A stretch of 64,000 nt of DNA, from the NCBI GenBank assembly GCA_009773665.1, contig WSYE01000001.1, positions 1-64,000 of the forward strand, written 5' to 3'. Below, piece by piece: positions 1 to 64,000 of the stretch. Position numbers and translations under genes: made by a program. The DNA comes from Desulfovibrionaceae bacterium (GTDB lineage Bacteria > Desulfobacterota > Desulfovibrionia > Desulfovibrionales > Desulfovibrionaceae). The notes beneath the pieces are model-generated. The model saw only the letters and a program-made list of their open reading frames with translations. It made no database searches and was not told the DNA's origin. Position 1 is the stretch's first letter. Each line of letters opens with the position of its first letter.

Positions 1-256
1 TGACGAAGCCGATGGACGTGCCCGTGGCCACGCCCTCGAAAACGCCCGAGAGCAGGCGCACCGCATCGGGTTCCTGGCGGGCGGTGGTGCCGGGGCCGCC
101 CTGTCCGGGCCGTCGCCTGTCCAGGGCTTCCTGGATGAGCTCGGGCGTGATGGGGAGTCCGGCGGGGCAGCCGTCGAGGATGCCGCCGAGTGCCGGGCCG
201 TGGGATTCGCCGAATGTGGTGAGCCTGAAAAGGCGTCCGATGGTGTTTCCGCTCAT
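1..256 (-). CDS. aroC: Chorismate synthase, N-terminal part (cut by window edge)
   Basis: Reading leftward from ATG at 256, the first 85 residues are open to the window edge. They begin [20 protein letters not shown] and continue with a [13 protein letters not shown] stretch, which is the conserved N-terminal signature of chorismate synthase. The enzyme converts 5-enolpyruvylshikimate-3-phosphate to chorismate in the cytoplasm, using reduced FMN, as the last common step of aromatic amino acid synthesis. The FMN-binding remainder lies outside the window. The gene is transcribed away from the outer-membrane gene at 341-1315, which is on the same strand upstream of it. Confidence 0.93.
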
Positions 257-340
257 GGGCAGGCACGCTAGCCTGGATGGGGGGGCCGGGGCAAGGGGGA
301 AAGGCTCTTTCGTCCCCGTTCTCGCCCCGGCCCCCGCCGA

Positions 341-1315
341 TTAGAAATCATAGCGCATGGTGGCCCCCAGGCGCGGCGTCCCTGCACGGGAGTATTGTTT
401 TTTGCCTTCTCCGTTCTCCCGGTAGAGCGTGACGTTGCCCTGGAAATCCCAGGCGCAGCCTAGGCGCAGCGTCATGGCTTCCAGCGGCGTCAGTTCGGCC
501 CACAGCCCAGTGGAATACCCTGAGAACTCCACATAGCCGTCGCGGCGCACGGCGCTGTCCGAGGCCAGACGGTACAGCCCGTAGTCCATTTCGCCGGTCA
601 GTCGCACGCCAAGCCACTCGTTCACGCGGTAACCCACGTGGGAATAGGGGAAACCGAGTTCCGCCTCGAAGCCTTTCAGTGCCTGGGATCGGTAGCTGAT
701 TCCCGCCACAGGAATGGGATAGCTGCGGATCTTGTGCCAGACCACGCCCGCTCCGAGCCGGACCGTCCATTCCTGCGATGGCTTCCACACTGTCCCGGCT
801 GATGCTGAAAGGCCGAGTGATCCGTCGATCTGCTTCTCGTAGGAAGCCGAAGCGCTCGCCGAGGCGAAATATCCCCAGTCGCCGCCCAGTTCGCCGGAGT
901 GCCTGAGCGAGAGCCCCAACCGATTGAGCGCCTCCCAGGGGACTTTGCTGCCGTTCCCGAACGGAAGGCTATGCCTGTTGAACCAGGAGTACATGTCCCT
1001 GCGTGCGGACAGCCTCACCGTGACGTATTGCGTTTTCACCGTGCCCGTCGCGCCCGCCCGGACCACTGAATATTTGCCTGATCCGTCGTTCAGCGAGGCA
1101 GGCAGGCTCACCGAGCCTTCGCCTTCCATAGAGGCGTCCATCCCTTCGCCCGCCCAGGAAAGAAGCGGGGACAGTACCAGCAGAAACAAAAGTGCTACCA
1201 TCATGGACACGGCGGAAACCAGGACCGATTCGCGTGCCGTCCGCACGCCGAGTGCTATCATGGTCATTGTTATTCCGGCTGGTCTCATTTTTATCGATGC
1301 AAAGTCCCGATACAT
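341..1315 (-). CDS. Outer-membrane beta-barrel protein (DUF6268-like)
   Basis: The protein has 324 residues. A long N-terminal segment with one strong hydrophobic stretch (about residues 35-55, ending SPLLSWAG) looks like a signal peptide. The rest is alternating polar and aromatic beta-strand sequence ending in YDF, the C-terminal aromatic typical of proteins inserted by the Bam machinery. The middle part, starting near NRLGLSLRHSG, resembles DUF6268 barrels, though this is by eye. I chose ATG at 1315 because AAAGGAGCA lies about 8 bases upstream. A longer frame from 1369 would start inside the palindrome at 1351-1368, which is better read as an operator. It is probably controlled by the TetR protein encoded at 1449-2072. 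The ligand or function is unknown. Confidence 0.75.
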   Translation of the reverse strand: MYRDFASIKMRPAGITMTMIALGVRTARESVLVSAVSMMVALLFLLVLSPLLSWAGEGMDASMEGEGSVSLPASLNDGSGKYSVVRAGATGTVKTQYVTVRLSARRDMYSWFNRHSLPFGNGSKVPWEALNRLGLSLRHSGELGGDWGYFASASASASYEKQIDGSLGLSASAGTVWKPSQEWTVRLGAGVVWHKIRSYPIPVAGISYRSQALKGFEAELGFPYSHVGYRVNEWLGVRLTGEMDYGLYRLASDSAVRRDGYVEFSGYSTGLWAELTPLEAMTLRLGCAWDFQGNVTLYRENGEGKKQYSRAGTPRLGATMRYDF

Positions 1316-1350
1316 CTGCTTGCTCCTTTGACCGGTAAGATTGTTATTTT

Positions 1351-1368
1351 TGTCACCGATTGGTGACA
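1351..1368. promoter_or_regulatory. Operator-like palindrome upstream of the outer-membrane gene
   Basis: TGTCACC-GATT-GGTGACA is a perfect 7-bp inverted repeat with a 4-bp spacer, placed about 35 bp upstream of the ATG at 1315. A near-identical site (TGTCACT-CGTC-GGTGACA) lies just upstream of the tetR gene at 2099-2116. Two matched sites, one in front of each gene, point to one repressor controlling both. TetR binding is inferred. Confidence 0.7.
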
Positions 1369-1448
1369 CTTAAGGCGCACAGGCTCATCCGGCACGCACC
1401 CAAGAGCGCGCTTGCGCTTGTCCTGACCGTCTCCCTCAGGCCAGACGG

Positions 1449-2072
1449 CTATGCGGGGGGCGGTCCCTTTTCGTCCAGCACTGCGTAGACTATCGTGTGG
1501 ATCATGGCCTCGATCCGCAGCCACCCGGAACCATCCTGCAAACCGATTCCCGAAAAATCCTTGAGTTTTCCTGACCTGGTTCCCAGGTGGTTGATGGCTG
1601 CCGCCACTATCGCCTGAAGCGCCTGATAATCGACCGCATGTTCACCGGTAGGGACGTTCATCAGGTTGACGACCTCCGCACCGCTTGCCATCCTGACTGA
1701 ATCGAAGGCGGTCGTGAGTTCGTTCTGGACCAGGAACCTCCAGGCCAGCACTTCCTGGGCCAGGGGCCGGGCTCGAATCGCCCGCAGGTAATTGATGGCG
1801 CCCTCGGACAGTTGCTGCGCGTAGGGCATGCGAGCGAACGCGTCCCTGTCTCCCCCCATGAGTTCCAACGGAGACGGCCAGAAACCTTCCTGACTGCAAA
1901 AGGCGGCCACCAGCCCCTTCAATCCGTCAAAATACCGGTAGATCAGCACCTTGTCGACGCCAGCCTCTCGCGCCACCGAGTTGACTCCGATTTTTTCGAA
2001 GCCTTCCTGAGCAAGCACCCGGCCAACCGCATCGATCAACCTGGCTCGTGTTTCCGTGCTGTCCTTGGCCAT
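1449..2072 (-). CDS. TetR/AcrR-family transcriptional regulator
   Basis: The protein has 207 residues from ATG at 2072, with AGGGGGTGA about 10 bases upstream; a TTG at 2078 is a weaker alternative. Residues 5-50 form the N-terminal helix-turn-helix of TetR regulators, including VNSVAREAGVDKVLIYRYF, the typical recognition helix with Y-R-Y-F. The C-terminal ligand domain is not assignable to a substrate. The gene is flanked by two copies of the same palindrome (1351-1368 and 2097-2118), one in front of the outer-membrane gene and one in front of itself. This suggests autoregulation and control of the barrel protein. Confidence 0.88.
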   Translation of the reverse strand: MAKDSTETRARLIDAVGRVLAQEGFEKIGVNSVAREAGVDKVLIYRYFDGLKGLVAAFCSQEGFWPSPLELMGGDRDAFARMPYAQQLSEGAINYLRAIRARPLAQEVLAWRFLVQNELTTAFDSVRMASGAEVVNLMNVPTGEHAVDYQALQAIVAAAINHLGTRSGKLKDFSGIGLQDGSGWLRIEAMIHTIVYAVLDEKGPPPA

Positions 2073-2096
2073 GCCCAATCACCCCCTGGGAAGACT

Positions 2097-2118
2097 CATG
2101 TCACTCGTCGGTGACATG
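2097..2118. promoter_or_regulatory. Operator-like palindrome upstream of tetR
   Basis: CATGTCAC and GTGACATG form a perfect 8-bp inverted repeat separated by 6 bp, 25 bp upstream of the tetR start. The inner 18 bp match the site at 1351-1368 in both half-sites with one substitution. This position fits autoregulation of the TetR protein. Confidence 0.7.
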
Positions 2119-2144
2119 CGCAAGCGTTATTTCATTATGTCGCG

Positions 2145-2186
2145 GAAAAACAAAAACGGCCCGGAAGCATCACGCTTCCGGGCCGT
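2145..2186 (-). terminator. Rho-independent terminator of lon
   Basis: On the minus strand a perfect 13-bp stem (ACGGCCCGGAAGC paired with GCTTCCGGGCCGT, 5-base loop) is followed by TTTTTGTTTTT. It lies about 45 bp past the lon stop codon and separates the acyP-lon unit from tetR. Confidence 0.92.
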
Positions 2187-2231
2187 CCGCATTTCTTCGA
2201 TCACGCGGGGCATTCCCGCCTCGCGTCAGCC

Positions 2232-4745
2232 TTACTTCTTGTCGGCCTTCTCTTCAGACTTCTTATCCTCGGCCCTTTTCTCGGCAGCCTTCCTGGCCTT
2301 CTCGTCTTCGGCTTTATGGGCCTCGGTTTTCACGCCGCAGGCCAGGGGCCACACTTCATCGATCTGGTCGATCAGCTGCACCTTTATCTTGCCGCGCAGG
2401 TCCGACGGGATGTCCGCCAGGTCCTTTTCGTTGCGTGAGGGGATCAGCACCCGCTTCATGCCAGCGCTCACGGCGGCCAGGATCTTCTCCTTGATGCCGC
2501 CAACCGGCAGCACGCGCCCGCGCAGGCTTATCTCGCCGGTCATGGCGATGTCGTTGCAGATGGGCGTGTTGGTCAGCGCCGAGATGAGCGCCGTGACCAG
2601 GGTCACGCCCGCCGAAGGCCCGTCCTTGGGGGTCGCGCCTGCGGGGATGTGTATGTGTACATCGTGCTTCTCCAAAAAGCTGGGGTCGATGCCCAGTTTC
2701 TCGGACTTGGAGCGCGCGTAGGACATGGCCGCCTGGGCCGATTCCTTCATCACGTCGCCGAGCTTGCCGGTCATGATCAGCGCGCCCTTGCCGGGCATGG
2801 TGGTCACCTCGATGTGCAGGATCACGCCGCCCACGGGGGTCCAGGCCAAGCCCACAGCCACGCCCGGCGGCAGTTCGCGCTCGGTCTCTTCCTCCTGGTA
2901 GGTGGGGATGCCAAGGAGCTTGGGCAACAGCTTGGCGGTTACCTTAAACGGGCCTTTCTCACCCTCAGCCTTCTTGCGGGCAAGCTTGCGGCAGATGGAG
3001 CCCACTTCGCGCTCCAGGTTGCGAAGGCCCGCCTCGCGAGTGTATTCGCGGATGGTCTTGCCCAGCACCTGATCGGTCATCTCCAGGTCGGTCTTCTTGA
3101 GGCCGTTTTCCTTGATCTGGCGCGGCAGCAGGTACTTGCGCGCGATCTTCACCTTCTCCTGCTCAGTGTAGCCGGGGATGCGGATGACCTCCATGCGGTC
3201 CAGCAGCGGGCCGGGGATGGTGTCGAGCATGTTGGCCGTGCACACGAACATCACCTTGGACAGGTCGAAAGGCACGCCCAGGTAATGGTCCTGAAAGGAG
3301 AAGTTCTGTTCGGGGTCCAGCACCTCAAGCAGTGCCGAGGTGGGATCGCCCCGGTAGTCCGCGCCGACCTTGTCGATCTCGTCCATCATGATGACCGGGT
3401 TTCTGGTCCCGGCGCTTTTGATGGACTGGATGATGCGGCCCGGCATGGCCCCGATGTAGGTGCGGCGATGCCCCCTGATCTCGGCCTCGTCGCGCATGCC
3501 GCCAAGCGACATCCGCACGAACTTGCGGCCAAGCGATCTGGCGATTGACCGGCCCAGGCTGGTCTTGCCAACGCCCGGCGGACCCACGAAGCACAGGATG
3601 GGGCCTTTCATCTTGGGGTTTAATTTGCGCACCGAGAGGTATTCCAGGATGCGCTCCTTGACCTTCTCCAGCCCGTAGTGGTCATCCTGCAAAATGGTAT
3701 GGGCCTGCTTGATGTCCAGGCGGTCCTTGGACATCTTCTTCCAGGGCAGCTCCGTGAGCCAGTCCAGATACGTGCGGATCACCGAGGCCTCGGAGGAGTC
3801 CGGGTGCATGGAGCTGAGTCGCTTGAGCTGCTTGTCGGCCTCGGGCCTGACGTCCTTGGGGAGCCCGGCCTTTTCGATGGCCTGGCGCAGCTCCTCGAGC
3901 TCCTCGGTTTCTTCCTGGCCCTCGCCCAGCTCCTTGCGGATGGCCTTCATCTGCTCACGCAGGAAGAAGTCCTTCTGGGCCTTGTCCATGCCTTCCTTGG
4001 CCATGGACTGGATCTTGGCCTGCATGGAGGCGACCTCCACCTCCTTGTTGAGCTGGGTGTTCACCAGCTCCAGGCGCTCCACCGGGTCCAGGGTTTCCAG
4101 GATCTTCTGGGCCTCCTCGACCTTCATGCGCAGGTTGGAGGCGATAAGGTCGGCCAGACGGCCCGGCTCGTTGACCGAGTTGAGCACGCTCATGATGTCC
4201 GTGGCGGAAATGCCGCGCAGCGACAGGATCTTCTCGCTCTGTTCGCGGGCTGCGCGCATCATGGCTTCCTCGCCCACGCCCACTTCCTTGAGCTCGGTCT
4301 CTTCCAGCACCTCGGCCAAGGCCTCCAGGTGCGGTTCGGTCTTGGTGAAGCGGCGCACCCGGGCGCGCGTCAGGCCCTGCACCAGTACTTTAAGACGGCC
4401 GTCGGGCATCTTCAGCATGCGCATGATCATGCCCACGGTGCCGGTGATGTACAGGTCGTCCGGGCCGGGCTCGTCCACCTTCTCGTCCTTCTGGGTGAGG
4501 ATGAGGATGTAGCGGTTGGAGTTGAGCGCGGCGTCCACGGCGGCGACAGATTTCTCCCGGCCCACGAACAGAGGCAGGATCATGTAGTTGAAGACCACGA
4601 TGTCGCGCACCGGCAGGACGGGCAGGATGGCCGGAATGTCCAGCTTGGCCTGGTCCGGTCCCGGAGCGGACGGGTCCTCGGACACGGGATGCTCAACGGG
4701 TTCTTCGGGCAGTACGGTGAGGATGGGATCGTTTTCTATGGTCAT
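2232..4745 (-). CDS. lon: ATP-dependent protease Lon (endopeptidase La)
   Basis: This 837-residue protein degrades misfolded and regulatory proteins in the cytoplasm. The N-terminal LON substrate-binding domain spans about residues 38-235. The AAA+ module has Walker A GPPGVGKT at 388-395 and Walker B VIMMDEID at 451-458. The C-terminal protease domain carries the Ser-Lys dyad, with Ser711 in PKDGPSAG and Lys754 in GGIKEK. A charged Lys/Glu/Ala tail of about 30 residues (from 808) extends beyond the usual end of the family. The start has a good AAGGAG site 7 bases upstream. acyP ends 20 bp upstream on the same strand, so the two are probably co-transcribed, and a strong terminator follows. Confidence 0.98.
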   Translation of the reverse strand: MTIENDPILTVLPEEPVEHPVSEDPSAPGPDQAKLDIPAILPVLPVRDIVVFNYMILPLFVGREKSVAAVDAALNSNRYILILTQKDEKVDEPGPDDLYITGTVGMIMRMLKMPDGRLKVLVQGLTRARVRRFTKTEPHLEALAEVLEETELKEVGVGEEAMMRAAREQSEKILSLRGISATDIMSVLNSVNEPGRLADLIASNLRMKVEEAQKILETLDPVERLELVNTQLNKEVEVASMQAKIQSMAKEGMDKAQKDFFLREQMKAIRKELGEGQEETEELEELRQAIEKAGLPKDVRPEADKQLKRLSSMHPDSSEASVIRTYLDWLTELPWKKMSKDRLDIKQAHTILQDDHYGLEKVKERILEYLSVRKLNPKMKGPILCFVGPPGVGKTSLGRSIARSLGRKFVRMSLGGMRDEAEIRGHRRTYIGAMPGRIIQSIKSAGTRNPVIMMDEIDKVGADYRGDPTSALLEVLDPEQNFSFQDHYLGVPFDLSKVMFVCTANMLDTIPGPLLDRMEVIRIPGYTEQEKVKIARKYLLPRQIKENGLKKTDLEMTDQVLGKTIREYTREAGLRNLEREVGSICRKLARKKAEGEKGPFKVTAKLLPKLLGIPTYQEEETERELPPGVAVGLAWTPVGGVILHIEVTTMPGKGALIMTGKLGDVMKESAQAAMSYARSKSEKLGIDPSFLEKHDVHIHIPAGATPKDGPSAGVTLVTALISALTNTPICNDIAMTGEISLRGRVLPVGGIKEKILAAVSAGMKRVLIPSRNEKDLADIPSDLRGKIKVQLIDQIDEVWPLACGVKTEAHKAEDEKARKAAEKRAEDKKSEEKADKK

Positions 4746-4765
4746 GGATCGCTCCTTGGTGGCGA

Positions 4766-5041
4766 CTAATGCTTTATCTGGAAATCGGGGAAGTCCGGTT
4801 CGCCTTCGACCAGGGTGGTCACGACTTCGTCCACGCGGCTCAAAAGCGGCCCTTTGCGCAGGCGGCGGGCGAAGTCCTCTCTGGCGTGGTCCAGCCCCTG
4901 GACCAGGGCCTCAACGCGTCCGTCGGGCAGGTTGCGTGCCCAGCCGCACAGACCCAGCTCCAGGGCCTGTCGGAACACGAAGGCCCGGAAGCCGACTCCC
5001 TGCACGCGCCCGCTGACCAGACAGTGAAGACTCTTCCCCAC
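4766..5041 (-). CDS. acyP: Acylphosphatase
   Basis: This is a 91-residue protein of the usual family length. It hydrolyses acyl phosphates such as acetyl phosphate and carbamoyl phosphate. The signature SGRVQGVGFRAFV (residues 10-22) contains the phosphate-binding loop and catalytic Arg19, and Asn37 in GWARNLPDG is the second catalytic residue. It lies 20 bp upstream of lon on the same strand. Confidence 0.95.
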   Translation of the reverse strand: MGKSLHCLVSGRVQGVGFRAFVFRQALELGLCGWARNLPDGRVEALVQGLDHAREDFARRLRKGPLLSRVDEVVTTLVEGEPDFPDFQIKH

Positions 5042-5126
5042 AACGCTTTCCTTGTACGAAGCCGTGCGCTCCCGAACTTACACAGGCGCTCCGGAAGGTT
5101 TTGCAGAATGTGGTCCTGCACCTTCC

Positions 5127-5813
5127 TTACATCAACCGGGCCTTCTTGAAACTGAAAAAATTCTTTCCCGCCACGATTACATGGTCGAGCACCTTCACGC
5201 CAAGCCCATGTGCAGCCAGGGTCACCTGCCGGGTGATGTCCTGGTCGGCTTTGGAAGGCTTGGGGTCCCCGCCAGGATGGTTGTGCACCATCACCACCCC
5301 GGCTGCCTGGCGCGTGAGTGCAAGCGCCAGAATTTCGCGGGGATAGACCGGCGTCTGGTCCACCGTGCCCTGGCTGACGCGTTCCCAGCCGAGCACCTTG
5401 TTGGCTCCGTCCAGCAAGAGCACCCAGAACTCCTCGGAGGGCAGATGCCCCAGGCGTTCGCGTGCCAGATCGGCCACCACCTTGGGGTCGTCCACCAGCA
5501 CCCGCTCGCGCACGTCCTGTTCACCGAGCCGGGCCAGAAACTCCCGCCAGAGCGTCCAGAAGCCCAGAAGACCCTCGCCCATGCCGTCCAGGCCGATAAG
5601 TTCGGTGTCGCGGGCCTGATAAACGCCGCGCAGGGTGCCGAAACGGTCCAGCAGGGCCTTGGCCAGGGGTTTGTTGTCCTTGCGGGGGTTGGCGTAGCCC
5701 AGGAGCAGTTCAAGGATCTCGTAGTCCGCGAGTGAGCGTGAATCCTGGCGCAGACGGTCTTTCAGGCGGCTTCTGTGCCCCAGGTAGTGCGGGCGATCCT
5801 TTTTTGTAAGCAT
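5127..5813 (-). CDS. radC: RadC/JAB-domain DNA repair-like protein
   Basis: The protein has 228 residues. The N-terminal part holds a helix-hairpin-helix-like region (LIGLDGMGEGLLGF), followed by the MPN/JAB domain with the metal-binding motif HNHPGGDPKPSKAD near the C terminus. RadC proteins were named for a repair phenotype that was later questioned, so their true role is unsettled. I chose ATG at 5813 (AAAGG at 7 bases); ATG at 5819 is possible, and the frame is open back to a TTG at 5855. It is on the same strand as acyP and lon, 85 bp upstream. Confidence 0.9.
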   Translation of the reverse strand: MLTKKDRPHYLGHRSRLKDRLRQDSRSLADYEILELLLGYANPRKDNKPLAKALLDRFGTLRGVYQARDTELIGLDGMGEGLLGFWTLWREFLARLGEQDVRERVLVDDPKVVADLARERLGHLPSEEFWVLLLDGANKVLGWERVSQGTVDQTPVYPREILALALTRQAAGVVMVHNHPGGDPKPSKADQDITRQVTLAAHGLGVKVLDHVIVAGKNFFSFKKARLM

Positions 5814-5924
5814 GCTCATGCCTTTGCGCAAGTCCTGGAGGCTGATTTGAGGCAAAAAGATGGAAAAACCAACCCTGAAGGAAAGGAGTACTGGAATCCG
5901 GCCCGTTTTTCAAAGGATAATAGG

Positions 5925-6908
5925 TCAGGAGCGCGATCTTACCCGGGCGAACAGCAGGTGCAGGTCGGCCACCAGCATCTCCATGGCCTGATCGGGCGAC
6001 TTGATGCCCGACTTCACCGAGGATTCGGCGTCCATGGCCAGGTCGAACAGCCGGGCAAGGCCTGCCGTACCAAGGCGCGAGGCCATGGGCGTCTTCAGCT
6101 TCTTCACGTAGGGGTGCACCCTGCATTCCGGGTCCTCGTGCAGGAGTTGCCACATGGTCCGGGCCTCGCGGGTGAGGATGGCCAGGAACTGAAACAAAAA
6201 ACCGTCGTCGCTGGAAAGCTGGTGGCCGAACACCGTGCGCCACACGCCCGCCGCGTCGCGCCCTTCTTCCAGAGCCTTCAGGAATCCGAAGATATCAAGT
6301 TCCGCCTCTTCGCTCAGGAGCCCCAGTGTGTCCTGGCCGATCACCCCGTCATGCGCGGCCAACTCCAGCTTTTCCAGTTCGCGGGCGCAGGCGGTCATGT
6401 CGCGCGGCAGCAGGCGCACCAGCTCCTGGAGCACGCCCTTGCCGAAGTTCAGGCGGTGCGCGTTGGCCCAGTCGCGCAGGGTGGGCATCATGTTCTCCTC
6501 GGTCAGGCCCGGAGAGATCCACACCCAGCCCTTTTTCTGGCCCACCTTCCAGTAGGGGCGCTCGGACAGTCCCCTGGGAAGCGACGGCCCCTTTTTGGGG
6601 TCGTGCTGGCCCTCCAGGCAGATGACCGGCCAGACGTGCTGGTTGAAACCGGCCAGCGGGCGCGAGAGCTTCTCCCAGAAGTCCGAGAGCAGGCCCTCGG
6701 CGCGCCTGAGCACCACGGCCTTGGGCTGGGCGAACAGGCTCACCGTGGCCAGGGCCTGCCAGTAGGCCACGTCGAAGTCGTCGGCGTCGCCCCAGAACAC
6801 CTGCCGGGCGAAGCCGCCGCCGGAGGAGGCCATGAGCCGCTCCAGGTGGCGCTTGAGCATTTCGGGGTCCGGGCAGACCAGAAAGGAGAATCCGGGACGG
6901 TCGGTCAT
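5925..6908 (-). CDS. holA: DNA polymerase III delta subunit
   Basis: This 327-residue protein is the clamp-loader subunit that opens the beta sliding clamp. The layout fits HolA: an N-terminal AAA+-like part that lacks an ATP-binding P-loop, followed by the helical segment around LPRDMTACARELEKLELAA and a C-terminal region with QFLAILTREARTMWQL. Sequence conservation in this family is low, and the assignment rests on these motifs and length. The start codon overlaps the stop of the flavodoxin-like gene at 6905-7612 by 4 bp, so translation is likely coupled. Confidence 0.88.
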   Translation of the reverse strand: MTDRPGFSFLVCPDPEMLKRHLERLMASSGGGFARQVFWGDADDFDVAYWQALATVSLFAQPKAVVLRRAEGLLSDFWEKLSRPLAGFNQHVWPVICLEGQHDPKKGPSLPRGLSERPYWKVGQKKGWVWISPGLTEENMMPTLRDWANAHRLNFGKGVLQELVRLLPRDMTACARELEKLELAAHDGVIGQDTLGLLSEEAELDIFGFLKALEEGRDAAGVWRTVFGHQLSSDDGFLFQFLAILTREARTMWQLLHEDPECRVHPYVKKLKTPMASRLGTAGLARLFDLAMDAESSVKSGIKSPDQAMEMLVADLHLLFARVRSRS

Positions 6909-7612
6909 GGAATTTTGGAAGTCCTGGTTTTTGAGTCGTTGATTCGGGGTGCTTCGGCAAAAGGCCGGGCGTTCAGCCGAAGCAGGCTACGGCGCTTCCA
7001 GGCCTGGGAGAGCCAGCCGGTTTGCGCCAACAGCAAATACAGCCAGCGCGGGAGCTGGGGCCTCGCGGCAAGATCGACGGCCTCCTGCGGGATGGGCAGC
7101 CCGCGCGCCAAGGCGTCCCCGGCCAGCTCCAGAGCCCGGCGCAGGGGGCGGGTGACGCGCCCGCGCCTTTCCAAAGGCAGGCCGTTCAACGCGCCGCCTG
7201 CGCCCACGCCAAGGCCGCCTGCCCACTGGAGCCCGGCGCTCTTGGCGAAAAGGCGGCACACGTCCAGGCTGATGGCCGTGTGTTCGGCTTCGGGAAATCC
7301 GCAGTTGAACACCGCGCACAAGCGTTTGGTGCGGTCTGCGGAATTCTCTGGCCCGGCCAGGAATTCCAGGGCGCGCATCACGGCGGCGGGGGGCGCATCC
7401 ACATAGACGGGCGCGGCCAGCACCACCAGATCCGCTCCCAGGTACGCGCCCAAGAGCCGGGCGCGGCCCTCCTGGGTTTCCAGGAGTCCGGTCAGGCGAA
7501 GGGTCTCGCACTCGAAGCCTCTGGCCGATAGCGCGTCCAGGATCGTTTGCCCCAGCACCTGGGAGGTGCTCCTGTCGCGGGGGCTGCCCACCAGGAGCAG
7601 GGCCTTGGTCAC
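6905..7612 (-). CDS. NAD(P)H-dependent FMN reductase-like flavoprotein
   Basis: This 235-residue protein has a flavodoxin-like fold. It starts ALLLVGSPRDRSTSQVLGQ, the phosphate-binding loop used for FMN in the NADPH-dependent FMN reductase family, and LVVLAAPVYVDAPPAAVM (around 60-80) is the second conserved FMN contact. The C-terminal 60 residues are basic and specific to this protein. It overlaps a second flavodoxin-like gene upstream and holA downstream by 4 bp each, giving a compact three-gene unit. The substrate is unknown. Confidence 0.82.
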   Translation of the reverse strand: MTKALLLVGSPRDRSTSQVLGQTILDALSARGFECETLRLTGLLETQEGRARLLGAYLGADLVVLAAPVYVDAPPAAVMRALEFLAGPENSADRTKRLCAVFNCGFPEAEHTAISLDVCRLFAKSAGLQWAGGLGVGAGGALNGLPLERRGRVTRPLRRALELAGDALARGLPIPQEAVDLAARPQLPRWLYLLLAQTGWLSQAWKRRSLLRLNARPFAEAPRINDSKTRTSKIP

Positions 7613-8205
7613 GACGCGTTCTCCTCAGGTGGAGTCGCGAGCGAATCCAGTGCGGCCAGGCAGGCCTCGCGCTGGGCGGACCAGGGCCGGTCATGGCTGA
7701 GGGTCAGCTGCGCCCAGGCCGGGGCGCGCAGATTGAAGGCGTTTCGCTCTACGAGGCGGGCGAAGATGTGCTGAGCCTCGCGGTCCGGCGTACTCAGCCA
7801 GCCCACGCCCAGCAACGCCGGGTAGCGGGCGTAGCGGGGCTTGTGGCGGGTGAGCCCGCTGGCATGTGTCGTATCGAAAAAGGGCGACACCAGACAGATC
7901 ATCCGGTCCAGGAGCTTCTTGGCCTGAAAGCTCCACGCCCCGAAGGACAGGGGCGAGAAGAACACGGCCAGCTCCGAGGCGAGATAGGCCCTGGCCGCGA
8001 TTTCCGAGGCGTCGGAAACCGGGCAGCGTCCCGGCGTGGCTGTCCAGCAGGCGAAACAGCCCCGGCAGGGGGCCATGGGTAGTTCTGCCAGAGGGAACAC
8101 GTCCACGGCGTGGCCCGCGTCGGACAAAGCGCGGCGCAGGGCGTCCGACCCCTGGCGGCAGGCGTCGCCAACCGGCGGGGTCGCATCGAAGAGGACGGCA
8201 CGCAT
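7609..8205 (-). CDS. Flavodoxin-family NAD(P)H-dependent oxidoreductase
   Basis: The protein has 198 residues when started at ATG 8205 (GGGGAAAA upstream); the frame extends to 8298, but that extension is arginine-rich and lacks a ribosome binding site. MRAVLFDATPPVGDACRQG is a degenerate FMN loop. The motif APCRGCFACWTATPGRCPVSD (about 47-67) is the cysteine pattern of iron-sulfur flavoprotein-like NADPH-dependent reductases, and FFSPLSFGAWSFQAKKLLDR matches the FMN-contact region. The next gene on the same strand is a related flavodoxin-fold protein, overlapping by 4 bp. The pair may act together, but no substrate can be named. Confidence 0.83.
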   Translation of the reverse strand: MRAVLFDATPPVGDACRQGSDALRRALSDAGHAVDVFPLAELPMAPCRGCFACWTATPGRCPVSDASEIAARAYLASELAVFFSPLSFGAWSFQAKKLLDRMICLVSPFFDTTHASGLTRHKPRYARYPALLGVGWLSTPDREAQHIFARLVERNAFNLRAPAWAQLTLSHDRPWSAQREACLAALDSLATPPEENAS

Positions 8206-8439
8206 GGCGGGGTTTTCCCCGGCTTTGGGGCCTGCGTCAATCGTTTCCGTGCCGGGGCGATTCTGTCCGGCACGTCGGGAGGATCGCGGTCGCGTCAATG
8301 AGGCACCCCGGCCGCATCACGGCTTTGTCCCACGTGGCCGGGGCATTAGCTTGGAACCCTTCCAGACTTCGTCGCAGCGTTTTCTTTTTTCGCGCTTGGC
8401 CGTATCGTCACCGGGCATTCGAATCCGCATGGAGTCCGC

Positions 8440-9597
8440 ATGGCCGCGCCCGTATCCCTCTGGTCCATCTTCAAGGCATTTTTCGTCGTCGGTTCAACGG
8501 CCTACGGAGGCCCGGCCATGATGCCCGCCATGCGCCGCGAGGTGGTGGACAAGCGAGCTTTCTTAAGCCGCGAGGAGTTCCGCCTGGGCCTGGGGCTGTG
8601 CCAGACCATACCCGGCGGCACGCTCATGCAGCTGTCGGCCTACATCGGGCTTGGGATGCGCGGCCTGTGGGGCGCGCTGGTGGCCTATGCGGGGTTTTCG
8701 CTCCCGGCATTTCTGCTGATGACGCTCATCTCCGGCTTCTACGTGGAGCTTCGGGCCGCGCCCCTGGCCCACGCAGTGGCCTCTGGCCTGAAGGTTGTTG
8801 TGCTGGCCATCTGCCTGATGTCTTGCCTGGATTTCGTGAAACGCTTCGCGCCCACGCGCCGCCATCAGGCCTTCACGGCGGGCGCTGCGGCCCTGTTTCT
8901 GGCCGGGGTGGGCGTGATCCCTATCATTTTGGGCGCTGCCGTGGCCGGAATGCTCTTTTTGGACCCAGGCCCGGCTCCAGATACCGGGCCGGACGCCGTG
9001 ATGGACACGCGCGGGGCTCTGCGGCTGGCGATCATCATGGGCGGGGTGCAGCTTCTCTGCCTGGGGGCGCTGTTCGTCTTTGACAGGCTGCTTTTCGATC
9101 TGGCCGTGTCCATGATAAAGGTGGACATGCTGGCGTTCGGCGGCTTCGGCATCTTCCCGGTGATGTTCGCCGAGGTGGTGGAACACCGGGGCTGGATCAA
9201 CGAATCCACTTTCATCGAGGGCATGGCCCTGGCCCAGGTGACGCCGGGTCCGAGCCTTCTGGCTTCGGCCTTCATCGGCTACATGGTGCGCGGCGTGGCC
9301 GGAGCGGCGGGGGCCTCGGTGGGCATTTTCGCCGTGTCCTTCGTGGTGGTGCTGGCTGCGGCCCACTACCGCGACCGCATCGTGGGCTCACGCCGGGCAA
9401 GGCAAGCTTTGTCCGGGGTGCTGGCCACGCTCGGCGGCATGATCGTGGCCGTGAGCTTCGCCTTGTCCAAGGCCGTGGATTGGGGCTGGCCCGCCGCCGT
9501 GCTCCTGATTCTGACACTGGCCGCGCTGGCCAAAAAGATACCCGTGTACTGGATCGTGCTGGGGGCGTCCTGCCTGTCCATGCTCATCCTCCGGTAA
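8440..9597 (+). CDS. chrA: Chromate transporter, first of a tandem pair
   Basis: This 385-residue membrane protein of the CHR family exports chromate from the cytoplasm. Both halves of the long-chain form are present: the N-terminal half has GGPAMMPAMRREVVDKR and CQTIPGGTLMQLSAYIG, and the C-terminal half has FGGFGIFPVMFAEVVEHRGW and ALAQVTPGPSLLASAFIGY. About ten hydrophobic segments are visible. It starts with GGAG 6 bases upstream and is followed after 12 bp by a paralogue with the same architecture. It is divergent from the flavodoxin genes. Confidence 0.93.
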   Translation: MAAPVSLWSIFKAFFVVGSTAYGGPAMMPAMRREVVDKRAFLSREEFRLGLGLCQTIPGGTLMQLSAYIGLGMRGLWGALVAYAGFSLPAFLLMTLISGFYVELRAAPLAHAVASGLKVVVLAICLMSCLDFVKRFAPTRRHQAFTAGAAALFLAGVGVIPIILGAAVAGMLFLDPGPAPDTGPDAVMDTRGALRLAIIMGGVQLLCLGALFVFDRLLFDLAVSMIKVDMLAFGGFGIFPVMFAEVVEHRGWINESTFIEGMALAQVTPGPSLLASAFIGYMVRGVAGAAGASVGIFAVSFVVVLAAAHYRDRIVGSRRARQALSGVLATLGGMIVAVSFALSKAVDWGWPAAVLLILTLAALAKKIPVYWIVLGASCLSMLILR

Positions 9598-9609
9598 TAA
9601 GGACCCGCA

Positions 9610-10755
9610 ATGACCCCATCCCCGACCGTCTGGCGCATCTTTTTCACGTATCTGCGAATCGGTGCGTCCGCTTTCGGCGGCCCCGGCATGCTGCCCTTCA
9701 TCCGCCAACGGCTGGTGGACAAGCTTGGCTGGTTCACCAACGACGAATTCAAGACCGGGCTGGCCCTGGTGCAGTCCATTCCCGGCGGGCCGCTGGTGCA
9801 GCTGGCCGCCTACCTGGGCCACGCCAAGGCCGGGCTCCCCGGCGCGCTGGCGGCCTTCACCGGGTTCGCCCTGCCAGCCTGGGCCATGATTACCGCTTTT
9901 GCAATTATCTACCAGAAAACCGCCGATCTGCCCGCCATGCTGGGGGCGCTGGTGGGCCTGAAGGTTGTCGTTGTTGCCGTGTGCTTCATGGCCAGCCTGG
10001 ATTTTCTGGGCCGCTACGCCAAAACCGCCATGCAGCGCGCGTTGGCTGGCGGCGCGTGCGTGCTGTTCCTCATAGGGCTCAAGCCCTTCATGCTGATCCT
10101 GGGGGGTGCGATCATAGGCGTACTGACCTTCAAGGACGAGCCCCGCAAACCGCACATTGTAAGCGACGAGCCCCAGAGCTGGAAGACCCCGCTGGCCCTG
10201 CTTGGGCTGTACGTCCTGTTCCTGGTCGGCTGCGGGCTGCTTGAGTCCCCCATGCTGCGCTTCGCCCTGTCCATGGGCAAGGTGGACCTTCTGTCCTTCG
10301 GGGGATTCGGGGCCTTCCCCATGATGTACGCCGAGGTGGTGCGGGCCAGGGGCTGGCTGGATGAGCATATCTTCATGGACGCCATGGCCATGTCCCAGGT
10401 GACGCCGGGGCCGTTTCTGCTGGTGTCGGCCTTCGTGGGCTATCAGCTCAAGGGGATGCTGGGTGCGGTGATCGGCGGCATCGCCGTGTTCGCACCGTCG
10501 TTCCTCATGGTGATGGCGGCCATCCGCATGAAGGACAGCGTTTTGTCTTCGGACTGGGCGCACAAGGCCCTGGCCGGGGTGCTGGCCATACTGTCGGGGC
10601 TTATCCTGGCCGTGGCCGTGAGCTTTGCCAAGGCCGTGGACTGGGGCTGGCCGCAGGGCATCCTGCTGGTGCTGGCCCTTCTGGCCCTGGCCAAAAAGGT
10701 GGACATCCTCTGGGTGGTGCTGGGCGGAGCCCTGGCCAGCGCGCTGCTGTTCTGA
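9610..10755 (+). CDS. chrA: Chromate transporter, second of a tandem pair
   Basis: This 381-residue two-domain CHR transporter has clear counterparts of the motifs in the gene just upstream: FGGPGMLPFIRQRLVDKLGW, VQSIPGGPLVQLAAYLGH, LSFGGFGAFPMMYAEVV and MSQVTPGPFLLVSAFVGYQ. The two proteins are similar along their whole length, so this is a tandem duplication. AAGGA lies 8 bases before the ATG. A structured inverted repeat begins 9 bp after the stop. Confidence 0.93.
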   Translation: MTPSPTVWRIFFTYLRIGASAFGGPGMLPFIRQRLVDKLGWFTNDEFKTGLALVQSIPGGPLVQLAAYLGHAKAGLPGALAAFTGFALPAWAMITAFAIIYQKTADLPAMLGALVGLKVVVVAVCFMASLDFLGRYAKTAMQRALAGGACVLFLIGLKPFMLILGGAIIGVLTFKDEPRKPHIVSDEPQSWKTPLALLGLYVLFLVGCGLLESPMLRFALSMGKVDLLSFGGFGAFPMMYAEVVRARGWLDEHIFMDAMAMSQVTPGPFLLVSAFVGYQLKGMLGAVIGGIAVFAPSFLMVMAAIRMKDSVLSSDWAHKALAGVLAILSGLILAVAVSFAKAVDWGWPQGILLVLALLALAKKVDILWVVLGGALASALLF

Positions 10756-10763
10756 TTCTGTGA

Positions 10764-10826
10764 GGGCGGCGAAGTTTCCACCACAAAAATGTGGGGAAAT
10801 CTTCAATTTTGAAAACTTCGCCGCCC
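10764..10826. repeat. 63-bp nested inverted repeat after the chrA pair
   Basis: The outer arms GGGCGGCGAAGTTT (10764-10777) and AAACTTCGCCGCCC (10813-10826) are perfect 14-bp complements. The interior holds a second stem (TTTCC..CCACA against TGTGG..GGAAA) and a short TTCAA/TTGAA palindrome. No T-tract follows on the plus strand, so it is not a standard terminator. It could be an RNA-stabilising structure, a REP-like element or a cruciform. Confidence 0.7.
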
Positions 10827-11066
10827 TTCCTGTCTTGCCTACGCAATACAATATTGTTAAGAACGCCCTGCCTTGGCGCGGTGCCAACACTTTTGTGTGG
10901 GCGCTCGTGCGGTAAAAAGTCAGGCGTGTCCGCTCTTTGGCGAGTTCCTGCGCGGTTGTGACGCACCAAGGGAAATCGGCCTGCGCAAAAACGAGCACCG
11001 GGTGCCCGTTTTTTTACGCCTGCGCACCCCATTCCGACGATCAGCCGTTTCCCAGGAGGCTCACCC

Positions 11067-12237
11067 ATGATCCAGGCCGGTGACACCGCGTTCATCCTCA
11101 TCTGCGCCGCCCTTGTCCTGCTCATGACGCCCGGTCTGGCCCTGTTCTACGGGGGCATGGTCCGGCGCAAGAACGTGCTCGGCACTCTGATGCAGAGCTT
11201 CATCATGATCTCGCTCGTCACCATCGAGTGGGTCTACCTGGGCTACTCCATGAGCTTCGGACCCGACGTGTCCGGCGTCATCGGCGACCTCTCCTGGGCC
11301 GGGCTCACAGGCGTTGGAGCCGCTCCCAACCCCGACTACGCCCCCACCATCCCCCACGCCGTGTTCATGATCTACCAGTGCATGTTCGCGGTGATCACCC
11401 CGGCGCTCATCACCGGAGCCTTCGCCGAGCGCGTGCGCTTCAGCTCCTTCGTGGTGTTCAGCGTGGCCTGGGCCGTGCTGGTCTACAACCCGGTGTGCCA
11501 CTGGGTGTGGGGCAACGGCGGGTTCCTGAAAGCCATGGGCGTGCTGGATTTCGCGGGCGGCATCGTGGTGCACCTGACCTGCGGCGCTGCGGCGCTGGCC
11601 TCGGTCATGGTGATCGGGCCCCGCAAGGACCACGGCAGGCGCCAGTTCTTCCCCCACAGCCTGCCCATGACGCTTCTGGGCACCGGGCTCCTCTGGTTCG
11701 GCTGGTTCGGCTTCAACGCTGGCAGCGCCCTGGCCGCCGACGCCGTTGCCGGGTCGGCCTTCGTGGCCACGCACCTGGGCGGCATGGCGGGCATGGCCAT
11801 GTGGACCGTGGTGGAGTGGTTCTACCAGGGCAAGCCCACGACGCTTGGCGCGGCCTCGGGTGCGGTGGCGGGCCTTGCCACCATCACCCCGGCTGCCGGG
11901 TTCGTCACGGCCAACTCGGCCGTGCTCATCGGGCTGACCGCCGGGTTCTGACGTGGTGGGCATCCACGGTCTTGGCGGCGTGATCGGCACGCTCATGGCC
12001 GGTCTTCTGGCCACCAAGGCGGTCAACCCCAACGGCGCGGACGGCCTGTTCTACGGCAACGCGGCCCAGCTTGGCATCCAGGCCCTTGGCATCGCCGTCG
12101 TGGGAGTGTATGCTTTTGTGGTGAGTTACGTGCTGCTCAAGCTGGTCAACGCCTTCATGGGCCTGCGCGTCTCGCCGGAAAACGAAGGCATCGGCCTGGA
12201 CGTAGCCGAACACAACGAAGCCGCCTACAGCGAATAA
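11067..12237 (+). pseudogene. amt: Ammonium transporter, disrupted by an out-of-frame internal deletion
   Basis: The first frame (11067-11951) encodes the N-terminal three quarters of an Amt ammonium channel, including VYNPVCHWVWGNGG and GHGGMAGMA-type conserved helices, and ends GLTAGF at a TGA. The remainder continues in the next frame from GAC at 11950 (DVVGIHGLGGVIGTLMAG) to 12237. Family alignment places roughly 17 residues between these segments that are absent here. The lesion is therefore a loss of about 50 bp that also shifts frame, not a simple one-base error. The gene precedes glnB by 15 bp, the classic amt-PII pairing. If the deletion is real, ammonium uptake through this copy is lost. 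Confidence 0.85.
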
Positions 12238-12591
<354 letters not shown>

Positions 12592-12686
12592 TTTTTCCCT
12601 TCCTTATAATATGAAAGCAAACGCCGGGGGTGTCGCACATGCGGCGCCCCTTTTCTTTGCCGGGCTGATTGCGCTAGAATGCCCGC

Positions 12687-13286
12687 ATGACGCTCGCTTC
12701 CGCCATCATCCTGCTGATTCTGGTCATGGACCCCCTGGGGAACATCCCCTTCTTCGTCTCGGTGCTGAAAAAAGTGCCGCCGGAGCGAAAACGCCGGGTG
12801 ATTGCCCGCGAGCTGGTCATCGCGCTGTGCGTGCTGGTGTTGTTTCTGTTTCTCGGGCCGCAGCTCCTGAGGCTGTTGGGCATCTCCGGGCCGTCGCTCA
12901 GCATCGCCGGGGGCATCGTGCTGCTGCTGATCGCCATCAAGATGGTGTTTCCCAGTCACGACGACCTCGTGGAGGAGGAGCACGCCGAGCCTCTGGTGGT
13001 GCCGCTCGCGATCCCCTATGTGGCCGGGCCGTCGTCCTTGGCTACGGTGATGCTCATGGCCAGCGGCGATCCCTCGCGCTGGGCGGACTGGCTCCTGGCG
13101 CTGGTCTGCGCCTGGCTGGCCACTGGTTTGGTGCTGCTTATGTCGGTGGAGCTTGAGCGGCTCTTGGGCAAGCGCGGCATGGTCGCCCTGGAGCGGCTCA
13201 TGGGCATGATCTTGACCGCCATCGCCGTGGAGATGGCCCTGACCGGCGTGGCGGATTTCCTGGCTGCGCACGCGGCGGGGAAGTAG
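12687..13286 (+). CDS. MarC-family integral membrane protein
   Basis: This 199-residue protein has six hydrophobic segments. It opens with ILLILVMDPLGNIPFFVSVLKK, the conserved MarC/YhgN start, and continues with IAGGIVLLLIAIKMVFP and IPYVAGPSSLATVMLMA. The family was once linked to multiple antibiotic resistance, but the function is not established. The ribosome binding site is weak. It is 95 bp after glnB and may be read from the same transcript. Confidence 0.87.
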   Translation: MTLASAIILLILVMDPLGNIPFFVSVLKKVPPERKRRVIARELVIALCVLVLFLFLGPQLLRLLGISGPSLSIAGGIVLLLIAIKMVFPSHDDLVEEEHAEPLVVPLAIPYVAGPSSLATVMLMASGDPSRWADWLLALVCAWLATGLVLLMSVELERLLGKRGMVALERLMGMILTAIAVEMALTGVADFLAAHAAGK

Positions 13287-13366
13287 GGAGGAGGCGGGAG
13301 GCGCTGAGACGGGAAGCTGCTTTGTGGGGAGGAGAGGGCAGGGTGTCGGAAGAAGGCCTCCGGCGG

Positions 13367-13388
13367 CCAAAGGGGCGAGCCCCTTTGG
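13367..13388. repeat. Intergenic hairpin of a type common in this lineage
   Basis: CCAAAGGGG-CGAG-CCCCTTTGG is a perfect 9-bp stem inside a CTCCGGCGGCC...AATCCC context, between convergent marC-like and ribF genes. I recall similar motifs recurring between genes in Desulfovibrio genomes; only one copy is in this window. It may serve as a terminator, though there is no T-tract. The rest of 13287-13556 shows no convincing gene. Confidence 0.55.
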
Positions 13389-13556
13389 AATCCCGTATGG
13401 GTCTGCGTTTCCAGGCTGGTTTGGTGCTGGAGTGGTCAATGCGGCAGGGACTCGGGAATGTGTACTGGAAGACGGGGGATGTTGTTCAGAGCCGGATCGA
13501 CTGGCTTTCGGGAGTCGGGTTCATGAACTGTGCGCGCTTGGTATGAGCGCGCGAGG

Positions 13557-14498
13557 CTAGAGTCCCGCTTCCGGCTCTTCCAGGATGCGACGTGCCAGGG
13601 CCGCGTCCTCGGTGATGCGCGCCTTGAGCTCCTCGATGCCCGAGAACTTCTTCTCGCTGCGCAGCCGCTGCACGAAGTGCAGGTCCACGGACTTGCCGTA
13701 GAGGTCCCCGCAGTAGTCGAAGATGTGGGCCTCCAGGCTCAGATGGTCGCCGCCGAAGGTGGGATTGGTGCCGATGTTGGCCACGCCCGCCCAGGTCAGC
13801 TCACCCTTGGAGAGCCATACTGCGTACACGCCTGATTTCGGCAGCAGCTGGTCGCGCGCGTCCACGTTGGCCGTGGGAAATCCCAGCAGCTTGCCGCCCC
13901 GGTCCGCGCCGTGAATCACCTCGCCGCGCACCTTGTGGAAACGGCCCAAAAGCGGCTTCACGTCCCATACGTCGCCAGAGAGCAGCATGTCCCGGATACG
14001 CGTGGAACTCACCACCGCGTCCTCCACCATCACCGGTCCCAGGCGCTCCAGCAAAAATCCCATGGAGCGGCCAAGCTTGCCCAGAGTGGCGTAGTCGCCG
14101 CTGCGGCCCTTGCCGAAGGCCCAGTCGTGGCCGATGATCAGCTCCTTCATGCCCAGGTCGCGCACCAGACAGTCGCGTACGAACTCCTCCGGCTCCAGCG
14201 CCGCGAAGGCGCGGGTGAAAGGCAACACCAGGCAGGCCTCGATGCCGCACTCGGCGATCAGCTCAAGTTTCACGTCCGGGGTGGTCAGGCGCGGGGGGGC
14301 CTCCTTGCCGAGCAGCACCTTGCGCGGATGCGGCTCGAAGGTGACGGCCAGGCTGACCGCGTTCAGGACCTTGGCGCGCTCGCGAACGCGGTGCAGGAGC
14401 TTCTGGTGGGCAAGATGCACGCCGTCGAAGTTGCCGATGGTCAGGCAGGAACTGGTCAGGACGCCTTCGAGGTCGTCGAATGTACGGGCTACGATCAT
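13557..14498 (-). CDS. ribF: Bifunctional riboflavin kinase / FAD synthetase
   Basis: This 313-residue protein converts riboflavin to FMN and then FAD. The N-terminal FAD synthetase part has the nucleotidyltransferase motifs TIGNFDGVHLAHQKLL (with the HxxH-like site) and VVSSTRIRDMLLSGDV. The C-terminal riboflavin kinase part has the GFPTANV and GVYAVWLS motifs and NIGTNPTFGG. GGAAGAACC precedes the start. The gene is followed by no clear terminator other than the hairpin at 13367-13388. Confidence 0.96.
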   Translation of the reverse strand: MIVARTFDDLEGVLTSSCLTIGNFDGVHLAHQKLLHRVRERAKVLNAVSLAVTFEPHPRKVLLGKEAPPRLTTPDVKLELIAECGIEACLVLPFTRAFAALEPEEFVRDCLVRDLGMKELIIGHDWAFGKGRSGDYATLGKLGRSMGFLLERLGPVMVEDAVVSSTRIRDMLLSGDVWDVKPLLGRFHKVRGEVIHGADRGGKLLGFPTANVDARDQLLPKSGVYAVWLSKGELTWAGVANIGTNPTFGGDHLSLEAHIFDYCGDLYGKSVDLHFVQRLRSEKKFSGIEELKARITEDAALARRILEEPEAGL

Positions 14499-14593
14499 GG
14501 TTCTTCCGGTGGGCCGAAGGGGCGGGGAACACGCTACAGCAAAGAGCCGGAGGGTTCAACTCCGGAAAATTTTCAGGAAACTGAAAAAAGTGC

Positions 14594-14622
14594 TTGCCAA
14601 GGGGTGGGGTTGAGTCTAAATA
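14594..14622 (+). promoter_or_regulatory. Sigma-70-type promoter of tRNA-Leu
   Basis: TTGCCA and TAAATA are spaced by 17 bp, with the -10 box ending 18 bp upstream of the first tRNA base. This spacing is typical for a tRNA promoter. Confidence 0.65.
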
Positions 14623-14640
14623 CATCTCTCCCGACGACGT

Positions 14641-14727
14641 GCCGAAGTGGTGGAATTGGTAGACACGCTAGGTTCAGGGTCTAGTGGGGGCAACTCCGTG
14701 GAGGTTCGAGTCCTCTCTTCGGCACCA
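14641..14727 (+). tRNA. tRNA-Leu (anticodon CAG)
   Basis: The 87-nt gene has a GCCGAAG/CTTCGGC acceptor stem, discriminator A and an encoded CCA end. The anticodon arm is CTAGG-TTCAGGG-TCTAG, giving anticodon CAG at 14675-14677. The long variable arm and the GGTTCGAGTCC T-arm fit a class II leucine tRNA. Confidence 0.96.
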
Positions 14728-14730
14728 TCG

Positions 14731-14945
14731 ACAGCAACAGGCTGGGCAGAAATGCCCGGCCTTTCTGCTTTTAAAGGCCTGGGGTTCACCCGGTCCTCCT
14801 CAATACAGTCTGTTTAGGGTCAGTGGTGCATGTCACTGACACAAGTTGCGTGCTGCTGCATCCGTCGGTGGCGATTTGTCGGTTCTCTTCTGCCTCACAC
14901 GTCGCGGTGGCATCTTGTGGTTTCGGGCCACGATTCCATCTGGCC
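14731..14945 (+). repeat. 215-bp duplicated segment, copy A (tRNA-Leu 3' flank)
   Basis: This segment begins 3 bp after tRNA-Leu and matches 16433-16800 in the same orientation with only 8 mismatches in 215 positions, once the insertion in copy B is removed. It includes the tRNA terminator and a GTCAGTG/CACTGAC hairpin. The two copies bracket the PEP-CTERM gene at 15176-16042. The rest up to 15175 holds no gene I can support. Confidence 0.9.
14739..14769 (+). terminator. Terminator of tRNA-Leu
   Basis: GGCTGGGCA-GAAA-TGCCCGGCC, a 9-bp stem with one G-T pair, is followed by TTTCTGCTTTT. A second, tRNA-less copy of the same hairpin lies in copy B near 16441-16470. Confidence 0.8.
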
Positions 14946-15175
14946 GTCTCAACAGTCTCTGGAGTTCGGTCAGAGCGTCCTGGGTCTCCCTCATGAGGAT
15001 GGTCCCTGTCCAAGGGTTTCAGCCGTTCGTTTCAGGTCGTCATTCTTCGTGTCGTACCACGTAGGGGGCCGTGCAAAATCACGGACCAGCAGGGTTGAGG
15101 AGAGAGAAGCGGAAAGTCCCGGCCAGCATGAACCGACCGGGACTGTGGTGTCCGACAGGAGCCTGTCTGGAGGAT

Positions 15176-16042
15176 TTACAGGCTGGCCTTGTCCCGTCTG
15201 CGCTTCATGAAGACTGCGCCAGCTACGCCAATTCCCATCAGCAGCATCGTGCCGGGTTCGGGAGTGGCTGCAGTAGGGGTCTGCGTATTGCTGAATGAGT
15301 TTGCCTGAATGAAAACGCCTGAATCAAGTACGTAATCAAGAGCATCGGCAATTTGAATTGATATCGTGTGCTGCCCAGATCCGAGGTTCAAAGCCTTGGC
15401 AGTGAGTACAGTGGTAAAACCATCGTACTGAATGTCAAGCGGGTTTGCGACCACGGGGCCATCAACACCGCCGGTTACGGAGTTGTTGATGTACTTAGAC
15501 GAGTTTGAATTTAGGTTGACGTTGTTGATGGATACGGGGGTAAGGTCAGGAAGGAGTGCAATATTAACTCCATCAAGAAAGAAGCCAAAAACGTCATTAA
15601 AGCTATTTACATACTGATTGTATTCTTCAGATGCAAAGACGAAGTTAAAGAACAAGTTATTGTTTATTGTACTGAATGTTATATCAAGAACAGATGCGTC
15701 ATTCGTGTTTCCACCCGACAATGTGTTCAACTGGGAAGTTCCTGGAAGAGAATTATTGCTGCCTGCCCCAGAAGAATTGTTTGGTCCAGTTGCCAACATA
15801 GCCTGGCCGCTTGTTAAGATTATTCCAGAACTGATTCCAATAGATCCACTTCCATTTGAGAACGTTCCTGATGAGTCGGATGCACCTGTGTAGCTACTGG
15901 AAATGATGTTTACACCAGAGCCAAGAATTGAATTAACAAGAGTGTTTGCATTATTTGTTGGCGTGATAACGATAGCATTTGCACTGGCTTGAAACGCCAG
16001 TATCCCAACAATAAGTGCAACGAGCGTCAGTAGATTTCGCAT
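15176..16042 (-). CDS. PEP-CTERM surface protein with choice-of-anchor L-like domain
   Basis: The 288-residue precursor has a signal peptide (about 1-23, ending ASANA). It is followed by a Ser/Asn/Gly-rich body resembling the choice-of-anchor L domain, with GIILTSGQAMLATGPNN and FNFVFASEEYNQYVNSFNDV. The C-terminal sorting signal is PEPGTMLLMGIGVAGAVFM followed by a basic KRRRDK tail. PEP-CTERM proteins are cleaved and anchored or exported by an exosortase, which is not in this window. The start at 16042 has GGAGG 7 bases upstream; the frame extends to 16102 without a site. Its base composition is AT-richer than that of its neighbours, and it sits between the two 215-bp repeats, which suggests acquisition as a unit. 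Confidence 0.87.
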   Translation of the reverse strand: MRNLLTLVALIVGILAFQASANAIVITPTNNANTLVNSILGSGVNIISSSYTGASDSSGTFSNGSGSIGISSGIILTSGQAMLATGPNNSSGAGSNNSLPGTSQLNTLSGGNTNDASVLDITFSTINNNLFFNFVFASEEYNQYVNSFNDVFGFFLDGVNIALLPDLTPVSINNVNLNSNSSKYINNSVTGGVDGPVVANPLDIQYDGFTTVLTAKALNLGSGQHTISIQIADALDYVLDSGVFIQANSFSNTQTPTAATPEPGTMLLMGIGVAGAVFMKRRRDKASL

Positions 16043-16432
16043 TTCTTGCCTCCGTGTGTTTATGTGTACATAAGCAAAAATTATTCCAAATATAAATCTC
16101 AATATTCTATGCGGATGTAAGTTTAAGTTTATGTAGATGTAAAGAATGCCGACGTTAAGTATGGCTGCATTTTACAATAGGCGAAGTTCGATTCGCGACA
16201 TCACCGGGTAAATGGAGTCCAGGGCGGGGCCAGGGCAGGGTACCCCTCCAATTATTTACGGACAGAACGAGAGGGACTCTTTTTCCTGGCAGACCAAGCC
16301 GCTTCAATTGAAAATGCCACGGCCCGAGAATGGGTAACAAAGAAATTCGGGGGCAAGTCTGGGAGCAGCATGCTTTGCAAGAAAATAATAGTTATTTAGA
16401 TGTGTTATGTGGCAGGGCTGACACCTCTCCGC
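16043..16432. other. AT-rich gene-free stretch upstream of the PEP-CTERM gene
   Basis: This region presumably holds the minus-strand promoter of the PEP-CTERM gene in its AT-rich right part (16070-16150), but no -35/-10 pair is convincing. No coding frame here has a ribosome binding site or recognisable product. Confidence 0.5.
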
Positions 16433-16800
16433 ACAGCAACAGGCTGGGCAGAAATGCCCGGCCTTTCTGCTTTTAAAGACTTGGGGTTCACCCGGTCCTC
16501 GTCAATACAGTCTGTTTAGCAGCCTGTTGAAAAACCCTCGCTGGCTGCGTTGCATGGAAAAAGCCAAACCCTCACGTATGCCAAATACGCATCGGGCTTG
16601 ACTTTTTCCTGCGCCTTGCCAGCTAGTTTTTTGAACAGGCTGCAAGAATCGACTTCCTCAACGGGCAGTTAGGGTCAGTGGTGCATATCACTGGCACAAG
16701 TTGCGTGCTGCTGCATCCGTCGGTGGCGATTTGTCGGGTCTCTTCGGCCTCACACGTCGCGGCGGCATCTTGTGGTTTCGGGCCACGATTCCATCTGGCC
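16433..16800 (+). repeat. 215-bp duplicated segment, copy B, interrupted by an insertion
   Basis: This is the same sequence as 14731-14945 (8 mismatches in 215) but split after TTTAG by 149 bp of other DNA plus a 4-bp duplication. It carries a second terminator hairpin with no tRNA in front of it, so it is a displaced copy of the tRNA-Leu flank. Confidence 0.9.
16520..16668. mobile_element. Palindromic MITE-like insertion with TTAG target duplication
   Basis: The 149-bp insert is flanked by TTAG on both sides (16516-16519 and 16669-16672), while the uninterrupted copy A has this target once. Its first 123 bp form an imperfect palindrome: CAGCCTGTTGAAAAAC at 16520-16535 pairs with the complement ending AACAGGCTG at 16642, and internal GGAAAAAG/CTTTTTCC blocks also pair. 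There is no open frame. A further 26 bp (16643-16668) lies outside the palindrome. This fits a non-autonomous element moved by a transposase encoded elsewhere. Confidence 0.8.
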
Positions 16801-17039
16801 TGCGAGGACAGTAACGGGCGACGCGAACTCAAGGTCAGCCTGGGAACTGGACGTATGCGAGAGGGGCGCAGGGAAGAAGGCAGTACAAGTGTTTAATCTT
16901 TCGAATATTTTGTCGATTTTCCTTACAGTCCGGCAGTAGGTTGATCACTCCACAACCTGCAACCAACTGAGAATTCAGGTGTTCTTCCGGGAATATTTTT
17001 TGCTTGCTAGAGCAATAATACTCGACTGGGAGAAACAGT

Positions 17040-17726
17040 ATGAACCGGAACTTCCTGCGTCTTGTGATACTCATTTCGGTACTGTGTGCAGTACACGGTA
17101 CTGCATACGCCTTGCCAATTACGATAACTAACTACTCTTTTGAAAACCCAGATCCTGGTGACCCTGGAAGTTGGACCCAAGGAATACCTATTCCTGGGTG
17201 GTCCTCTACAGATGATAACATGACTGGAGTGATCAATGCTGGGCCAACAAGTGGTTTTGGCAACACTGCCTCTGTAGGTGAAAATGCAGCTTGGGTTCAG
17301 GGTGTCAATTCAATTTGGCAGATTCTAACAGCCCCGCTCCTTGCAAATCATGAATACACGTTGTCCGTTGATGTCGGTAATAGAAGTGGGTCATTCTGGA
17401 CACTCAATCCCATAATTGAGCTACGGTCAAACCAGACTGTACTGAAGTCTCAGGGCATTTCTGTTCTGCCAGATGATGGAACATTTGGAACCATCAATTT
17501 AGTCTATCAGTCGGGCAACTTTGTGCCTTTGGGGGAATTTCTGGGAATCGCACTACTCAATACAGGTGACTTTTGGACTCAATCCCATTTTGACAATGTC
17601 AGGCTAGACGCCACTGCTCTAGGAAGTCCCACCGCTGCCACCCCCGAACCCGGAACCATGATGCTTATGGGTATCGGCGTTGCCGTTGCTGCCTTCATGC
17701 GCCGCCGCAAGATGAAGGACGCGTAG
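17040..17726 (+). CDS. PEP-CTERM domain protein, jelly-roll-like
   Basis: The 228-residue precursor has a signal peptide (1-24, ending GTAYA). The body starts with TNYSFENPDPGDPGSW and contains IPGWSSTDDN and LSVDVGNRSG, a pattern seen in secreted beta-sandwich modules. The sorting signal is PEPGTMMLMGIGVAVAAFM plus RRRKMKDA. It would be exported and processed by an exosortase/PEP-CTERM system. GGGAGAAACAGT before the ATG provides a modest ribosome site. The ligand is unknown. Confidence 0.85.
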   Translation: MNRNFLRLVILISVLCAVHGTAYALPITITNYSFENPDPGDPGSWTQGIPIPGWSSTDDNMTGVINAGPTSGFGNTASVGENAAWVQGVNSIWQILTAPLLANHEYTLSVDVGNRSGSFWTLNPIIELRSNQTVLKSQGISVLPDDGTFGTINLVYQSGNFVPLGEFLGIALLNTGDFWTQSHFDNVRLDATALGSPTAATPEPGTMMLMGIGVAVAAFMRRRKMKDA

Positions 17727-17751
17727 AGACCCGACCTACTCCTTGACTTCC

Positions 17752-17787
17752 AAGGCCCTGCTGGCATCGTCGGTGGGGCCTTTTATA
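17752..17787 (+). terminator. Terminator after the PEP-CTERM gene
   Basis: AAGGCCC and GGGCCTT pair around a 17-base loop, followed by TTTTAT, 25 bp after the stop codon. The remainder up to 17941 shows no gene. Confidence 0.7.
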
Positions 17788-17941
17788 TTGTCCCGGCCAG
17801 CCCATGCTCCTGTCTGGGAAGTCTCGATCCATGACTACAGCCTCGAAAACAATCTGGACCAAAACATCCTGGCGTTGTACTCCTCATGGAACGATTCTGC
17901 GGGATAAAGCGTTTTGTCAGTACCTCTGACAGGCTGTTACG

Positions 17942-18928
17942 ATGAAAAAAGTTGTCTGCCTTGTTGTCGTGTGCGTAGCACTTGCGGTAGCGTGGTTTCT
18001 TGCGCGGGAAAAAAGCCCGCGCATGCGCGTGGTCGCAATCGTGCTGTTCACCGCCAACAACGTGGAAACCGTGGACGGTTTCAAGGAAGGCATGGCCGCT
18101 TTGGGGTGGGTGGAGGGAGTCTCCGTGCGTTACGTGTATCCCGAAGCCGCCTCGGATGTCCGGACCCTCGCCGAGAATGTGCGCGTGGTGTTGGCCGCCA
18201 AGCCTGATCTGCTGTTCGCGTCGCCCACTCCCGCTGCCGTTGCCTCCCGGAAGGCTGCCGCCCCGCTTGGGATTCCCGTCATCTTCGCGCCCGTGAACAA
18301 TCCCGTCTCGGCGGGGCTGATGCAGAATCTTGCCCGGCCCGAGGCCAACGTCACTGGAGTCGGTCTGGCCCCGAGCGAAGGACGCAGGCTCCAGTCGCTT
18401 GTCTCCCTGCGCCCCGGCATACGTACCGTGTTCGTCCCCTACAATCCCGCCGACGTCAGCGCCTTGTCATCCCTGGAGCAACTCGTGCAGCCCTCAAAAG
18501 AACTGGGGGTGGCCATCGCGGCGGTCCCCATGCGGGTGCACGACACACCCGAGGACCTGGAGAAGCTTATCCCAAATGATGCCGACGCAGTGTTCCTCCC
18601 CCGCGACGCCATGGCGATGTCGCACTACAAGGCCTTCAACGAGCTGGCCATCCGCCGCCGCATCCCCATGTCCACGCCCCGGCTGGACCAGGTGGAGGAC
18701 GGCGTGCTTGCCGGATACGGCTTCATCGGCAGGGAGATCGGCAGGCAGTCCGCGTCCATGGCGCATCAGGTCCTGATGGGCACGCCCGTGTCTGACGTGC
18801 CCGTGGAGACCGCGAGGGATTTCCTGTTCCTGAACCTGGGCACGGCGCAGGAAATCGGCCTTGACGTGCCGGACTCGATCCTGCGGCAGACGCACTACGT
18901 GCTCAGGCCGGAAGAGCCGCAGCAATGA
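17942..18928 (+). CDS. ABC-type substrate-binding protein paired with a sensor kinase
   Basis: The 328-residue protein has an N-terminal hydrophobic segment (about 4-20) and no lipobox. The body fits the ABC_sub_bind family (PF04392): VDGFKEGMAALGWVEG, PDLLFASPTPAAVASRKAA, IPVIFAPVNNPVSAGL and NVTGVGLAP. No permease or ATPase gene is adjacent. Instead the sensor kinase gene starts within its last codons (4-bp overlap), so it likely acts as a periplasmic ligand sensor feeding that kinase rather than as a transporter component. Confidence 0.85.
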   Translation: MKKVVCLVVVCVALAVAWFLAREKSPRMRVVAIVLFTANNVETVDGFKEGMAALGWVEGVSVRYVYPEAASDVRTLAENVRVVLAAKPDLLFASPTPAAVASRKAAAPLGIPVIFAPVNNPVSAGLMQNLARPEANVTGVGLAPSEGRRLQSLVSLRPGIRTVFVPYNPADVSALSSLEQLVQPSKELGVAIAAVPMRVHDTPEDLEKLIPNDADAVFLPRDAMAMSHYKAFNELAIRRRIPMSTPRLDQVEDGVLAGYGFIGREIGRQSASMAHQVLMGTPVSDVPVETARDFLFLNLGTAQEIGLDVPDSILRQTHYVLRPEEPQQ

Positions 18929-21100
18929 ACCGGCTGGGATCGCTTCTCTTCATCATGCTCCTTGGGGTCGCGGTGACTCCCATGTTGGCTCTGGGCCTGC
19001 TTCTGGGCTGGAAAGGGTACACGAACCAGCTGGAGAACGAGCGCCGGTATGCATCCAGCCTGGCGGCGGACGCAGGGTCGCGCCTTACCCGCGAACTGGG
19101 GCAGGTCGCCCAGGACGCGCTTTCCCTGGGGCGCTTCCGCGACCTCTTCGCCTTGACGCCCGCCGAGATGAGCGACGACATCCTGGAATTCCTGACCTTC
19201 GAGTCGGCCCTCCGGGAAGTGGCCATTCTCGACGCGCAGGGGACCCAGCTCGCCAGAGCCGGGACCTTCAAAGCCCACTCGCTTCATGAGCGCCGCGATA
19301 TGTCCGCGAACAAGTCCTTCCAGGACGCAGTATCCAGCGCCGCGCCCGTGTTGTCCCTGGCGCGGGTGGACCCGGACGTAAACGAGCCCCTCATGGACAT
19401 GTTCGTGCCGTTCGTGGACCCCCGCTCCGGCAAGGTCCGGGGCGTGGCAGCCTGCACGCTGAAGCTGTCCGTGCTGCACGATCTGACGCGGGAACTCTCA
19501 GTACTCCCCCACCAGCAGGTGCTGATCACCTCGGGCGGTCGTGTGGTGGCCGCACCCAACATGGGCACCGTGCTGGCGGGAATCGCCTACGACCCGGCCA
19601 ACGCCTCCGGCATCCAGTCCGGCCCCCAGGGCGGGGAGGTGGTCACGGGCTCCTTTTCCACGGAGATCGGGGGGCAGCATTTCACCGCTGTGGCGGTGCT
19701 CGATGCACAGCACGCCATGAAGCCGTTTTTTCATTCCGTGGGGATTTATTTCCTGGTGTTTTCCGGCGGCCTGTTGCTGGCCGCAGTGACGGCCTATGCA
19801 GCCAGACAGCGTCTGATGGCCCCCCTGGCCATGCTCACCGGCACGGCCCGCGCCATCCGCAACGGCGACCTGTCGGCCAGAGCGCGCGGCGAGGGGCTCT
19901 ACGAGACGCAGCAGTTGGCGGAGAGCTTCAACGACATAACCTCGCGGCTGGTGGGGTCGCTCCAGAAGCTGAGCGACGAAGCGGCCAGCCGCGAAGCCGC
20001 CCAGGCCGCCCTGCGTGAAAGCCAGGAGCGCTTCGATCTGGCTCTGGCGGCGGTGAGCGACGGCCTCTGGGACTGGCAGGTGGCGTCCGGGCACACCTAC
20101 TTCAGCACCCGTTGGTTCGCCATGCTGGGCTACGAACCCGGAGAGCTCCCCTCCCACTACGAGACCTGGCGGTCCCTGCTCCATCCGCAGGACGCGGCCC
20201 GCGCTGTGGATACGGTGCGCAGCCACATGCAAAGCGGAGTCGGGTTCGAAATGGAAGTACGCATGCACTGCAAGGATGGCAGCTGGAAGTGGGTCTTGAG
20301 CCGGGGGCGGGTGGTTGCCTGGGGGCCGGAAGGCGAAGCCCTGCGCGTGGTGGGCACGCACACGGACATCACCGAGCGCAGGCACATGCTGGACATGATG
20401 GTGCAGTCCGAGAAGATGCTCTCGGTCGGGGGGCTTGCGGCTGGGATGGCGCACGAGATCAACAACCCTCTGAGTGGCATCATCCAGAGCGCTCAGGTTG
20501 TTTTGTCGCGCCTCGGGTCCGACTCTCAGGCCAACCGCGAGGCCGCCCTGGTCCGCAGTCCGGGCCGCGCGCATCGTGGCGGATATGCTGGAGTTCAGCC
20601 GCAAGAGCACTTCCGAAGAGACTCTGGTGGACATAAACGCTCTGCTGGACAAAGGCGTGGAGCTTTCCTCCACCGATTACGACCTGAAGAAAAAATACGA
20701 TTTCCGCCACATCGCCATCGAGCGCGAGTACGCCCGTGACCTGCCCCTGGTACGATGTTCCGCGCCGCAGATAGAGCAGGTGCTGGTCAATCTTCTTCGC
20801 AATGCGGCCCAGGCCCTCTCCATGGGCACGTGCGACGGCGCGCCTCCCAGAATTATGCTGCGCACCAGCGTTTGCGACGGCCACATCTGCATAGGGGTTC
20901 AGGACAATGGCCCCGGCATTCCGGAGGAACAGCGCAGCCGGATCTTCGAGCCGTTCTTCACCACCAAGTCAGTGGGCGAAGGGACGGGACTCGGGCTGTC
21001 GGTGTCCTATTTCATTGTTGCCAACAACCATCAGGGGACCTTCGAGCTGGAAACGCCCCCGGAGGGTGGCACGCGCTTCGTGGTGAGGCTTCCGGTCTGA
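18925..21100 (+). pseudogene. Sensor histidine kinase, broken between HisKA and ATPase domains
   Basis: The first frame (18925-20739) encodes a transmembrane helix, a large periplasmic Cache-like domain (about residues 40-270), a second helix near 273-293, HAMP, a PAS domain (about 370-490) and the phospho-acceptor His510 in GMAHEINNPLSG. After SQANREAAL (about 20550) the sense continues in another frame: VRAARIVADMLEFSRKS and the HATPase with [21 protein letters not shown] and [10 protein letters not shown], ending at 21100. Related kinases have some 30 more residues at the junction, so a short stretch appears to be missing in addition to the shift. A split protein would lack kinase activity. 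Confidence 0.82.
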
Positions 21101-21259
21101 CGACGCAGCAGATACCTGGCGGGGCGTGCTGTTCGGATGTCCCATCAGGTGTTGCCGATGCGCGAACGGCTTGCAGGGCGTTGCGGCCCGGATAATGCGT
21201 CGTCTGCTTTCTGTGCCAGGGCATGAGGAGACATCTGTTCCAGGCTATAACTCATCGAA

Positions 21260-21296
21260 AAAGCCCCCTTGGCTCGGCCAGGGGGGCTTTGGTTTT
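21260..21296. terminator. Bidirectional terminator between convergent genes
   Basis: AAAGCCCCC and GGGGGCTTT flank an inner TGGC-TCG-GCCA stem. GGTTTTC follows on the plus strand and TTTTTCGATG on the minus strand, so it can end both the kinase and the PEP-CTERM transcripts. Confidence 0.85.
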
Positions 21297-21318
21297 CAAG
21301 ATGCCGAGGTCGGCTTGT

Positions 21319-22338
21319 TTAGTGCTTTCTCATCCGCCTGCTCATGAAGGCTGCTCCCAATACACCGACACCCATGAGCAGCATGGTGCCGGGTTCGGGG
21401 GTGGCGACGGGGGGCGTGTCAACCATCCCGGCCATGATGAACAGTTGTTCTGCGCCGTTGTTGAGCTCATTCATGTACAGCCGCAGATGCATGGTTTCAT
21501 ACTGGTCGGAAAGAGATGAGGCCAGGAACGAGTTGATCTGGGTCGAGATGAGAGCGTAAGCGGCCTGGTTCGCTCCCAGGTTGTGGTTTATCGTGGTGAC
21601 CACAGGTCCCGGGGAGGGGGGGACGGCGTTGCCTTGAGCATCAAGCGCGATGGCACCACCGGACAACACGTAATCTGTACCGAGAGGAACGTACCCAGTG
21701 GGGAACGGAGTGGTATAGCTTGCGCCATTGCCTCCGGGCAGTCCGCCTGAAGGAGTGTTGGTGAAATCGAAGACAAGGTTCTGATACACATGCTGCGAGT
21801 CTTCAAACCAGATTTGGCCCCATGCCTTGAGGTTTTGGGCAGTACCTTCCTGGTTGTTGTTGAACATGAATATCGGCGAGTTCTGCACTCCGCCGGTGGT
21901 CCCAAGAAAACTCTTGAAGGCAGCGATTGTTGAATCCCAACTGCCGGTCTGATCACCGGCGAACGTGTTTGTGGGCTCATTTCCCGATGTCATCGAAAAG
22001 GTAGGTGAGCTAGGTCCGGAGGCGGCGAAAGCATCATCCATTCCTGCGAAGTTTGTCTTGACCGAGCTACCATTGGCACCCGTCATGACAACAATATGGT
22101 CTTGGATGGCTCCAGGGGTGGACGTGACATAGTACGGGGTGCCAGGACCCACCCCGGTGCCAGGATGTGCCACATCATACTGAAAAGCGAGGATCGGCAG
22201 CGAGTAGCTGTTGAAACTCCCATACAGAAATGAGTTGGTTGAAGAATCGGGCAAGGTGAAGACCGCCGCGAAACTCGGCAGGGCGGTGGCTGCGAAAACC
22301 AACATCGTGGTGCAGACGGCAAGCCTGATGGTGTTCAT
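21319..22338 (-). CDS. PEP-CTERM domain protein
   Basis: The 339-residue precursor has a signal peptide (1-25, ending LPSFA). The Gly/Ser/Thr/Asn-rich body has no recognised domain but contains HIVVMTGANGSSVKTN and AWGQIWFEDSQHVYQN. It ends with PEPGTMLLMGVGVLGAAFM and a basic SRRMRKH tail, the exosortase signal. The start at 22338 has AGGAGAGAAGAT upstream; the frame extends to 22395 without a site. It is the third PEP-CTERM gene within 7 kb. Confidence 0.85.
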   Translation of the reverse strand: MNTIRLAVCTTMLVFAATALPSFAAVFTLPDSSTNSFLYGSFNSYSLPILAFQYDVAHPGTGVGPGTPYYVTSTPGAIQDHIVVMTGANGSSVKTNFAGMDDAFAASGPSSPTFSMTSGNEPTNTFAGDQTGSWDSTIAAFKSFLGTTGGVQNSPIFMFNNNQEGTAQNLKAWGQIWFEDSQHVYQNLVFDFTNTPSGGLPGGNGASYTTPFPTGYVPLGTDYVLSGGAIALDAQGNAVPPSPGPVVTTINHNLGANQAAYALISTQINSFLASSLSDQYETMHLRLYMNELNNGAEQLFIMAGMVDTPPVATPEPGTMLLMGVGVLGAAFMSRRMRKH

Positions 22339-22395
22339 ATCTTCTCTCCTGGCTGGCAGCTGTATGGCAACTGTCCGCAGCAAGAGACGTGCCAC

Positions 22396-22740
22396 GCTTT
22401 CTATGTCAGGAGTGGCATATATGCCTGAAATTGCGCATTTATTTTTTTAGAAAGATCGGGTGGTTGGAACGCGCAGGGAAATTTCCGCCAGCCATAAAAG
22501 CCTGGGGAAGTATGAGGCTTGTAAAGTTAGTATACTCATGTGTCGGTTGATTTTACATTTTTCATGCAGGTCTTGTAGAGTGTTGTTGCCTGGTCATACA
22601 GTGTCAATCTGAAAACAACATTGCACAGCTGTTCTGGACGGCCCCCCCTCTCTACAGTAAGGTCAACAGGCTACCGTGCCTGAAACGGACCGCATCCCTT
22701 AGGCGTCCGGCAGCCCCGTTCCCCAGGAGCAGCGTAACCC
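22396..22740. other. Gene-free intergenic region
   Basis: This lies between the divergent PEP-CTERM gene and the hybrid kinase. Its middle part (22480-22600) is AT-rich and probably holds both promoters. I see no coding frame, RNA gene or strong hairpin. Confidence 0.5.
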
Positions 22741-25700
22741 ATGGCCTGGACAGCTCCGCTTCAGCATATCCGCAGCCGGTACGCACTGGCCGTGCTCGTC
22801 GTGTTGCTCGCTGCTGGCGTGCGGGTGCTGTTTCTCGGCGCGCTCGGCGCGCGTGTGCCGTATGTGACCTTCTTTCCCGCCGTGATGCTCGCCTCCCTGT
22901 ACGGGGGCGTCGGCCCTGGCCTGCTGGCCACCTGCCTTTCCGCCCTATGTGCGCTCCTCATCCAGATGGGGGGGAATTCCTACGCCATGGACTTGCAGGA
23001 CTGGTTGGCCCTGGCTGTTTTCACGGCCAGCGGCGCACTGGTCTGCGGGGTCTCCAGGACGCTGCATCGGGCGCAGACCAAGGCCGGGGAAGCCGTCGTC
23101 CTGGAGGATCTTGTCGGGGAGCGCGAGGACGCCATTTCCGCGTTGCGCCAGAGCCGGGCCATGCTCTCAAGCGTCATCGAGAGCCTTCCGTTCGATTTCT
23201 GGGCGCTCAACCGCGAGGGGCGCTATATTCTCCTGAATACCAACGCCAAGAACATCTGGGGCGACGCCACCGGCAAGCGTCCGGCCGACCTGCCCGCGTC
23301 GGCGCAGACCATCGGGGAATGGGAGCAGAACAACAGCCGCGCCCTGTCCGGGGAGATCGTGCGTCGAGAGATGACCTTCGTGCGCCAGGGCGAGGCGCGC
23401 GCCTTCGACACAATCGTCGCGCCCATTCGGGACGGCGGTCGCATACTTGGGTCGCTGGCCATGAACGTGGACATCACCGAGCGCAAGAAGATTGAGGAGA
23501 CGCTGCGCGAGAGCGAGGAGCGCTGGCGGATGTATGTGGCCACGGCCAACGAAGGCATCTTCGTCATGGACGCGCAGACCCGCATCACCTACGCCAACCA
23601 GCGCTTCGCCGACATGCTCGGCGGCAGCGTGGAGCAGATTGTCGGCACCTTCGTGGAGCAGTACGGCTTTCCCGAGGACATCGAGGCCATCCGCCAGAAG
23701 GTCGAGAACCGCCGCCGGGGGGTGCACGAACGCTACGAACGCCGCCTGCGACGCTTCGACGGCACGGGAATCTGGACGCTCCTTTCGGCGCTTCCCCTGC
23801 ACTCGGAATCGGGTGAGTTCCAGGGCTCGTTCGCCATGTTCATCGACATCACCGAGCGCAAGTGTGTGGAGGAGACACTCAGGCGAAGCGAAGCCGACCT
23901 GGCCAAGGCCCAGGCCATCACGCATCTGGGCAGTTGGTGCTGGAACGTGGAGCAGGGCGGCGTGCGCTGGTCCGACGAGACCTATCGCATCTTCGGGGTG
24001 AACAGGGACAGTTTTTCTCTCACCCTGGAGGCGATCGCGGCTCTTGTGCATCCCGACGACCGCAAGGTTCATCAGGACTGGCTGGCCGGAGTTGTGGCCG
24101 GGGAAAGGCCCGGCCCGTTCGAGTGCCGGATAGTGCGCCCCGGCGGCGAGGTGCGCACCCTGCGGGTTTACGGCGCGGAGATGGACCGCGATTCCCAGTC
24201 AGGCTCGGTCCGGGCGTTCGGGGCGGTGCTGGACATAACGGAGCGCAAGCAGGCCGAGGAGGCCCTTAAACGAAGCGAAGCCTTCCTCCATGAAATCGGA
24301 AGGTTTACCAAGGTCGGCGGCTGGGAACACGACCTCGTCACCGGCCAGGGCCGCTGGACCAGGGAACTCTACACCATCCTGGAATGCGAGGGCGACACTC
24401 CCCCCGGCCCCGGAGAGCACCTGGACTATTACCGCCCTGCTGACAGGGCCGTGCTCGAAAACGCGCTGGAGCGCGCCGTGTCGCACGGCGACCCCTTCGA
24501 CCTGGAGTTGCAGGGCTTCACCCTCAAGCGCCGTCCCATCTGGGTGCGGGTGATCGGGCGCGCTGTCCACGAGAACGGCGTCTGCGTGCGGCTCTATGGT
24601 TCGCTTCAGGACATTTCCGACCGCAAGCAGGCCGAAGAGGAACTGCGCGCCGCCCATGAGGCGGCCCAGGCCGCCAACCGCACCAAGAGCGAATTCCTGG
24701 CCAACATGAGCCACGAGATCCGCACACCCTTGAGTGCCATCCTGGGGCTGACCGAGCTCAGCAGGCGCGTGGCCGATCCGGAGATGACCTCGGCAAACCT
24801 GGAGATGATCGCCGAATCGGCCCGGTCGCTTCTTGGCATCGTAGGCGACGTGCTGGACCTTTCCAGGGTGGAGGCAGGCATGCTCGAACTGGAATGCAGG
24901 CCTTTCAACCTGCGCCAGGTGATGCAAGAGGCCCTGACCCCCTATCGGGTGATGTACCGCGAGAAGAACCTGTCGCTGGAAATGGAATTGCCGGAGGCCG
25001 TGCCCGTACGCCTGCTGGGCGATCCGCTGCGGTTGGGGCAGGTGTTGGGCAATCTGGTGGGCAACGCCGCCAAGTTCACCGAGCAGGGCGGCATCGTCCT
25101 GGGGGTGGATGTGCTTCCCGGCCAGTCCGGCGGCGCGGTGGAGCTGGACTTCCGGGTGGCGGACACCGGCATCGGCATCGCCCCGGAGATGCGCGATATC
25201 ATTTTCGACAGCTTCCGTCAGGCGGATTCGACATTTTCAAAACAGTACCAGGGAGTGGGGCTGGGCCTTGCCATCTGTCGCGAACTTGCGACCCTTATGG
25301 GGGGGCGGGTCTGGGTGGACAGCTCGCCGGGGCAGGGCAGCACCTTCCACTTTACGGCCCGTTTCGAGCTGGCCGGAGAGGCTCTCCCGCTGGAAGAGGC
25401 TCCCGCCGCGATCGACTGCGAGGCGCACCGGCCTCTTTCCGTGCTGGTGGCCGAGGACAACCCCGTGAACCGGCATGTGTTCGAGTCCTTCCTTGCATCG
25501 CTTGGCCATTCCCCCCAGGTGGCCGCCGACGGCCTGGAGGCGCTGGAGCTTTTGCGCGCCAACGCCTTCGATCTGGTGCTCATGGACGTGCAGATGCCCA
25601 GGCTGGACGGCGTGGAGGTGGTGGCCAGGATGCGCTCCGGGGAGTGCGGCGAAGCCGCTGCGCGCCTGCCGGTCCTCGCGCTGACCGCCTACGCCATGGC

Positions 25701-26175
25701 CGGAGACCGGGAGCGGTTTCTTCAGGCGGGCATGGACGGATACCTTTCCAAGCCCGTGACCCTGGACGCCTTGCAGGCGGCTGTTGCGCGCTATTCCTGC
25801 GTGAAGTCCGGAGCCAGGCCTCAGGACTCGACAGCGCCCGCAGGCTCCGTGTCGGTCAACCCGAAGCTTAAGCCCCTGATGCGTGATGCCCTGGCCTTCT
25901 TCCGGGAGAGGCTGGCCCAGGCCCGGGACGGCATGGCCCGCAGCGATATGGAGCAGGCTGCCAAGGCCGCGCATGACATCAAAGGGACCTTCATGGCCAT
26001 GGGTCTGGAGGCGTTGCAGGAACCGTCCGCCGCGTTCGACGCCGCGTGCAGGTCGGGGGACGTGCAGTCGGCAACCCGTCTGGCCGACGATCTGGCGGCG
26101 CTTGCCTCGCGGATCGAAGCGGAGCTGGACGGCGGGGCGCAGGAGCATGCCACGGCCCCCGCCCCGGCTCTTTGA
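22741..26175 (+). CDS. Multi-PAS hybrid sensor histidine kinase with receiver and HPt
   Basis: The 1144-residue protein is membrane-bound through several helices in residues 10-105. It has a coiled region and four successive PAS/PAC units (about 130-640), each ending in a DITERK- or DISDRK-type motif. HisKA has His658 in NMSHEIRTPLS. The HATPase contains LVGNAAKFTEQGG and GVGLGLAICREL, the receiver domain has Asp949 in VLMDVQMPRLDG, and the C-terminal HPt has His1078 in AAHDIKGTF. It thus contains a whole phosphorelay except the final response regulator, which is not adjacent. The input signal cannot be read from the sequence. Confidence 0.93.
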   Translation: MAWTAPLQHIRSRYALAVLVVLLAAGVRVLFLGALGARVPYVTFFPAVMLASLYGGVGPGLLATCLSALCALLIQMGGNSYAMDLQDWLALAVFTASGALVCGVSRTLHRAQTKAGEAVVLEDLVGEREDAISALRQSRAMLSSVIESLPFDFWALNREGRYILLNTNAKNIWGDATGKRPADLPASAQTIGEWEQNNSRALSGEIVRREMTFVRQGEARAFDTIVAPIRDGGRILGSLAMNVDITERKKIEETLRESEERWRMYVATANEGIFVMDAQTRITYANQRFADMLGGSVEQIVGTFVEQYGFPEDIEAIRQKVENRRRGVHERYERRLRRFDGTGIWTLLSALPLHSESGEFQGSFAMFIDITERKCVEETLRRSEADLAKAQAITHLGSWCWNVEQGGVRWSDETYRIFGVNRDSFSLTLEAIAALVHPDDRKVHQDWLAGVVAGERPGPFECRIVRPGGEVRTLRVYGAEMDRDSQSGSVRAFGAVLDITERKQAEEALKRSEAFLHEIGRFTKVGGWEHDLVTGQGRWTRELYTILECEGDTPPGPGEHLDYYRPADRAVLENALERAVSHGDPFDLELQGFTLKRRPIWVRVIGRAVHENGVCVRLYGSLQDISDRKQAEEELRAAHEAAQAANRTKSEFLANMSHEIRTPLSAILGLTELSRRVADPEMTSANLEMIAESARSLLGIVGDVLDLSRVEAGMLELECRPFNLRQVMQEALTPYRVMYREKNLSLEMELPEAVPVRLLGDPLRLGQVLGNLVGNAAKFTEQGGIVLGVDVLPGQSGGAVELDFRVADTGIGIAPEMRDIIFDSFRQADSTFSKQYQGVGLGLAICRELATLMGGRVWVDSSPGQGSTFHFTARFELAGEALPLEEAPAAIDCEAHRPLSVLVAEDNPVNRHVFESFLASLGHSPQVAADGLEALELLRANAFDLVLMDVQMPRLDGVEVVARMRSGECGEAAARLPVLALTAYAMAGDRERFLQAGMDGYLSKPVTLDALQAAVARYSCVKSGARPQDSTAPAGSVSVNPKLKPLMRDALAFFRERLAQARDGMARSDMEQAAKAAHDIKGTFMAMGLEALQEPSAAFDAACRSGDVQSATRLADDLAALASRIEAELDGGAQEHATAPAPAL

Positions 26176-26210
26176 CGCGGCGCGACCGATGCACTAAGAA
26201 CCCTCTCGCC

Positions 26211-28046
26211 ATGAGCACCATCGTATCACTGCGCGACGTCGCCAAATCCTACGGAGCCCGGAACCTCTTCAACAATATCTCGCTCACCATCCACCAGGGT
26301 GAGCGCATCGGCCTCATCGGGGCCAACGGGTCCGGCAAGTCCACCCTGATGCGCATCCTGGCGGGCGTCGAGACGCCAGACTCCGGTGAGCGCACCCTGC
26401 GCCGGCAGGCCCGCCTGGCCTATCTGGCCCAGGAGGACACCTTCGCGCCGGGTCTCACCGTGGAGGAGGTGGTGGCCGAGCCGCTGCTTGGCGCTGGCAT
26501 CCCGGACGCCGAGCTGCACGCGCGCGCCGGAACGGCCCTCAGCAAGACCGGCTTCACCGATCCCGCAGTGCTGGCCGGGAGCCTGTCCGGCGGCTGGTGC
26601 AAGCGTCTGGCCCTGGCCAGGGCCCTGGTGCAGGAGCCGGACGTTCTGCTGCTGGACGAGCCCACCAACCACCTGGACCTGGACTCGGTGCTGTGGCTTG
26701 AGAAGCTCCTGCGTGGCGCACGGTTTGCCTATGTGGTTATCAGCCACGACAGATATTTCCTGGAGAACGCCACCAACCGCACAGTGGACCTGGACCACGC
26801 CTATCCCGAGGGGTTTCTGAGCGTGGACGGCCCCTACAGCGTTTTTCTGGAAAAACGCGCGGATTTCCTGTCCGCCCAGGCGGGGCTTGAGCAAGCGCTG
26901 GCCTCCAAGGTGCGCCGCGAGGTGGAGTGGCTGCGGCGCGGCCCCAAGGCCCGCACCACCAAGGCCAAGGCCCGCATCGACGAGGCCGGGCGGCTCATCA
27001 AGGAACTGGCCGGAACCCGTGAGCGCAACGCCCTCACCGAGCGCGCCGGGATCGACTTCGCCGGGACCGCCCGCCAGACCAAGCGTCTCATGGTGGCCGA
27101 GGGCGTGAGCAAGGCCCTGGGCGGGCGCACCCTGTTCGACAACCTGGACATCGTTCTGTCTCCGGGCACGCGCCTGGGGCTGGTGGGGGCCAACGGCAGC
27201 GGCAAGTCCACGCTGCTGCGCCTGCTGGCCGGTGAGGACAAGCCGGACTCCGGCACGGTGAACCGCGCGCCCGCCCTGCAAGTGGCCTTCTTCGACCAGA
27301 ACCGCGAACAGCTGGACAAGGAGCAGAGCCTGCGCCGGGCCTTCGCACCCCACGGCGACGCAGTGGTCTACCGGGACCGCTCCATCCACGTGGCCTCCTG
27401 GGCCAAACGCTTTCTCTTCCGGCCCGACCAGCTGGACCTGCCGGTGGGGCTTCTCTCCGGTGGTGAGCAGGCCAGGGTGCTCATTGCGCGGCTCATGCTG
27501 CGCCCGGCCGACGTGTTGCTGCTGGACGAGCCCACCAACGACCTGGACATCCCCACCCTGGAAGTGCTGGAGGACAGCCTGTCGGATTTCCCCGGCGCTG
27601 TGGTGCTCATCACCCACGACCGCTACCTGCTGGACACCGTGTCCACGGTGATCCTGGGCCTGGACGGGCAGGGCGGTACGGTCGCCCTGGCGGACTACGC
27701 CCAGTGGGAGGAGGTCCGACGCGAGATGGACAAGGCGGCTGCCCAGGTTCCGTCTCAGACCAAGTCTCAGGCGGACGGGGGGGCTGCCCCTGCCGCCAAG
27801 GCCCGCCCGGCCAAACCCGCACAGAAAAAGCTCACCTACAAGGAGCAGCGCGAGTGGGACTCCATGGAGGAGACCATCGCCCAGGCCGAGGCTGCGCTTG
27901 CCGCCTGCGACGAAGCCCTGAACGACCCCGCCGTGGCCGCCCGGCACGACGAATTGCAGGCGCGCCTCGTACGCCAGCAGGAAGCCCAGGCCGAGGTGGA
28001 CCGCCTCTACGCCCGCTGGGCCGAGCTGGAAGAAAAGCAGGCCTGA
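26211..28046 (+). CDS. uup: ABC-F ATPase, Uup type
   Basis: This 611-residue soluble protein carries two ABC domains and no membrane segment. Walker A GANGSGKST is at residues 37-45 and occurs again in the second half, with signature motifs LSGGWCKRLALARAL and LSGGEQARVLIARL and Walker B LLLDEPTNHLDL and LLLDEPTNDLDI. A Pro/Ala/Lys linker leads to a C-terminal coiled coil (about 550-611) like the Uup DNA-binding domain. ABC-F proteins act on ribosomes or nucleic acids rather than in transport. I set the start at ATG 26211, where homology begins, although the frame is open back to 26046. It follows the hybrid kinase by 35 bp. Confidence 0.92.
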   Translation: MSTIVSLRDVAKSYGARNLFNNISLTIHQGERIGLIGANGSGKSTLMRILAGVETPDSGERTLRRQARLAYLAQEDTFAPGLTVEEVVAEPLLGAGIPDAELHARAGTALSKTGFTDPAVLAGSLSGGWCKRLALARALVQEPDVLLLDEPTNHLDLDSVLWLEKLLRGARFAYVVISHDRYFLENATNRTVDLDHAYPEGFLSVDGPYSVFLEKRADFLSAQAGLEQALASKVRREVEWLRRGPKARTTKAKARIDEAGRLIKELAGTRERNALTERAGIDFAGTARQTKRLMVAEGVSKALGGRTLFDNLDIVLSPGTRLGLVGANGSGKSTLLRLLAGEDKPDSGTVNRAPALQVAFFDQNREQLDKEQSLRRAFAPHGDAVVYRDRSIHVASWAKRFLFRPDQLDLPVGLLSGGEQARVLIARLMLRPADVLLLDEPTNDLDIPTLEVLEDSLSDFPGAVVLITHDRYLLDTVSTVILGLDGQGGTVALADYAQWEEVRREMDKAAAQVPSQTKSQADGGAAPAAKARPAKPAQKKLTYKEQREWDSMEETIAQAEAALAACDEALNDPAVAARHDELQARLVRQQEAQAEVDRLYARWAELEEKQA

Positions 28047-28150
28047 CGCACCTGCTGCGAGAACCGGGATTTACGCCGCCATCCAATCGTAACCACGCCA
28101 CCGTAATTGGAACCCGACCCCTGCGGGGAAACCGGGCCTGGAGGTATGGC

Positions 28151-28651
28151 GTGCGTGAATTCACCGAGACGGAACATGCCGTGCTGCGAATCATCGAGCA
28201 GTTCGGCAACATATCAAAATATCAGGGTATAACTCCAGAGGAGTATCTGGTGGGCTTTCGGGGCGACGTCCTGCGCGGGCTCATCAAGGACGACATCCTG
28301 GAGAAGGTGAAGCTGAAGTCCTTCAGCCAGCGGGTCAAGGGGCTTCGCTTCACGTCCCAGGGCGAGCAGATCTGGCGTCTGGCCAGCCACGACGAGGTCG
28401 TGTGCCCTCCGGTGGCGGACATGGACCTGCTCCTGCGCGACATCTTTCTCCGCACACGCCTGTCCTACACCGAGGAGGCCGTGCCCAAGGCCCACCTGCT
28501 GAAGTACCACTCCAAGGCCAGCCTGTTGGAGGCCTACCAACTGGGGCTGGTGGCCAAGGTCAAGATCAAGCAGAAGCAGCACGATGTGGTGAAAGGCTAC
28601 ATCGCCACCAGCGCCGGATACGCCTGGCTCAGGGGAAACAAGCTGATCTAG
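28151..28651 (+). CDS. Conserved-looking hypothetical protein
   Basis: The 166-residue protein starts at GTG 28151, with GGAGG 6 bases upstream. I do not recognise the family. It is soluble, basic and helical, with two similar-looking segments that could each be a winged helix: ETEHAVLRIIEQFGNISKYQG at the start and LRDIFLRTRLSYTEEAVPK in the middle. It ends GYIATSAGYAWLRGNKLI. It is 104 bp after uup, so it may share its transcript. A nucleic-acid-binding role is only a guess from charge and helices. Confidence 0.72.
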   Translation: MREFTETEHAVLRIIEQFGNISKYQGITPEEYLVGFRGDVLRGLIKDDILEKVKLKSFSQRVKGLRFTSQGEQIWRLASHDEVVCPPVADMDLLLRDIFLRTRLSYTEEAVPKAHLLKYHSKASLLEAYQLGLVAKVKIKQKQHDVVKGYIATSAGYAWLRGNKLI

Positions 28652-28716
28652 TGTGGCGTTCTTAAAATGCGTTCATGCAATCTGTGAACAGAAAGCAAGA
28701 GAACCATACATTTTGT

Positions 28717-28746
28717 TTTTGAAAAACATGTTCATGTTTTTCAAAA
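28717..28746. repeat. AACATG-type palindrome, copy 1
   Basis: TTTTGAAAAACATG and CATGTTTTTCAAAA are perfect 14-bp complements separated by TT, followed by TCGCTACAC. A related palindrome in the opposite orientation lies at 40729-40758. It is between convergent genes and could also act as a terminator for either. Confidence 0.75.
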
Positions 28747-28764
28747 TCGCTACACGAGGCGGGG

Positions 28765-29004
28765 CTAGCGTTTCCGGTATCCCTTGGCCCTCATGCATTT
28801 GTCCACGAGTTCCTCAATACGTTCGGTGCGGTCGCCGTCCTTGACGGTCGATCCCACCGAGCGCGTGACTTCCCAGTCGCACTCGTCATAGTCCCGCTCT
28901 TCCTGGGTCAGTTCCGCGTCTGCCTTTGAGTATTTGTCCCTGCCTCCGCAGCCGCCCAGCAGAAGCGCGGCTGCGGCGAGGAGGAGAAGAGTCTTGGTTC
29001 GCAT
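28765..29004 (-). CDS. Small lipoprotein
   Basis: The 79-residue protein has a type II signal peptide, KTLLLLAAAALLLGGC, with the lipid-modified Cys19. The mature part is short and charged, with DECDWEVTRSVGS and a second cysteine in LVDKCMRAKGYRKR that could form a disulfide with the first. It starts at 29004, with GGAG 7 bases upstream. A 29-codon frame lies directly upstream on the same strand. The function is unknown; it is likely anchored to the inner face of the outer membrane. Confidence 0.78.
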   Translation of the reverse strand: MRTKTLLLLAAAALLLGGCGGRDKYSKADAELTQEERDYDECDWEVTRSVGSTVKDGDRTERIEELVDKCMRAKGYRKR

Positions 29005-29017
29005 GGATCGCTCCGTT

Positions 29018-29107
29018 TCACAGCCAGGTGAGGGCCAGCACGTAAAAGGCCATGCCCGAAAGGGCAAAGACGGCGTCGGCGCGAGAGAGAAGCGTGTTTG
29101 TGTTCAT
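29018..29107 (-). CDS. Possible 29-residue membrane peptide upstream of the lipoprotein
   Basis: ATG at 29107, with AAGG 6 bases upstream, opens a frame reading MNTNTLLSRADAVFALSGMA and ending YVLALTWL at TGA 29018. The second half is one hydrophobic helix of about 17 residues. Its stop is 13 bp before the lipoprotein start, so the two would be translated together. It is too short to judge by codon use. Confidence 0.4.
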   Translation of the reverse strand: MNTNTLLSRADAVFALSGMAFYVLALTWL

Positions 29108-29282
29108 GCCCGCCTTCTACGCCTGACGCCCGGTGCGATCAAGTTCGGCAAGCGCGTCCGACGCGACACAAGGAATAATTCCCAACCGTTGCCCCTGCGG
29201 CGTATCTGGGATAGGTCTTTGCGTGAAGACCCCGCTGGGCGGCGGACTGCCTGCTGCCCGGCAAGCCTCTTCAGGGAGCTGC

Positions 29283-31100
29283 ATGACCCGCAAGTTCGTC
29301 ATCATCGCCATCACCGCCCTGCTGCTCATGGGTGTGATGATGTGGCAGTTGGGGCTGCGCGCCCAAAACGAACTCCAGGCTGTGGCCACGGACCAGTTCA
29401 ACCGCCAGCAGCTCATCCTTGCCCAGAAGGTGTCTCAGGACATCGGGCAGCACTTCGCCTTCCTGCGGGCAAGCCTGCTGGAACTCACCAGCATCTGGCG
29501 CAAGCACCCCGACTTCATGGGCTCGCCCGAGCGGGCGCTGCCGCCGTTCCAGGAGATTCTGCGCTTCAGCGACGTGCTGGCCATCGGGTATGTGTCCCCC
29601 GGCAGCCAGGCGGTGGCGCTTTATAATGAAGAGGGCCTGCTCAGGGGATCGCCCGTGTTGGACTACGGCCCGTTCCTGAACTGGGCGCGTGGGGCCGACC
29701 TGGCGCGCGAGGTTCTGGTGGGGCCGGTGGAGGCTCCGGAAAGCGGACCCTTCGCGGGCAGGACCATCCTGCGCATGGCGGCCCGGCACTGGCCTGCCGA
29801 GGCGGGAACCGACCAGCCCGGTGTGATCTTCCTGGTGGTGGACGTGCAGGCCGTGGCCTGGCGCTACGCCCACGACGTCCGCTCCGGACGCACCGGTTAC
29901 GCCTGGGTGCTGGACCAGCGCGGCTATTTCCTGGACCACCACGTGGAGCAGTTCATAGCGCGCGACGCCTTCAGCGTCCGCAAACAGCGCGACCCCAGCG
30001 TGGATTTCGACCGCATCGACACCATCATGCGCGATCGCATGATGGGCGGGACAGAGGGCGTGGACTGGTACATCTCCGGCTGGCACCGGGGTGATGTGGG
30101 CGTGGTCAAAAAACTCATCGCCTTCACTCCGGTGGACATCGCCCCTGGCCAGATCCCGCCCGTGCGCTGGGGCGTGGCGGTGGTGGCTCCCGTGGATGAG
30201 GTGGAGGACATCATAGGGCGGGCGGCGCTTCGCGAGATGCTCATGGTGGCCGCTTTCCAGGTGGTGGTGTTCCTGGGGCTTGGCGTGACCATGTTCTTTG
30301 CTTTCCGCTGGTCCGCCAGCCTCAAGGCCGAGGTGGAGGCGCGCACCACGGAGCTGCGCGAGGCCCGCGACAAGCTCCGTCAGAATCTTCAGGAACTGCT
30401 GCGGACCCAGGAACGCCTCATCCGCTCCGAGCGCTTCGCCGCTGTCGGCGAGGCCGCCGCGCACATCTCCCACGAGATCAAGAATCCGCTCATGCTCATA
30501 GGGGGGTTCGCCCGCCAGGTGCGCCGTACGCTCCCCGAAAAGGGGAAGGAGGCGGAAAAGCTGGCCCTCATCGAGGAGGAGGCCAAACGCCTGGAAACCA
30601 TGCTGGAGGAAGTGCGCGATTTCACCCGTCCCGCCACCCCAAAGCTTGCGTCCGTGGACGTGAACGCCACGGTGTGGGAGACGGCCATGCTCATGGAGGC
30701 GGATCTGGCCTCGCGCGGGGTGACGCTGACCACCAACCTGGACAAGACTATTCCGCCCGCCCCGCACGACCCCTCGCAGATGCGCCAGGTGCTCCTGAAC
30801 CTCATCAAGAACGCCGCCGAGGCCATGCCCCAGGGCGGACAGGTCACGCTGACCAGCCGCCTGCGCGCAAACACGGTGGAGGTGGAAGTGAAGGACAACG
30901 GGCCGGGGCTCACGCCTGAGCAGACCCGGCAGGTGTTCAACCCGTTCTATACCACCAAGGAGCGCGGCACCGGCCTGGGGCTGGCCGTGTGCTACCGCAT
31001 CATGCAGGACCATGGAGGCGACATCCGCCTGGATTCGCAGGCAGGCTCGGGATGCGTGTTCACCGTCAGCCTGCCGGTGAAACACGACGAGATGGCCTGA
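29283..31100 (+). CDS. Membrane sensor histidine kinase with Cache-like domain
   Basis: The 605-residue protein has helices at about 5-25 and 318-340. They bound a periplasmic domain of Cache type with GRTGYAWVLDQRGYFLDHH. A coiled coil precedes HisKA with His397 in AAHISHEIKNPLMLIGGF. The HATPase has NLIKNAAEAMPQGG, DNGPGLTPEQ and GTGLGLAVCY. I chose ATG 29283 because AGGGAG lies 7 bases upstream and the hydrophobic segment starts there; an in-frame extension to 29133 has neither. No response regulator is adjacent. Confidence 0.92.
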   Translation: MTRKFVIIAITALLLMGVMMWQLGLRAQNELQAVATDQFNRQQLILAQKVSQDIGQHFAFLRASLLELTSIWRKHPDFMGSPERALPPFQEILRFSDVLAIGYVSPGSQAVALYNEEGLLRGSPVLDYGPFLNWARGADLAREVLVGPVEAPESGPFAGRTILRMAARHWPAEAGTDQPGVIFLVVDVQAVAWRYAHDVRSGRTGYAWVLDQRGYFLDHHVEQFIARDAFSVRKQRDPSVDFDRIDTIMRDRMMGGTEGVDWYISGWHRGDVGVVKKLIAFTPVDIAPGQIPPVRWGVAVVAPVDEVEDIIGRAALREMLMVAAFQVVVFLGLGVTMFFAFRWSASLKAEVEARTTELREARDKLRQNLQELLRTQERLIRSERFAAVGEAAAHISHEIKNPLMLIGGFARQVRRTLPEKGKEAEKLALIEEEAKRLETMLEEVRDFTRPATPKLASVDVNATVWETAMLMEADLASRGVTLTTNLDKTIPPAPHDPSQMRQVLLNLIKNAAEAMPQGGQVTLTSRLRANTVEVEVKDNGPGLTPEQTRQVFNPFYTTKERGTGLGLAVCYRIMQDHGGDIRLDSQAGSGCVFTVSLPVKHDEMA

Positions 31101-31303
31101 CGCGCCCGAATGCATCGACGTTCAATTGCGCCATGAGCCTTTGTTGGCGGAAGTTCGGGAAGGAGGCATCCAGGGGCTAGCTTTTGTCGCGTCTTCCGGG
31201 CATAAGCGCATCCGCGTCATGGGGTGGCCGACAAGCCTTGCCGTCTGGCGGGGCAGGCCGCGAAGAAAAGTTGAGATAAGCGCAGGGAAAAAAGCGATGG
31301 CGC

Positions 31304-31332
31304 TTGACAAGTTTCAAGCCCGAGCATAAACA
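31304..31332 (+). promoter_or_regulatory. Sigma-70-type promoter of tRNA-Val
   Basis: TTGACA and TAAACA are spaced by 17 bp, ending about 21 bp upstream of the mature tRNA. The preceding 31101-31303 shows no gene. Confidence 0.65.
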
Positions 31333-31353
31333 GACCCTTCGTTTTGCCCGTGT

Positions 31354-31428
31354 AGGACCGTAGCTCAGGGGGAGAGCACTTGCTTGACACGCAAGGGGTC
31401 GGGAGTTCAAATCTCCCCGGTCCTACCA
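31354..31428 (+). tRNA. tRNA-Val (anticodon GAC)
   Basis: The 75-nt gene has acceptor stem AGGACCG/CGGTCCT, discriminator A and encoded CCA. The anticodon arm is CTTGC-TTGACAC-GCAAG with anticodon GAC at 31386-31388, and the T-loop is TTCAAAT. It lies upstream of thrS, separated by a terminator. Confidence 0.96.
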
Positions 31429-31440
31429 CACGACCCCACA

Positions 31441-31464
31441 GGGAGGCGCAGCCTCCCTTTTTTT
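31441..31464 (+). terminator. Terminator between tRNA-Val and thrS
   Basis: GGGAGGC-GCA-GCCTCCC is followed by seven T residues. Since thrS starts 20 bp later, partial read-through or a promoter overlapping this site must supply thrS transcripts. Confidence 0.92.
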
Positions 31465-31484
31465 GACGCGCAGGGAGCGACAGC

Positions 31485-33422
31485 GTGAATATTCGCGTCG
31501 GTGATCAAATCGTTGAGGCCCAGGCCGGTCAGTCGGTCGGGGAGGTGCTTGCCAAAGCCCTTTCCGGAAAGGCCTACAAGAACACGGTAGTGGCTCGCTG
31601 CGGCGAGGCGCTTCTGGATTTGTCCGCCCCTCTTCCCGATACCTGCACTGAACTTACCCCCATCGCAGCCAACAGCCCCGAAGGCGTGGACGTCATCCGG
31701 CACTCCACCGCCCACGTGCTGGCCGAGGCCGTGAAAAAGCTGTTCCCCACGGCCCAGGTCACCATCGGCCCGGCCATCGAGAACGGTTTCTACTACGATT
31801 TCGCCTTTGAGCGCCCCTTCACCGCCGACGACCTGGAGTCCATCCAGGCCGAGATGGAGAAGATCGCTGCCGCCAACCATCCCTTCACCTGCCGCGCGGC
31901 CACCAAGCCCGAGGCCGCAGCAGTGTTCAAGGGCATGGGCGAGGAGTACAAGCTTGAGGTGCTGGAGGCTATCCCCTCCGACGGCGTCTCGCTGTACACT
32001 CAGGGAAATTTCGTGGACCTGTGCCGTGGCCCCCACGTGCCTTCCACGGGATTCCTCAAGGCCTTCAAGCTTACCCATGTGGCCGGTGCCTACTGGCGCG
32101 GCGACGAGAAGCGCCCGATGCTCTCTCGCATCTACGGTGCGGCCTTCGCCGATCCCAAGGAACTCAAGGCCTACCTGCATCGCCTGGAAGAGGCCAAGAA
32201 GCGCGACCATCGCCGCCTGGGCACCCATCTGGACCTGTTCAGCTTCTCCGACGAGGCCGGGGCGGGCATGGTGATCTGGCACCCCAAGGGCGCGCTGGTG
32301 CGCACCATTCTGGAAGATTTCGAGCGCAAGGAGCACCTGCGCCGGGGCTACGGCATCGTGCAGGGACCGCAGCTCCTGAAGCGCGACCTCTGGGAGCGCT
32401 CCGGGCACTACGAGAACTACCGCGAGAACATGTATTTCACCGAGATCGACGAGCAGGCCTACGGCGTCAAGCCCATGAACTGCCTGTCGCACATGCTGAT
32501 CTACAAATCGCGCCTGCGCTCCTACCGCGACCTGCCCATGCGCTACTTCGAGCTGGGCGTGGTGCACCGCCACGAGAAGTCCGGCGTGCTGCACGGCCTG
32601 CTGCGCGTGCGCCAGTTCACCCAGGACGACGCGCACATCATTTGCCGCCCGGACCAGCTGCAAGACGAGATCATCGCCATCATCAATTTCGTCAAGGACG
32701 TGCTGGACCTGTTCGGCTTCGAGTTCGAAGCCCAGCTCTCCACCCGTCCGGAGAAGTCCATCGGGTCCGACGAGGCGTGGGAACTGGCCACCAGCGCGCT
32801 GTCCCAGGCCATGCAGGCCATCGACATGCCCTTCACCATCAATGAAGGCGACGGCGCGTTCTACGGACCCAAGATTGACATCAAACTCAAGGATGCTTTA
32901 GATCGCCGGTGGCAGTGCGCGACCATACAGTGCGATTTCACCTTGCCGGAACGCTTCGACCTGACATACACAGGTCAGGATGGCGAAAAGCACCGGCCTG
33001 TGATGTTGCACCGTGTCGTGCTGGGTGCCGTGGAGAGGTTCCTGGGTGTGCTGATAGAGCACACGGCTGGAGCTTTCCCCACATGGCTCGCGCCGGTGCA
33101 GGCACGCATTTTGACCGTCACCGAAGCGCATGACGCCCACGCGGCCCTCGTATACGAGCGCCTGCGCGATGCGGGCATCCGCGTCGAGGCCGACACGCGC
33201 AATGAGAAGCTGGGCTACAAAGTGCGCGAGGCTCAACTGGAGAAGATCCCCTACATGCTCGTCATCGGGGATCAGGAGCTTGAGCAGGGAGGCGTCAACG
33301 TACGCCTGCGTTCGGGCGAGAATTTGGGACTGAAGGGAGTGGACGAGGTCATTCAGGCCATCCTGGAAGACTGCCAGGCCCCATTCAAACGAGGAGGAAT
33401 GCGCTATATCTTCTGCCAGTGA
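31485..33422 (+). CDS. thrS: Threonyl-tRNA synthetase
   Basis: This 645-residue class II synthetase charges tRNA-Thr. An N-terminal TGS domain ([14 protein letters not shown]) is followed by the editing domain with [16 protein letters not shown], then the catalytic core with [14 protein letters not shown] (zinc-binding Cys), [19 protein letters not shown] and [18 protein letters not shown]. The C-terminal anticodon-binding domain is complete. The start is GTG with GGGAG 7 bases upstream. Its last 17 bp are shared with the start of infC. Confidence 0.98.
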
Positions 33423-33936
33423 CACCGCCCGCTGCAATCATCAGATCCGCGCCCGCGAGGTGCGGGTGATCGCTGACGACGGCTCGCAATTGGGTATCAT
33501 CCCCACCAGCGAAGCCCTTCGACTGGCCCAGGAAAAGGGTCTGGACCTTGTCGAAGTCGCCGCCGCCGCCGACCCCCCTGTCTGCCGAATCATGGACTAT
33601 GGCAAGTTCAAGTATCAGCAGCAGAAAAAGCAGCAGGAAGCCAAGAAGAAGTCCACCGTCATCCTTGTGAAGGAAATCAAAGTCCGGCCCAAGACAGACG
33701 AACACGACTACATGACCAAGCTCAAGCACATTCGCCGCTTCCTGGAAGAGGGCGACCGCTGCAAGGTCTCCGTGTTCTTCCGTGGCCGCGAAGTTGTCCA
33801 CAAGGACCGTGGCGCCGCCATCCTGGCGCGCATCGTGGTGGATCTCGGCGACCTGGCCAAGGTGGAACAGGAGCCCCGGTTCGAGGGACGCATCATGAAT
33901 ATGATGCTGGCCCCCACCGTGAAAAAGAAGCCATAG
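33406..33936 (+). CDS. infC: Translation initiation factor IF-3, AUA start
   Basis: The 176-residue factor binds the 30S subunit and proofreads start codons. The recognisable sequence begins [19 protein letters not shown], and family length requires a start upstream of the first GTG (33460). The only codon with a good site is ATA at 33406, 8 bases after AGGAGG (33392-33397). No ATG, GTG or TTG exists in frame there. IF-3 genes commonly use rare start codons so that IF-3 represses its own synthesis; AUU in E. coli is the classic case. The start overlaps the thrS end by 17 bp. The linker region is lysine-rich. Confidence 0.88.
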
Positions 33937-33954
33937 GCGCATATATAATTTTCC

Positions 33955-33997
33955 GCAGGCCACGGCCTGCAGCCCGTCCCGGAAATCCGGGGCGGGC
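33955..33997 (+). promoter_or_regulatory. Paired hairpins between infC and rpmI
   Basis: GCAGGCC-AC-GGCCTGC is directly followed by a 12-bp stem, GCCCGTCCCGGA/TCCGGGGCGGGC, and then TATTTT. This looks like a terminator or attenuator in front of rpmI-rplT. In many bacteria ribosomal protein L20 regulates at this position; whether L20 acts here is inferred only. Confidence 0.55.
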
Positions 33998-34017
33998 CGT
34001 ATTTTCAGGAGGATCAC

Positions 34018-34215
34018 ATGCCCAAGATCAAGACCAATAAATGCGCGGCGAAACGCTTTACCACCACCGGCACCGGCAAGTTCCGCCGTCGCAAGCAGAA
34101 CAAGCGCCACATCCTGACCAAGAAGACCGCTAAGCGTAAGCGCGCGCTGTCTACCTCGGCCATCGTGGACCCGGCCAACGTGGGTGCGGTCAGGCGTCTG
34201 CTGCCTTACGCGTAA
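34018..34215 (+). CDS. rpmI: 50S ribosomal protein L35
   Basis: This 65-residue, very basic protein has the family start MPKIKTNKCAAKRFTTTGTG and the KRHILTKKTAKRKR core. AGGAGG lies 6 bases before the ATG. It sits in the conserved order infC-rpmI-rplT. Confidence 0.98.
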   Translation: MPKIKTNKCAAKRFTTTGTGKFRRRKQNKRHILTKKTAKRKRALSTSAIVDPANVGAVRRLLPYA

Positions 34216-34308
34216 GGCGCGGGCGTTGCTGGGGCGCTGCCCCAGACCCTGCTGCCGCATGGACGGTGCTCGACGCGAAGCTGCTTAAAAAGTTTTTGAA
34301 GGAGAGCT

Positions 34309-34342
34309 CGAGAGGAAACTTTTTTCAAAAAGTTTCCTCTCG
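34309..34342 (+). promoter_or_regulatory. Perfect 16-bp hairpin in the rpmI-rplT gap
   Basis: CGAGAGGAAACTTTTT pairs exactly with AAAAAGTTTCCTCTCG around TC, 33 bp before rplT. Upstream AAAAAGTTTTT at 34277-34287 can pair with the left arm instead, giving an alternative fold. Just after rpmI lies another stem, CTGGGGC/GCCCCAG. The sequence could be an L20-responsive leader or a dispersed intergenic repeat; similar T/A-rich hairpins recur in Desulfovibrio as I remember them. Confidence 0.6.
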
Positions 34343-34374
34343 ATTCCTCTCTTCTCACTCAGGAGGACTACCCC

Positions 34375-34731
34375 ATGCGTGTCAAACGCGGACAGGCCGC
34401 CCATAAGCGGCACAAGAAGTATTTGAAGTTGGCCAAGGGCTTCGTCGGCGCCCGTTCGGTGCTGTACGAAACCGCCCGCGAGAACGTCGAGCGCGCCATG
34501 GCCTACGCCTACCGCGACCGCAAGGTTAAGAAGCGCGAGTTCCGCAAGCTGTGGATCATGCGCATCAACGCCGCCGCCCGCGAGAACGGCATAAGCTACG
34601 GCAAGTTCATTCACGGCCTGTCGCTGGCCGGCATCGAGCTGGACCGCAAGGTTCTGGCTGACATGGCTGTTCGCGAGAAGGCCGACTTCGCCAAGCTGGC
34701 CGAAGTCGCCAAAGCCAAGGTGAGCGTGTGA
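34375..34731 (+). CDS. rplT: 50S ribosomal protein L20
   Basis: This 118-residue 23S rRNA-binding protein is needed for early 50S assembly and is a known autoregulator of its operon in other bacteria. It begins [20 protein letters not shown], with [20 protein letters not shown] in the middle. AGGAGG lies 10 bases upstream. The last 4 bp overlap the GTG start of pheS. Confidence 0.98.
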
Positions 34732-35777
34732 GTTCAGGCCAGGCCCTGATTGAGGAATTGACCGCCCTGGCCGGGGAAGCCAAAAACACCCTCGGCCAGG
34801 CGTCCTCTTTCGAGGCCCTTGAGGAACTGCGCGTGGCCTATCTGGGCCGCAAGGGCCGCTTGGCCCAGATTATGGCCAAGCTCCCCGGCCTCACCGCCGA
34901 GGAGAAGCGCCAAGCGGGCCAGACGGCCAACACCGTGAAAGAGGAACTCACGGCGCACTATACTGTGCGTCTGGAGGGACTCAAGCGCGCCCAGGACGAG
35001 GCCATGCTCGCCGGGTTCGACCCCGCCCTGCCGGGCAGGTCGCACCCCACGGGGGGCCTGCATCCTTTGAGCCTTGTTTCTGACGAGATCTGCCGTGCCT
35101 TTTCCGGCATGGGTTTCGAGGTGGTCACAGGCCCGGAGATAGAGACCGATTTCTACAACTTCGAGGCCCTGAACTTCCCGCCGGAACATCCCGCCCGCGA
35201 CATGCAGGACACCCTGTACATCGGGGACAACATTCTGCTTCGCACGCACACCTCGCCCTTGCAGGTGCGCACGCTGCTTTCCCGCAAGCCTCCCGTGGCG
35301 GCCATCGCTCCGGGCAAGGTCTACCGCCGCGACTCGGACATCACCCATTCGCCCATGTTCCATCAGATCGAGGGCTTCCTCGTGGACAAGGGCGTCACCA
35401 TGGCCGACCTGCGCGGCACGCTCACCTTCTTCGTGCACCGCATCTTCGGACCCGACACCCTGGTGCGGTTCCGTCCCAGCTTCTTCCCCTTCACCGAGCC
35501 CAGCGCCGAGGTCGATATCTCCTGCGTCATGTGCGAGGGCAAGGGCCACGTGGGCGGGCAGACCTGCCGCGTGTGCAAGTCCACCGGCTGGGTGGAGATC
35601 CTGGGCTGCGGCATGATCGACCCCAACGTGCTGAAGGCCGTGGACATCGATCCGGAAGTCTACTCCGGATTCGCCTTTGGCATGGGCGTGGAGCGTGTGA
35701 CCATGCTCAAGTACGGCGTGGGCGATCTGCGGCTCTTCTTCGAGAACGACGTCCGCTTCCTGGGCCAGTTCGCGTAA
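34728..35777 (+). CDS. pheS: Phenylalanyl-tRNA synthetase alpha subunit
   Basis: The 349-residue catalytic subunit forms an alpha2-beta2 enzyme with PheT. An N-terminal coiled coil for tRNA binding (about 1-85) precedes the class II core, with [52 protein letters not shown] and [17 protein letters not shown]. The start is GTG, overlapping rplT by 4 bp, which implies translational coupling. Confidence 0.98.
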
Positions 35778-35850
35778 CGTCTCCTCACGTTCTTGATGGT
35801 GGCCGGGCAGCCGGATTGCGGCTGATGACCTGACGCCGGAGGCTTTTTAC

Positions 35851-38247
35851 ATGCTGCTTTCTCTCAATTGGCTGCGCGAGTTCGTCCCCTACGAGGGACC
35901 CGTGGATACCCTGGCCGACCGCCTGACCATGCTGGGCCTGGAAGTGGAGGGCGTGAGCCGTCCCTTCGCAGCCACCGCCGACGTGGTGGTGGGCCACGTC
36001 CTCACCCGCGAGAAGCACCCCGACGCTGACAAGCTCTCGGTGTGCACTGTGGACGTGGGCCAGGGCGAACCCTTGCAGATCGTGTGCGGCGCGGCCAACG
36101 TGGCTGCGGGCCTGTGCGTACCGGTTGCCAGGATCGGCACGGTGCTGCCCGGCGGGCTGACCATCAAGAAGAGCAAGATTCGCGGCGTTGAGTCCTTCGG
36201 CATGATCTGCTCCGAGTCGGAGCTGGGCCTGGCCGAGAAGAGCGAAGGCATCCTTGAGCTTCCCGCTGGCCTTAAGCCCGGCAAGACGTTGGCCGAGGCC
36301 ATGAACCTGGACGACGTGGTGCTGGAGATCGGCATCACCCCCAACCGGGCGGACTGCCTGTCGGTTCTGGGTCTGGCCCGCGAGGCCGCCATGGCGTTTG
36401 GCCTGCCGCTCACCATGCCCAGCGTGCACCTGAAGGAAGACGGCCCGGACGCCTCAACGCTGGTGTCCATCCGCATCCCCGAGCCCGAACTCTGCCCGGT
36501 GTACCGCGCCCGCATCATTCGCGGCGTGGAGATCAAGGCCTCGCCCGCCTGGATGCGCTACCGCCTGACCGCCATGGGCCAGCGCCCGGTGAACAACATC
36601 GTGGACGTGACCAACTACGTGATGCTGGAGCTGGGCCAGCCCCTGCACGCCTTTGACCGCAGCCTGCTGGCCGGAAACTTTATCGAGATCAGCCGCGCAG
36701 CCGAGGGCATGCGCTTCAACACCCTGGACGGCCAGGAGCGCGTGCTGACCACCCGCGACCTGCTGATCCGGGACGGTGCCAAAGCCGTCGCGCTGGCGGG
36801 CGTCATGGGCGGTGGGAACTCCGAGATTTCCGAACGCTCCACCGAGGTGCTGCTGGAGTGCGCCGTGTTCAACCCGGCCACCATCCGCAAGACCGCCCGT
36901 CGCCTGGGCCTCTCCAGCGAGTCCTCCTACCGCTACGAGCGCGGCGTGGACCAGCCCGGCTCCCTGTTCGCCATGAATCGCGCCGCCGCCCTCATGGCCG
37001 AGGTGGCCGACGGACGCGTGCTGCCCGGCATTGCCGAAGCAGAGCCCAAGCCCTGGAGGTCCTCGCCCATCGGGTTCAGGCCTGCCAAGGCGGTAAGTCT
37101 GCTGGGCATCGAGCTTGCCAACGACTTTTGCCGCAAGACCTTCCAGGGCCTGGGCTGCGACGTGGATCTCACGACCGCCGACGCCTGGACCATCACGCCT
37201 CCGCCCGCCCGCCAGGACCTGGAGCGCGAGGTGGACCTGATCGAAGAGGTGGCGCGCGTGTACGGCATGGACCGCATCCCGGCCGCCATGCCCAAGATGC
37301 TGAAATCCCTCGAAGTGCCCGACCGCCTGGGCGCTGAAGTGCCCTTCATGGGCCGCCTCAAGACCTGGGCCTGCGGAGCCGGACTACGCGAGACCGTGAA
37401 CTACTCTTTCGTGGGTCAGCAGGAACTCGACCTGCTGGGCCTACCGGGCGAAGGCCGCGTGCCCGTGGCCAACCCCCTCTCCGAGGACCAGAACGTCATG
37501 CGCACCGAGCTGGCCCCCGGACTCATGAAGGCCGTGCGCCACAACCTGTCGCAGGGCAACGCCACGCTGCGCCTGTTCGAGCTGGCCAAGGCCTTCACGG
37601 CGGACAGCGCCAGCGAGACCACCGTGCGCGAGGCTCATCGCCTGGGCATCGCCCTGTGCGGGGCGCGCTTCGGCTCGTTCCCCTGGCCCGAAGAAAAAGT
37701 CGATTATTCCGACCTCAAGGGGCTTGTGGAGCAGCTGCTATCCTCCCTGGGCCTGCCCGATGCCCAGTACGCCGTGCAGAAGGATCACCCCTGGCTTTCG
37801 CCCTGCGTGCAGGTCAGCCTGGACGGGAGCGTGCTCGGCGTCATGGGCCGTGTGCTGCAAGACGTCGCCGACAGCTACGAGGCCAAGGCCGGACTGTGGA
37901 TGGCTGAACTGGACGCCGAGGCCCTCATGGCCCTGCACCAGCATCGCTCCATCCGTTTCCGGGGCCTGCCCAAGTTCCCGCCGTCCCGCCGGGACGTGAC
38001 CCTGGTGATGCCCTCCACGCTCTCCGTGGGCGAGGTGCTGGGAGCCGTGCGCGCCCATAAGGCCGCCATCCTGGAGGACGTGGCCGTGCACGACTTGTTC
38101 GAGCCGGAAGGCGCGCCGGAGAAGAACGTGACTTTCCGGGTCACCTACCGCCATGCCGAGCGCACACTCACCGACAAAGACGTGGACAAGGCCCACAACG
38201 GCCTGTGTGACGCGCTGTCCAAGGCATTACCGGTGCGCTTCCAGTAG
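35851..38247 (+). CDS. pheT: Phenylalanyl-tRNA synthetase beta subunit
   Basis: This 798-residue subunit contains an N-terminal tRNA-binding (EMAP-like) domain with VVVGHVLTREKHPDADKLSV, then B3/B4 editing domain motifs (YRARIIRGVEIKASPAWMRY, GVMGGGNSEIS), the B5 domain and a C-terminal ferredoxin-fold anticodon-binding domain (LPKFPPSRRDVTLVMP). It starts 73 bp after pheS. Confidence 0.98.
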   Translation: MLLSLNWLREFVPYEGPVDTLADRLTMLGLEVEGVSRPFAATADVVVGHVLTREKHPDADKLSVCTVDVGQGEPLQIVCGAANVAAGLCVPVARIGTVLPGGLTIKKSKIRGVESFGMICSESELGLAEKSEGILELPAGLKPGKTLAEAMNLDDVVLEIGITPNRADCLSVLGLAREAAMAFGLPLTMPSVHLKEDGPDASTLVSIRIPEPELCPVYRARIIRGVEIKASPAWMRYRLTAMGQRPVNNIVDVTNYVMLELGQPLHAFDRSLLAGNFIEISRAAEGMRFNTLDGQERVLTTRDLLIRDGAKAVALAGVMGGGNSEISERSTEVLLECAVFNPATIRKTARRLGLSSESSYRYERGVDQPGSLFAMNRAAALMAEVADGRVLPGIAEAEPKPWRSSPIGFRPAKAVSLLGIELANDFCRKTFQGLGCDVDLTTADAWTITPPPARQDLEREVDLIEEVARVYGMDRIPAAMPKMLKSLEVPDRLGAEVPFMGRLKTWACGAGLRETVNYSFVGQQELDLLGLPGEGRVPVANPLSEDQNVMRTELAPGLMKAVRHNLSQGNATLRLFELAKAFTADSASETTVREAHRLGIALCGARFGSFPWPEEKVDYSDLKGLVEQLLSSLGLPDAQYAVQKDHPWLSPCVQVSLDGSVLGVMGRVLQDVADSYEAKAGLWMAELDAEALMALHQHRSIRFRGLPKFPPSRRDVTLVMPSTLSVGEVLGAVRAHKAAILEDVAVHDLFEPEGAPEKNVTFRVTYRHAERTLTDKDVDKAHNGLCDALSKALPVRFQ

Positions 38248-38278
38248 GCTGCGTCGCCGCATGAACGATAATCATCCA

Positions 38279-38313
38279 GGGCCGGGAACGCGCATGCGTC
38301 CCCGGTCCTTTTT
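38279..38313 (+). terminator. Terminator of the thrS-pheT operon
   Basis: A 13-bp stem with one mismatch and one G-T pair (GGGCCGGGAACGC with GCGTCCCCGGTCC) is followed by TTTTTCG, about 30 bp after pheT. The stretch to 38532 shows no gene. Confidence 0.85.
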
Positions 38314-38532
38314 CGTGATCGCCCCGACAAGGCGCCCCGACAAGGCGCCAAGGCAAGGCGGCCGAACATGCGCACGGGGCCAGACAAATCGGATTACAGG
38401 GGCGGGGTTGCTGCACTTGGAGAGCAGCGCTATGAAAAACACGGTGGAGTCATTCGGGAAACCTGTGCGTGCGCACGACGCGTCAAGGCGTCCGTATGCA
38501 GGGCCAAGAGGGCGGCAAACCGGGGCTTTTCG

Positions 38533-38562
38533 TTGACAAAAAAGATGGCTCAAGCCTATATC
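38533..38562 (+). promoter_or_regulatory. Sigma-70-type promoter of fba
   Basis: A consensus TTGACA and TATATC are spaced by 18 bp, about 80 bp upstream of the fba start. Confidence 0.65.
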
Positions 38563-38641
38563 CCCGGCGTATCGGGGCGTTTTCCGCGCCTCGCCATCAC
38601 CAGCCCATAATCCGCCCACACCCCTCAAGGAGGAGAGCGTC

Positions 38642-39565
38642 ATGCCTTTGGTTTCGCCCAAAGAAATGTTCGATAAAGCCTACGCAGGCGGCTACGCCGT
38701 CGGCGCCTTCAACGTCAACAACATGGAGATCATCCAGGGCATCATCGCCGCTGGCAACCAGGAGCGTTCGCCGCTCATCCTCCAGGTCTCGGCGGGGGCG
38801 CGCAAGTACGCGGGCGAGAACTACATCATGAAGCTCATGGAAGCCGCCATGGACGACACCGATCTCCCGGTGGTGCTGCACCTGGACCATGGCCAGAACT
38901 TCGAGATCTGCGAGATGGTCATCAAGGCCGGGTTCACCTCGGTGATGGTGGACGGCTCACACCTGCCCTTCGAGGAAAACATCGCCCTGACCAAGAAGGT
39001 CGTGGAATGCGCCCACGCGCAGGGCGTGTTCGTGGAGGCCGAACTGGGCCGTCTGGCGGGTGTGGAGGACGAGGTCAGCTCCGAGCACAGCATCTACACT
39101 GACCCCGACCAGGCCGTGGAATTCGTGGAGCGCTCCGGCTGCGACTCCCTGGCCATCGCCATCGGTACCAGCCATGGGGCCTACAAGTTCAAGGGCGAGG
39201 CCAAACTTGACTTCGACCGCCTGGAGAAAATCGGCAAGCTCATGCCCGGCTACCCCCTGGTGCTGCACGGTTCCTCGTCCGTGCCCCAGGAGTTCGTGAA
39301 GATGGCCAACACCTACGGCGGAGCCGTGGGCGACGCCAAGGGCGTGCCCGAGGAGATGCTGCGTCGTGCCGCCACCATGGCCGTGTGCAAGATCAACATC
39401 GACACGGACATCCGCTTGGCCATGACCGCCGTCATCCGCAAGCATTTCGCAGAGCACCCCAGCGATTTCGATCCCCGCCAGTACCTTGTGCCCGCCCGCG
39501 ACGCCGTGCGGGACATGGTGGCCCACAAGATCAGGAACGTGCTGGGCTGTTCCGGCAAGGCATAG
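38642..39565 (+). CDS. fba: Fructose-1,6-bisphosphate aldolase, class II
   Basis: This 307-residue zinc-dependent aldolase cleaves fructose-1,6-bisphosphate in glycolysis and runs in reverse in gluconeogenesis. Zinc and catalytic motifs are visible: VVLHLDHGQNFEIC, SVMVDGSHLPFEEN, VEAELGRLAGVEDE and YPLVLHGSSSVPQEF. GAGGAGAGCGTC precedes the ATG. gap follows after 91 bp, so the two glycolytic genes probably share the promoter at 38533-38562. Confidence 0.97.
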   Translation: MPLVSPKEMFDKAYAGGYAVGAFNVNNMEIIQGIIAAGNQERSPLILQVSAGARKYAGENYIMKLMEAAMDDTDLPVVLHLDHGQNFEICEMVIKAGFTSVMVDGSHLPFEENIALTKKVVECAHAQGVFVEAELGRLAGVEDEVSSEHSIYTDPDQAVEFVERSGCDSLAIAIGTSHGAYKFKGEAKLDFDRLEKIGKLMPGYPLVLHGSSSVPQEFVKMANTYGGAVGDAKGVPEEMLRRAATMAVCKINIDTDIRLAMTAVIRKHFAEHPSDFDPRQYLVPARDAVRDMVAHKIRNVLGCSGKA

Positions 39566-39656
39566 AGCGATCAACGGGCAGGGGGCCGGGTCGGCCCCCT
39601 GTGGTTTCTCATAATACTCACCACGCGGGCTTCGCAGAAAGACCCAGGAGGCATCC

Positions 39657-40646
39657 ATGGCGATCAAGATTGGCGTGAACGGATTCGGCCGCATTGGCCG
39701 CTACCTGACCCGGATACTGGCTGGCGACAAGAACATCGAGATCGGGGTCATCAACGCCCGCGCCTCCAATGTCGAGCTGGCCCGCCTGCTGAAGTACGAC
39801 TCGGTGCACCGCATCTTCCAGGGCGAAGTGGGCACCTGGGAGCACGGCATCACCGTGGCCGGCAAGCAGATTCTCGTGACCCGCTGCCCGGCTGGCGAGT
39901 GGAAGTGGGGCGAGCTTGGCATCGACATCGTGGTGGACACCACCGGCAAGTTCACCGACCGCGAGAAGGCCTCCCAGCATCTGGCCTGCGGCGCGAAAAA
40001 GGTCGTCATTTCCGCCCCCGCCAAGGACCCGGACTGCACCGTGGTCATGGGCGTGAACGATGGCGATTACGACCCCGCCGCCCACCACATAGTCTCCTCC
40101 GCATCCTGCACCACCAACTGCCTGGCCCCTGTGGCCAAGGCGTTGAACGACGCCTTCGGCATCAAGCACGGCCTCATGACCACGGTCCATTCCTACACCA
40201 TGAGCCAGCGCATCCTGGACGGCTCCCATAAGGACCCCCGTCGCGCCCGTGCCGCCTGCCTCTCGCTCATCCCCACCACCACCGGCGCAGCCCGCGCCGT
40301 CACCGTGGTCATGCCGGAGATGAAGGGCAAGCTGGACGGCTACTCCATCCGCGTCCCCACCGCCGACGGCTCCCTGGTGGACCTGACCTGCGAGATGGAG
40401 AAGCCCGTCACCAAGGAAGCGGTCAACGCCCTGCTGAAGTCCAAGGCCAACGAGAGCATGGGCTACACCGACGAGCCCCTGGTCTCCGTGGACTACCTGG
40501 GCGACACCCACGGCGGCGTGGTGGACGGCCCGCTCACAACCGTGCTGGACAACCACATGCTCAAGGTGGTCATCTGGTACGACAACGAGGCCGGTTTCAC
40601 CCACCAACTGGTGCGCCTGATCAACATGGTGGTCACCAAGAAGTAG
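39657..40646 (+). CDS. gap: Glyceraldehyde-3-phosphate dehydrogenase
   Basis: This 329-residue NAD-dependent enzyme of glycolysis has the Rossmann start KIGVNGFGRIGRYLTRIL. The catalytic motif SASCTTNCLAPVAKAL contains the active-site Cys, and HSYTMSQRILDG and VKVVIWYDNEAGFTHQL-type C-terminal motifs are conserved. CCAGGAGG lies upstream of the start, and a strong terminator follows. Confidence 0.97.
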   Translation: MAIKIGVNGFGRIGRYLTRILAGDKNIEIGVINARASNVELARLLKYDSVHRIFQGEVGTWEHGITVAGKQILVTRCPAGEWKWGELGIDIVVDTTGKFTDREKASQHLACGAKKVVISAPAKDPDCTVVMGVNDGDYDPAAHHIVSSASCTTNCLAPVAKALNDAFGIKHGLMTTVHSYTMSQRILDGSHKDPRRARAACLSLIPTTTGAARAVTVVMPEMKGKLDGYSIRVPTADGSLVDLTCEMEKPVTKEAVNALLKSKANESMGYTDEPLVSVDYLGDTHGGVVDGPLTTVLDNHMLKVVIWYDNEAGFTHQLVRLINMVVTKK

Positions 40647-40684
40647 CGTCGATTCGCTCTTTTTGATTTCCGACGATCTCTACG

Positions 40685-40712
40685 ACCGGGGGCTTCTGGC
40701 CCCCGGTTTTTT
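40685..40712 (+). terminator. Terminator of gap
   Basis: ACCGGGGGC-TTCTG-GCCCCCGGT, a perfect 9-bp stem, is followed by TTTTT, 38 bp after the stop codon. Confidence 0.93.
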
Positions 40713-40728
40713 CTGGCCAGTGTCGCGT

Positions 40729-40758
40729 CCCTGAAAAACATGAGCATGTTTTCCAGGG
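40729..40758. repeat. AACATG-type palindrome, copy 2
   Basis: CCCTGAAAAACATG and CATGTTTTCCAGGG pair over 14 bp with one mismatch around AG. Read on the minus strand it aligns with the element at 28717-28746 across the palindrome and into the GCGACAC/TCGCTACAC flank, so the two are members of one dispersed family. Confidence 0.7.
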
Positions 40759-40759
40759 A

Positions 40760-41159
40760 TAAAAATACAAACTGCGAATGTGTCACCAGCCGCGCCCGAC
40801 CCGCTCCCTGCCGGAGTGCCTCCTGCAAGAGGCGGGCAGCCTGCCCAGGTGGCGCTTCCCGTCTCGAGGCTGCTGCGGGCAGCGCTCACGAGTCATCCTG
40901 CTGACCTGCACGGCACTCTTGCGAGGTAGGGGGAAATGCCGTCAGAAAAACGGTTTTCCTGGCCTGTTGGGGGCCGTGGACCTGCTTTGAGCGCGTTGCA
41001 CCCGTTCAGGCCGGGTCTGGACGCGCACTTTTCTGGCTTGGGATGGATTCGGGCTGGCCTCCGCTCTGGCTAATCCTCCAGTGAACTGGTAGGAAATATC
41101 GGCCAACGAGCCGGGTCACGGCGCGACGCATTGAAACGCAGGAAAAACGGAGCGGAAGC
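40760..41159. other. Gene-free intergenic region
   Basis: About 400 bp lie between the palindrome and the response regulator gene. Short frames occur on both strands, but none has a ribosome site, recognisable sequence or neighbour coupling. A promoter for 41160-42535 must lie here, but no convincing box pair is seen. Confidence 0.5.
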
Positions 41160-41582
41160 ATGGATCAGCAGTCCATTCAACGCCTGAGACGGATACTTGG
41201 GGATACGAACCTTCTGGTGGTGGACGATACGCCCATCATTCGCGGCATTGTGGAAGGAATTCTGGAGCCGCTCGGCATGCACGCCATCTATCAGGCCAGC
41301 AACGGCGCTGAAGCCTGGAGCATCATGGAATCCACCCCCATCGGGCTGGTGGTGGCGGACTGGCTGATGCCGGGCGTGGACGGACTGGAACTCCTGCGCA
41401 AGATGCGCGGGGACGAGCGCTTCGCGGCGACACCGTTCATCATGATAACCGGCATGCCCAATAAAAAAGTGGTCGTGGAGGCCATCAAGCTCGGGATTGC
41501 TGACTTCATGACCAAGCCCATCGATGGGTCCGTGCTCAAACAGAAGATTCTGAAGGCCCTGAGCCAGAGCAAGGGGGCGTAG
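41160..41582 (+). CDS. CheY-like single-domain response regulator
   Basis: The 140-residue receiver domain has no output domain. The phospho-acceptor is Asp67 in VVADWLMPGVDG, with the acidic pair Asp22-Asp23, Thr97 in IMITG and Lys119 in FMTKP, so all catalytic residues are present. A 16-residue N-terminal extension precedes the fold. The next gene starts within its stop codon. No kinase or chemotaxis gene is adjacent. Confidence 0.92.
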   Translation: MDQQSIQRLRRILGDTNLLVVDDTPIIRGIVEGILEPLGMHAIYQASNGAEAWSIMESTPIGLVVADWLMPGVDGLELLRKMRGDERFAATPFIMITGMPNKKVVVEAIKLGIADFMTKPIDGSVLKQKILKALSQSKGA

Positions 41583-42535
41583 TGGGCGGAGCTTTCCCGA
41601 CCGCTATGGGCAGCGCGGCGGTTTCCCTTGTGCGCGACTCGCTGCGGGTGAGCCTGTCGCTGTTCAAGGTGATGATCCCCATCATTGTGGTGGTCAAGGT
41701 GCTCAAGGAGCTCGGCATCATCGAGTATCTGGCCGCGCCGCTCGGGCCGGTGATGGAGCTGGTGGGCCTGCCTGCGGGCATGGGGCTGGCCTGGGCCACG
41801 GCCATGCTCTCCAATATCTACGGCGGGCTTCTGGTGTTCCAGGCCTTGTCCGCCGAGGCCGGCCCGGTGACCATCGCCCAGGCTACGGTGCTCGGCGTGC
41901 TCATGCTCATCGCGCACAACCTGCTGGTGGAAGGCCAGGTCACCAAACGCTGCGGGGTGAGCTTCCTGGGGCAGAACGCGCTGCGCGTCGGCGGAGCGCT
42001 GCTGTGCGCCTGGCTTTTGCACCTGATACTCAAAAGCGGGGACTTCCTGTCCGGGCCTGCGGTGATGCTCTGGCTGCCGCCCAAGCAGGACGCCGGGCTC
42101 CTGAACTGGGCTTTTGGCGAAGTGAAGAACCTCGGCTACATCTTTCTTATCATCCTGGCGCTTATGGGCCTGATGCGTTTTCTGAACACCGTGGGCCTGA
42201 CTCGCCTCCTGGAGGCGTTGTTGTCGCCTTTTCTGAAGCTCATGGGCATCGGCCCCACGGCGGCCACGGTCACCGTGATCGGCATGACCATGGGGCTGAC
42301 CTACGGCGGCGGGCTCATCATCCACGAGACCCAGGCCGGGCACATCCCCAAGAAGGACGTGTTCGCTGCGGTATCGCTCATGAGCCTGTCGCACGCGCTG
42401 ATCGAGGACACGCTGCTGCTGGCGCTTATCGGGGCCAGCCCCTGGGGGACGCTTGTGGCGCGGCTGCTGTTCTCGCTGGTGGTCACGGCGATATTGTCGC
42501 GCTGGGCCGCCTCGCGCGAGGCTGTCCCGGCTTAG
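41582..42535 (+). CDS. Nucleoside-recognition (Gate) domain membrane protein
   Basis: This 317-residue integral membrane protein has about eight helices in two Gate-like repeats: SLRVSLSLFKVMIPIIVVVK with LSNIYGGLLVF, and GLTRLLEALLSPFLKLMGIG with TMGLTYGGGLIIHETQ. The family resembles spore maturation and nucleoside transporter gates; the substrate is unknown. The GTG start overlaps the response regulator stop by 1 bp, so the two are coupled. Confidence 0.82.
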   Translation: MGGAFPTAMGSAAVSLVRDSLRVSLSLFKVMIPIIVVVKVLKELGIIEYLAAPLGPVMELVGLPAGMGLAWATAMLSNIYGGLLVFQALSAEAGPVTIAQATVLGVLMLIAHNLLVEGQVTKRCGVSFLGQNALRVGGALLCAWLLHLILKSGDFLSGPAVMLWLPPKQDAGLLNWAFGEVKNLGYIFLIILALMGLMRFLNTVGLTRLLEALLSPFLKLMGIGPTAATVTVIGMTMGLTYGGGLIIHETQAGHIPKKDVFAAVSLMSLSHALIEDTLLLALIGASPWGTLVARLLFSLVVTAILSRWAASREAVPA

Positions 42536-42554
42536 TCACAGTGGGCGCGCCCGC

Positions 42555-43130
42555 TCACTTCCCGACCCCCGCATTCTCCAGGGCCTTTTTCACGAAGGCG
42601 TCCATCCCCTTTCCTGTTTTCAGCACGATGAACCGGTTGGCCACGGCGGCCACGTAACGCTGGGTTTCCGGGAAAGGCGGGATGCCCGCGTACTTGCGCA
42701 CGGATTCCGGCCCGGCGTTGTAAGCGGCCAGGGCCAGACGCAGGTCGCCAAAGGACTTGAGCTGTTGGCTCAGGTAGCGGCTGCCCGCCTCGATGTTGGC
42801 CGAGGGATCGAACGGGTCGCCCAGGTTCAGGCCCTTGCCGGTCTGGGGCATGATCTGCATGAGCCCCTGCGCTCCTTTGGGCGACACGGCGCTGGCGTCG
42901 CCGCCGGACTCCACCTCCATGAGGGCCTGCACCAGAAACGGGTCCAGCCCGTGGCGCGCTGAGGACTCCCTGATCCAGACCTTCATCTGGGCGGTGGTAG
43001 AGCCCTTGGGCACACGGAAATCAAATTCGCCGGGTGTGTGCTCGGCAGCGAGAATGGGGCATGCGGCGGCAAGGTAGAGCAGGGCGCCTGCCGCAAGCAG
43101 TAGGACTCGTTTTGTCCGGTATGTGGGCAT
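42555..43130 (-). CDS. Lytic transglycosylase (SLT domain)
   Basis: The 191-residue secreted protein has a signal peptide (1-29) and a single SLT domain from about residue 50. The catalytic Glu74 lies in MEVESGGDASAVS, followed by GAQGLMQIMP and LALAAYNAGP, the standard lysozyme-like triad of motifs. It cleaves peptidoglycan with formation of anhydromuramyl ends, and it lacks other binding domains. Confidence 0.93.
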   Translation of the reverse strand: MPTYRTKRVLLLAAGALLYLAAACPILAAEHTPGEFDFRVPKGSTTAQMKVWIRESSARHGLDPFLVQALMEVESGGDASAVSPKGAQGLMQIMPQTGKGLNLGDPFDPSANIEAGSRYLSQQLKSFGDLRLALAAYNAGPESVRKYAGIPPFPETQRYVAAVANRFIVLKTGKGMDAFVKKALENAGVGK

Positions 43131-43240
43131 GGGTGATATTTCCTTGTGCCGTCAGGGGGACAGCCCGGCTCAACTGCTCCGGGAGGCCCGGCAAATCCGG
43201 AATTGCGTCAGGCACGCTGCGCTGCGTGGCTGGAGTCGAG

Positions 43241-44110
43241 CTACAGCCGTCTGGCCCGTTCCGGCTTGATGGGGCGCTCCCCGGCCAGGGCGGCGTCCAG
43301 AAGCGCAAGGCCACGAGCCTTGTCGCGGGGCATGCGCAGCCTGAGCGGTACATGATTGGAGGCGTGGTCCGCCAGGAAAAGCCCGCGCTCCATATTGGTG
43401 TGCTCAAGCGTCAGACGCAGTTCGCGCACCATGTCCAGCCCTTGGGGCAGGCTGAAGCTGCCATCGGCGACCCAGTCCCACAGTGGGGTGCCCGGCACGG
43501 GAATCAGGCTCAAAGACGCGGCCTGATCCGGCTGCATGGCGGTGAGAGCTTCGCCGGTCAGCCGGGCGTGTCGCTGCCATCCCTCGCTGCCGCCCAGGCC
43601 TGCGATCACCGTGACCGACAGCTTCATCCCAGCCTCGCGCACCAGCCGCGCCTTGTCCAGGATGTCCGCCACGCAGGACTTTTTCCCCATGCGTGCGAGA
43701 AGCTCATCATCGCCCGATTCCAGGCCCATGTACACCATGGATAACCCCAGGGAGCGAAGTTCCGCCAGCTCCGCCGGGCTTTTGCCGCGAAGACTGCGGG
43801 CGCTGGCGTAGCTGCCCACGCGCGCCACCTGGGGAAGCCGCTCCCGGATGCGCACAAGCATGGCCCGCAGGCGCGCCATGGGCAGGACCATGGCGTCGCC
43901 GTCACACAGGAAGAGGCGGCGCAGCATGGGCATATGCCGGGCAGCGTAGTCGATATCGCAAAAGACGGTGGCCTCGTCCTTTATGCGGAACCGCTCACCC
44001 GTGTACGCCCCGCAGAAGGCGCAGCGGTTGTGGGAACAGCCCACCGTGACCTGGAGCAGGATGCTGTCCGCCTCGCTTGGCGGGCGGATGATGTTGCCTT
44101 CATAGTGCAT
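43241..44110 (-). CDS. Radical SAM protein
   Basis: The 289-residue enzyme has the cluster motif VGCSHNRCAFC at residues 24-33. Its spacing is CX4CX2C rather than the classical CX3CX2C, as in a known subfamily of uncharacterised radical SAM proteins. LFLCDGDAMVLP, VYMGLESGDDELL and SLIPVPGTPLWDWV are the following conserved strands. It has no extra cluster-binding cysteines or B12 domain. The substrate is unknown, and its neighbours do not suggest a pathway. Confidence 0.86.
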   Translation of the reverse strand: MHYEGNIIRPPSEADSILLQVTVGCSHNRCAFCGAYTGERFRIKDEATVFCDIDYAARHMPMLRRLFLCDGDAMVLPMARLRAMLVRIRERLPQVARVGSYASARSLRGKSPAELAELRSLGLSMVYMGLESGDDELLARMGKKSCVADILDKARLVREAGMKLSVTVIAGLGGSEGWQRHARLTGEALTAMQPDQAASLSLIPVPGTPLWDWVADGSFSLPQGLDMVRELRLTLEHTNMERGLFLADHASNHVPLRLRMPRDKARGLALLDAALAGERPIKPERARRL

Positions 44111-44632
44111 GCGCAGTGTCCGTCGAACCGGGCCGGTTCATATGATGAAGCAGTCGCGGGGCCTGCGTCTCCACGCGCATGATTGTGCAGGCTATCGTTG
44201 GCATCCGATCGGGCGCAGGGCGCGCAGCCAGGGCGTAATCACTCCAAAAGGCGCAAAGATTCCTGGACGGCGAATTGCGCATAGAGATTCATACCGAGGG
44301 CATGGCGAGTGTCAAGCCGGAAGCCATGCGTGCAGGAGGCAGAACGAGGATGCCGAGTTTGTCGATCATCGTTGGAGGACGAAGCGCCGAGATGATCATG
44401 GGCGTCCGGCTGACAGCGCTGCAGCTTGCGTTGTTGCGGCTGGGGATCGCAGGGGACACGCCGGGAGCTTTAGGGAACAGGGGGTGTTCCCTGTTCAATT
44501 CAGGGAGGAATCAGGCTATTGTGCGCGCGAAACAGGTGGGAGGAGCCCGGGAGCGCAGGGAATCCGTCCGCATGACCACAGGCCCTCCCGGGGGCTGGGT
44601 GCTTCCAATCGAGCAAACAAGAGAGGAAAACG
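44111..44632. other. Intergenic region with one hairpin, no supported gene
   Basis: A 522-bp stretch separates divergent genes. AGGGAACA-GGGGG-TGTTCCCT at 44472-44492 is a perfect 8-bp stem about 140 bp upstream of the nitroreductase gene and could be a leader structure. The frames here (for example 44275-44655 on the plus strand) look non-coding. Confidence 0.5.
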
Positions 44633-45451
44633 ATGCTCCAGTTCCATGTGGATGAGACGTTGTGTGTCCGGTGCGGCGACTGCGCGGCCGATTGTCCGGC
44701 GGGCATCATCGTCCTGAACGATCTTCCTGAAATTCCCGACGAGGAGCGGTGCTACCGTTGCCTGCACTGCTACGCGGTCTGCCCCACGGGGGCGTTGTCG
44801 ATCCTGGGGAACGATCCGGCCCAGGCCGAAACCGAGGTGCCGGAGCTGCCCTCTCCCGCGCAGATGGGCAACCTGATCCGGTGGCGCAGGTCCGTGAGGA
44901 GTTACCAGGACGAAAACCTGCCCCCTGAGCTGATCGATGAACTCCTGGATACGGCTTGCCACGCGCCCACCGGGGTGAACGCCCGGGACGTGCTGTTCAC
45001 GGTGGTCAGGAGCAAGGAATTCATGGCCTCCTTTAGCCGGGAGATCATGGCCCGCCTCTCGGAACTGGAGGAGTCTGGAAAGCTGCCGGGCGGCCTTGCC
45101 GGGCAATATCTCGCTTTTGTAGTCAGCGCCTGGAGGACTCAGGAGCGCGACGTCATCCTGCGGGGCGCGCCGCACCTGCTGGTGACCAGCGCCCCAAAGG
45201 GGGCACCGTGTCCCGTCCAGGACACCCACGTCGCTCTGGCCACCTTCGAGCTCCTGGCGAGTTCGCACGGGCTGGGCACGCTGTGGGATGGCCTGCTCAT
45301 GATGGCGCTGTCGGTCTGCCCGGACCTGGTGGAGCGGCTCGGCATCCCGGCGGACCACACCATTGGGTACGCCATGCTGTTCGGGAAGCCGGCGGTTCAA
45401 TACCACCGTCCGGCCAGACGCGGCCCTGCCAAGGTGAACATGCTGGGCTGA
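44633..45451 (+). CDS. Nitroreductase with N-terminal ferredoxin domain
   Basis: This 272-residue fusion has two [4Fe-4S] cluster motifs in residues 10-58 (CVRCGDCAADCPAG and CYRCLHCYAVCPTGA). They are followed by an FMN-dependent nitroreductase domain with RRSVRSYQDENLPPELIDE, ACHAPTGVNARDV and GLGTLWDGLLMM. Such proteins are common in anaerobes and transfer electrons from a low-potential donor to an unknown acceptor. The start has AGAGAGGAAAACG upstream. It is followed by a terminator that resembles that of the flagellin gene. Confidence 0.93.
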   Translation: MLQFHVDETLCVRCGDCAADCPAGIIVLNDLPEIPDEERCYRCLHCYAVCPTGALSILGNDPAQAETEVPELPSPAQMGNLIRWRRSVRSYQDENLPPELIDELLDTACHAPTGVNARDVLFTVVRSKEFMASFSREIMARLSELEESGKLPGGLAGQYLAFVVSAWRTQERDVILRGAPHLLVTSAPKGAPCPVQDTHVALATFELLASSHGLGTLWDGLLMMALSVCPDLVERLGIPADHTIGYAMLFGKPAVQYHRPARRGPAKVNMLG

Positions 45452-45493
45452 GGTCGAACCCGCCGGGGTGATGCAACGCGATCCGCATCGAGT

Positions 45494-45530
45494 GGGGATC
45501 AGGCCGAAAAGTTCGGTCTGGTCCCCTTTT
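45494..45530 (+). terminator. Terminator after the nitroreductase gene
   Basis: A 15-bp stem with two G-T pairs (GGGGATCAGGCCGAA with TTCGGTCTGGTCCCC) is followed by TTTT. Flanking sequence from 45462 to 45545 is visibly related to 46558-46643 after the flagellin gene. Confidence 0.9.
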
Positions 45531-45555
45531 CGTGCGTGATTATCCCGCGCGTTCC

Positions 45556-45582
45556 TAAAGTTATCCTTTCGTCTTCCGATAA
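45556..45582 (+). promoter_or_regulatory. Sigma-28 (FliA) promoter of the flagellin gene
   Basis: TAAA, a spacer of exactly 15 bp, then TCCGATAA matches the sigma-28 consensus TAAA-N15-GCCGATAA at 11 of 12 defined positions. It ends 80 bp before the flagellin ATG. Confidence 0.9.
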
Positions 45583-45662
45583 GTAGTCAGAATAGGCGAA
45601 ATTTTCGGATGTCCCCGGCCCGACATCTTGCCCCGGCGGTTCCTGCCGGCGGAGGAACTACA

Positions 45663-46550
45663 ATGGCACTCTCAATCAATAGCAACGGTCTGGCATCGAT
45701 AAGCGCGTACTACCTTGGCCAGGCCTACGACAGCCTGGAGGTCTCCACGCGCAGGCTCTCCTCCGGCCTGCGGATCAACGGGGCGAGCGACGATCCGGCT
45801 GGGTTGGCGGTCCGTGAGATGATGCGGGCGGAAATCGCCTCGCTGAATCAGGGCGTGCGCAACGCCAACGATGCCATCTCGTTGCTTCAGACCGCAGACG
45901 GGGCTTTGAGCGTCATAGATGAAAAGCTCATCCGCATGAAAGAACTCTCCACCCAGGCCTCGACGGGTACGTACACGTCGGACCAGCGTCTGATCCTTGA
46001 TTCGGAATACCAGGCTATGGCAAAGGAAATTACCAGGATCGCCAACGCCACGGACTTCAACGGCTTATATCTTTTGAACGGAAATCTTTCGAGCTCGACG
46101 CACAGCGGGACCGCGTTGACTTCAACCGGAAAGATGAAGGTTCACTTCGGCTCAAAGAACAATTCGGACGCGGATTACTACTACATTCAAATAAGCCGCT
46201 CCACAGCCTCTGCGTTCGGGGTGGGCGACACGGCGACCACCACCAACGGAAAGTCGATCTCCACGCAGTCGCTGGCGCAGAGTGCCCTGGCCCAGATCGA
46301 CAAGGCCATCGTGTCCAAGGACACAATCCGGGCCAACCTCGGAGCCCTTCAGAACCGCTTGCAGAACACAGTGCAGGCTTTGCAACTCCAGTCCGAGAAC
46401 CTCACGTTGGCCGAAGCGCAAATTTCCGATGTGGACCTCGCCACGGAAATGGCCAACTACGTCCGGGGGCAGATACTGAGCCAGTCCGCGACGGCCATGC
46501 TCTCCCAGGCGAACACGCTGCCCCAGCTGGCCCTGGCGCTTCTGCGCTGA
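45663..46550 (+). CDS. fliC: Flagellin
   Basis: This 295-residue filament subunit has the conserved N-terminal region (LSINSNGLASISAYYLGQAY, STRRLSSGLRINGASDDPAG) and C-terminal region (QISDVDLATEMANYVRGQIL, ending LPQLALALLR). The central hypervariable domain is short, so this is a small flagellin. GGAGG lies 9 bases upstream of the ATG at 45663; an in-frame extension to 45609 has no site. It is driven by a sigma-28 promoter. No other flagellar genes are adjacent, so it is an isolated, possibly additional, flagellin gene. Confidence 0.96.
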   Translation: MALSINSNGLASISAYYLGQAYDSLEVSTRRLSSGLRINGASDDPAGLAVREMMRAEIASLNQGVRNANDAISLLQTADGALSVIDEKLIRMKELSTQASTGTYTSDQRLILDSEYQAMAKEITRIANATDFNGLYLLNGNLSSSTHSGTALTSTGKMKVHFGSKNNSDADYYYIQISRSTASAFGVGDTATTTNGKSISTQSLAQSALAQIDKAIVSKDTIRANLGALQNRLQNTVQALQLQSENLTLAEAQISDVDLATEMANYVRGQILSQSATAMLSQANTLPQLALALLR

Positions 46551-46593
46551 GGCGGCCTGCCGGGGGAGTGGCGCAACGCGCGATGCGCATCGA

Positions 46594-46628
46594 GGGGACC
46601 AGGGAGCACGAGCGCCCTGGTCCCCTTT
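46594..46628 (+). terminator. Terminator of the flagellin gene
   Basis: GGGGACCAGGG and CCCTGGTCCCC form a perfect 11-bp stem followed by TTT. The surrounding sequence is homologous to the terminator region at 45462-45545. Confidence 0.88.
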
Positions 46629-46785
46629 CCCGTGCGCGTATCCAACGGGTCCTGACGTTGCCCGTATGCCTTCCAGATACGATGTCTGAACAGGCGCGGC
46701 ATCCGGGGAGTAGCGGCCCCGGCATGCTTGCTTCAGCGGTTCAGGGCATGCCGCTACAGTACGGGAACCTCCACCGGGCCGGGTT

Positions 46786-47343
46786 TCAGGAGCAGGCGCA
46801 GCACGCCTCACCAGCAGCCCTGGCCAGTGTAGGTTCCCCGAGCTTGGCGGCCATCTGCTCGGCCACGTCCAGGGCAAGCCTCATGATCTCCACTTCGGGC
46901 ATTTCGTCCACGCTGAAGAGCTCCCGGTCGAACTCGATGAGGGAATCCGTGATGACCACGTCGGGCTCAAGCCCTTCCAGCACTCCCTGCATCATGCGTG
47001 TGGCGCACTTCAGGAAGCACCCTTCCATGGCGATGACCTGGGGAGCGTTGCGGACCAGGTTGCGCTGGCCGGTGTCTTTGGTGAACGCCCCTCCGAGGCA
47101 GACCCGCACCGTTTTGTCCCTGAGCAGCGAATGGCAGAGGATGTTGGACGCCTGACGCGCGATCTCGCCCCGCAGGCAGGAACCCTCGCAGCACATGATG
47201 GCCACGGGTTTGACCGACTCGCGGGCGGAATAATCCTCACAGAGTTGGCAGACTCCGACCGGTTTGCGGATGTATATGGTTTCGAATTCCTTTTCGCGCA
47301 CAGCCGGGTTTTCAGGGACGGTCGTGTTTCCAGAACAGCTCAT
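46786..47343 (-). CDS. Putative zinc-binding DGC-domain protein
   Basis: The 185-residue protein starts at ATG 47343, with GGAGG 7 bases upstream; the open frame extends to 47502 but is non-homologous there. Cysteine clusters CQLCEDY, MCCEGSCLRGEIARQ, VCLGGAFTKDTG and MEGCFLKCATRMM match the DGC family (PF08859), small cysteine-rich proteins thought to bind zinc. A Cys-rich end (GEACCACS) adds more ligands. It is divergent from an ECF sigma gene with a palindrome between them. The function is unknown. Confidence 0.8.
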   Translation of the reverse strand: MSCSGNTTVPENPAVREKEFETIYIRKPVGVCQLCEDYSARESVKPVAIMCCEGSCLRGEIARQASNILCHSLLRDKTVRVCLGGAFTKDTGQRNLVRNAPQVIAMEGCFLKCATRMMQGVLEGLEPDVVITDSLIEFDRELFSVDEMPEVEIMRLALDVAEQMAAKLGEPTLARAAGEACCACS

Positions 47344-47409
47344 GGCAAAACCTCCAAAATTGATTTTGCCCCTTAAGACGTGCGCCGCCGTCGAAAGATA
47401 CACCCTGGC

Positions 47410-47422
47410 GCGAATTATTCGC
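47410..47422. promoter_or_regulatory. Palindrome between divergent DGC and sigma genes
   Basis: GCGAAT-T-ATTCGC is a perfect 6-bp inverted repeat in the 146-bp divergent region. Its position suits an operator acting on both genes; the binding protein is not identified. Confidence 0.45.
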
Positions 47423-47489
47423 ACAACCTGAACTGCTTGCCCGATGAGTTGGGCACTGGTAGGGACCGAAATCGCCAGGAGGAATGAAC

Positions 47490-48068
47490 ATGTCTGAACC
47501 AATAGATTTTCAGACCCTGCACGGCCGCTACAGGCCAGGCATCCTGCGCTTTCTGCGTCGCATGGTTGGGGAGGCGGATGCCGAGGACATGACGCAGCTG
47601 GTGTTCGAACGGGCCAACCGTTCCCTCAAGGAATTCAGGGGCGACTCCTCGGTGGCGACATGGCTGTACCGCATTGCGACGAACGTGGCGGTCGATCTGC
47701 TGCGCAGCCCCGCTTTTCGCCGCCGGGACACATCGCTTGAGGAAGTCGGCGAACCCGACGCATCGACGCTCGCTGAACGCCCCTCCAACAGCGAGCACCA
47801 AGCCATCAGAAACGAAATGAACGCCTGCATCCGGGAAGTGGTCGAGGGGCTTCCTGCCAACTACCGAGCGGTCCTGATCCTGTCGGACCTTGAAGGGTTT
47901 ACGCCCGCTGAAGTCGCCGCCCGGCTGGGGCTCAGCCTCGAGGCGGCCAAGATTCGCCTGCACCGGGCCAGGGGACGCCTGCGCCTGGCCCTTGAGCAGG
48001 CGTGCCAGTTCTACCGCGACGATCTTGGACAACTGTCCTGCGACCGCAAGCAGGGAAGCGTCCTCTAG
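47490..48068 (+). CDS. ECF-type RNA polymerase sigma factor
   Basis: The 192-residue protein has sigma region 2 (DAEDMTQLVFERANRSL with TWLYRIATNVAVDLLR) and region 4 (LPANYRAVLILSDLEGFTPA and AAKIRLHRARGRLRLAL), and lacks regions 1 and 3. ATG 47490 has AGGAGG 7 bases upstream. No anti-sigma gene is recognisable next to it. The cysteine-rich CMD protein downstream or the divergent DGC protein could report a redox or metal signal, but that is speculative. Confidence 0.9.
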   Translation: MSEPIDFQTLHGRYRPGILRFLRRMVGEADAEDMTQLVFERANRSLKEFRGDSSVATWLYRIATNVAVDLLRSPAFRRRDTSLEEVGEPDASTLAERPSNSEHQAIRNEMNACIREVVEGLPANYRAVLILSDLEGFTPAEVAARLGLSLEAAKIRLHRARGRLRLALEQACQFYRDDLGQLSCDRKQGSVL

Positions 48069-48331
48069 CGTCGCGTCCGCTGGATTCGTGTTTCCGGGCG
48101 CGCGCCGCTGGAGACGCTGCCCTGGAGGCCCTGTTCTTGTGTTGAGCAAGGCCGCATGCCCCTTGCCAAGAATGAGCCGCATGTCCCCCCCGTCCGGGCC
48201 GTCCCGGCGCAGGCGCGGTCAGCCCCCCTGTCAGGTCCCTGCCGCTGAGGCTTACGTGCCTCTTCACCGCCAAGTGTACCTTTTCACCCGCCGCTCTCGT
48301 CCATGCTTCCAAACACCATTGGAGGTACACG

Positions 48332-48619
48332 ATGTCCGCTCTCAATTCTCAGGAAACGCTCGTTCTCATCGGCGCGGCCATGGCCGCCGGATGCAGGCCA
48401 TGCCTTGATGTCGCCCTGGGCCGCTGCCTCGAACTGGGCATAGACCCGCGCGAGGTCGCCCGCGCCCGCGAAATCGGCTGCATGGCGGCGAACCGCGCCA
48501 GGGCTGACATGGACGAACACTCCCGGGCCTCATTCGGGGATTTTGTCCCCGGGGCCAGTGAAAACACCCTCACAACGACGTGTTCCTGCGGCTCCGGTCC
48601 TTCCTGCCCGGGGGCGTAG
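48332..48619 (+). CDS. AhpD/CMD-like small cysteine-rich protein
   Basis: The 95-residue protein matches the carboxymuconolactone decarboxylase/AhpD fold core: IGAAMAAGCRPCLDVALGRC with a CxxC pair, then LGIDPREVARAREIGCMAA. AhpD-type CxxC proteins act in thiol redox reactions. A cysteine-rich tail (TTTCSCGSGPSCPG) is unusual for the family and may bind metal. It lies 263 bp after the sigma factor and 33 bp before the ProC-like gene. Confidence 0.78.
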   Translation: MSALNSQETLVLIGAAMAAGCRPCLDVALGRCLELGIDPREVARAREIGCMAANRARADMDEHSRASFGDFVPGASENTLTTTCSCGSGPSCPGA

Positions 48620-48652
48620 GCGCACATGGACCGAACGGATAGGAGGAACGCC

Positions 48653-49432
48653 ATGGACGCACAGGATATCGGATTCATCGGGGGCGGCCGGATAACCGCG
48701 ATACTGCTGGAGGCGATGGTCCGCCGTGGAATGGTGCTGGACGGGCTCTGTGTCAGTGATCCGAGCGAGGCCGTGCGCGAGGGGCTCTCGAAACGATTTC
48801 CGTCCATAGTCGTTTGCGATGACAACCGGAGACCGGCGAGCCGGGCCATCGTCTTCGCCGCGCTGCATCCGCCCCTGTTCAAGGAGGTACTCCCCAGCCT
48901 GGGTGCGGCCTTGAAGGAGCAGTCCGTCCTCGTGTCCCTCGCTCCGGTGCTCAGGTTCGCCAAGCTGAGCGAGCTTGCGGGCGGTCACCAGCGGATCGTG
49001 CGCATGATCCCCAACGCGCCCTCCCTGATGAACCAGGGCTACAACCCAGTCGCTTTCGCGCCGGGGGTTCCCGGGGACCAGCGGGAAGCGCTCGAGGGGT
49101 TGTTCGACGTCTTTGGGGAGCACCCGGAAGTGGACGAGGCAAAGCTTGAAGCCTACGCAATACTGACCGCCATGGGGCCGACGTACCTCTGGTTCCAGTG
49201 GCAGAAGCTGCGGGAACTTGGCGAAAGCTTCGGGCTGTCCACGCACGAGGTCGATAGCGGCCTGGAGGCAATGATCGCCGGAAGTGCGAAGCTCCTGTTT
49301 CAGTCCGGGATGTCGTTTGATGAGGTGGAGGACACGGTTCCGGTGAAGCCGCTTGCGGATGTCTCCGGCCAGATCGAGGAGATCTACTCGACCAAGCTGA
49401 CGGCCTTGTACGAGAGGCTCAAGGGCCGTTGA
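48653..49432 (+). CDS. ProC-like NAD(P)-dependent reductase
   Basis: The 259-residue protein has an N-terminal Rossmann motif, IGFIGGGRITAILLEAMVRRG. SLAPVLRFAKLSEL and RIVRMIPNAPSLMNQGY follow the layout of pyrroline-5-carboxylate reductase. The C-terminal dimerisation domain diverges from true ProC and lacks the usual PGGTT motif, so a different substrate is likely. ATG 48653 has AGGAGG 6 bases upstream; the frame opens at 48626. It is probably co-transcribed with the CMD-like gene. Confidence 0.82.
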   Translation: MDAQDIGFIGGGRITAILLEAMVRRGMVLDGLCVSDPSEAVREGLSKRFPSIVVCDDNRRPASRAIVFAALHPPLFKEVLPSLGAALKEQSVLVSLAPVLRFAKLSELAGGHQRIVRMIPNAPSLMNQGYNPVAFAPGVPGDQREALEGLFDVFGEHPEVDEAKLEAYAILTAMGPTYLWFQWQKLRELGESFGLSTHEVDSGLEAMIAGSAKLLFQSGMSFDEVEDTVPVKPLADVSGQIEEIYSTKLTALYERLKGR

Positions 49433-49442
49433 GCACGTGGTC

Positions 49443-49472
49443 GCCCTGGACCGGTTCATCCCGGTTCAGGGC
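49443..49472. terminator. Hairpin between convergent genes
   Basis: GCCCTGGACCGG and CCGGTTCAGGGC pair over 12 bp with one G-T pair, 10 bp after the ProC-like gene. There is no T-tract, so termination strength is uncertain. Confidence 0.45.
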
Positions 49473-49535
49473 GGTTTGGCCAAGAGGTGGCGAGAAATCA
49501 GGAAGCGGGAAAGGCGTTCCGTCCGCCAGGTTCTC

Positions 49536-52298
49536 CTACTGCACGCAGATCACGCGCTCGGCCGGGATATCGGAAATGTACCAGCTGACCTGGGCGAAGG
49601 TGCTGGGCTGATAGCGCACGATGGCGTCGCAGCGCGCGAGAAGATACATTTCCACGGCTGCGTCCAGGGCCTTCTCGTAGTTGGTCATGCCCGCCACCCG
49701 ATGGCTGTGCAGGTGCTTTCCGTTGTCGGGATAGCGCTTGGGCATGGTGACAAGATCATCCCCGAACTGCCTGGCCAGCGTCCGTTCAACACTCTGGTTG
49801 TCGGTGGCCAGGAAGATGCGCGCGCCCATATTCTGTTTGAGCGCGTGAACGTTGCGCAGCGTCTCCTCCAGGGGCATGCGCATGTCCGTGTGCCGGATGT
49901 GGACGCCGATCATGGGGTCGGAAAAGTGCTTGGCGGCGAATTCGTCTACCTGGTCGGACACCGCAGGCCTGGGGAGAATGTGCTGTTTCATCACTTGCCC
50001 GCAGACGCCGTCCGCCGTGAGGTTTGAAAACTGCGGCAGATGCTTGCGGATGTGGCCAAGTGCGGCCTGCATGGGGTCCAGGTTGAAGGACCAGAAGGCC
50101 GCCACGGTCTGCGGATATCGTCTGGAGAGCTCGATGCGCGTGGCGTCCATCACCTGGGGGTCCATGTGGTTGATTCCCAGTTGTTCGACGAGTGAGCTCT
50201 TCGTAAGCTCTTCGCCCCAAAACTCGGGGTACACGTCTCGCGCGTGCGGCAGCCGGTAGGTGAAGGGCACGCCACGAATCTTGAAAAGTTTGGGGAAGAC
50301 GTTCTCGCCCCGGTCGGAATACATGAAGTCAGACCAATCCACGTAGAGCTGCCTGCCGGTCATCAGGCAGTAGGGCACTGCGCACATGAGGCCCAGAAGC
50401 CGGTTGCCCATGCCGCCGGTTGGCTTCACCACCAGGAGGCGCTGGCCGTGCGGATCGGAGGCTGGGGCAGGGGATTTGGGAGCACGGGGCTGCCCCTTGG
50501 ACGACGACAGCCTTGCGGCGCCCCGGACAGGCCTCAGCCTGCGCTTTCGGTTGGCCAGTGCGGCAGGCGGCTCGGGCACTCCGGGTTTTCGCAGCACGAT
50601 GAGTGATGTATCCGGTTCCACTGCCGGGGCAAGTCCCTTGTCCTTGGCTAACCTCACGGCAAGGGCGCAGCTGGCCCGCTTATCCGAGGGGATGACCGCC
50701 AGAACCCCGCCGGGGGCGATCTTTCCAAGCCAGGTCGAAAGGGTCTGCGTGAGCATATCCGCCGGTTTTCCGGCCAGCACGGCCAGGTGGACGCACCCGT
50801 CGCGAAAGGCCTCTGGCCCGTCCTCCACGGTCCTGACAAGATCCTGAACACGAGCCTGGCGGATGTTGGACCTGCAGCCCGCAAGAGACGCGCCAGCCGT
50901 GGCTGCGTCTTCCTCCCAGTCCTCCACGCCGTACACGATGGAAGAGAAGTTTCCGGAAGTGACGAGCCCATTGGCCAGGGCGATGGCCAGCACGCCCGAG
51001 GGAGCGCCGGAGCAGGCGACGGTCCCGTTTTCCGGCACGTCCCTGACCAGTTCGCATAGGCGTGTAAGCTCTTGCAGGCTTACGGGCGAGGGCACGCCGC
51101 CCACAAGGCGTTCTGCCGGGCTGCGAAGGCCGTCGGGGCCGGGCGGGGTGATGGCCTCTTGCGGCATGGCGTTCAGCCAGAGTCTGCGCTCGTCAGCGAT
51201 CATGTTTGCGTAGTGTCCGGGCGGCGTGATGATGCGTAAGGAGGCGTCTCCGGCCAGCGGACCCGGCCCGTCCAGATAGCGCGGCTGGCCCTGCATCTTC
51301 GTCTCCGGCAAATGCCTGCGCATGTATTCAAGGCAGACGTCCGACTGATCCTCGGGGCGGAAATGCCGCTCCCACACCTGACGTGCCCTGCGGCACATGG
51401 CCATGAGCTCTTCCTTGCCGCGTCTGACCAGCCACATGCGAAGAATCTGTCCGGCCTGGCTCACCTCGGACTCGGGGATGAACAGGCAGAATTGCGAGTA
51501 GTCGATGTCCTTCCCGAAGGGGGGGACGTAAGCGTCCGAGACGTGTACCGGTATGCGCCCCATGCACATTGTTTCGTAGAAGCGGATGCTGGAGGAGCCG
51601 TTGCCCCTGGGGCACAGGCTGGTCCAGGAGCGGCGCAGCGCGCTTACGAACCTGTCCCCCAGCGCCTTCTTTTTGACGGTGTCCTCCATGTGCAGGTAGG
51701 AGGCAGACTTGGAGGCCCAGTCGCCGGTGCTTGGATGCTGGATCAATGCGCGCAGTCCCGGCTCGCTGGAAACGCTCTGGATCAGGTCGTAGCGCACCGT
51801 GCCGGACAGTGCGCCCACGAAGTTGGTGTCCAGATCGATGGCGTCGAAATCGAAATCCGGGGCGTTTCGTAAAACGTGTCCGCCCGGAGGGTAGGGCAAG
51901 GTGGCCTGGAACGGGTCGTCCACATTGAACCGGTCCGGGGTGGTGGTGAGTATCAGGCCTTCCGTGAACAGGGGATCGCCCAGGTCCTGGCAGTGGAAGA
52001 AGACGTGCTTTCGCTCATATTGCAGGAAGTACGGCAATTGCCGGATGAAATAATGGACCGACATGGCCCTCATGACGTTGATGAACACGTCCAGCACGTA
52101 TGGGAAGACGATGTAGTCCGCCTCCTCGGGCGAGGCCGCGCGCACGAACCGCCCTCGAACGCAGTCGCCGTGCTCGCCCAGGTCCTGGAGCAGCGGGATG
52201 AGGACTGGATTGACGCCTGCTTCGCCAAGCCTCGCCGGAATCTGGAAGTGTTCGCCTTCGCGGTAGAGGAAGAGTTTCAGCGGCACGGTATCTTGCAT
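49536..52298 (-). CDS. Three-part glycosyltransferase: exostosin-like, methyltransferase-like, fucosyltransferase-like
   Basis: The 920-residue cytoplasmic protein starts at ATG 52298, with GGAGAC 10 bases upstream. Residues about 10-345 resemble exostosin-family GT47 enzymes (SSIRFYETMCMGRIPVHVSD, IDYSQFCLFIPESEVSQAG). Residues about 390-580 look like a degenerate class I methyltransferase (ENGTVACSGAPSGVLAIALA). After a basic Pro/Ser/Lys linker (about 585-625), the C-terminal third resembles NodZ/GT23-type fucosyltransferases (KPTGGMGNRLLGLMCAVPYC, MIGVHIRHTDMRMPLEE). It is encoded 72 bp after a DUF268 gene. The acceptor may be a cell-surface glycan or, given a flagellin gene 3 kb away, a flagellin; neither is shown. 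Confidence 0.78.
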   Translation of the reverse strand: MQDTVPLKLFLYREGEHFQIPARLGEAGVNPVLIPLLQDLGEHGDCVRGRFVRAASPEEADYIVFPYVLDVFINVMRAMSVHYFIRQLPYFLQYERKHVFFHCQDLGDPLFTEGLILTTTPDRFNVDDPFQATLPYPPGGHVLRNAPDFDFDAIDLDTNFVGALSGTVRYDLIQSVSSEPGLRALIQHPSTGDWASKSASYLHMEDTVKKKALGDRFVSALRRSWTSLCPRGNGSSSIRFYETMCMGRIPVHVSDAYVPPFGKDIDYSQFCLFIPESEVSQAGQILRMWLVRRGKEELMAMCRRARQVWERHFRPEDQSDVCLEYMRRHLPETKMQGQPRYLDGPGPLAGDASLRIITPPGHYANMIADERRLWLNAMPQEAITPPGPDGLRSPAERLVGGVPSPVSLQELTRLCELVRDVPENGTVACSGAPSGVLAIALANGLVTSGNFSSIVYGVEDWEEDAATAGASLAGCRSNIRQARVQDLVRTVEDGPEAFRDGCVHLAVLAGKPADMLTQTLSTWLGKIAPGGVLAVIPSDKRASCALAVRLAKDKGLAPAVEPDTSLIVLRKPGVPEPPAALANRKRRLRPVRGAARLSSSKGQPRAPKSPAPASDPHGQRLLVVKPTGGMGNRLLGLMCAVPYCLMTGRQLYVDWSDFMYSDRGENVFPKLFKIRGVPFTYRLPHARDVYPEFWGEELTKSSLVEQLGINHMDPQVMDATRIELSRRYPQTVAAFWSFNLDPMQAALGHIRKHLPQFSNLTADGVCGQVMKQHILPRPAVSDQVDEFAAKHFSDPMIGVHIRHTDMRMPLEETLRNVHALKQNMGARIFLATDNQSVERTLARQFGDDLVTMPKRYPDNGKHLHSHRVAGMTNYEKALDAAVEMYLLARCDAIVRYQPSTFAQVSWYISDIPAERVICVQ

Positions 52299-52370
52299 GC
52301 TTGGAGGTCTCCGGCATTCTGCACCCCGAGGGGATGCTCGCAGCGTCATCAGGCGCATGCGCCTGATGGT

Positions 52371-53093
52371 CTAGTCGTTCTTCAGCACAAACACCGGCTG
52401 CACGCCGCTTCTGCCGGGCGTGAGCAGTTGCCTTGGGTCGAAGCCGAAGCTGGCCAGGGTTGTATATCCGTTCAGTAGCATGGACAGCCGGGCCAGGCCG
52501 TAAACCCGGTGGGCGTTCCAGGTGATGGCGTCCTTGCCCAGGGGCACGGCCAGAAACAGCAGGCCGCCCGGACGGAGGATGGACTTGGCCGTGCGCATGG
52601 CCTTCAGGTCTCCGTCGGGATCGAGCGGGTCACCGTAGCGGCCAAGCCCGTCATGCTCGAAGGAGGATATGGAGAGCCCGACGTCGAAGGGGTCAGGGTT
52701 GCTGGCGTATTCGTCGTAGGTGACCATGCGCACGCGCGGATGTTCCGAGACGATGGGGCCGTATTCGAAGATCACCACTTCCCTGGCCCCGTGCATCAGG
52801 CAGACGGATTCGTACCAGGGCTGCGCCGATCCGAAGACCGCCACGCGCTTGCCCGTCAGGGGGAACAGGGTCAGGGCCTGATAGAGCCAAAAATCCGTCT
52901 CACCGTAGTAGTGGGTTTCCCCCCGGCGGGCTCTTTCCATGAGCTCGGAGAAGGTCCGCAGGTCATAGACCCTGGGCTCCCCGGAGGCGTAGCTGTCGTT
53001 GAAATACCAGTCGTACACGTCGGCCAGGCCGTTCATGGTGTAGCGCGCCGCCAGTTCCCGGGGCATGGTTGTCGGTGGGGCCGGTTCATTCAT
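52371..53093 (-). CDS. DUF268 protein, methyltransferase-like
   Basis: The 240-residue protein contains VAVFGSAQPWYESVCLMHGA, EVVIFEYGPIVSEHPRVRMV, VGLSISSFEHDGLGRYGDPL and PGGLLFLAVPLG. These are the conserved blocks of DUF268, a family with a SAM-methyltransferase-like layout often found in surface polysaccharide loci. ATG 53093 has AAGGAG 8 bases upstream. It precedes the glycosyltransferase fusion on the same strand, suggesting joint action in glycan synthesis. Confidence 0.82.
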   Translation of the reverse strand: MNEPAPPTTMPRELAARYTMNGLADVYDWYFNDSYASGEPRVYDLRTFSELMERARRGETHYYGETDFWLYQALTLFPLTGKRVAVFGSAQPWYESVCLMHGAREVVIFEYGPIVSEHPRVRMVTYDEYASNPDPFDVGLSISSFEHDGLGRYGDPLDPDGDLKAMRTAKSILRPGGLLFLAVPLGKDAITWNAHRVYGLARLSMLLNGYTTLASFGFDPRQLLTPGRSGVQPVFVLKND

Positions 53094-53263
53094 GCCGGGC
53101 TCCTTACGCAAGAGATGTGATTTACAAGCAAAGTTGATGCCGAAAGCGCAGGCAAGCGCTTTGTTTTCATGGACCTTCCTGGCGATGGCGTTGGGTGGCG
53201 TGCTGAGGCAGCGGGATAAGATCCGGCGTTAAGACAGGATGAATGCCTGGACTGTGATCGAAC

Positions 53264-53299
53264 AGAAAAAGGGGTTAGCTCAAATTGAGCCAACCCCTT
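53264..53299 (-). terminator. Terminator of the interrupted tRNA-Pro
   Basis: On the minus strand AAGGGGTTGGCTCAA pairs with TTGAGCTAACCCCTT (one mismatch), followed by TTTTTC. It sits 18 bp past the tRNA 3' end, as expected for a tRNA-Pro transcript, and marks the original chromosomal side of the junction. Confidence 0.82.
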
Positions 53300-53316
53300 G
53301 ATCTTTAGGCAAATTT

Positions 53317-53360
53317 TGGTCGGGGCGGCGAGATTTGAACTCACGACCCCCTGCGCCCAA
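53317..53360 (-). mobile_element. Attachment site: 3' half of tRNA-Pro
   Basis: The minus strand reads from the anticodon loop (TTGGGCGCAG) through the T-arm (GTGAG-TTCAAAT-CTCGC) to CGCCCCG-A-CCA, the 3' half of a tRNA-Pro. The 5' half (an expected CGGGGCG start) is absent; unrelated sequence begins at 53361 and the integrase gene follows at 53541. This is the usual scar of tyrosine integrases that recombine in a tRNA anticodon or T-arm. Confidence 0.85.
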
Positions 53361-53540
53361 GGCAATTGACTAGTGTTTTCAGGTCTTTTCAGCTCTATTC
53401 ATGCAGAGCATAAACCATTGACGGCAATAGAGAAAAGGCCATAAAAGCTGTTCATGGCTGTTCACCAAAAAGCACCCTTACGCACCCACTTTTTGTACCC
53501 AAATTTGTACCCAGGATTGGGGCAATAAGGGGAATAATAC

Positions 53541-54740
53541 ATGGCCCTTACCGATCTTCAAGTGAAGCGCCTTGTACCCCGCGAGAGCCGTTTTGAGGTT
53601 TTAGACGGAAAAGGACTGGCGGTTCGTGTGGCCCCTACAGGGACGAAGACCTGGATTTTCCGCTATCTCTTCGAGGGAACCCCCAGGCGGATGAGCTTGG
53701 GGAAATACCCTTCCATGACCCTGGCGGAGGCCCGTGAGGCGCACGGTAAGGCCCTGGCCGATGTGGAGCGCGGTATTGATCCGGGAGCCGTTGCCACCGA
53801 CGCCAAGAGGGCGCGGAAGGCCGCACCCACGTTCCATGACCTGCTCGAAGAGTTTTGGACGCGGGAGTTGAAGGCCACCAAGTCAGGCCCGGAGCGCAAG
53901 CGTCTGGTGGAGAAGGACGCCCTGCCAGCATGGCGGACCCGCAAGGCGAAGGACATAACCCGCCGGGACATCGTGGTGCTCATGGATGAGGTCCGGGACC
54001 GCGCTCCTATCACCGCCAACAGGCTTCTTGGAGTGCTGGCCCGCATGTTCAACTTTGCGGCGGAGCGGGGGATTATCGAGAACTCGCCAGCTACGCACAT
54101 TCGCCGCCCGTCCGAGGCCCCGCGAGTCCGCGTGCTCACTGACGATGAGTTGCGCTGCTTCTGGTTTGGGCTGGACAAGGCGGACATGTACCCTGCAACC
54201 CGGCTTGTCCTGCGGATGATCCTCTTGACCGGCCAGCGGCCAGGGGAAGTAACGGGCATGACCTGGGGGGAGGTCGAGGGCGAATGGTGGAACATTCCCG
54301 CCACCAGGATGAAGGGCGGACAGGCCCACCGCGTGCCGCTCACCCCTCTCTCACTGGAGGTAATCGAGCAGGCCCGGCGGTATTCCGGAGGGCGGCCATT
54401 TGTGTTCGCCAGTTCCCAACAGGCAACCCGGAGCGCGTCTATCACCGTGCATAGCCTCTCGCGTGGGGTTCTGCGCCATCGTGTGGAAATGGGGATAACT
54501 GAACACTACACGCCGCATGACCTCCGCCGTACCTGCCGCACACGGCTGGCGGAGATCGGCGTTGACGACGTTGTTGCGGAAAAAGTGCTGGGACATCAAC
54601 TCCAAGGGATTCTGAAGGTCTACAACCGTCACTCCTACGACACCGAAAAGAGAGCTGCGCTCCTGGCCTGGGAGAATCGGTTGAGGCGCATCCTTGGGCT
54701 TGAGATTGAGGGTGCGGGCAAGGTCATCAATCTGAGGTGA
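53541..54740 (+). CDS. Tyrosine recombinase/integrase, P4 type
   Basis: This 399-residue integrase has the N-terminal DUF4102 arm-binding domain (LTDLQVKRLVPRESRFEV, KTWIFRYLFEGTPRRMSLG). The catalytic domain has Arg233 in LTGQRPGEV, His326 and Arg329 in HDLRRTCRTRL, and Tyr366 in RHSYDTEKRAALLAW. All key residues are present, so it may be active. It lies 181 bp from the tRNA-Pro half-site, which is its likely target. Confidence 0.96.
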   Translation: MALTDLQVKRLVPRESRFEVLDGKGLAVRVAPTGTKTWIFRYLFEGTPRRMSLGKYPSMTLAEAREAHGKALADVERGIDPGAVATDAKRARKAAPTFHDLLEEFWTRELKATKSGPERKRLVEKDALPAWRTRKAKDITRRDIVVLMDEVRDRAPITANRLLGVLARMFNFAAERGIIENSPATHIRRPSEAPRVRVLTDDELRCFWFGLDKADMYPATRLVLRMILLTGQRPGEVTGMTWGEVEGEWWNIPATRMKGGQAHRVPLTPLSLEVIEQARRYSGGRPFVFASSQQATRSASITVHSLSRGVLRHRVEMGITEHYTPHDLRRTCRTRLAEIGVDDVVAEKVLGHQLQGILKVYNRHSYDTEKRAALLAWENRLRRILGLEIEGAGKVINLR

Positions 54741-54833
54741 CGAAATTTCTCCGCCCTAGGGTAGCTCCCGAAGAGCCGCTTCCCTGGCGGCCTGGGCGGG
54801 GATCATTCAGGGGAGAGCCGAGGGGGCTTGAAG

Positions 54834-55517
54834 ATGAATAATACAGGCAAGAAAAGCCTACTGTCCTCACCGGAACCCAGCAGATATACCCTGATGAGGG
54901 CCATAAACGAAAACCCGTGGGCTGATTGGCACTATTGGCGTGGACTACCCACATGGACACCAGAAGAGGCGTCCTGGCTGTTTCTCCACAAAGACCCACA
55001 CTTGGCGACCGATGACGACAGAAAATCCAGGGCATACCAGCAGGCTGACCTTGCACTGAAAAGGTTTGGACACGTAAGCGACATGCGCCCTCATGAGTGG
55101 GCTACGATATTTTCGTCGCTTCCGCCCTTTGAGGGTGTTTCTCAAGCTATCAATAAATGCCATCCCTTTTCGTACATGGTTGGGCAAGAACCATCTGAGT
55201 ATCTTGTGCAGTCGAATAAGATTGCCAGCCTTGAGGATCAACTGGACAAGGCCAGACGGGAAAACACGCGGCTTACGCAAGTGGTCGAGCGTATGGAGAA
55301 GATAGAAGCCGACGGTCCGTTAGATTCCCGAAAGAGGAATACATACTTGAGGATCATCGCGGCGGCACTTTGCAAAGATGGGGTGCGCGATCCCCTTTCT
55401 GAAAGGGGCTTGGCGGGCAGAATGACGAAGAGAGCACAAAGAATAGGACTCGAGTTTAACGAACAAACCGCGAGAAATGTCATCAGAGAAGTTCTTGGTT
55501 TATTGAATGAAAGTTAG
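54834..55517 (+). CDS. Hypothetical element protein
   Basis: The 227-residue protein starts at ATG 54834 (GGGGG at 8 bases). I do not recognise a named domain. It has a tryptophan-rich N-terminal part (NPWADWHYWRGLPTWTPEEA), a central coiled coil (about 130-155, ASLEDQLDKARRENTRLTQV) and a C-terminal helical part beginning RKRNTYLRIIAAALCKDG. That last segment is seen at the end of various proteins on mobile elements. It is AT-richer than the chromosomal neighbours. Confidence 0.7.
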   Translation: MNNTGKKSLLSSPEPSRYTLMRAINENPWADWHYWRGLPTWTPEEASWLFLHKDPHLATDDDRKSRAYQQADLALKRFGHVSDMRPHEWATIFSSLPPFEGVSQAINKCHPFSYMVGQEPSEYLVQSNKIASLEDQLDKARRENTRLTQVVERMEKIEADGPLDSRKRNTYLRIIAAALCKDGVRDPLSERGLAGRMTKRAQRIGLEFNEQTARNVIREVLGLLNES

Positions 55518-55629
55518 GGCGAAAACCTAATTGGGTTTTCTCTTCCCTTAATAGGCCCACGCTTTTCTTCACCTCCCTAATTGGGTGTCCACACCAAAGC
55601 GCCAACAGAGCGCACAAAAGGACACCCCT

Positions 55630-55851
55630 ATGCAATCTGCTTCTATCCTTCGCAAGCCAGAAGTCGTCCGCCGTACCGGTCTGAGTGCCGCAACAATCCG
55701 CCGCCTTGAACTGGCGGGAAAATTCCCCCAGCGCCTCCAACTCTCGGCCATGGCCGTTGGTTGGGATGAGCGGGAGGTGGTGGGCTGGATAGAGGGCCGC
55801 GCCGCCGCCCGCGTTGAACTTCAATGTTCTGGGTTGGGTGGCGGAGCATGA
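55630..55851 (+). CDS. AlpA-like regulator / excisionase
   Basis: The 73-residue MerR-type helix-turn-helix protein has SILRKPEVVRRTGLSAATIR and a C-terminal WDEREVVGWIEGR, the AlpA (PF05930) layout. AlpA proteins activate integrase or act as excisionases in P4-like elements. AAGGA lies 8 bases before ATG 55630. Its stop overlaps the next start by 4 bp, opening a chain of overlapping genes. Confidence 0.85.
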   Translation: MQSASILRKPEVVRRTGLSAATIRRLELAGKFPQRLQLSAMAVGWDEREVVGWIEGRAAARVELQCSGLGGGA

Positions 55852-56027
55852 AAAGCAAAACCCCCAGCACGGGCCGGGGGCTGCAAGAAATGAAGCGGAC
55901 TGCTCTTTTCTTCGCCCACTGTGCCGCCGCCGTCAAGTGTCTGTTCGTCTCCCTGGCCGTCCACGATTTGGCCCCTGCCGCCCTGGTGGCCTTCTTGCTG
56001 CGCGTCCTGCGCTTGGGAGGTGCATAA
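55848..56027 (+). CDS. Small hydrophobic element protein
   Basis: The 59-residue product starts MKSKTPSTGRGLQE and contains one long apolar segment (about 17-55: AAAVKCLFVSLAVHDLAPAA). The ATG overlaps the alpA stop (ATGA), and its own TAA overlaps the next ATG by one base, which supports real translation. The function is unknown; it is possibly a membrane peptide. Confidence 0.55.
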   Translation: MKSKTPSTGRGLQEMKRTALFFAHCAAAVKCLFVSLAVHDLAPAALVAFLLRVLRLGGA

Positions 56028-56269
56028 TGATCGACGCCAGCACAGCGACAGCGCAACGCGCCCGACTCCTGGACGCCCTGCGCCGGGGGAGCCTGACCAC
56101 GTTGGAGGCCCGCCGCCGCCTGGACGTGATGCACCCTGCCGCCAGGGTTATGGAACTCCGCCGCCTGGGCTTCAACATCGTCACCATCTGGACCACGGAC
56201 GTAACTGCCGAGGGCAACACGCACCGGGTAGCCTGCTACCAACTCAGGCAGAGCGGGGGGACTCAATGA
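56027..56269 (+). CDS. Helix-turn-helix protein (HTH_39-like)
   Basis: The 80-residue protein reads RARLLDALRRGSLTTLEARR, then DVMHPAARVMELRRLGFNIV, the pattern of the HTH_39 winged helix found on phages and satellites. GGGAGG lies 7 bases upstream. It overlaps the genes on both sides, and its stop overlaps the primase start (ATGA). Confidence 0.78.
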   Translation: MIDASTATAQRARLLDALRRGSLTTLEARRRLDVMHPAARVMELRRLGFNIVTIWTTDVTAEGNTHRVACYQLRQSGGTQ

Positions 56270-59200
56270 GCGCCCCCATCATCAACTTCGAGCGGATCAA
56301 CGCCGCCGCCCTGCCCAGCCTGGAAAACCTACTGTCCCGATGGTTGCCCAACGGACGCGCTCTAAACGGCGAATTCATGGTTGGTTCCGTGGCTGGAGAG
56401 TCGGGGGATTCCCTCCGCATCAACCTGACGGACAAGCGCGGGGTCTGGAAGGACTTCGCCGGGGAGGTGGGCGGAACTGACCCCGTGAGTCTGTACGCCG
56501 CTATCTACAACCTCAAGCAGGGCGAAGCTGCCCGGAAGCTGGCAGGAGAGCTGGGCATTGATCCTGGAGGCAACGGGAGCGCCCCCAGGCCACAAGGGCA
56601 GGCCAAGGCCAAGCCCGCCGATGAATGGAGGCCCGTCCTCCCCGTTCCTGACGGAGCGCCCGCCCCGGACTTCAATCACCCCGGCCACGGCACGCCATCG
56701 GCAAGGTGGCCCTACCGCGATGCCGAGTCCTGCGTGCTGGGCTACGTGTGCCGCTTTGACACAGGCCAGGACCGCAAGGAGATCGTCCCGCACACCTACT
56801 GCCAGGGGGCAGGGGGGGCCATGCGCTGGAGGTGGAAGGGATTCCCGGAGCCGCGCCCGCTCTACGGTCTGGACCGTCTGGCAGCTGCTAAACCTGACGC
56901 GCCCGTACTGCTGGTGGAGGGGGAGAAGGCAGCGGACGCCGCCGGGCCTCTCCTGGCCGGGGCCGTGTGCATGACCTGGCCCAACGGATCAAAGAGCGTG
57001 GGCAAGGCGGACTTCTCCCCTCTGGACAGGCGGCGCGTGGCGATCTGGCCGGACGCGGACAAGCCGGGCTTCGAGGCCGCCCTTATCCTGGCCGCCAGGG
57101 TGAAGGAGGCCGGGGCAGAGAAAGTCTCGATCATCCTGCCCCCTGACGGCGTTGCCAAGGGATGGGACTTGGCCGACGCGGAGGGCGAAGGCTGGACCCC
57201 GGAACAGGTCACAGCGCATATCCAGGGCCACAAGCTGGACGTGATCTCTTTCGAGGCGGTGGCGCGTGTGCGGTACGGCATCGAGGCCAAGGCCGCCGTC
57301 AAGCCCACGCCGCAAGGCTGGTTCCCGTTTAAGGTCAAGAACGATGGCGTTTACTTCCTGGAGGATGACGGCGAACCGTCCTGGCTGTGCTCCCCGCTGG
57401 CCGTGCTGGCGATGACCCGCGACGGCGAGGGCCGGGAGTGGGGCCGCCTCCTCGAGGTGGTGGACAGCGACGGGCAGGCGCATCGTTGGGCAATGCCCAT
57501 GTCCGCCCTGGCTGGGGACGGGCAGGAATACCGCCGGGAACTGCTCTCCTTGGGATTGCGGGTGGCGTCTGGTAAGGGGCCGAAGCGCCTGCATGACTTT
57601 CTGACCCTCTCCCGTCCCGAGGCCCGCGCCCGCTGCGTCTCCCGCGTGGGCTGGCATGACCGCCGTTTTGTCCTGCCGGATGCTGTCCACGGCTCCCAGG
57701 ATGGGGAAGAGGTCATCCTTCAGGGTGGACCGTCTGACCACGCCTATCGGGTGGCCGGGAGCCTTCAGGACTGGCAGGGGTCCATCGGGCGCTACTGCCC
57801 CGGAAACTCCCGGCTGGTTCTGGCTGTGTCCGCTGCCCTGGCCGCTCCTCTCTTGGCACTGGCCGGGGCGGAGTCGGGCGGGTTTCATCTGGTAGGCGGC
57901 TCCTCCTGCGGCAAGACCACGGCCTTGAGGGTCGCAGGGTCCTTCTGTGGTGGCGGTGGCCTCCATGGCTATCTGCGCCAGTGGAGGGCTACAGACAACG
58001 CCCTTGAGTCCGTTTCTTCCGGGGCCTGCGATTGCCTCCTCACCCTGGATGAACTCGGGCAGGCGGACGCCAAGACAGCCGGGGCAGTGGCCTACATGCT
58101 CACCAACGGGCAGGGAAAGGCACGATCCAGGCGCGACGGCACGGCCAGGAAGCCCCAGGAGTGGCGCGTGCTGTTCCTGTCCACGGGTGAAATCACGCTG
58201 GGGGACAAGGTGCGCGAGGATGGCCGGGGCCGCATCATGGCCGGGCAGCAAGTCCGAGTCGTGGATATTCAGGCGGATGCCGGGGCCGGGTTCGGTCTGT
58301 TCGAGAACATCCACGGTTTCGAGTCTGCCGCAACCTTCGCCCACCATCTCAATGAACAGGCCAAGGCCGTCTATGGCTCCCCCCTACGGGCCTACCTGGA
58401 GAAACTGGCAGGGCGGATTGATGAAGTCTCCCAAGCTGCCCCGGCGTTCATCAAGGAGTTCGTGGCGGAGGTTTGCCCCTGCGATGCTGACGGACAGGTT
58501 TCCCGCGTGGCCGGGCGGTTCGGGCTGGTCGCTGCCGCTGGGGAGTTCGGCATATTCCTGGACGTGCTGCCATGGCCCAAGGGCGAAGCCCGGCAGGCTG
58601 CGGCCCGTTGCTTCCGGGATTGGCTGGACGCCAGGGGCGGCAGCGGCGCGGCGGAGGTGACGGCGGGGCTTACCCAGGTGCGGGCGTTCTTCCAGTCCCA
58701 CGGCGCGGCACGGTTTGAGACGTGGGGCGAAGTCTCCCTGGACGTTAAGACCATCAATCGGGCCGGGTTCCGCCGTAAGGATGAGGCCACGGGGGAGTGG
58801 AGCTTCTACGTGTTCCAGGACGTGTTCAAGGCGGAGGTCTGCCAGGGGCACAACGCCGGGATGATCCTGCGCGAACTGAAAGCCCGTGGCCTGCTTCTGG
58901 TCCAGGATTCCGAACATCTCACCGTCAAGCCGCGAATCCCCGGCGAAGGGAAAGGAACAAGGTTCTATCATATCGCTCCGGGCATCACCGGGGACACATC
59001 GCAACCGCGCACATCGCAAAAAACACCGGGGACAACCGGGGACACCGGGGACACGTTGTCCCGTCTAGGTTCCTATGTCCCCGGTTCTGAAAACGCTACC
59101 GGGGACACCGGGGACACGTCGAGCGGAGGGGTTGGGTTTGTCCCCGGTTGTCCCCGGTCCCCGGAAGAGTACCGGGGACGCCAGGAAGCAAGTAACGACG

Positions 59201-59301
59201 CCATGTCCCCGGTTGTCCCCGGTGTCCCCGGTCAAAATGACGTGGGGGAGAGAAAAGACCCCGTTCCCATGTGGGACGGCCCTGCCGAGGTGGAGATATG
59301 A
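56266..59301 (+). CDS. DUF927-type primase-helicase
   Basis: The 1011-residue replication protein begins at ATG 56266. Residues about 1-110 resemble the N-terminal part of DUF3987/DUF927 primases (ESGDSLRINLTDKRGVWKDF). A Toprim-like segment follows (PVLLVEGEKAADAAG and RVAIWPDADKPGFEAA). The DUF927 helicase core spans about 380-830, with Walker A GGSSCGKTTAL near 545 and LLTLDELGQADAKTAG as Walker B. The last 120 residues are low-complexity Gly/Asp/Thr/Pro because they are written over the iteron array at 58988-59231. It probably initiates replication of the element. Confidence 0.85.
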   Translation: MSAPIINFERINAAALPSLENLLSRWLPNGRALNGEFMVGSVAGESGDSLRINLTDKRGVWKDFAGEVGGTDPVSLYAAIYNLKQGEAARKLAGELGIDPGGNGSAPRPQGQAKAKPADEWRPVLPVPDGAPAPDFNHPGHGTPSARWPYRDAESCVLGYVCRFDTGQDRKEIVPHTYCQGAGGAMRWRWKGFPEPRPLYGLDRLAAAKPDAPVLLVEGEKAADAAGPLLAGAVCMTWPNGSKSVGKADFSPLDRRRVAIWPDADKPGFEAALILAARVKEAGAEKVSIILPPDGVAKGWDLADAEGEGWTPEQVTAHIQGHKLDVISFEAVARVRYGIEAKAAVKPTPQGWFPFKVKNDGVYFLEDDGEPSWLCSPLAVLAMTRDGEGREWGRLLEVVDSDGQAHRWAMPMSALAGDGQEYRRELLSLGLRVASGKGPKRLHDFLTLSRPEARARCVSRVGWHDRRFVLPDAVHGSQDGEEVILQGGPSDHAYRVAGSLQDWQGSIGRYCPGNSRLVLAVSAALAAPLLALAGAESGGFHLVGGSSCGKTTALRVAGSFCGGGGLHGYLRQWRATDNALESVSSGACDCLLTLDELGQADAKTAGAVAYMLTNGQGKARSRRDGTARKPQEWRVLFLSTGEITLGDKVREDGRGRIMAGQQVRVVDIQADAGAGFGLFENIHGFESAATFAHHLNEQAKAVYGSPLRAYLEKLAGRIDEVSQAAPAFIKEFVAEVCPCDADGQVSRVAGRFGLVAAAGEFGIFLDVLPWPKGEARQAAARCFRDWLDARGGSGAAEVTAGLTQVRAFFQSHGAARFETWGEVSLDVKTINRAGFRRKDEATGEWSFYVFQDVFKAEVCQGHNAGMILRELKARGLLLVQDSEHLTVKPRIPGEGKGTRFYHIAPGITGDTSQPRTSQKTPGTTGDTGDTLSRLGSYVPGSENATGDTGDTSSGGVGFVPGCPRSPEEYRGRQEASNDAMSPVVPGVPGQNDVGERKDPVPMWDGPAEVEI
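58988..59231. repeat. Iteron-like array inside the primase gene (candidate origin)
   Basis: The 9-mer CCGGGGACA occurs exactly 12 times in 244 bp: six forward (58988, 59026, 59036, 59045, 59099, 59108) and six reversed (59076, 59139, 59149, 59204, 59214, 59223), plus one copy with a single change at 59172. Neighbouring copies are spaced 9 or 10 bp, close to one helical turn. A palindrome, GGGACA-CGT-TGTCCC, lies at 59048-59062. Iterons near a primase gene are the normal origin layout in plasmids and phage satellites. Confidence 0.8.
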
Positions 59302-59666
59302 GCGCCGCCCAAGTCATCGAATCCATGGGGGCGTCCGTCTCCCTGGTGGGCGGCAAGTTGAAGCTGGCGGGCCTGGATCGTCTGGACCGGGACACCGCCG
59401 CCCGCGTGCTGGACGTGGCCCGCGCCCGCAGGGCGGAGATCGTGGCGGAGCTTGGGGGGCTGGTGGCCCCCGTTCCTGCCGATACTTCCCCCCTGGAGGC
59501 CCTGACCCGGTTCGAGCGTGATCCTCGCGGCGTCGTGGCGTGGTTGGCCCAACAGGGGCAGGGACAGGCTCAATACCTTGTCCCCAGGTGGGCGGCTGCG
59601 ATCCGTGCCGAGGCCCGTTTGCGGGTTGAAGAGTCGGAGGGAGGGGCTGACCATGCCCGCGCCTGA
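59298..59666 (+). CDS. Small protein with TubC-docking-like N terminus
   Basis: The 122-residue protein starts at ATG 59298, overlapping the primase stop by 4 bp. The start (QVIESMGASVSLVGGKLKLA, then RDTAARVLDVARARRAEIVA) has the shape of the small TubC-type docking fold often found on mobile-element proteins. The rest (FERDPRGVVAWLAQQGQGQA) is unassigned. It overlaps the nuclease gene by 14 bp. Confidence 0.68.
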   Translation: MSAAQVIESMGASVSLVGGKLKLAGLDRLDRDTAARVLDVARARRAEIVAELGGLVAPVPADTSPLEALTRFERDPRGVVAWLAQQGQGQAQYLVPRWAAAIRAEARLRVEESEGGADHARA

Positions 59667-60177
59667 TTCGCCGCTCACCATCATCGTGGACACCAGGGAG
59701 CAGGCCCCCTACGCATTCGAGCGGTTCCAGGCGGAGAGCGTCCGGGCCGGATTGCCTACAGGTGACTATTCCCTCCCCGGCCATGAGCGACATGCCGCCA
59801 TCGAGCGCAAATCCCTGGATGACCTCATAGGCTGCCTGGCGGTGGGCCGTGACCGCTTCGAGCGTGAGCTTGCCCGTGGGCGGTCCATGGATTTGTTCGC
59901 CGTGGTGGTCGAGGCCAGCATGGAGGACGTTGCCCGCCACCGCTACACCAGCCGCATGGACCCACACGCGGCCCTGCAAAGCATCCTGGCGTTCCAGGTG
60001 CGCTATGCCTGCCCATTCGTGTTTGCAGGCTCCAGGGCGGGCGGAGAGTACATTACCTACTGGACGCTTCAAAAGTACGTCCGCGAGGTCGAAGCGCGTC
60101 AGGCCGAAACCCAGGCCGTGGCAGAACTGGTGGGCCTGGAAAACCGAAGAGCTACGAGACACAGGGGGCAACCATGA
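59653..60177 (+). CDS. ERCC4-domain nuclease
   Basis: The 174-residue protein has IIVDTREQAPYAF, then GDYSLPG and AAIERKSLDDLIGCL, the catalytic GDY...ERK...D motif of ERCC4/Mus81-type structure-specific nucleases. No helicase part or HhH domain is present. It probably resolves branched DNA during replication or excision of the element. It overlaps the upstream gene by 14 bp and the downstream gene by 4 bp. Confidence 0.88.
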   Translation: MPAPDSPLTIIVDTREQAPYAFERFQAESVRAGLPTGDYSLPGHERHAAIERKSLDDLIGCLAVGRDRFERELARGRSMDLFAVVVEASMEDVARHRYTSRMDPHAALQSILAFQVRYACPFVFAGSRAGGEYITYWTLQKYVREVEARQAETQAVAELVGLENRRATRHRGQP

Positions 60178-60401
60178 TGCAACAATCACAGTGGTTGGTG
60201 GGGAAAAAGGCAATCATAGCCGAAACGGGCATACAGGATTGGCGCACGATTAGGAAACTCGTTGATCTGGGAGCGCCGATTGCCCGTATTCTTGGGAACT
60301 GGATGAGTCACCGGAATTTGTTGTCCGTGTGGTTGGCGTGTCAACTGGGGGACCGGAGGGTCAAGGTCAATGCCGATGCTATGAAATTGCCGCCGGAATG
60401 A
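60174..60401 (+). CDS. Small hypothetical element protein
   Basis: The 75-residue protein starts at ATG 60174, overlapping the nuclease stop (ATGA). It contains KKAIIAETGIQDWRTIRKLV and GAPIARILGNWMSHRNLL, which suggest a compact helix-turn-helix such as those found in phage DNA-binding proteins. The family is not identified. Confidence 0.65.
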   Translation: MMQQSQWLVGKKAIIAETGIQDWRTIRKLVDLGAPIARILGNWMSHRNLLSVWLACQLGDRRVKVNADAMKLPPE

Positions 60402-60410
60402 CCTGTATTT

Positions 60411-60617
60411 GTGGGCTGTACAAGGGAAAGGCCCATAGAGGGCCAGGACGGCAGCGCCTGGTTCGTAGCCAAGGATGCCTGCGCGGTTCTGGAGATAGCG
60501 AACGTGAGTAAGGCCGTAGGCCGCCTGGAAGATGATGAAAAGGGGGTCATTACTGTAGACACCCTTGGCGGACCCCAGGAGATGGGCCGAGGGAAGACCG
60601 CCAGCGGAACGCCATGA
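60411..60617 (+). pseudogene. BRO-N antirepressor remnant
   Basis: The frame contains SAWFVAKDACAVLEIANVSK, then AVGRLEDDEKGVITVDTLGG, the core of the BRO family N-terminal domain found in phage antirepressors. It stops soon after GGPQEM, where intact genes continue with the second half of the BRO domain, and the N terminus is also atypical. It is therefore a truncated, decayed gene at the right side of the element. Confidence 0.75.
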
Positions 60618-60767
60618 AACTCATCTACGCGAAGGAAAGGCAGCACTGGCGAGGCTTCCGAAGGCACGCGGGCGAGTGAGCGTCTGGAAGCAAGAAAGCC
60701 CCGGCGTGATGCTAGGGCTTTTCTTGCTTCTGCCAGGGTGGGAGCTCGCAACCGCAACGACAAATAG

Positions 60768-61547
60768 CTATGAGACTAAAGCCTCTCTTGCCTTGTTGTA
60801 CGACTCCCATGATGCGCGAATTTCACTGCTGATCCCAATAGATAGTTCTTTGTCCATGCATTCAAGGGTGATTATGACCGGTTGGATTAGAATTGAGAAC
60901 ATCCAGTCAACGCCTTTATGGTCAGGGCCTACATTAAATTCCTTCAATCCTCCGCCATCGTCCAGGGTCATTCTGCTGCCAAGGCTCCTGACTGATGGAT
61001 GAGAGTTCATCGTGCTCAAGTGAATATATATTATGTCATACATGTCTTGAAGTTTTGCAACTTCAGCAGCACGAGCTATATTTAGCTCAACGCCTGATTG
61101 CCCCTCGTACACTTCCATAGCTTTCTCATGAGCATCCTTGTGTGCGAGTGAATCATCGTCTGTCATGAGGCCTTTAATTTTCATCCTCTCGACATAAGTC
61201 GAGTGCTTTTGATGCACCTTGTCTAGTACCTTAATGTCAGTACGCATATACTGATCCAGATACTCCGCACTTTCATGGCATGCCTTCATCACAAAAAGCG
61301 CTTCGATCAAGCTGCGCACTATTGTTCCAGCGTCTTGCGCATATCCACAGCGAAGTAATATGCTGGCTGAAAAGAACGAGTTGATAATTTTGCAAAACAA
61401 GGTAGCTAATGCGGTGCGTTTGACATCACCTCTGTCAATCCTGCCCGTGGCGATAATCTGCTTGATAAGAATTGTTAGAGAGTCACATGTTTCTATCCAG
61501 TTGCTATTTTCGGTTTTAACTTGCTCGTTTAAGGATTCAAGAATCAC
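60768..61547 (-). CDS. DUF5677-like protein paired with an XRE regulator
   Basis: The 259-residue helical, soluble protein starts at GTG 61547, inside the stop of the XRE gene (GTGA). Conserved-looking segments are SILLRCGYAQDAGTIVRSLI and the middle stretch around IYIHLSTMNSHPSVRSLGS, which fit DUF5677, a family without assigned activity. Its GC content is clearly lower than that of the primase block, so it is a separately acquired cargo. The coupling to a small XRE protein resembles two-gene toxin-antitoxin or defence modules; this is inference only. Confidence 0.72.
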   Translation of the reverse strand: MILESLNEQVKTENSNWIETCDSLTILIKQIIATGRIDRGDVKRTALATLFCKIINSFFSASILLRCGYAQDAGTIVRSLIEALFVMKACHESAEYLDQYMRTDIKVLDKVHQKHSTYVERMKIKGLMTDDDSLAHKDAHEKAMEVYEGQSGVELNIARAAEVAKLQDMYDIIYIHLSTMNSHPSVRSLGSRMTLDDGGGLKEFNVGPDHKGVDWMFSILIQPVIITLECMDKELSIGISSEIRASWESYNKAREALVS

Positions 61548-61762
61548 TGTCCCTCCCAACCTTCAATCTTTTCTTCGAACAATTCCTTGACCTTCACCCC
61601 CAGCGCCCCGGCGATGGCCGCCAGGGTTTCCACCGTGCATTTCGTGAACTGCTCCCCCCTGGCGCGGTGGAGAGTTCCCGAGGATAGGCCCGTCATCGTA
61701 ACCATCTGACGGATAGTGACTCCCTTCGCCTCCATGGCCTCCTTGACCTTGCCCTGAATCAT
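61544..61762 (-). CDS. XRE-family helix-turn-helix regulator
   Basis: The 72-residue single-domain Cro/CI-type protein reads KVKEAMEAKGVTIRQMVTMT, then GLSSGTLHRARGEQF as recognition region, and ends LGVKVKELFEEKIEGWEGQ. It overlaps the DUF5677 gene by 4 bp and is transcribed first, as antitoxins and immunity regulators often are. A palindrome, ATTGACTCAAT, lies 22-32 bp upstream of its start. Confidence 0.85.
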   Translation of the reverse strand: MIQGKVKEAMEAKGVTIRQMVTMTGLSSGTLHRARGEQFTKCTVETLAAIAGALGVKVKELFEEKIEGWEGQ

Positions 61763-61783
61763 CCCACTTCTCCGAGTTGATAT

Positions 61784-61794
61784 ATTGACTCAAT
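61784..61794. promoter_or_regulatory. Possible operator of the XRE gene
   Basis: ATTGA-C-TCAAT is an 11-bp palindrome just upstream of the XRE start. It is a plausible self-binding site in an AT-rich promoter region that runs to about 61850 and includes TTGACA on the minus strand. Confidence 0.4.
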
Positions 61795-61878
61795 GCGTCC
61801 CTCTGGAGATGCCTTAATTAAATGATAGCATGTGCTCGGTTGTCAAATAACATGCCCCCCTCTGCACCAAATTAAAGT

Positions 61879-62094
61879 TCAGGGCAGTCCAGCCAGATCG
61901 CGTTCCGCGAAGACCATGCGGGTCCAGTCCCGGTAGTGCTCTTTGTCCTTGATGTGGGCGAACACTTCCGCGAGGTTTTTACTCCCCGCCACCTTCTGGG
62001 TGGCGTCTTCCTGCCACCACGTTATCAGTCCCTTGGAGCGCTTGTCCTTGCCGACCAGCAGCTCGAACGTCCCCCCAAAAGAAACAAGGGCCAA
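61879..62094 (-). pseudogene. Probable C-terminal remnant of an unknown protein
   Basis: The frame reads GGTFELLVGKDKRSKGLITW, then AEVFAHIKDKEHYRDWTRMV and ends ERDLAGLP. It has protein-like composition but no good start: the only candidate is a TTG without a ribosome binding site. It is likely the tail of a gene cut near the right boundary of the mobile element. The family is unknown. Confidence 0.4.
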
Positions 62095-62299
62095 GTGTCG
62101 TTGTCAACAAACACAGACGCTCACGGTCCCTGTTTGATATTCGGTTTTAGGCTTCACGCCTTGGCGGGACCCCGTGATCCTTGGCCCACAGAGTCCTCGC
62201 CATATTGACGATGATTTTTATAATTCCACCCGCTGTTTTTACACTGTTTTAACACCCCCCTGATTATTCATTCCCCATCGACACTCATCGGAGGTTGCG

Positions 62300-62389
62300 A
62301 TGGACATTCTCTTCGTTTCGCTCACCTTGGCCCTGGTCTTCGGCCTGTTCGGCCTCATAGGCCTGCTTGGCAACCTGGAAAGGAAATAA
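62300..62389 (+). CDS. 29-residue membrane peptide at the head of the kdp operon
   Basis: ATG 62300 has GGAGG 7 bases upstream, the best ribosome site in the operon. The product starts [20 protein letters not shown] and ends LGNLERK: one transmembrane helix with a short basic end. It lies 2 bp before kdpF. It resembles KdpF in size and layout but lacks the Leu-Tyr-Leu...Pro-Glu pattern, so it is a separate small protein or a diverged duplicate. Confidence 0.65.
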
Positions 62390-62391
62390 CC

Positions 62392-62475
62392 ATGGACAGT
62401 CTCGCGCTCACCCTTGCCGCCGTCCTGTTTGTGTACCTGCTGGCGGCGCTGTGCAAGCCGGAGTGGTTCGAATGA
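62392..62475 (+). CDS. kdpF: K+-transporting ATPase small subunit KdpF
   Basis: The 27-residue peptide, [20 protein letters not shown] followed by EWFE, matches the KdpF pattern (VLFVYLL...A...PE.F). KdpF stabilises the KdpABC potassium pump in the inner membrane. Its stop overlaps the kdpA start by 4 bp. The ribosome site is weak, consistent with coupling to the peptide upstream. Confidence 0.85.
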
Positions 62476-64000
62476 ACGCCAACAGCCTGTTTCACCTCGT
62501 GTTCTTCGTCGCTCTGCTCCTGGCCGCGTCCTGGCCGCTGGGCCTGTACATGGCCCGCGTCTACCAGGACCAGCCCTGCGGCTTGGACCGCGTGTTCGGC
62601 CCGGTGGAGCGTCTGCTGTACGGCCTGTGCGGCGTGGACGCCCGTCAGGAGATGGACTGGAAGGCCTACGCCCTGTCCATGGTGGGCCTGAACGCCTTGG
62701 GCCTCCTGGCGGTCTACGCGCTCCAGAGGCTTCAGGGCGCGCTGCCGCTTAACCCGGCGGACCTCCCTGCGGTAGACCCCTTCGTGGCCTTCAACACCGC
62801 CGTGAGCTTCGCCACCAACACCAACTGGCAGGCCTACGGCGGCGAGACCACCATGAGCCACCTCACCCAGATGCTGGCGCTCACGGTGCAGAACTTCCTG
62901 TCCGCAGCCACGGGCATGGCCGTGATGGCCGCCCTCATCCGGGGACTTGCCCGGCGCGAGACCGACAGGCTGGGAAACTTCTGGCGCGACGTCACCCGCT
63001 CGGTGCTCTACGTGCTGTTGCCGTTGTCCATCGTGTTGAGCCTTGCGCTCATGTGGCAGGGCGTGCCCCAGACCTTGGAAGGCTCGGCAACCGCCGCCTT
63101 CCTGGAGCCTGCCAGCTACGACAAACCCGTGCTGGATGAAACGGGCAGGACGGTCCTGGACGAGGCGGGCAAACCCAGGACGGAACCGGCCACGCAAGCG
63201 CAACAGAGCATCGCCCTAGGCCCCGTGGCCTCCCAGGTGGCCATCAAGCAGCTGGGTACCAACGGCGGGGGCTACTACAACGTCAACTCCGCCCATCCAT
63301 TCGAGAACCCCACTCCGCTCACCAACCTGCTGGAGATGCTGGCCATCCTGCTCATCCCGGCAGCGCTGTGCCACACCTTTGGCGTGATGGTGGGCGACAG
63401 GCGGCAGGGATTCGCGGTCCTCGCGGCAATGACCATCCTTTTCGCAGGGTTTGCATTCTTGACGCTCCAGGCCGAATCCGCCCTTAATCCGGCGCTTGCG
63501 GGCATGGGCGTGGAATCCGCCCCCAGCCTGGAGGGCAAGGAACTGCGCTTCGGCGTGGCCGGGTCCGCCCTGTGGGCCGCCGTCACCACTGCCGCGTCCA
63601 ACGGCTCGGTGAACGCCATGCACGACAGCTTTACGCCCCTTGGCGGCATGTGGCCGATGCTGCTCATGCAGCTTGGCGAGGTGGTCTACGGCGGCGTTGG
63701 CTCCGGACTGTACGGCATGCTGGTCTTCGCCGTGGTGGCCGTTTTCGTGGCCGGGCTGATGGTGGGGCGCACACCGGAGTACCTGGGCAAGAAGATCGAA
63801 CCCTTCGAGACCAAGATGGCCGCGCTCATCATCCTCATCCCACCCTTTTTGTGCCTGATAGGCACGGCCCTGGCCGCCGTGGCCGGTCCTCCCGAGGCCG
63901 TCTCCAACCCAGGACCGCACGGCTTCAGCCAGATGCTCTACGCGTTCTCGTCCATGGGCAACAACAACGGCAGCGCCTTCGCGGGCCTCACCGCCTCCTC
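62472..64000 (+). CDS. kdpA: K+-transporting ATPase subunit A (cut by window edge)
   Basis: The first 509 residues of KdpA, the potassium-binding channel-like subunit of the Kdp pump, are present. It has repeated membrane-pore-membrane segments with selectivity-filter-like motifs: [50 protein letters not shown] and [14 protein letters not shown]. The start is ATG 62472, overlapping kdpF. The gene continues past the window; kdpB and kdpC are expected next. Confidence 0.97.

Follow-up and report, generated by a model that had tools for sequence, protein, structure and literature searches.

An array of short repeats embedded in the 3' end of a DUF927 primase-helicase gene of a Desulfovibrionaceae bacterium is, with a probability that we put at about 0.85, the initiator-binding part of the replication origin of the element that encodes this gene. 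Judged from sequence patterns, structure models and analogy with studied systems, this array would work like the origins of SaPI/PICI and P4, here in frame and without an AT-rich core. An earlier note on this DNA had proposed that the array is the element's origin and is read by the primase-helicase or by an HTH_39-like protein; we retain the origin, with the primase-helicase as its reader, as the best explanation, with binding and origin activity as its predicted components.

The element and its genes

The array was analyzed within a 64,000-nucleotide stretch of contig WSYE01000001.1 (hereafter, the window). The genes and other features of the element, with their coordinates and strands, are as follows:

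53318..53364, minus strand: tRNA-Pro 3' fragment, probable left end of the island
53541..54740, plus strand: tyrosine integrase gene
55585..55851, plus strand: AlpA-family regulator gene
56027..56269, plus strand: HTH_39 winged-helix gene
56266..59301, plus strand: primase-helicase gene, 1011 aa, with an N-terminal phage-primase-family part, a DUF927 MCM-like helicase, a C-terminal winged helix and an array-encoded tail
58462..58986, plus strand: C-terminal region of the primase-helicase, residues 733-907, modeled alone (AF2 model)
58987..59298, plus strand: coding tail made of the array, missing in relatives whose primase stops ahead of the array
59298..59666, plus strand: next gene, 122 aa, the ATG of which overlaps the primase stop (ATGA, 59298-59301)
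59653..60177, plus strand: ERCC4-type nuclease gene

The 122-aa protein showed no matches in Pfam or PHROG. The tRNA-Pro end has a second copy at 111443 of the same contig, as part of an intact tRNA-Pro (TGG); in the attL search, a 29-base pattern yielded one site, and a shorter pattern yielded the second site. The two tRNA-Pro ends on one contig might delimit an island of roughly 58 kb, and Mu-like prophage genes are located inside this putative stretch.

Layout of the array

The 9-mer CCGGGGACA is present in 12 exact copies at 58988-59231, six per strand, all within the primase frame (56266-59301), in agreement with the count originally reported. Together with two near copies, the repeats are arranged as follows:

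58988..58996, plus strand: lone outer copy, CCGGGGACA
59026..59034, plus strand: left half, triple, copy 1, CCGGGGACA
59036..59044, plus strand: left half, triple, copy 2, CCGGGGACA
59045..59053, plus strand: left half, triple, copy 3, CCGGGGACA
59076..59084, minus strand: left half, reversed single, CCGGGGACA
59099..59107, plus strand: left half, double, copy 1, CCGGGGACA
59108..59116, plus strand: left half, double, copy 2, CCGGGGACA
59139..59147, minus strand: right half, double, copy 1, CCGGGGACA
59149..59157, minus strand: right half, double, copy 2, CCGGGGACA
59156..59164, minus strand: near copy, CCGGGGACC, with a two-base overlap with the neighboring copy
59172..59180, plus strand: near copy, CCGGGGACG, right half, reversed single
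59204..59212, minus strand: right half, triple, copy 1, CCGGGGACA
59214..59222, minus strand: right half, triple, copy 2, CCGGGGACA
59223..59231, minus strand: right half, triple, copy 3, CCGGGGACA

The entire window contains 14 exact copies of the 9-mer, whereas 100 dinucleotide shuffles of it average 1.19 and never exceed 4. From the window start to contig position 113000, the copies outside the array are all single, at 45610 and 48544 (left of the integrase gene), 85332 and 105729, and no second cluster was detected; elsewhere in the assembly, which is 66% complete, there are no further same-strand pairs of copies 25 bp or less apart. The G+C content of the array is 57-70% in 60-bp windows, and an AT-rich stretch is absent.

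Steps of 9-10 bp, which had been noted for the array, account for 6 of the 11 intervals between successive copies; the others measure 23, 31, 31, 38 and 55 bp. The symmetry that had been described as one central palindrome is also present but extends further: with the 58988 copy left out and the near copy at 59172 counted, the whole array has the order >>> < >> / << > <<<, which is a mirror image about position 59128.

Arrays with other units at the same place in related genes

To detect arrays regardless of the repeat sequence, the commonest 8-mer on both strands at the gene 3' ends of relatives was compared with 50 dinucleotide shuffles. In a non-random set of 79 loci, window included, 48 carry a 3'-end array that beats all shuffles, compared with 2 of 79 in the gene-body control. 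One of these two control positives is the window itself (4 copies, shuffle maximum 3). When one mismatch was allowed, 11 of the 31 array-less loci were recovered (body control, 1 of 31), which left 20 of the 79 without an array, among them L060, the sequence of which is largely N behind the gene. The loci are homologs by alignment rather than by a per-locus DUF927 scan; they are the best-scoring ones of two overlapping searches, each covering 297 genomes (26 and 106 with a match), complemented with one Nitrosomonas contig. Among L007-L103, 96 loci showed a tblastn match, 82 reached query residue 780, and 3 of these were too short; the resulting 79 count the window (L008) among them, and several of their arrays are near-identical.

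Viral contigs show the same distribution, with a 3'-end array in 36 of the 58 unique loci and none in the 58 gene bodies; this set consists of the best 80 of 342 loci, from which 21 near-duplicates and one short locus were dropped. In a rerun that included other regions where length allowed, arrays were detected at 38 of 57 3' ends, in 2 of 48 regions further downstream and in 1 of 48 upstream regions. Thus, the search of related primases for a different repeat at the same place, which had been suggested as a check on the initial observation, returned such repeats in both the genomic and the viral sets. A single-sequence scan of viral contigs found nothing, and BLASTN of the array against plasmids gave short matches only (E 0.8).

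Eleven named plasmid and phage relatives, mostly small replicons, were chosen by hand from the 86 plasmid and 34 phage records that gave a match. Nine of the eleven exceed the shuffles, and eight of these nine have the array no more than about 315 bp from the stop codon. L107 carries 4 exact copies after its stop; L105 has just 4 copies, 648-746 bp past the stop, and no array close to it; and the scan shows no array in L111 and L115, two similar records from Pseudomonas.

General features were compared in 67 arrays (window included), after 12 near-duplicates, L038 among them, and arrays of fewer than five exact copies were dropped. Both orientations are represented in 63 of the 67, as well as in P4 ori1 and crr, so the mixed orientation that had been regarded as unusual is not. 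For same-strand neighbors up to 60 bp apart, the spacing is 8-10 bp in 160 of 229 cases, 128 of these at exactly 9 bp. The first copy is located past the stop codon in 58 of the 67 arrays, and the median start over all 67 is +33 bp. The mean motif of 78 arrays, some of them near-duplicates, with the window's unit as the seed, approximates CAGKKGKNACAG.

Mirror order across arrays

Mirror partners are oppositely oriented in 150 of 212 pairs from 43 arrays, compared with a mean of 106 and a maximum of 132 in 5000 permutations; these arrays, which include P4 and the window, were retained from 57 after removal of 9 near-duplicates and of arrays with fewer than six copies. The ends of the 57 arrays are in opposite orientation in 36 cases and in the same orientation in 21. 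Under a 3-1-2 template that was chosen after the arrays were seen, 15 of 74 arrays come within one edit of the 12-copy order (mean 0.15 and maximum 2 in 300 permutations), and the other 59 lie outside it. The set of 74 was filtered in the same way as the set of 67 and also takes in 7 of the 11 named relatives. The window itself scores a distance of 3 from the template because the automatic caller adds near copies.

These observations suggest a generalization that we offer tentatively, as one less likely than not to hold: DUF927 primase-helicases might share an origin grammar in which 12 iterons, laid out as two mirrored 3-1-2 half-sites, place two facing hexamers, one iteron per subunit, with each element having its own unit on a common core (approximately KKGKNACAG). 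Under this grammar, ori1 of P4, which has an unrelated helicase family and a loosely similar unit, would be one such half, and the array could be written into the coding sequence in a tightly packed operon. Our confidence in this generalization, low from the start, was lowered slightly further because the match of the P4 unit to the mean motif is weak.

Short GC-rich repeats can be homogenized, and slippage or conversion could in principle generate an array as a functionless mutational by-product. Such an origin of the repeats is hardly credible, given the presence of both orientations with a preferred spacing, the fixed place occupied by a changing unit, and the mirror order.

Selection on the DNA and the in-frame tail

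The closest relative found, L038, comes from the same genus, and its primase is 84% identical to that of the window (83% by tblastn). This locus retains the int, AlpA, HTH_39, primase and ERCC4 genes at 76-85% identity and the 122-aa protein at 58%; a 229-aa protein and a DUF5677 gene were not found in L038. Eleven of the 12 CCGGGGACA copies are kept. Between the two tails, 1 of 108 copy bases changed, compared with 41 of 213 bases that lie outside copies (p 2.8e-7). If copies are taken from either sequence and one mismatch is tolerated, the counts become 1 of 124 and 41 of 200. None of the 26 4-fold sites within the copies changed, whereas changes were observed at 7 of 31 such sites in the remaining tail (p 0.012) and at 130 of 435 in the gene body (p 1.9e-4). 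These comparisons indicate selection on the DNA rather than on the peptide, and the earlier suggestion that the DNA pattern is selected over the protein is borne out by the unchanged 4-fold sites.

If the repeats were instead selected as a Gly-Asp-Thr / Pro-Gly-Val peptide, arrays would be expected in frame, as they are in the window, L038, L040, L043 and L045, but this possibility is very remote in view of the absence of changes at the 4-fold sites of the copies. Moreover, L043 carries a different unit, GGGTTACC, and a different tail peptide, with Val-Thr-Arg-Val-Thr; L047 ends with a TAG inside its array, with copies on both sides of this stop codon; and most arrays, as described above, have their first copy after the stop. 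The Gly-Asp-Thr / Pro-Gly-Val tail is more plausibly a by-product of translating the origin. In the protein alignment, conservation ends near residue 907, and long tails occur only in relatives with the frame running on.

The frames with long tails, in the window, L038, L039, L040, L043 and L045, each share their last four bases with a possible start of a next gene. These bases are ATGA except in L038, where they are GTGA; the L039 array was seen in the one-mismatch scan only, one copy above the shuffle maximum. The likely reason for the open frame is that it lets translation run on to the next gene.

Predicted fold of the primase-helicase

Structure modeling predicts a helicase similar to SaPIbov1 Rep and Cch with a terminal winged helix. 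The model of residues 355-907 has a pLDDT of 91.4, and the nearest solved fold to model residues 1-552 is SCCmec Cch (5dgk; Z 31.1, rmsd 4.2, 473 residues), followed by SaPIbov1 Rep (8tch; Z 28.6, rmsd 5.4, 453 residues), after which the search lists replisome and MCM helicases with Z of 14.0 or less.

The C-terminal region (733-907; AF2 pLDDT 89.9) resembles winged-helix proteins over model residues 64-175. Its matches include the pCW3 relaxosome accessory protein, which we take to be TcpK (5vfy and 5vfx; Z 9.8 and 9.4, rmsd 2.5, 88-90 residues), Cch (5dgk; Z 8.4, rmsd 2.7, 90 residues) and SaPIbov1 Rep (8tch; Z 9.8 over 152 residues, but with an rmsd of 7.0). The structure of the pCW3 accessory protein has also been solved with oriT DNA. 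The P4 alpha origin-binding domain does not appear among the C-terminal fold matches listed, although this listing is no test of its absence.

By its modeled fold and by analogy, the C-terminal winged-helix region is the likely reader of the array. In a Mantel test on the 78 arrays used for the mean motif, unit similarity correlates no less with helicase identity (0.263) than with C-terminal identity (0.226). Partial Mantel tests gave 0.026 for unit versus C-terminal sequence given the helicase (291 of 1000 permutations as high) and 0.14 for unit versus helicase given the C-terminal sequence (3 of 1000 as high). Because the former value is null, our case for the C-terminal domain as reader of the unit draws on its fold and on published relatives instead of covariation.

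The array as a probable replication origin

We propose that the winged-helix domain ending the DUF927 primase-helicase would bind the 9-mers, probably with one hexamer per mirror half, whereupon the MCM-like helicase would open the DNA and the fused primase part would begin synthesis. In this element, the primase reading frame would continue across the whole origin, with its stop codon overlapping the ATG of the following gene. The model predicts that the protein binds the array, that hexamers are loaded there, that the array acts as an origin, and that coupling to the next gene explains why the frame is open. Weighing against this model are the 20 loci that remain array-less when one mismatch is allowed, the lack of an AT-rich stretch like that of PICI origins, and the null partial Mantel result for the C-terminal sequence.

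A less direct role, which we consider unlikely, would be that the array, like P4 crr, is needed in cis or controls copy number, with synthesis starting at a second site elsewhere on the element. The type 1 repeats of P4 are present at both ori1 and crr, and crr is the site directly 3' of the primase gene, but no second cluster of the 9-mer occurs between the window start and contig position 113000, the order of the array fits P4 ori1 (>>> < >>) better than crr, and PMC6092414 places PICI origins at this very position.

It is more improbable still that the array is bound by another protein, HTH_39 or AlpA, as an operator or partition site. Although both genes neighbor the array and are kept in L038, it is the 3' end of the primase gene with which the arrays are associated, and the nearest listed upstream gene had an HTH_39 match in 0 of 9 named records (one gene per record, from incomplete plasmid gene tables, and with one of the nine, L105, having no array near the stop). 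With the same reservations on this count, the HTH_39-like protein, named in the earlier note as an alternative reader, is an unlikely one.

For most satellites and integrative elements, the origin has yet to be mapped. If the array is an origin, the place rule (3' end of the DUF927 gene), the core motif and the mirror order would allow origin prediction from sequence across many elements, and natural pairs of unit and initiator would serve tests of self-loading helicase placement on duplex DNA. The in-frame array would also be a clean example of an origin constraining coding sequence.

Comparison with known origins

In PMC7581432 and PMC6092414, SaPI and PICI origins are described as iterons immediately 3' of rep, read by SaPI Rep via its C-terminal domain, and Cch is reported to contain DUF927 and to be related to SaPIbov1 Rep. 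The mapped origins of E. coli PICIs always consist of two iteron sets around an AT-rich region, and one PICI rep-ori replicates a plasmid in E. coli, according to PMC6092414. The array shares with the pri-rep-ori of SaPIbov1 and PICIs the initiator helicase fold, the iterons at the gene 3' end and the two iteron sets, but lies within the frame and has no AT-rich stretch between the sets. With the AT-rich region missing, the label of a PICI origin was set aside for the window array.

The nearest solved fold to the window helicase is that of SCCmec Cch (Z 31.1). Cch2 similarly binds repeats directly downstream of its own gene via the C-terminal domain, but belongs to another helicase family and has three 5-nt iterons (PMC7581432). 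The satellite origin described in PMC7145576 has a RepA_N initiator and is of another kind.

The annotated crr of P4, located 3' of the P4 primase gene, was recovered by the same 8-mer scan. P4 resembles the window array in having a short unit ending in ACA, in both orientations, with crr 3' of the primase gene. Furthermore, the repeats of ori1, which lies in the annotated P4 replication origin, run >>> < >> like the left half of the window array (59026-59116) when the unit is written GGTGAACA (the P4 record lists the repeats on the opposite strand). The differences are the unit itself (GGTGAACA versus CCGGGGACA), the two separate sites, the presence of one half rather than a mirror pair, and other spacings. 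In addition, P4 alpha has D5_N/Pox_D5 domains, whereas the window protein has DUF927, and BLASTP aligns the two proteins with 26.9 bits at best, pairing regions that are not equivalent. When scored with the mean motif of the DUF927 arrays, the copies of P4 ori1, six in number, reach 3.9-6.6, compared with 8.6-11.0 for the window copies, which are part of the motif and seeded it; for random 18-mers, the 95th percentile is 4.3 and the 99th is 6.4. Because the helicase family differs and the motif fit is weak, what the array shares with P4 is the order and the place, and neither the initiator nor the unit. The label of a P4 origin was likewise set aside for the window array, the unit and the initiator family being different.

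Neither an in-frame origin in a DUF927 gene nor the mirror 3-1-2 order of 12 copies was found in the literature searched, which consisted of titles and abstract starts, with subscription papers mostly outside, a scope that does not prove that they are unpublished. Classical iteron plasmid origins consist of direct repeats in one orientation, in contrast to the six copies per orientation in the window array. The iterons of lambda O also share one orientation, and O is not known to be a helicase-primase. The placement of an origin within its own initiator gene is already known from lambda, where the iteron origin lies within gene O as the array lies within the primase gene, but is made up of four 19-bp iterons in the middle of O (PMC3985674).

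Probable island ends and gene content

Two tRNA-Pro sequences in the same orientation, a 3' fragment and an intact copy, probably mark the two ends of an island of about 58 kb. Their positions, and those of genes lying between them, are as follows (L198-L201, loci on the same contig; the three Mu-like genes fall in L199-L201 taken together).

Window 53318-53364, tRNA-Pro 3' fragment
Contig 63572-66343, P-type (E1-E2) ATPase gene (L199)
Contig 67032-69722, KdpD-like sensor kinase gene (L199)
Contig 74185-76272, Mu-like transposase gene
Contig 97071-99170, Mu-like minor tail gene
Contig 104295-105359, Mu-like baseplate J gene
Contig 111443-111521, intact tRNA-Pro (TGG) (L198)

A Mu-like prophage is thus located between the tRNA-Pro copies, within the stretch of the probable island. 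The P-type ATPase and sensor kinase genes are flanked by the primase module on one side and by the Mu-like genes on the other.

Repeat arrays in phage and plasmid relatives

The type 1 ori repeats of phage P4 (L104, 9310-9413) are annotated on the strand opposite to that reading GGTGAACA. In the Methylobacterium nodulans plasmid pMNOD05 (L106, 18450-18839), the array lies inside the annotated gene that follows the primase gene, so that the repeats there would encode a different protein. The arrays of an Escherichia coli plasmid (L109) and a Klebsiella plasmid (L113), both behind DUF927 genes, share the unit GAACCAAC; the Klebsiella record also contains capsid and terminase genes. The Photobacterium plasmid L108 (7949-9661), recorded as linear, carries a protelomerase gene as well as its DUF927 array, and the proposed origin type may therefore be usable by a linear replicon.
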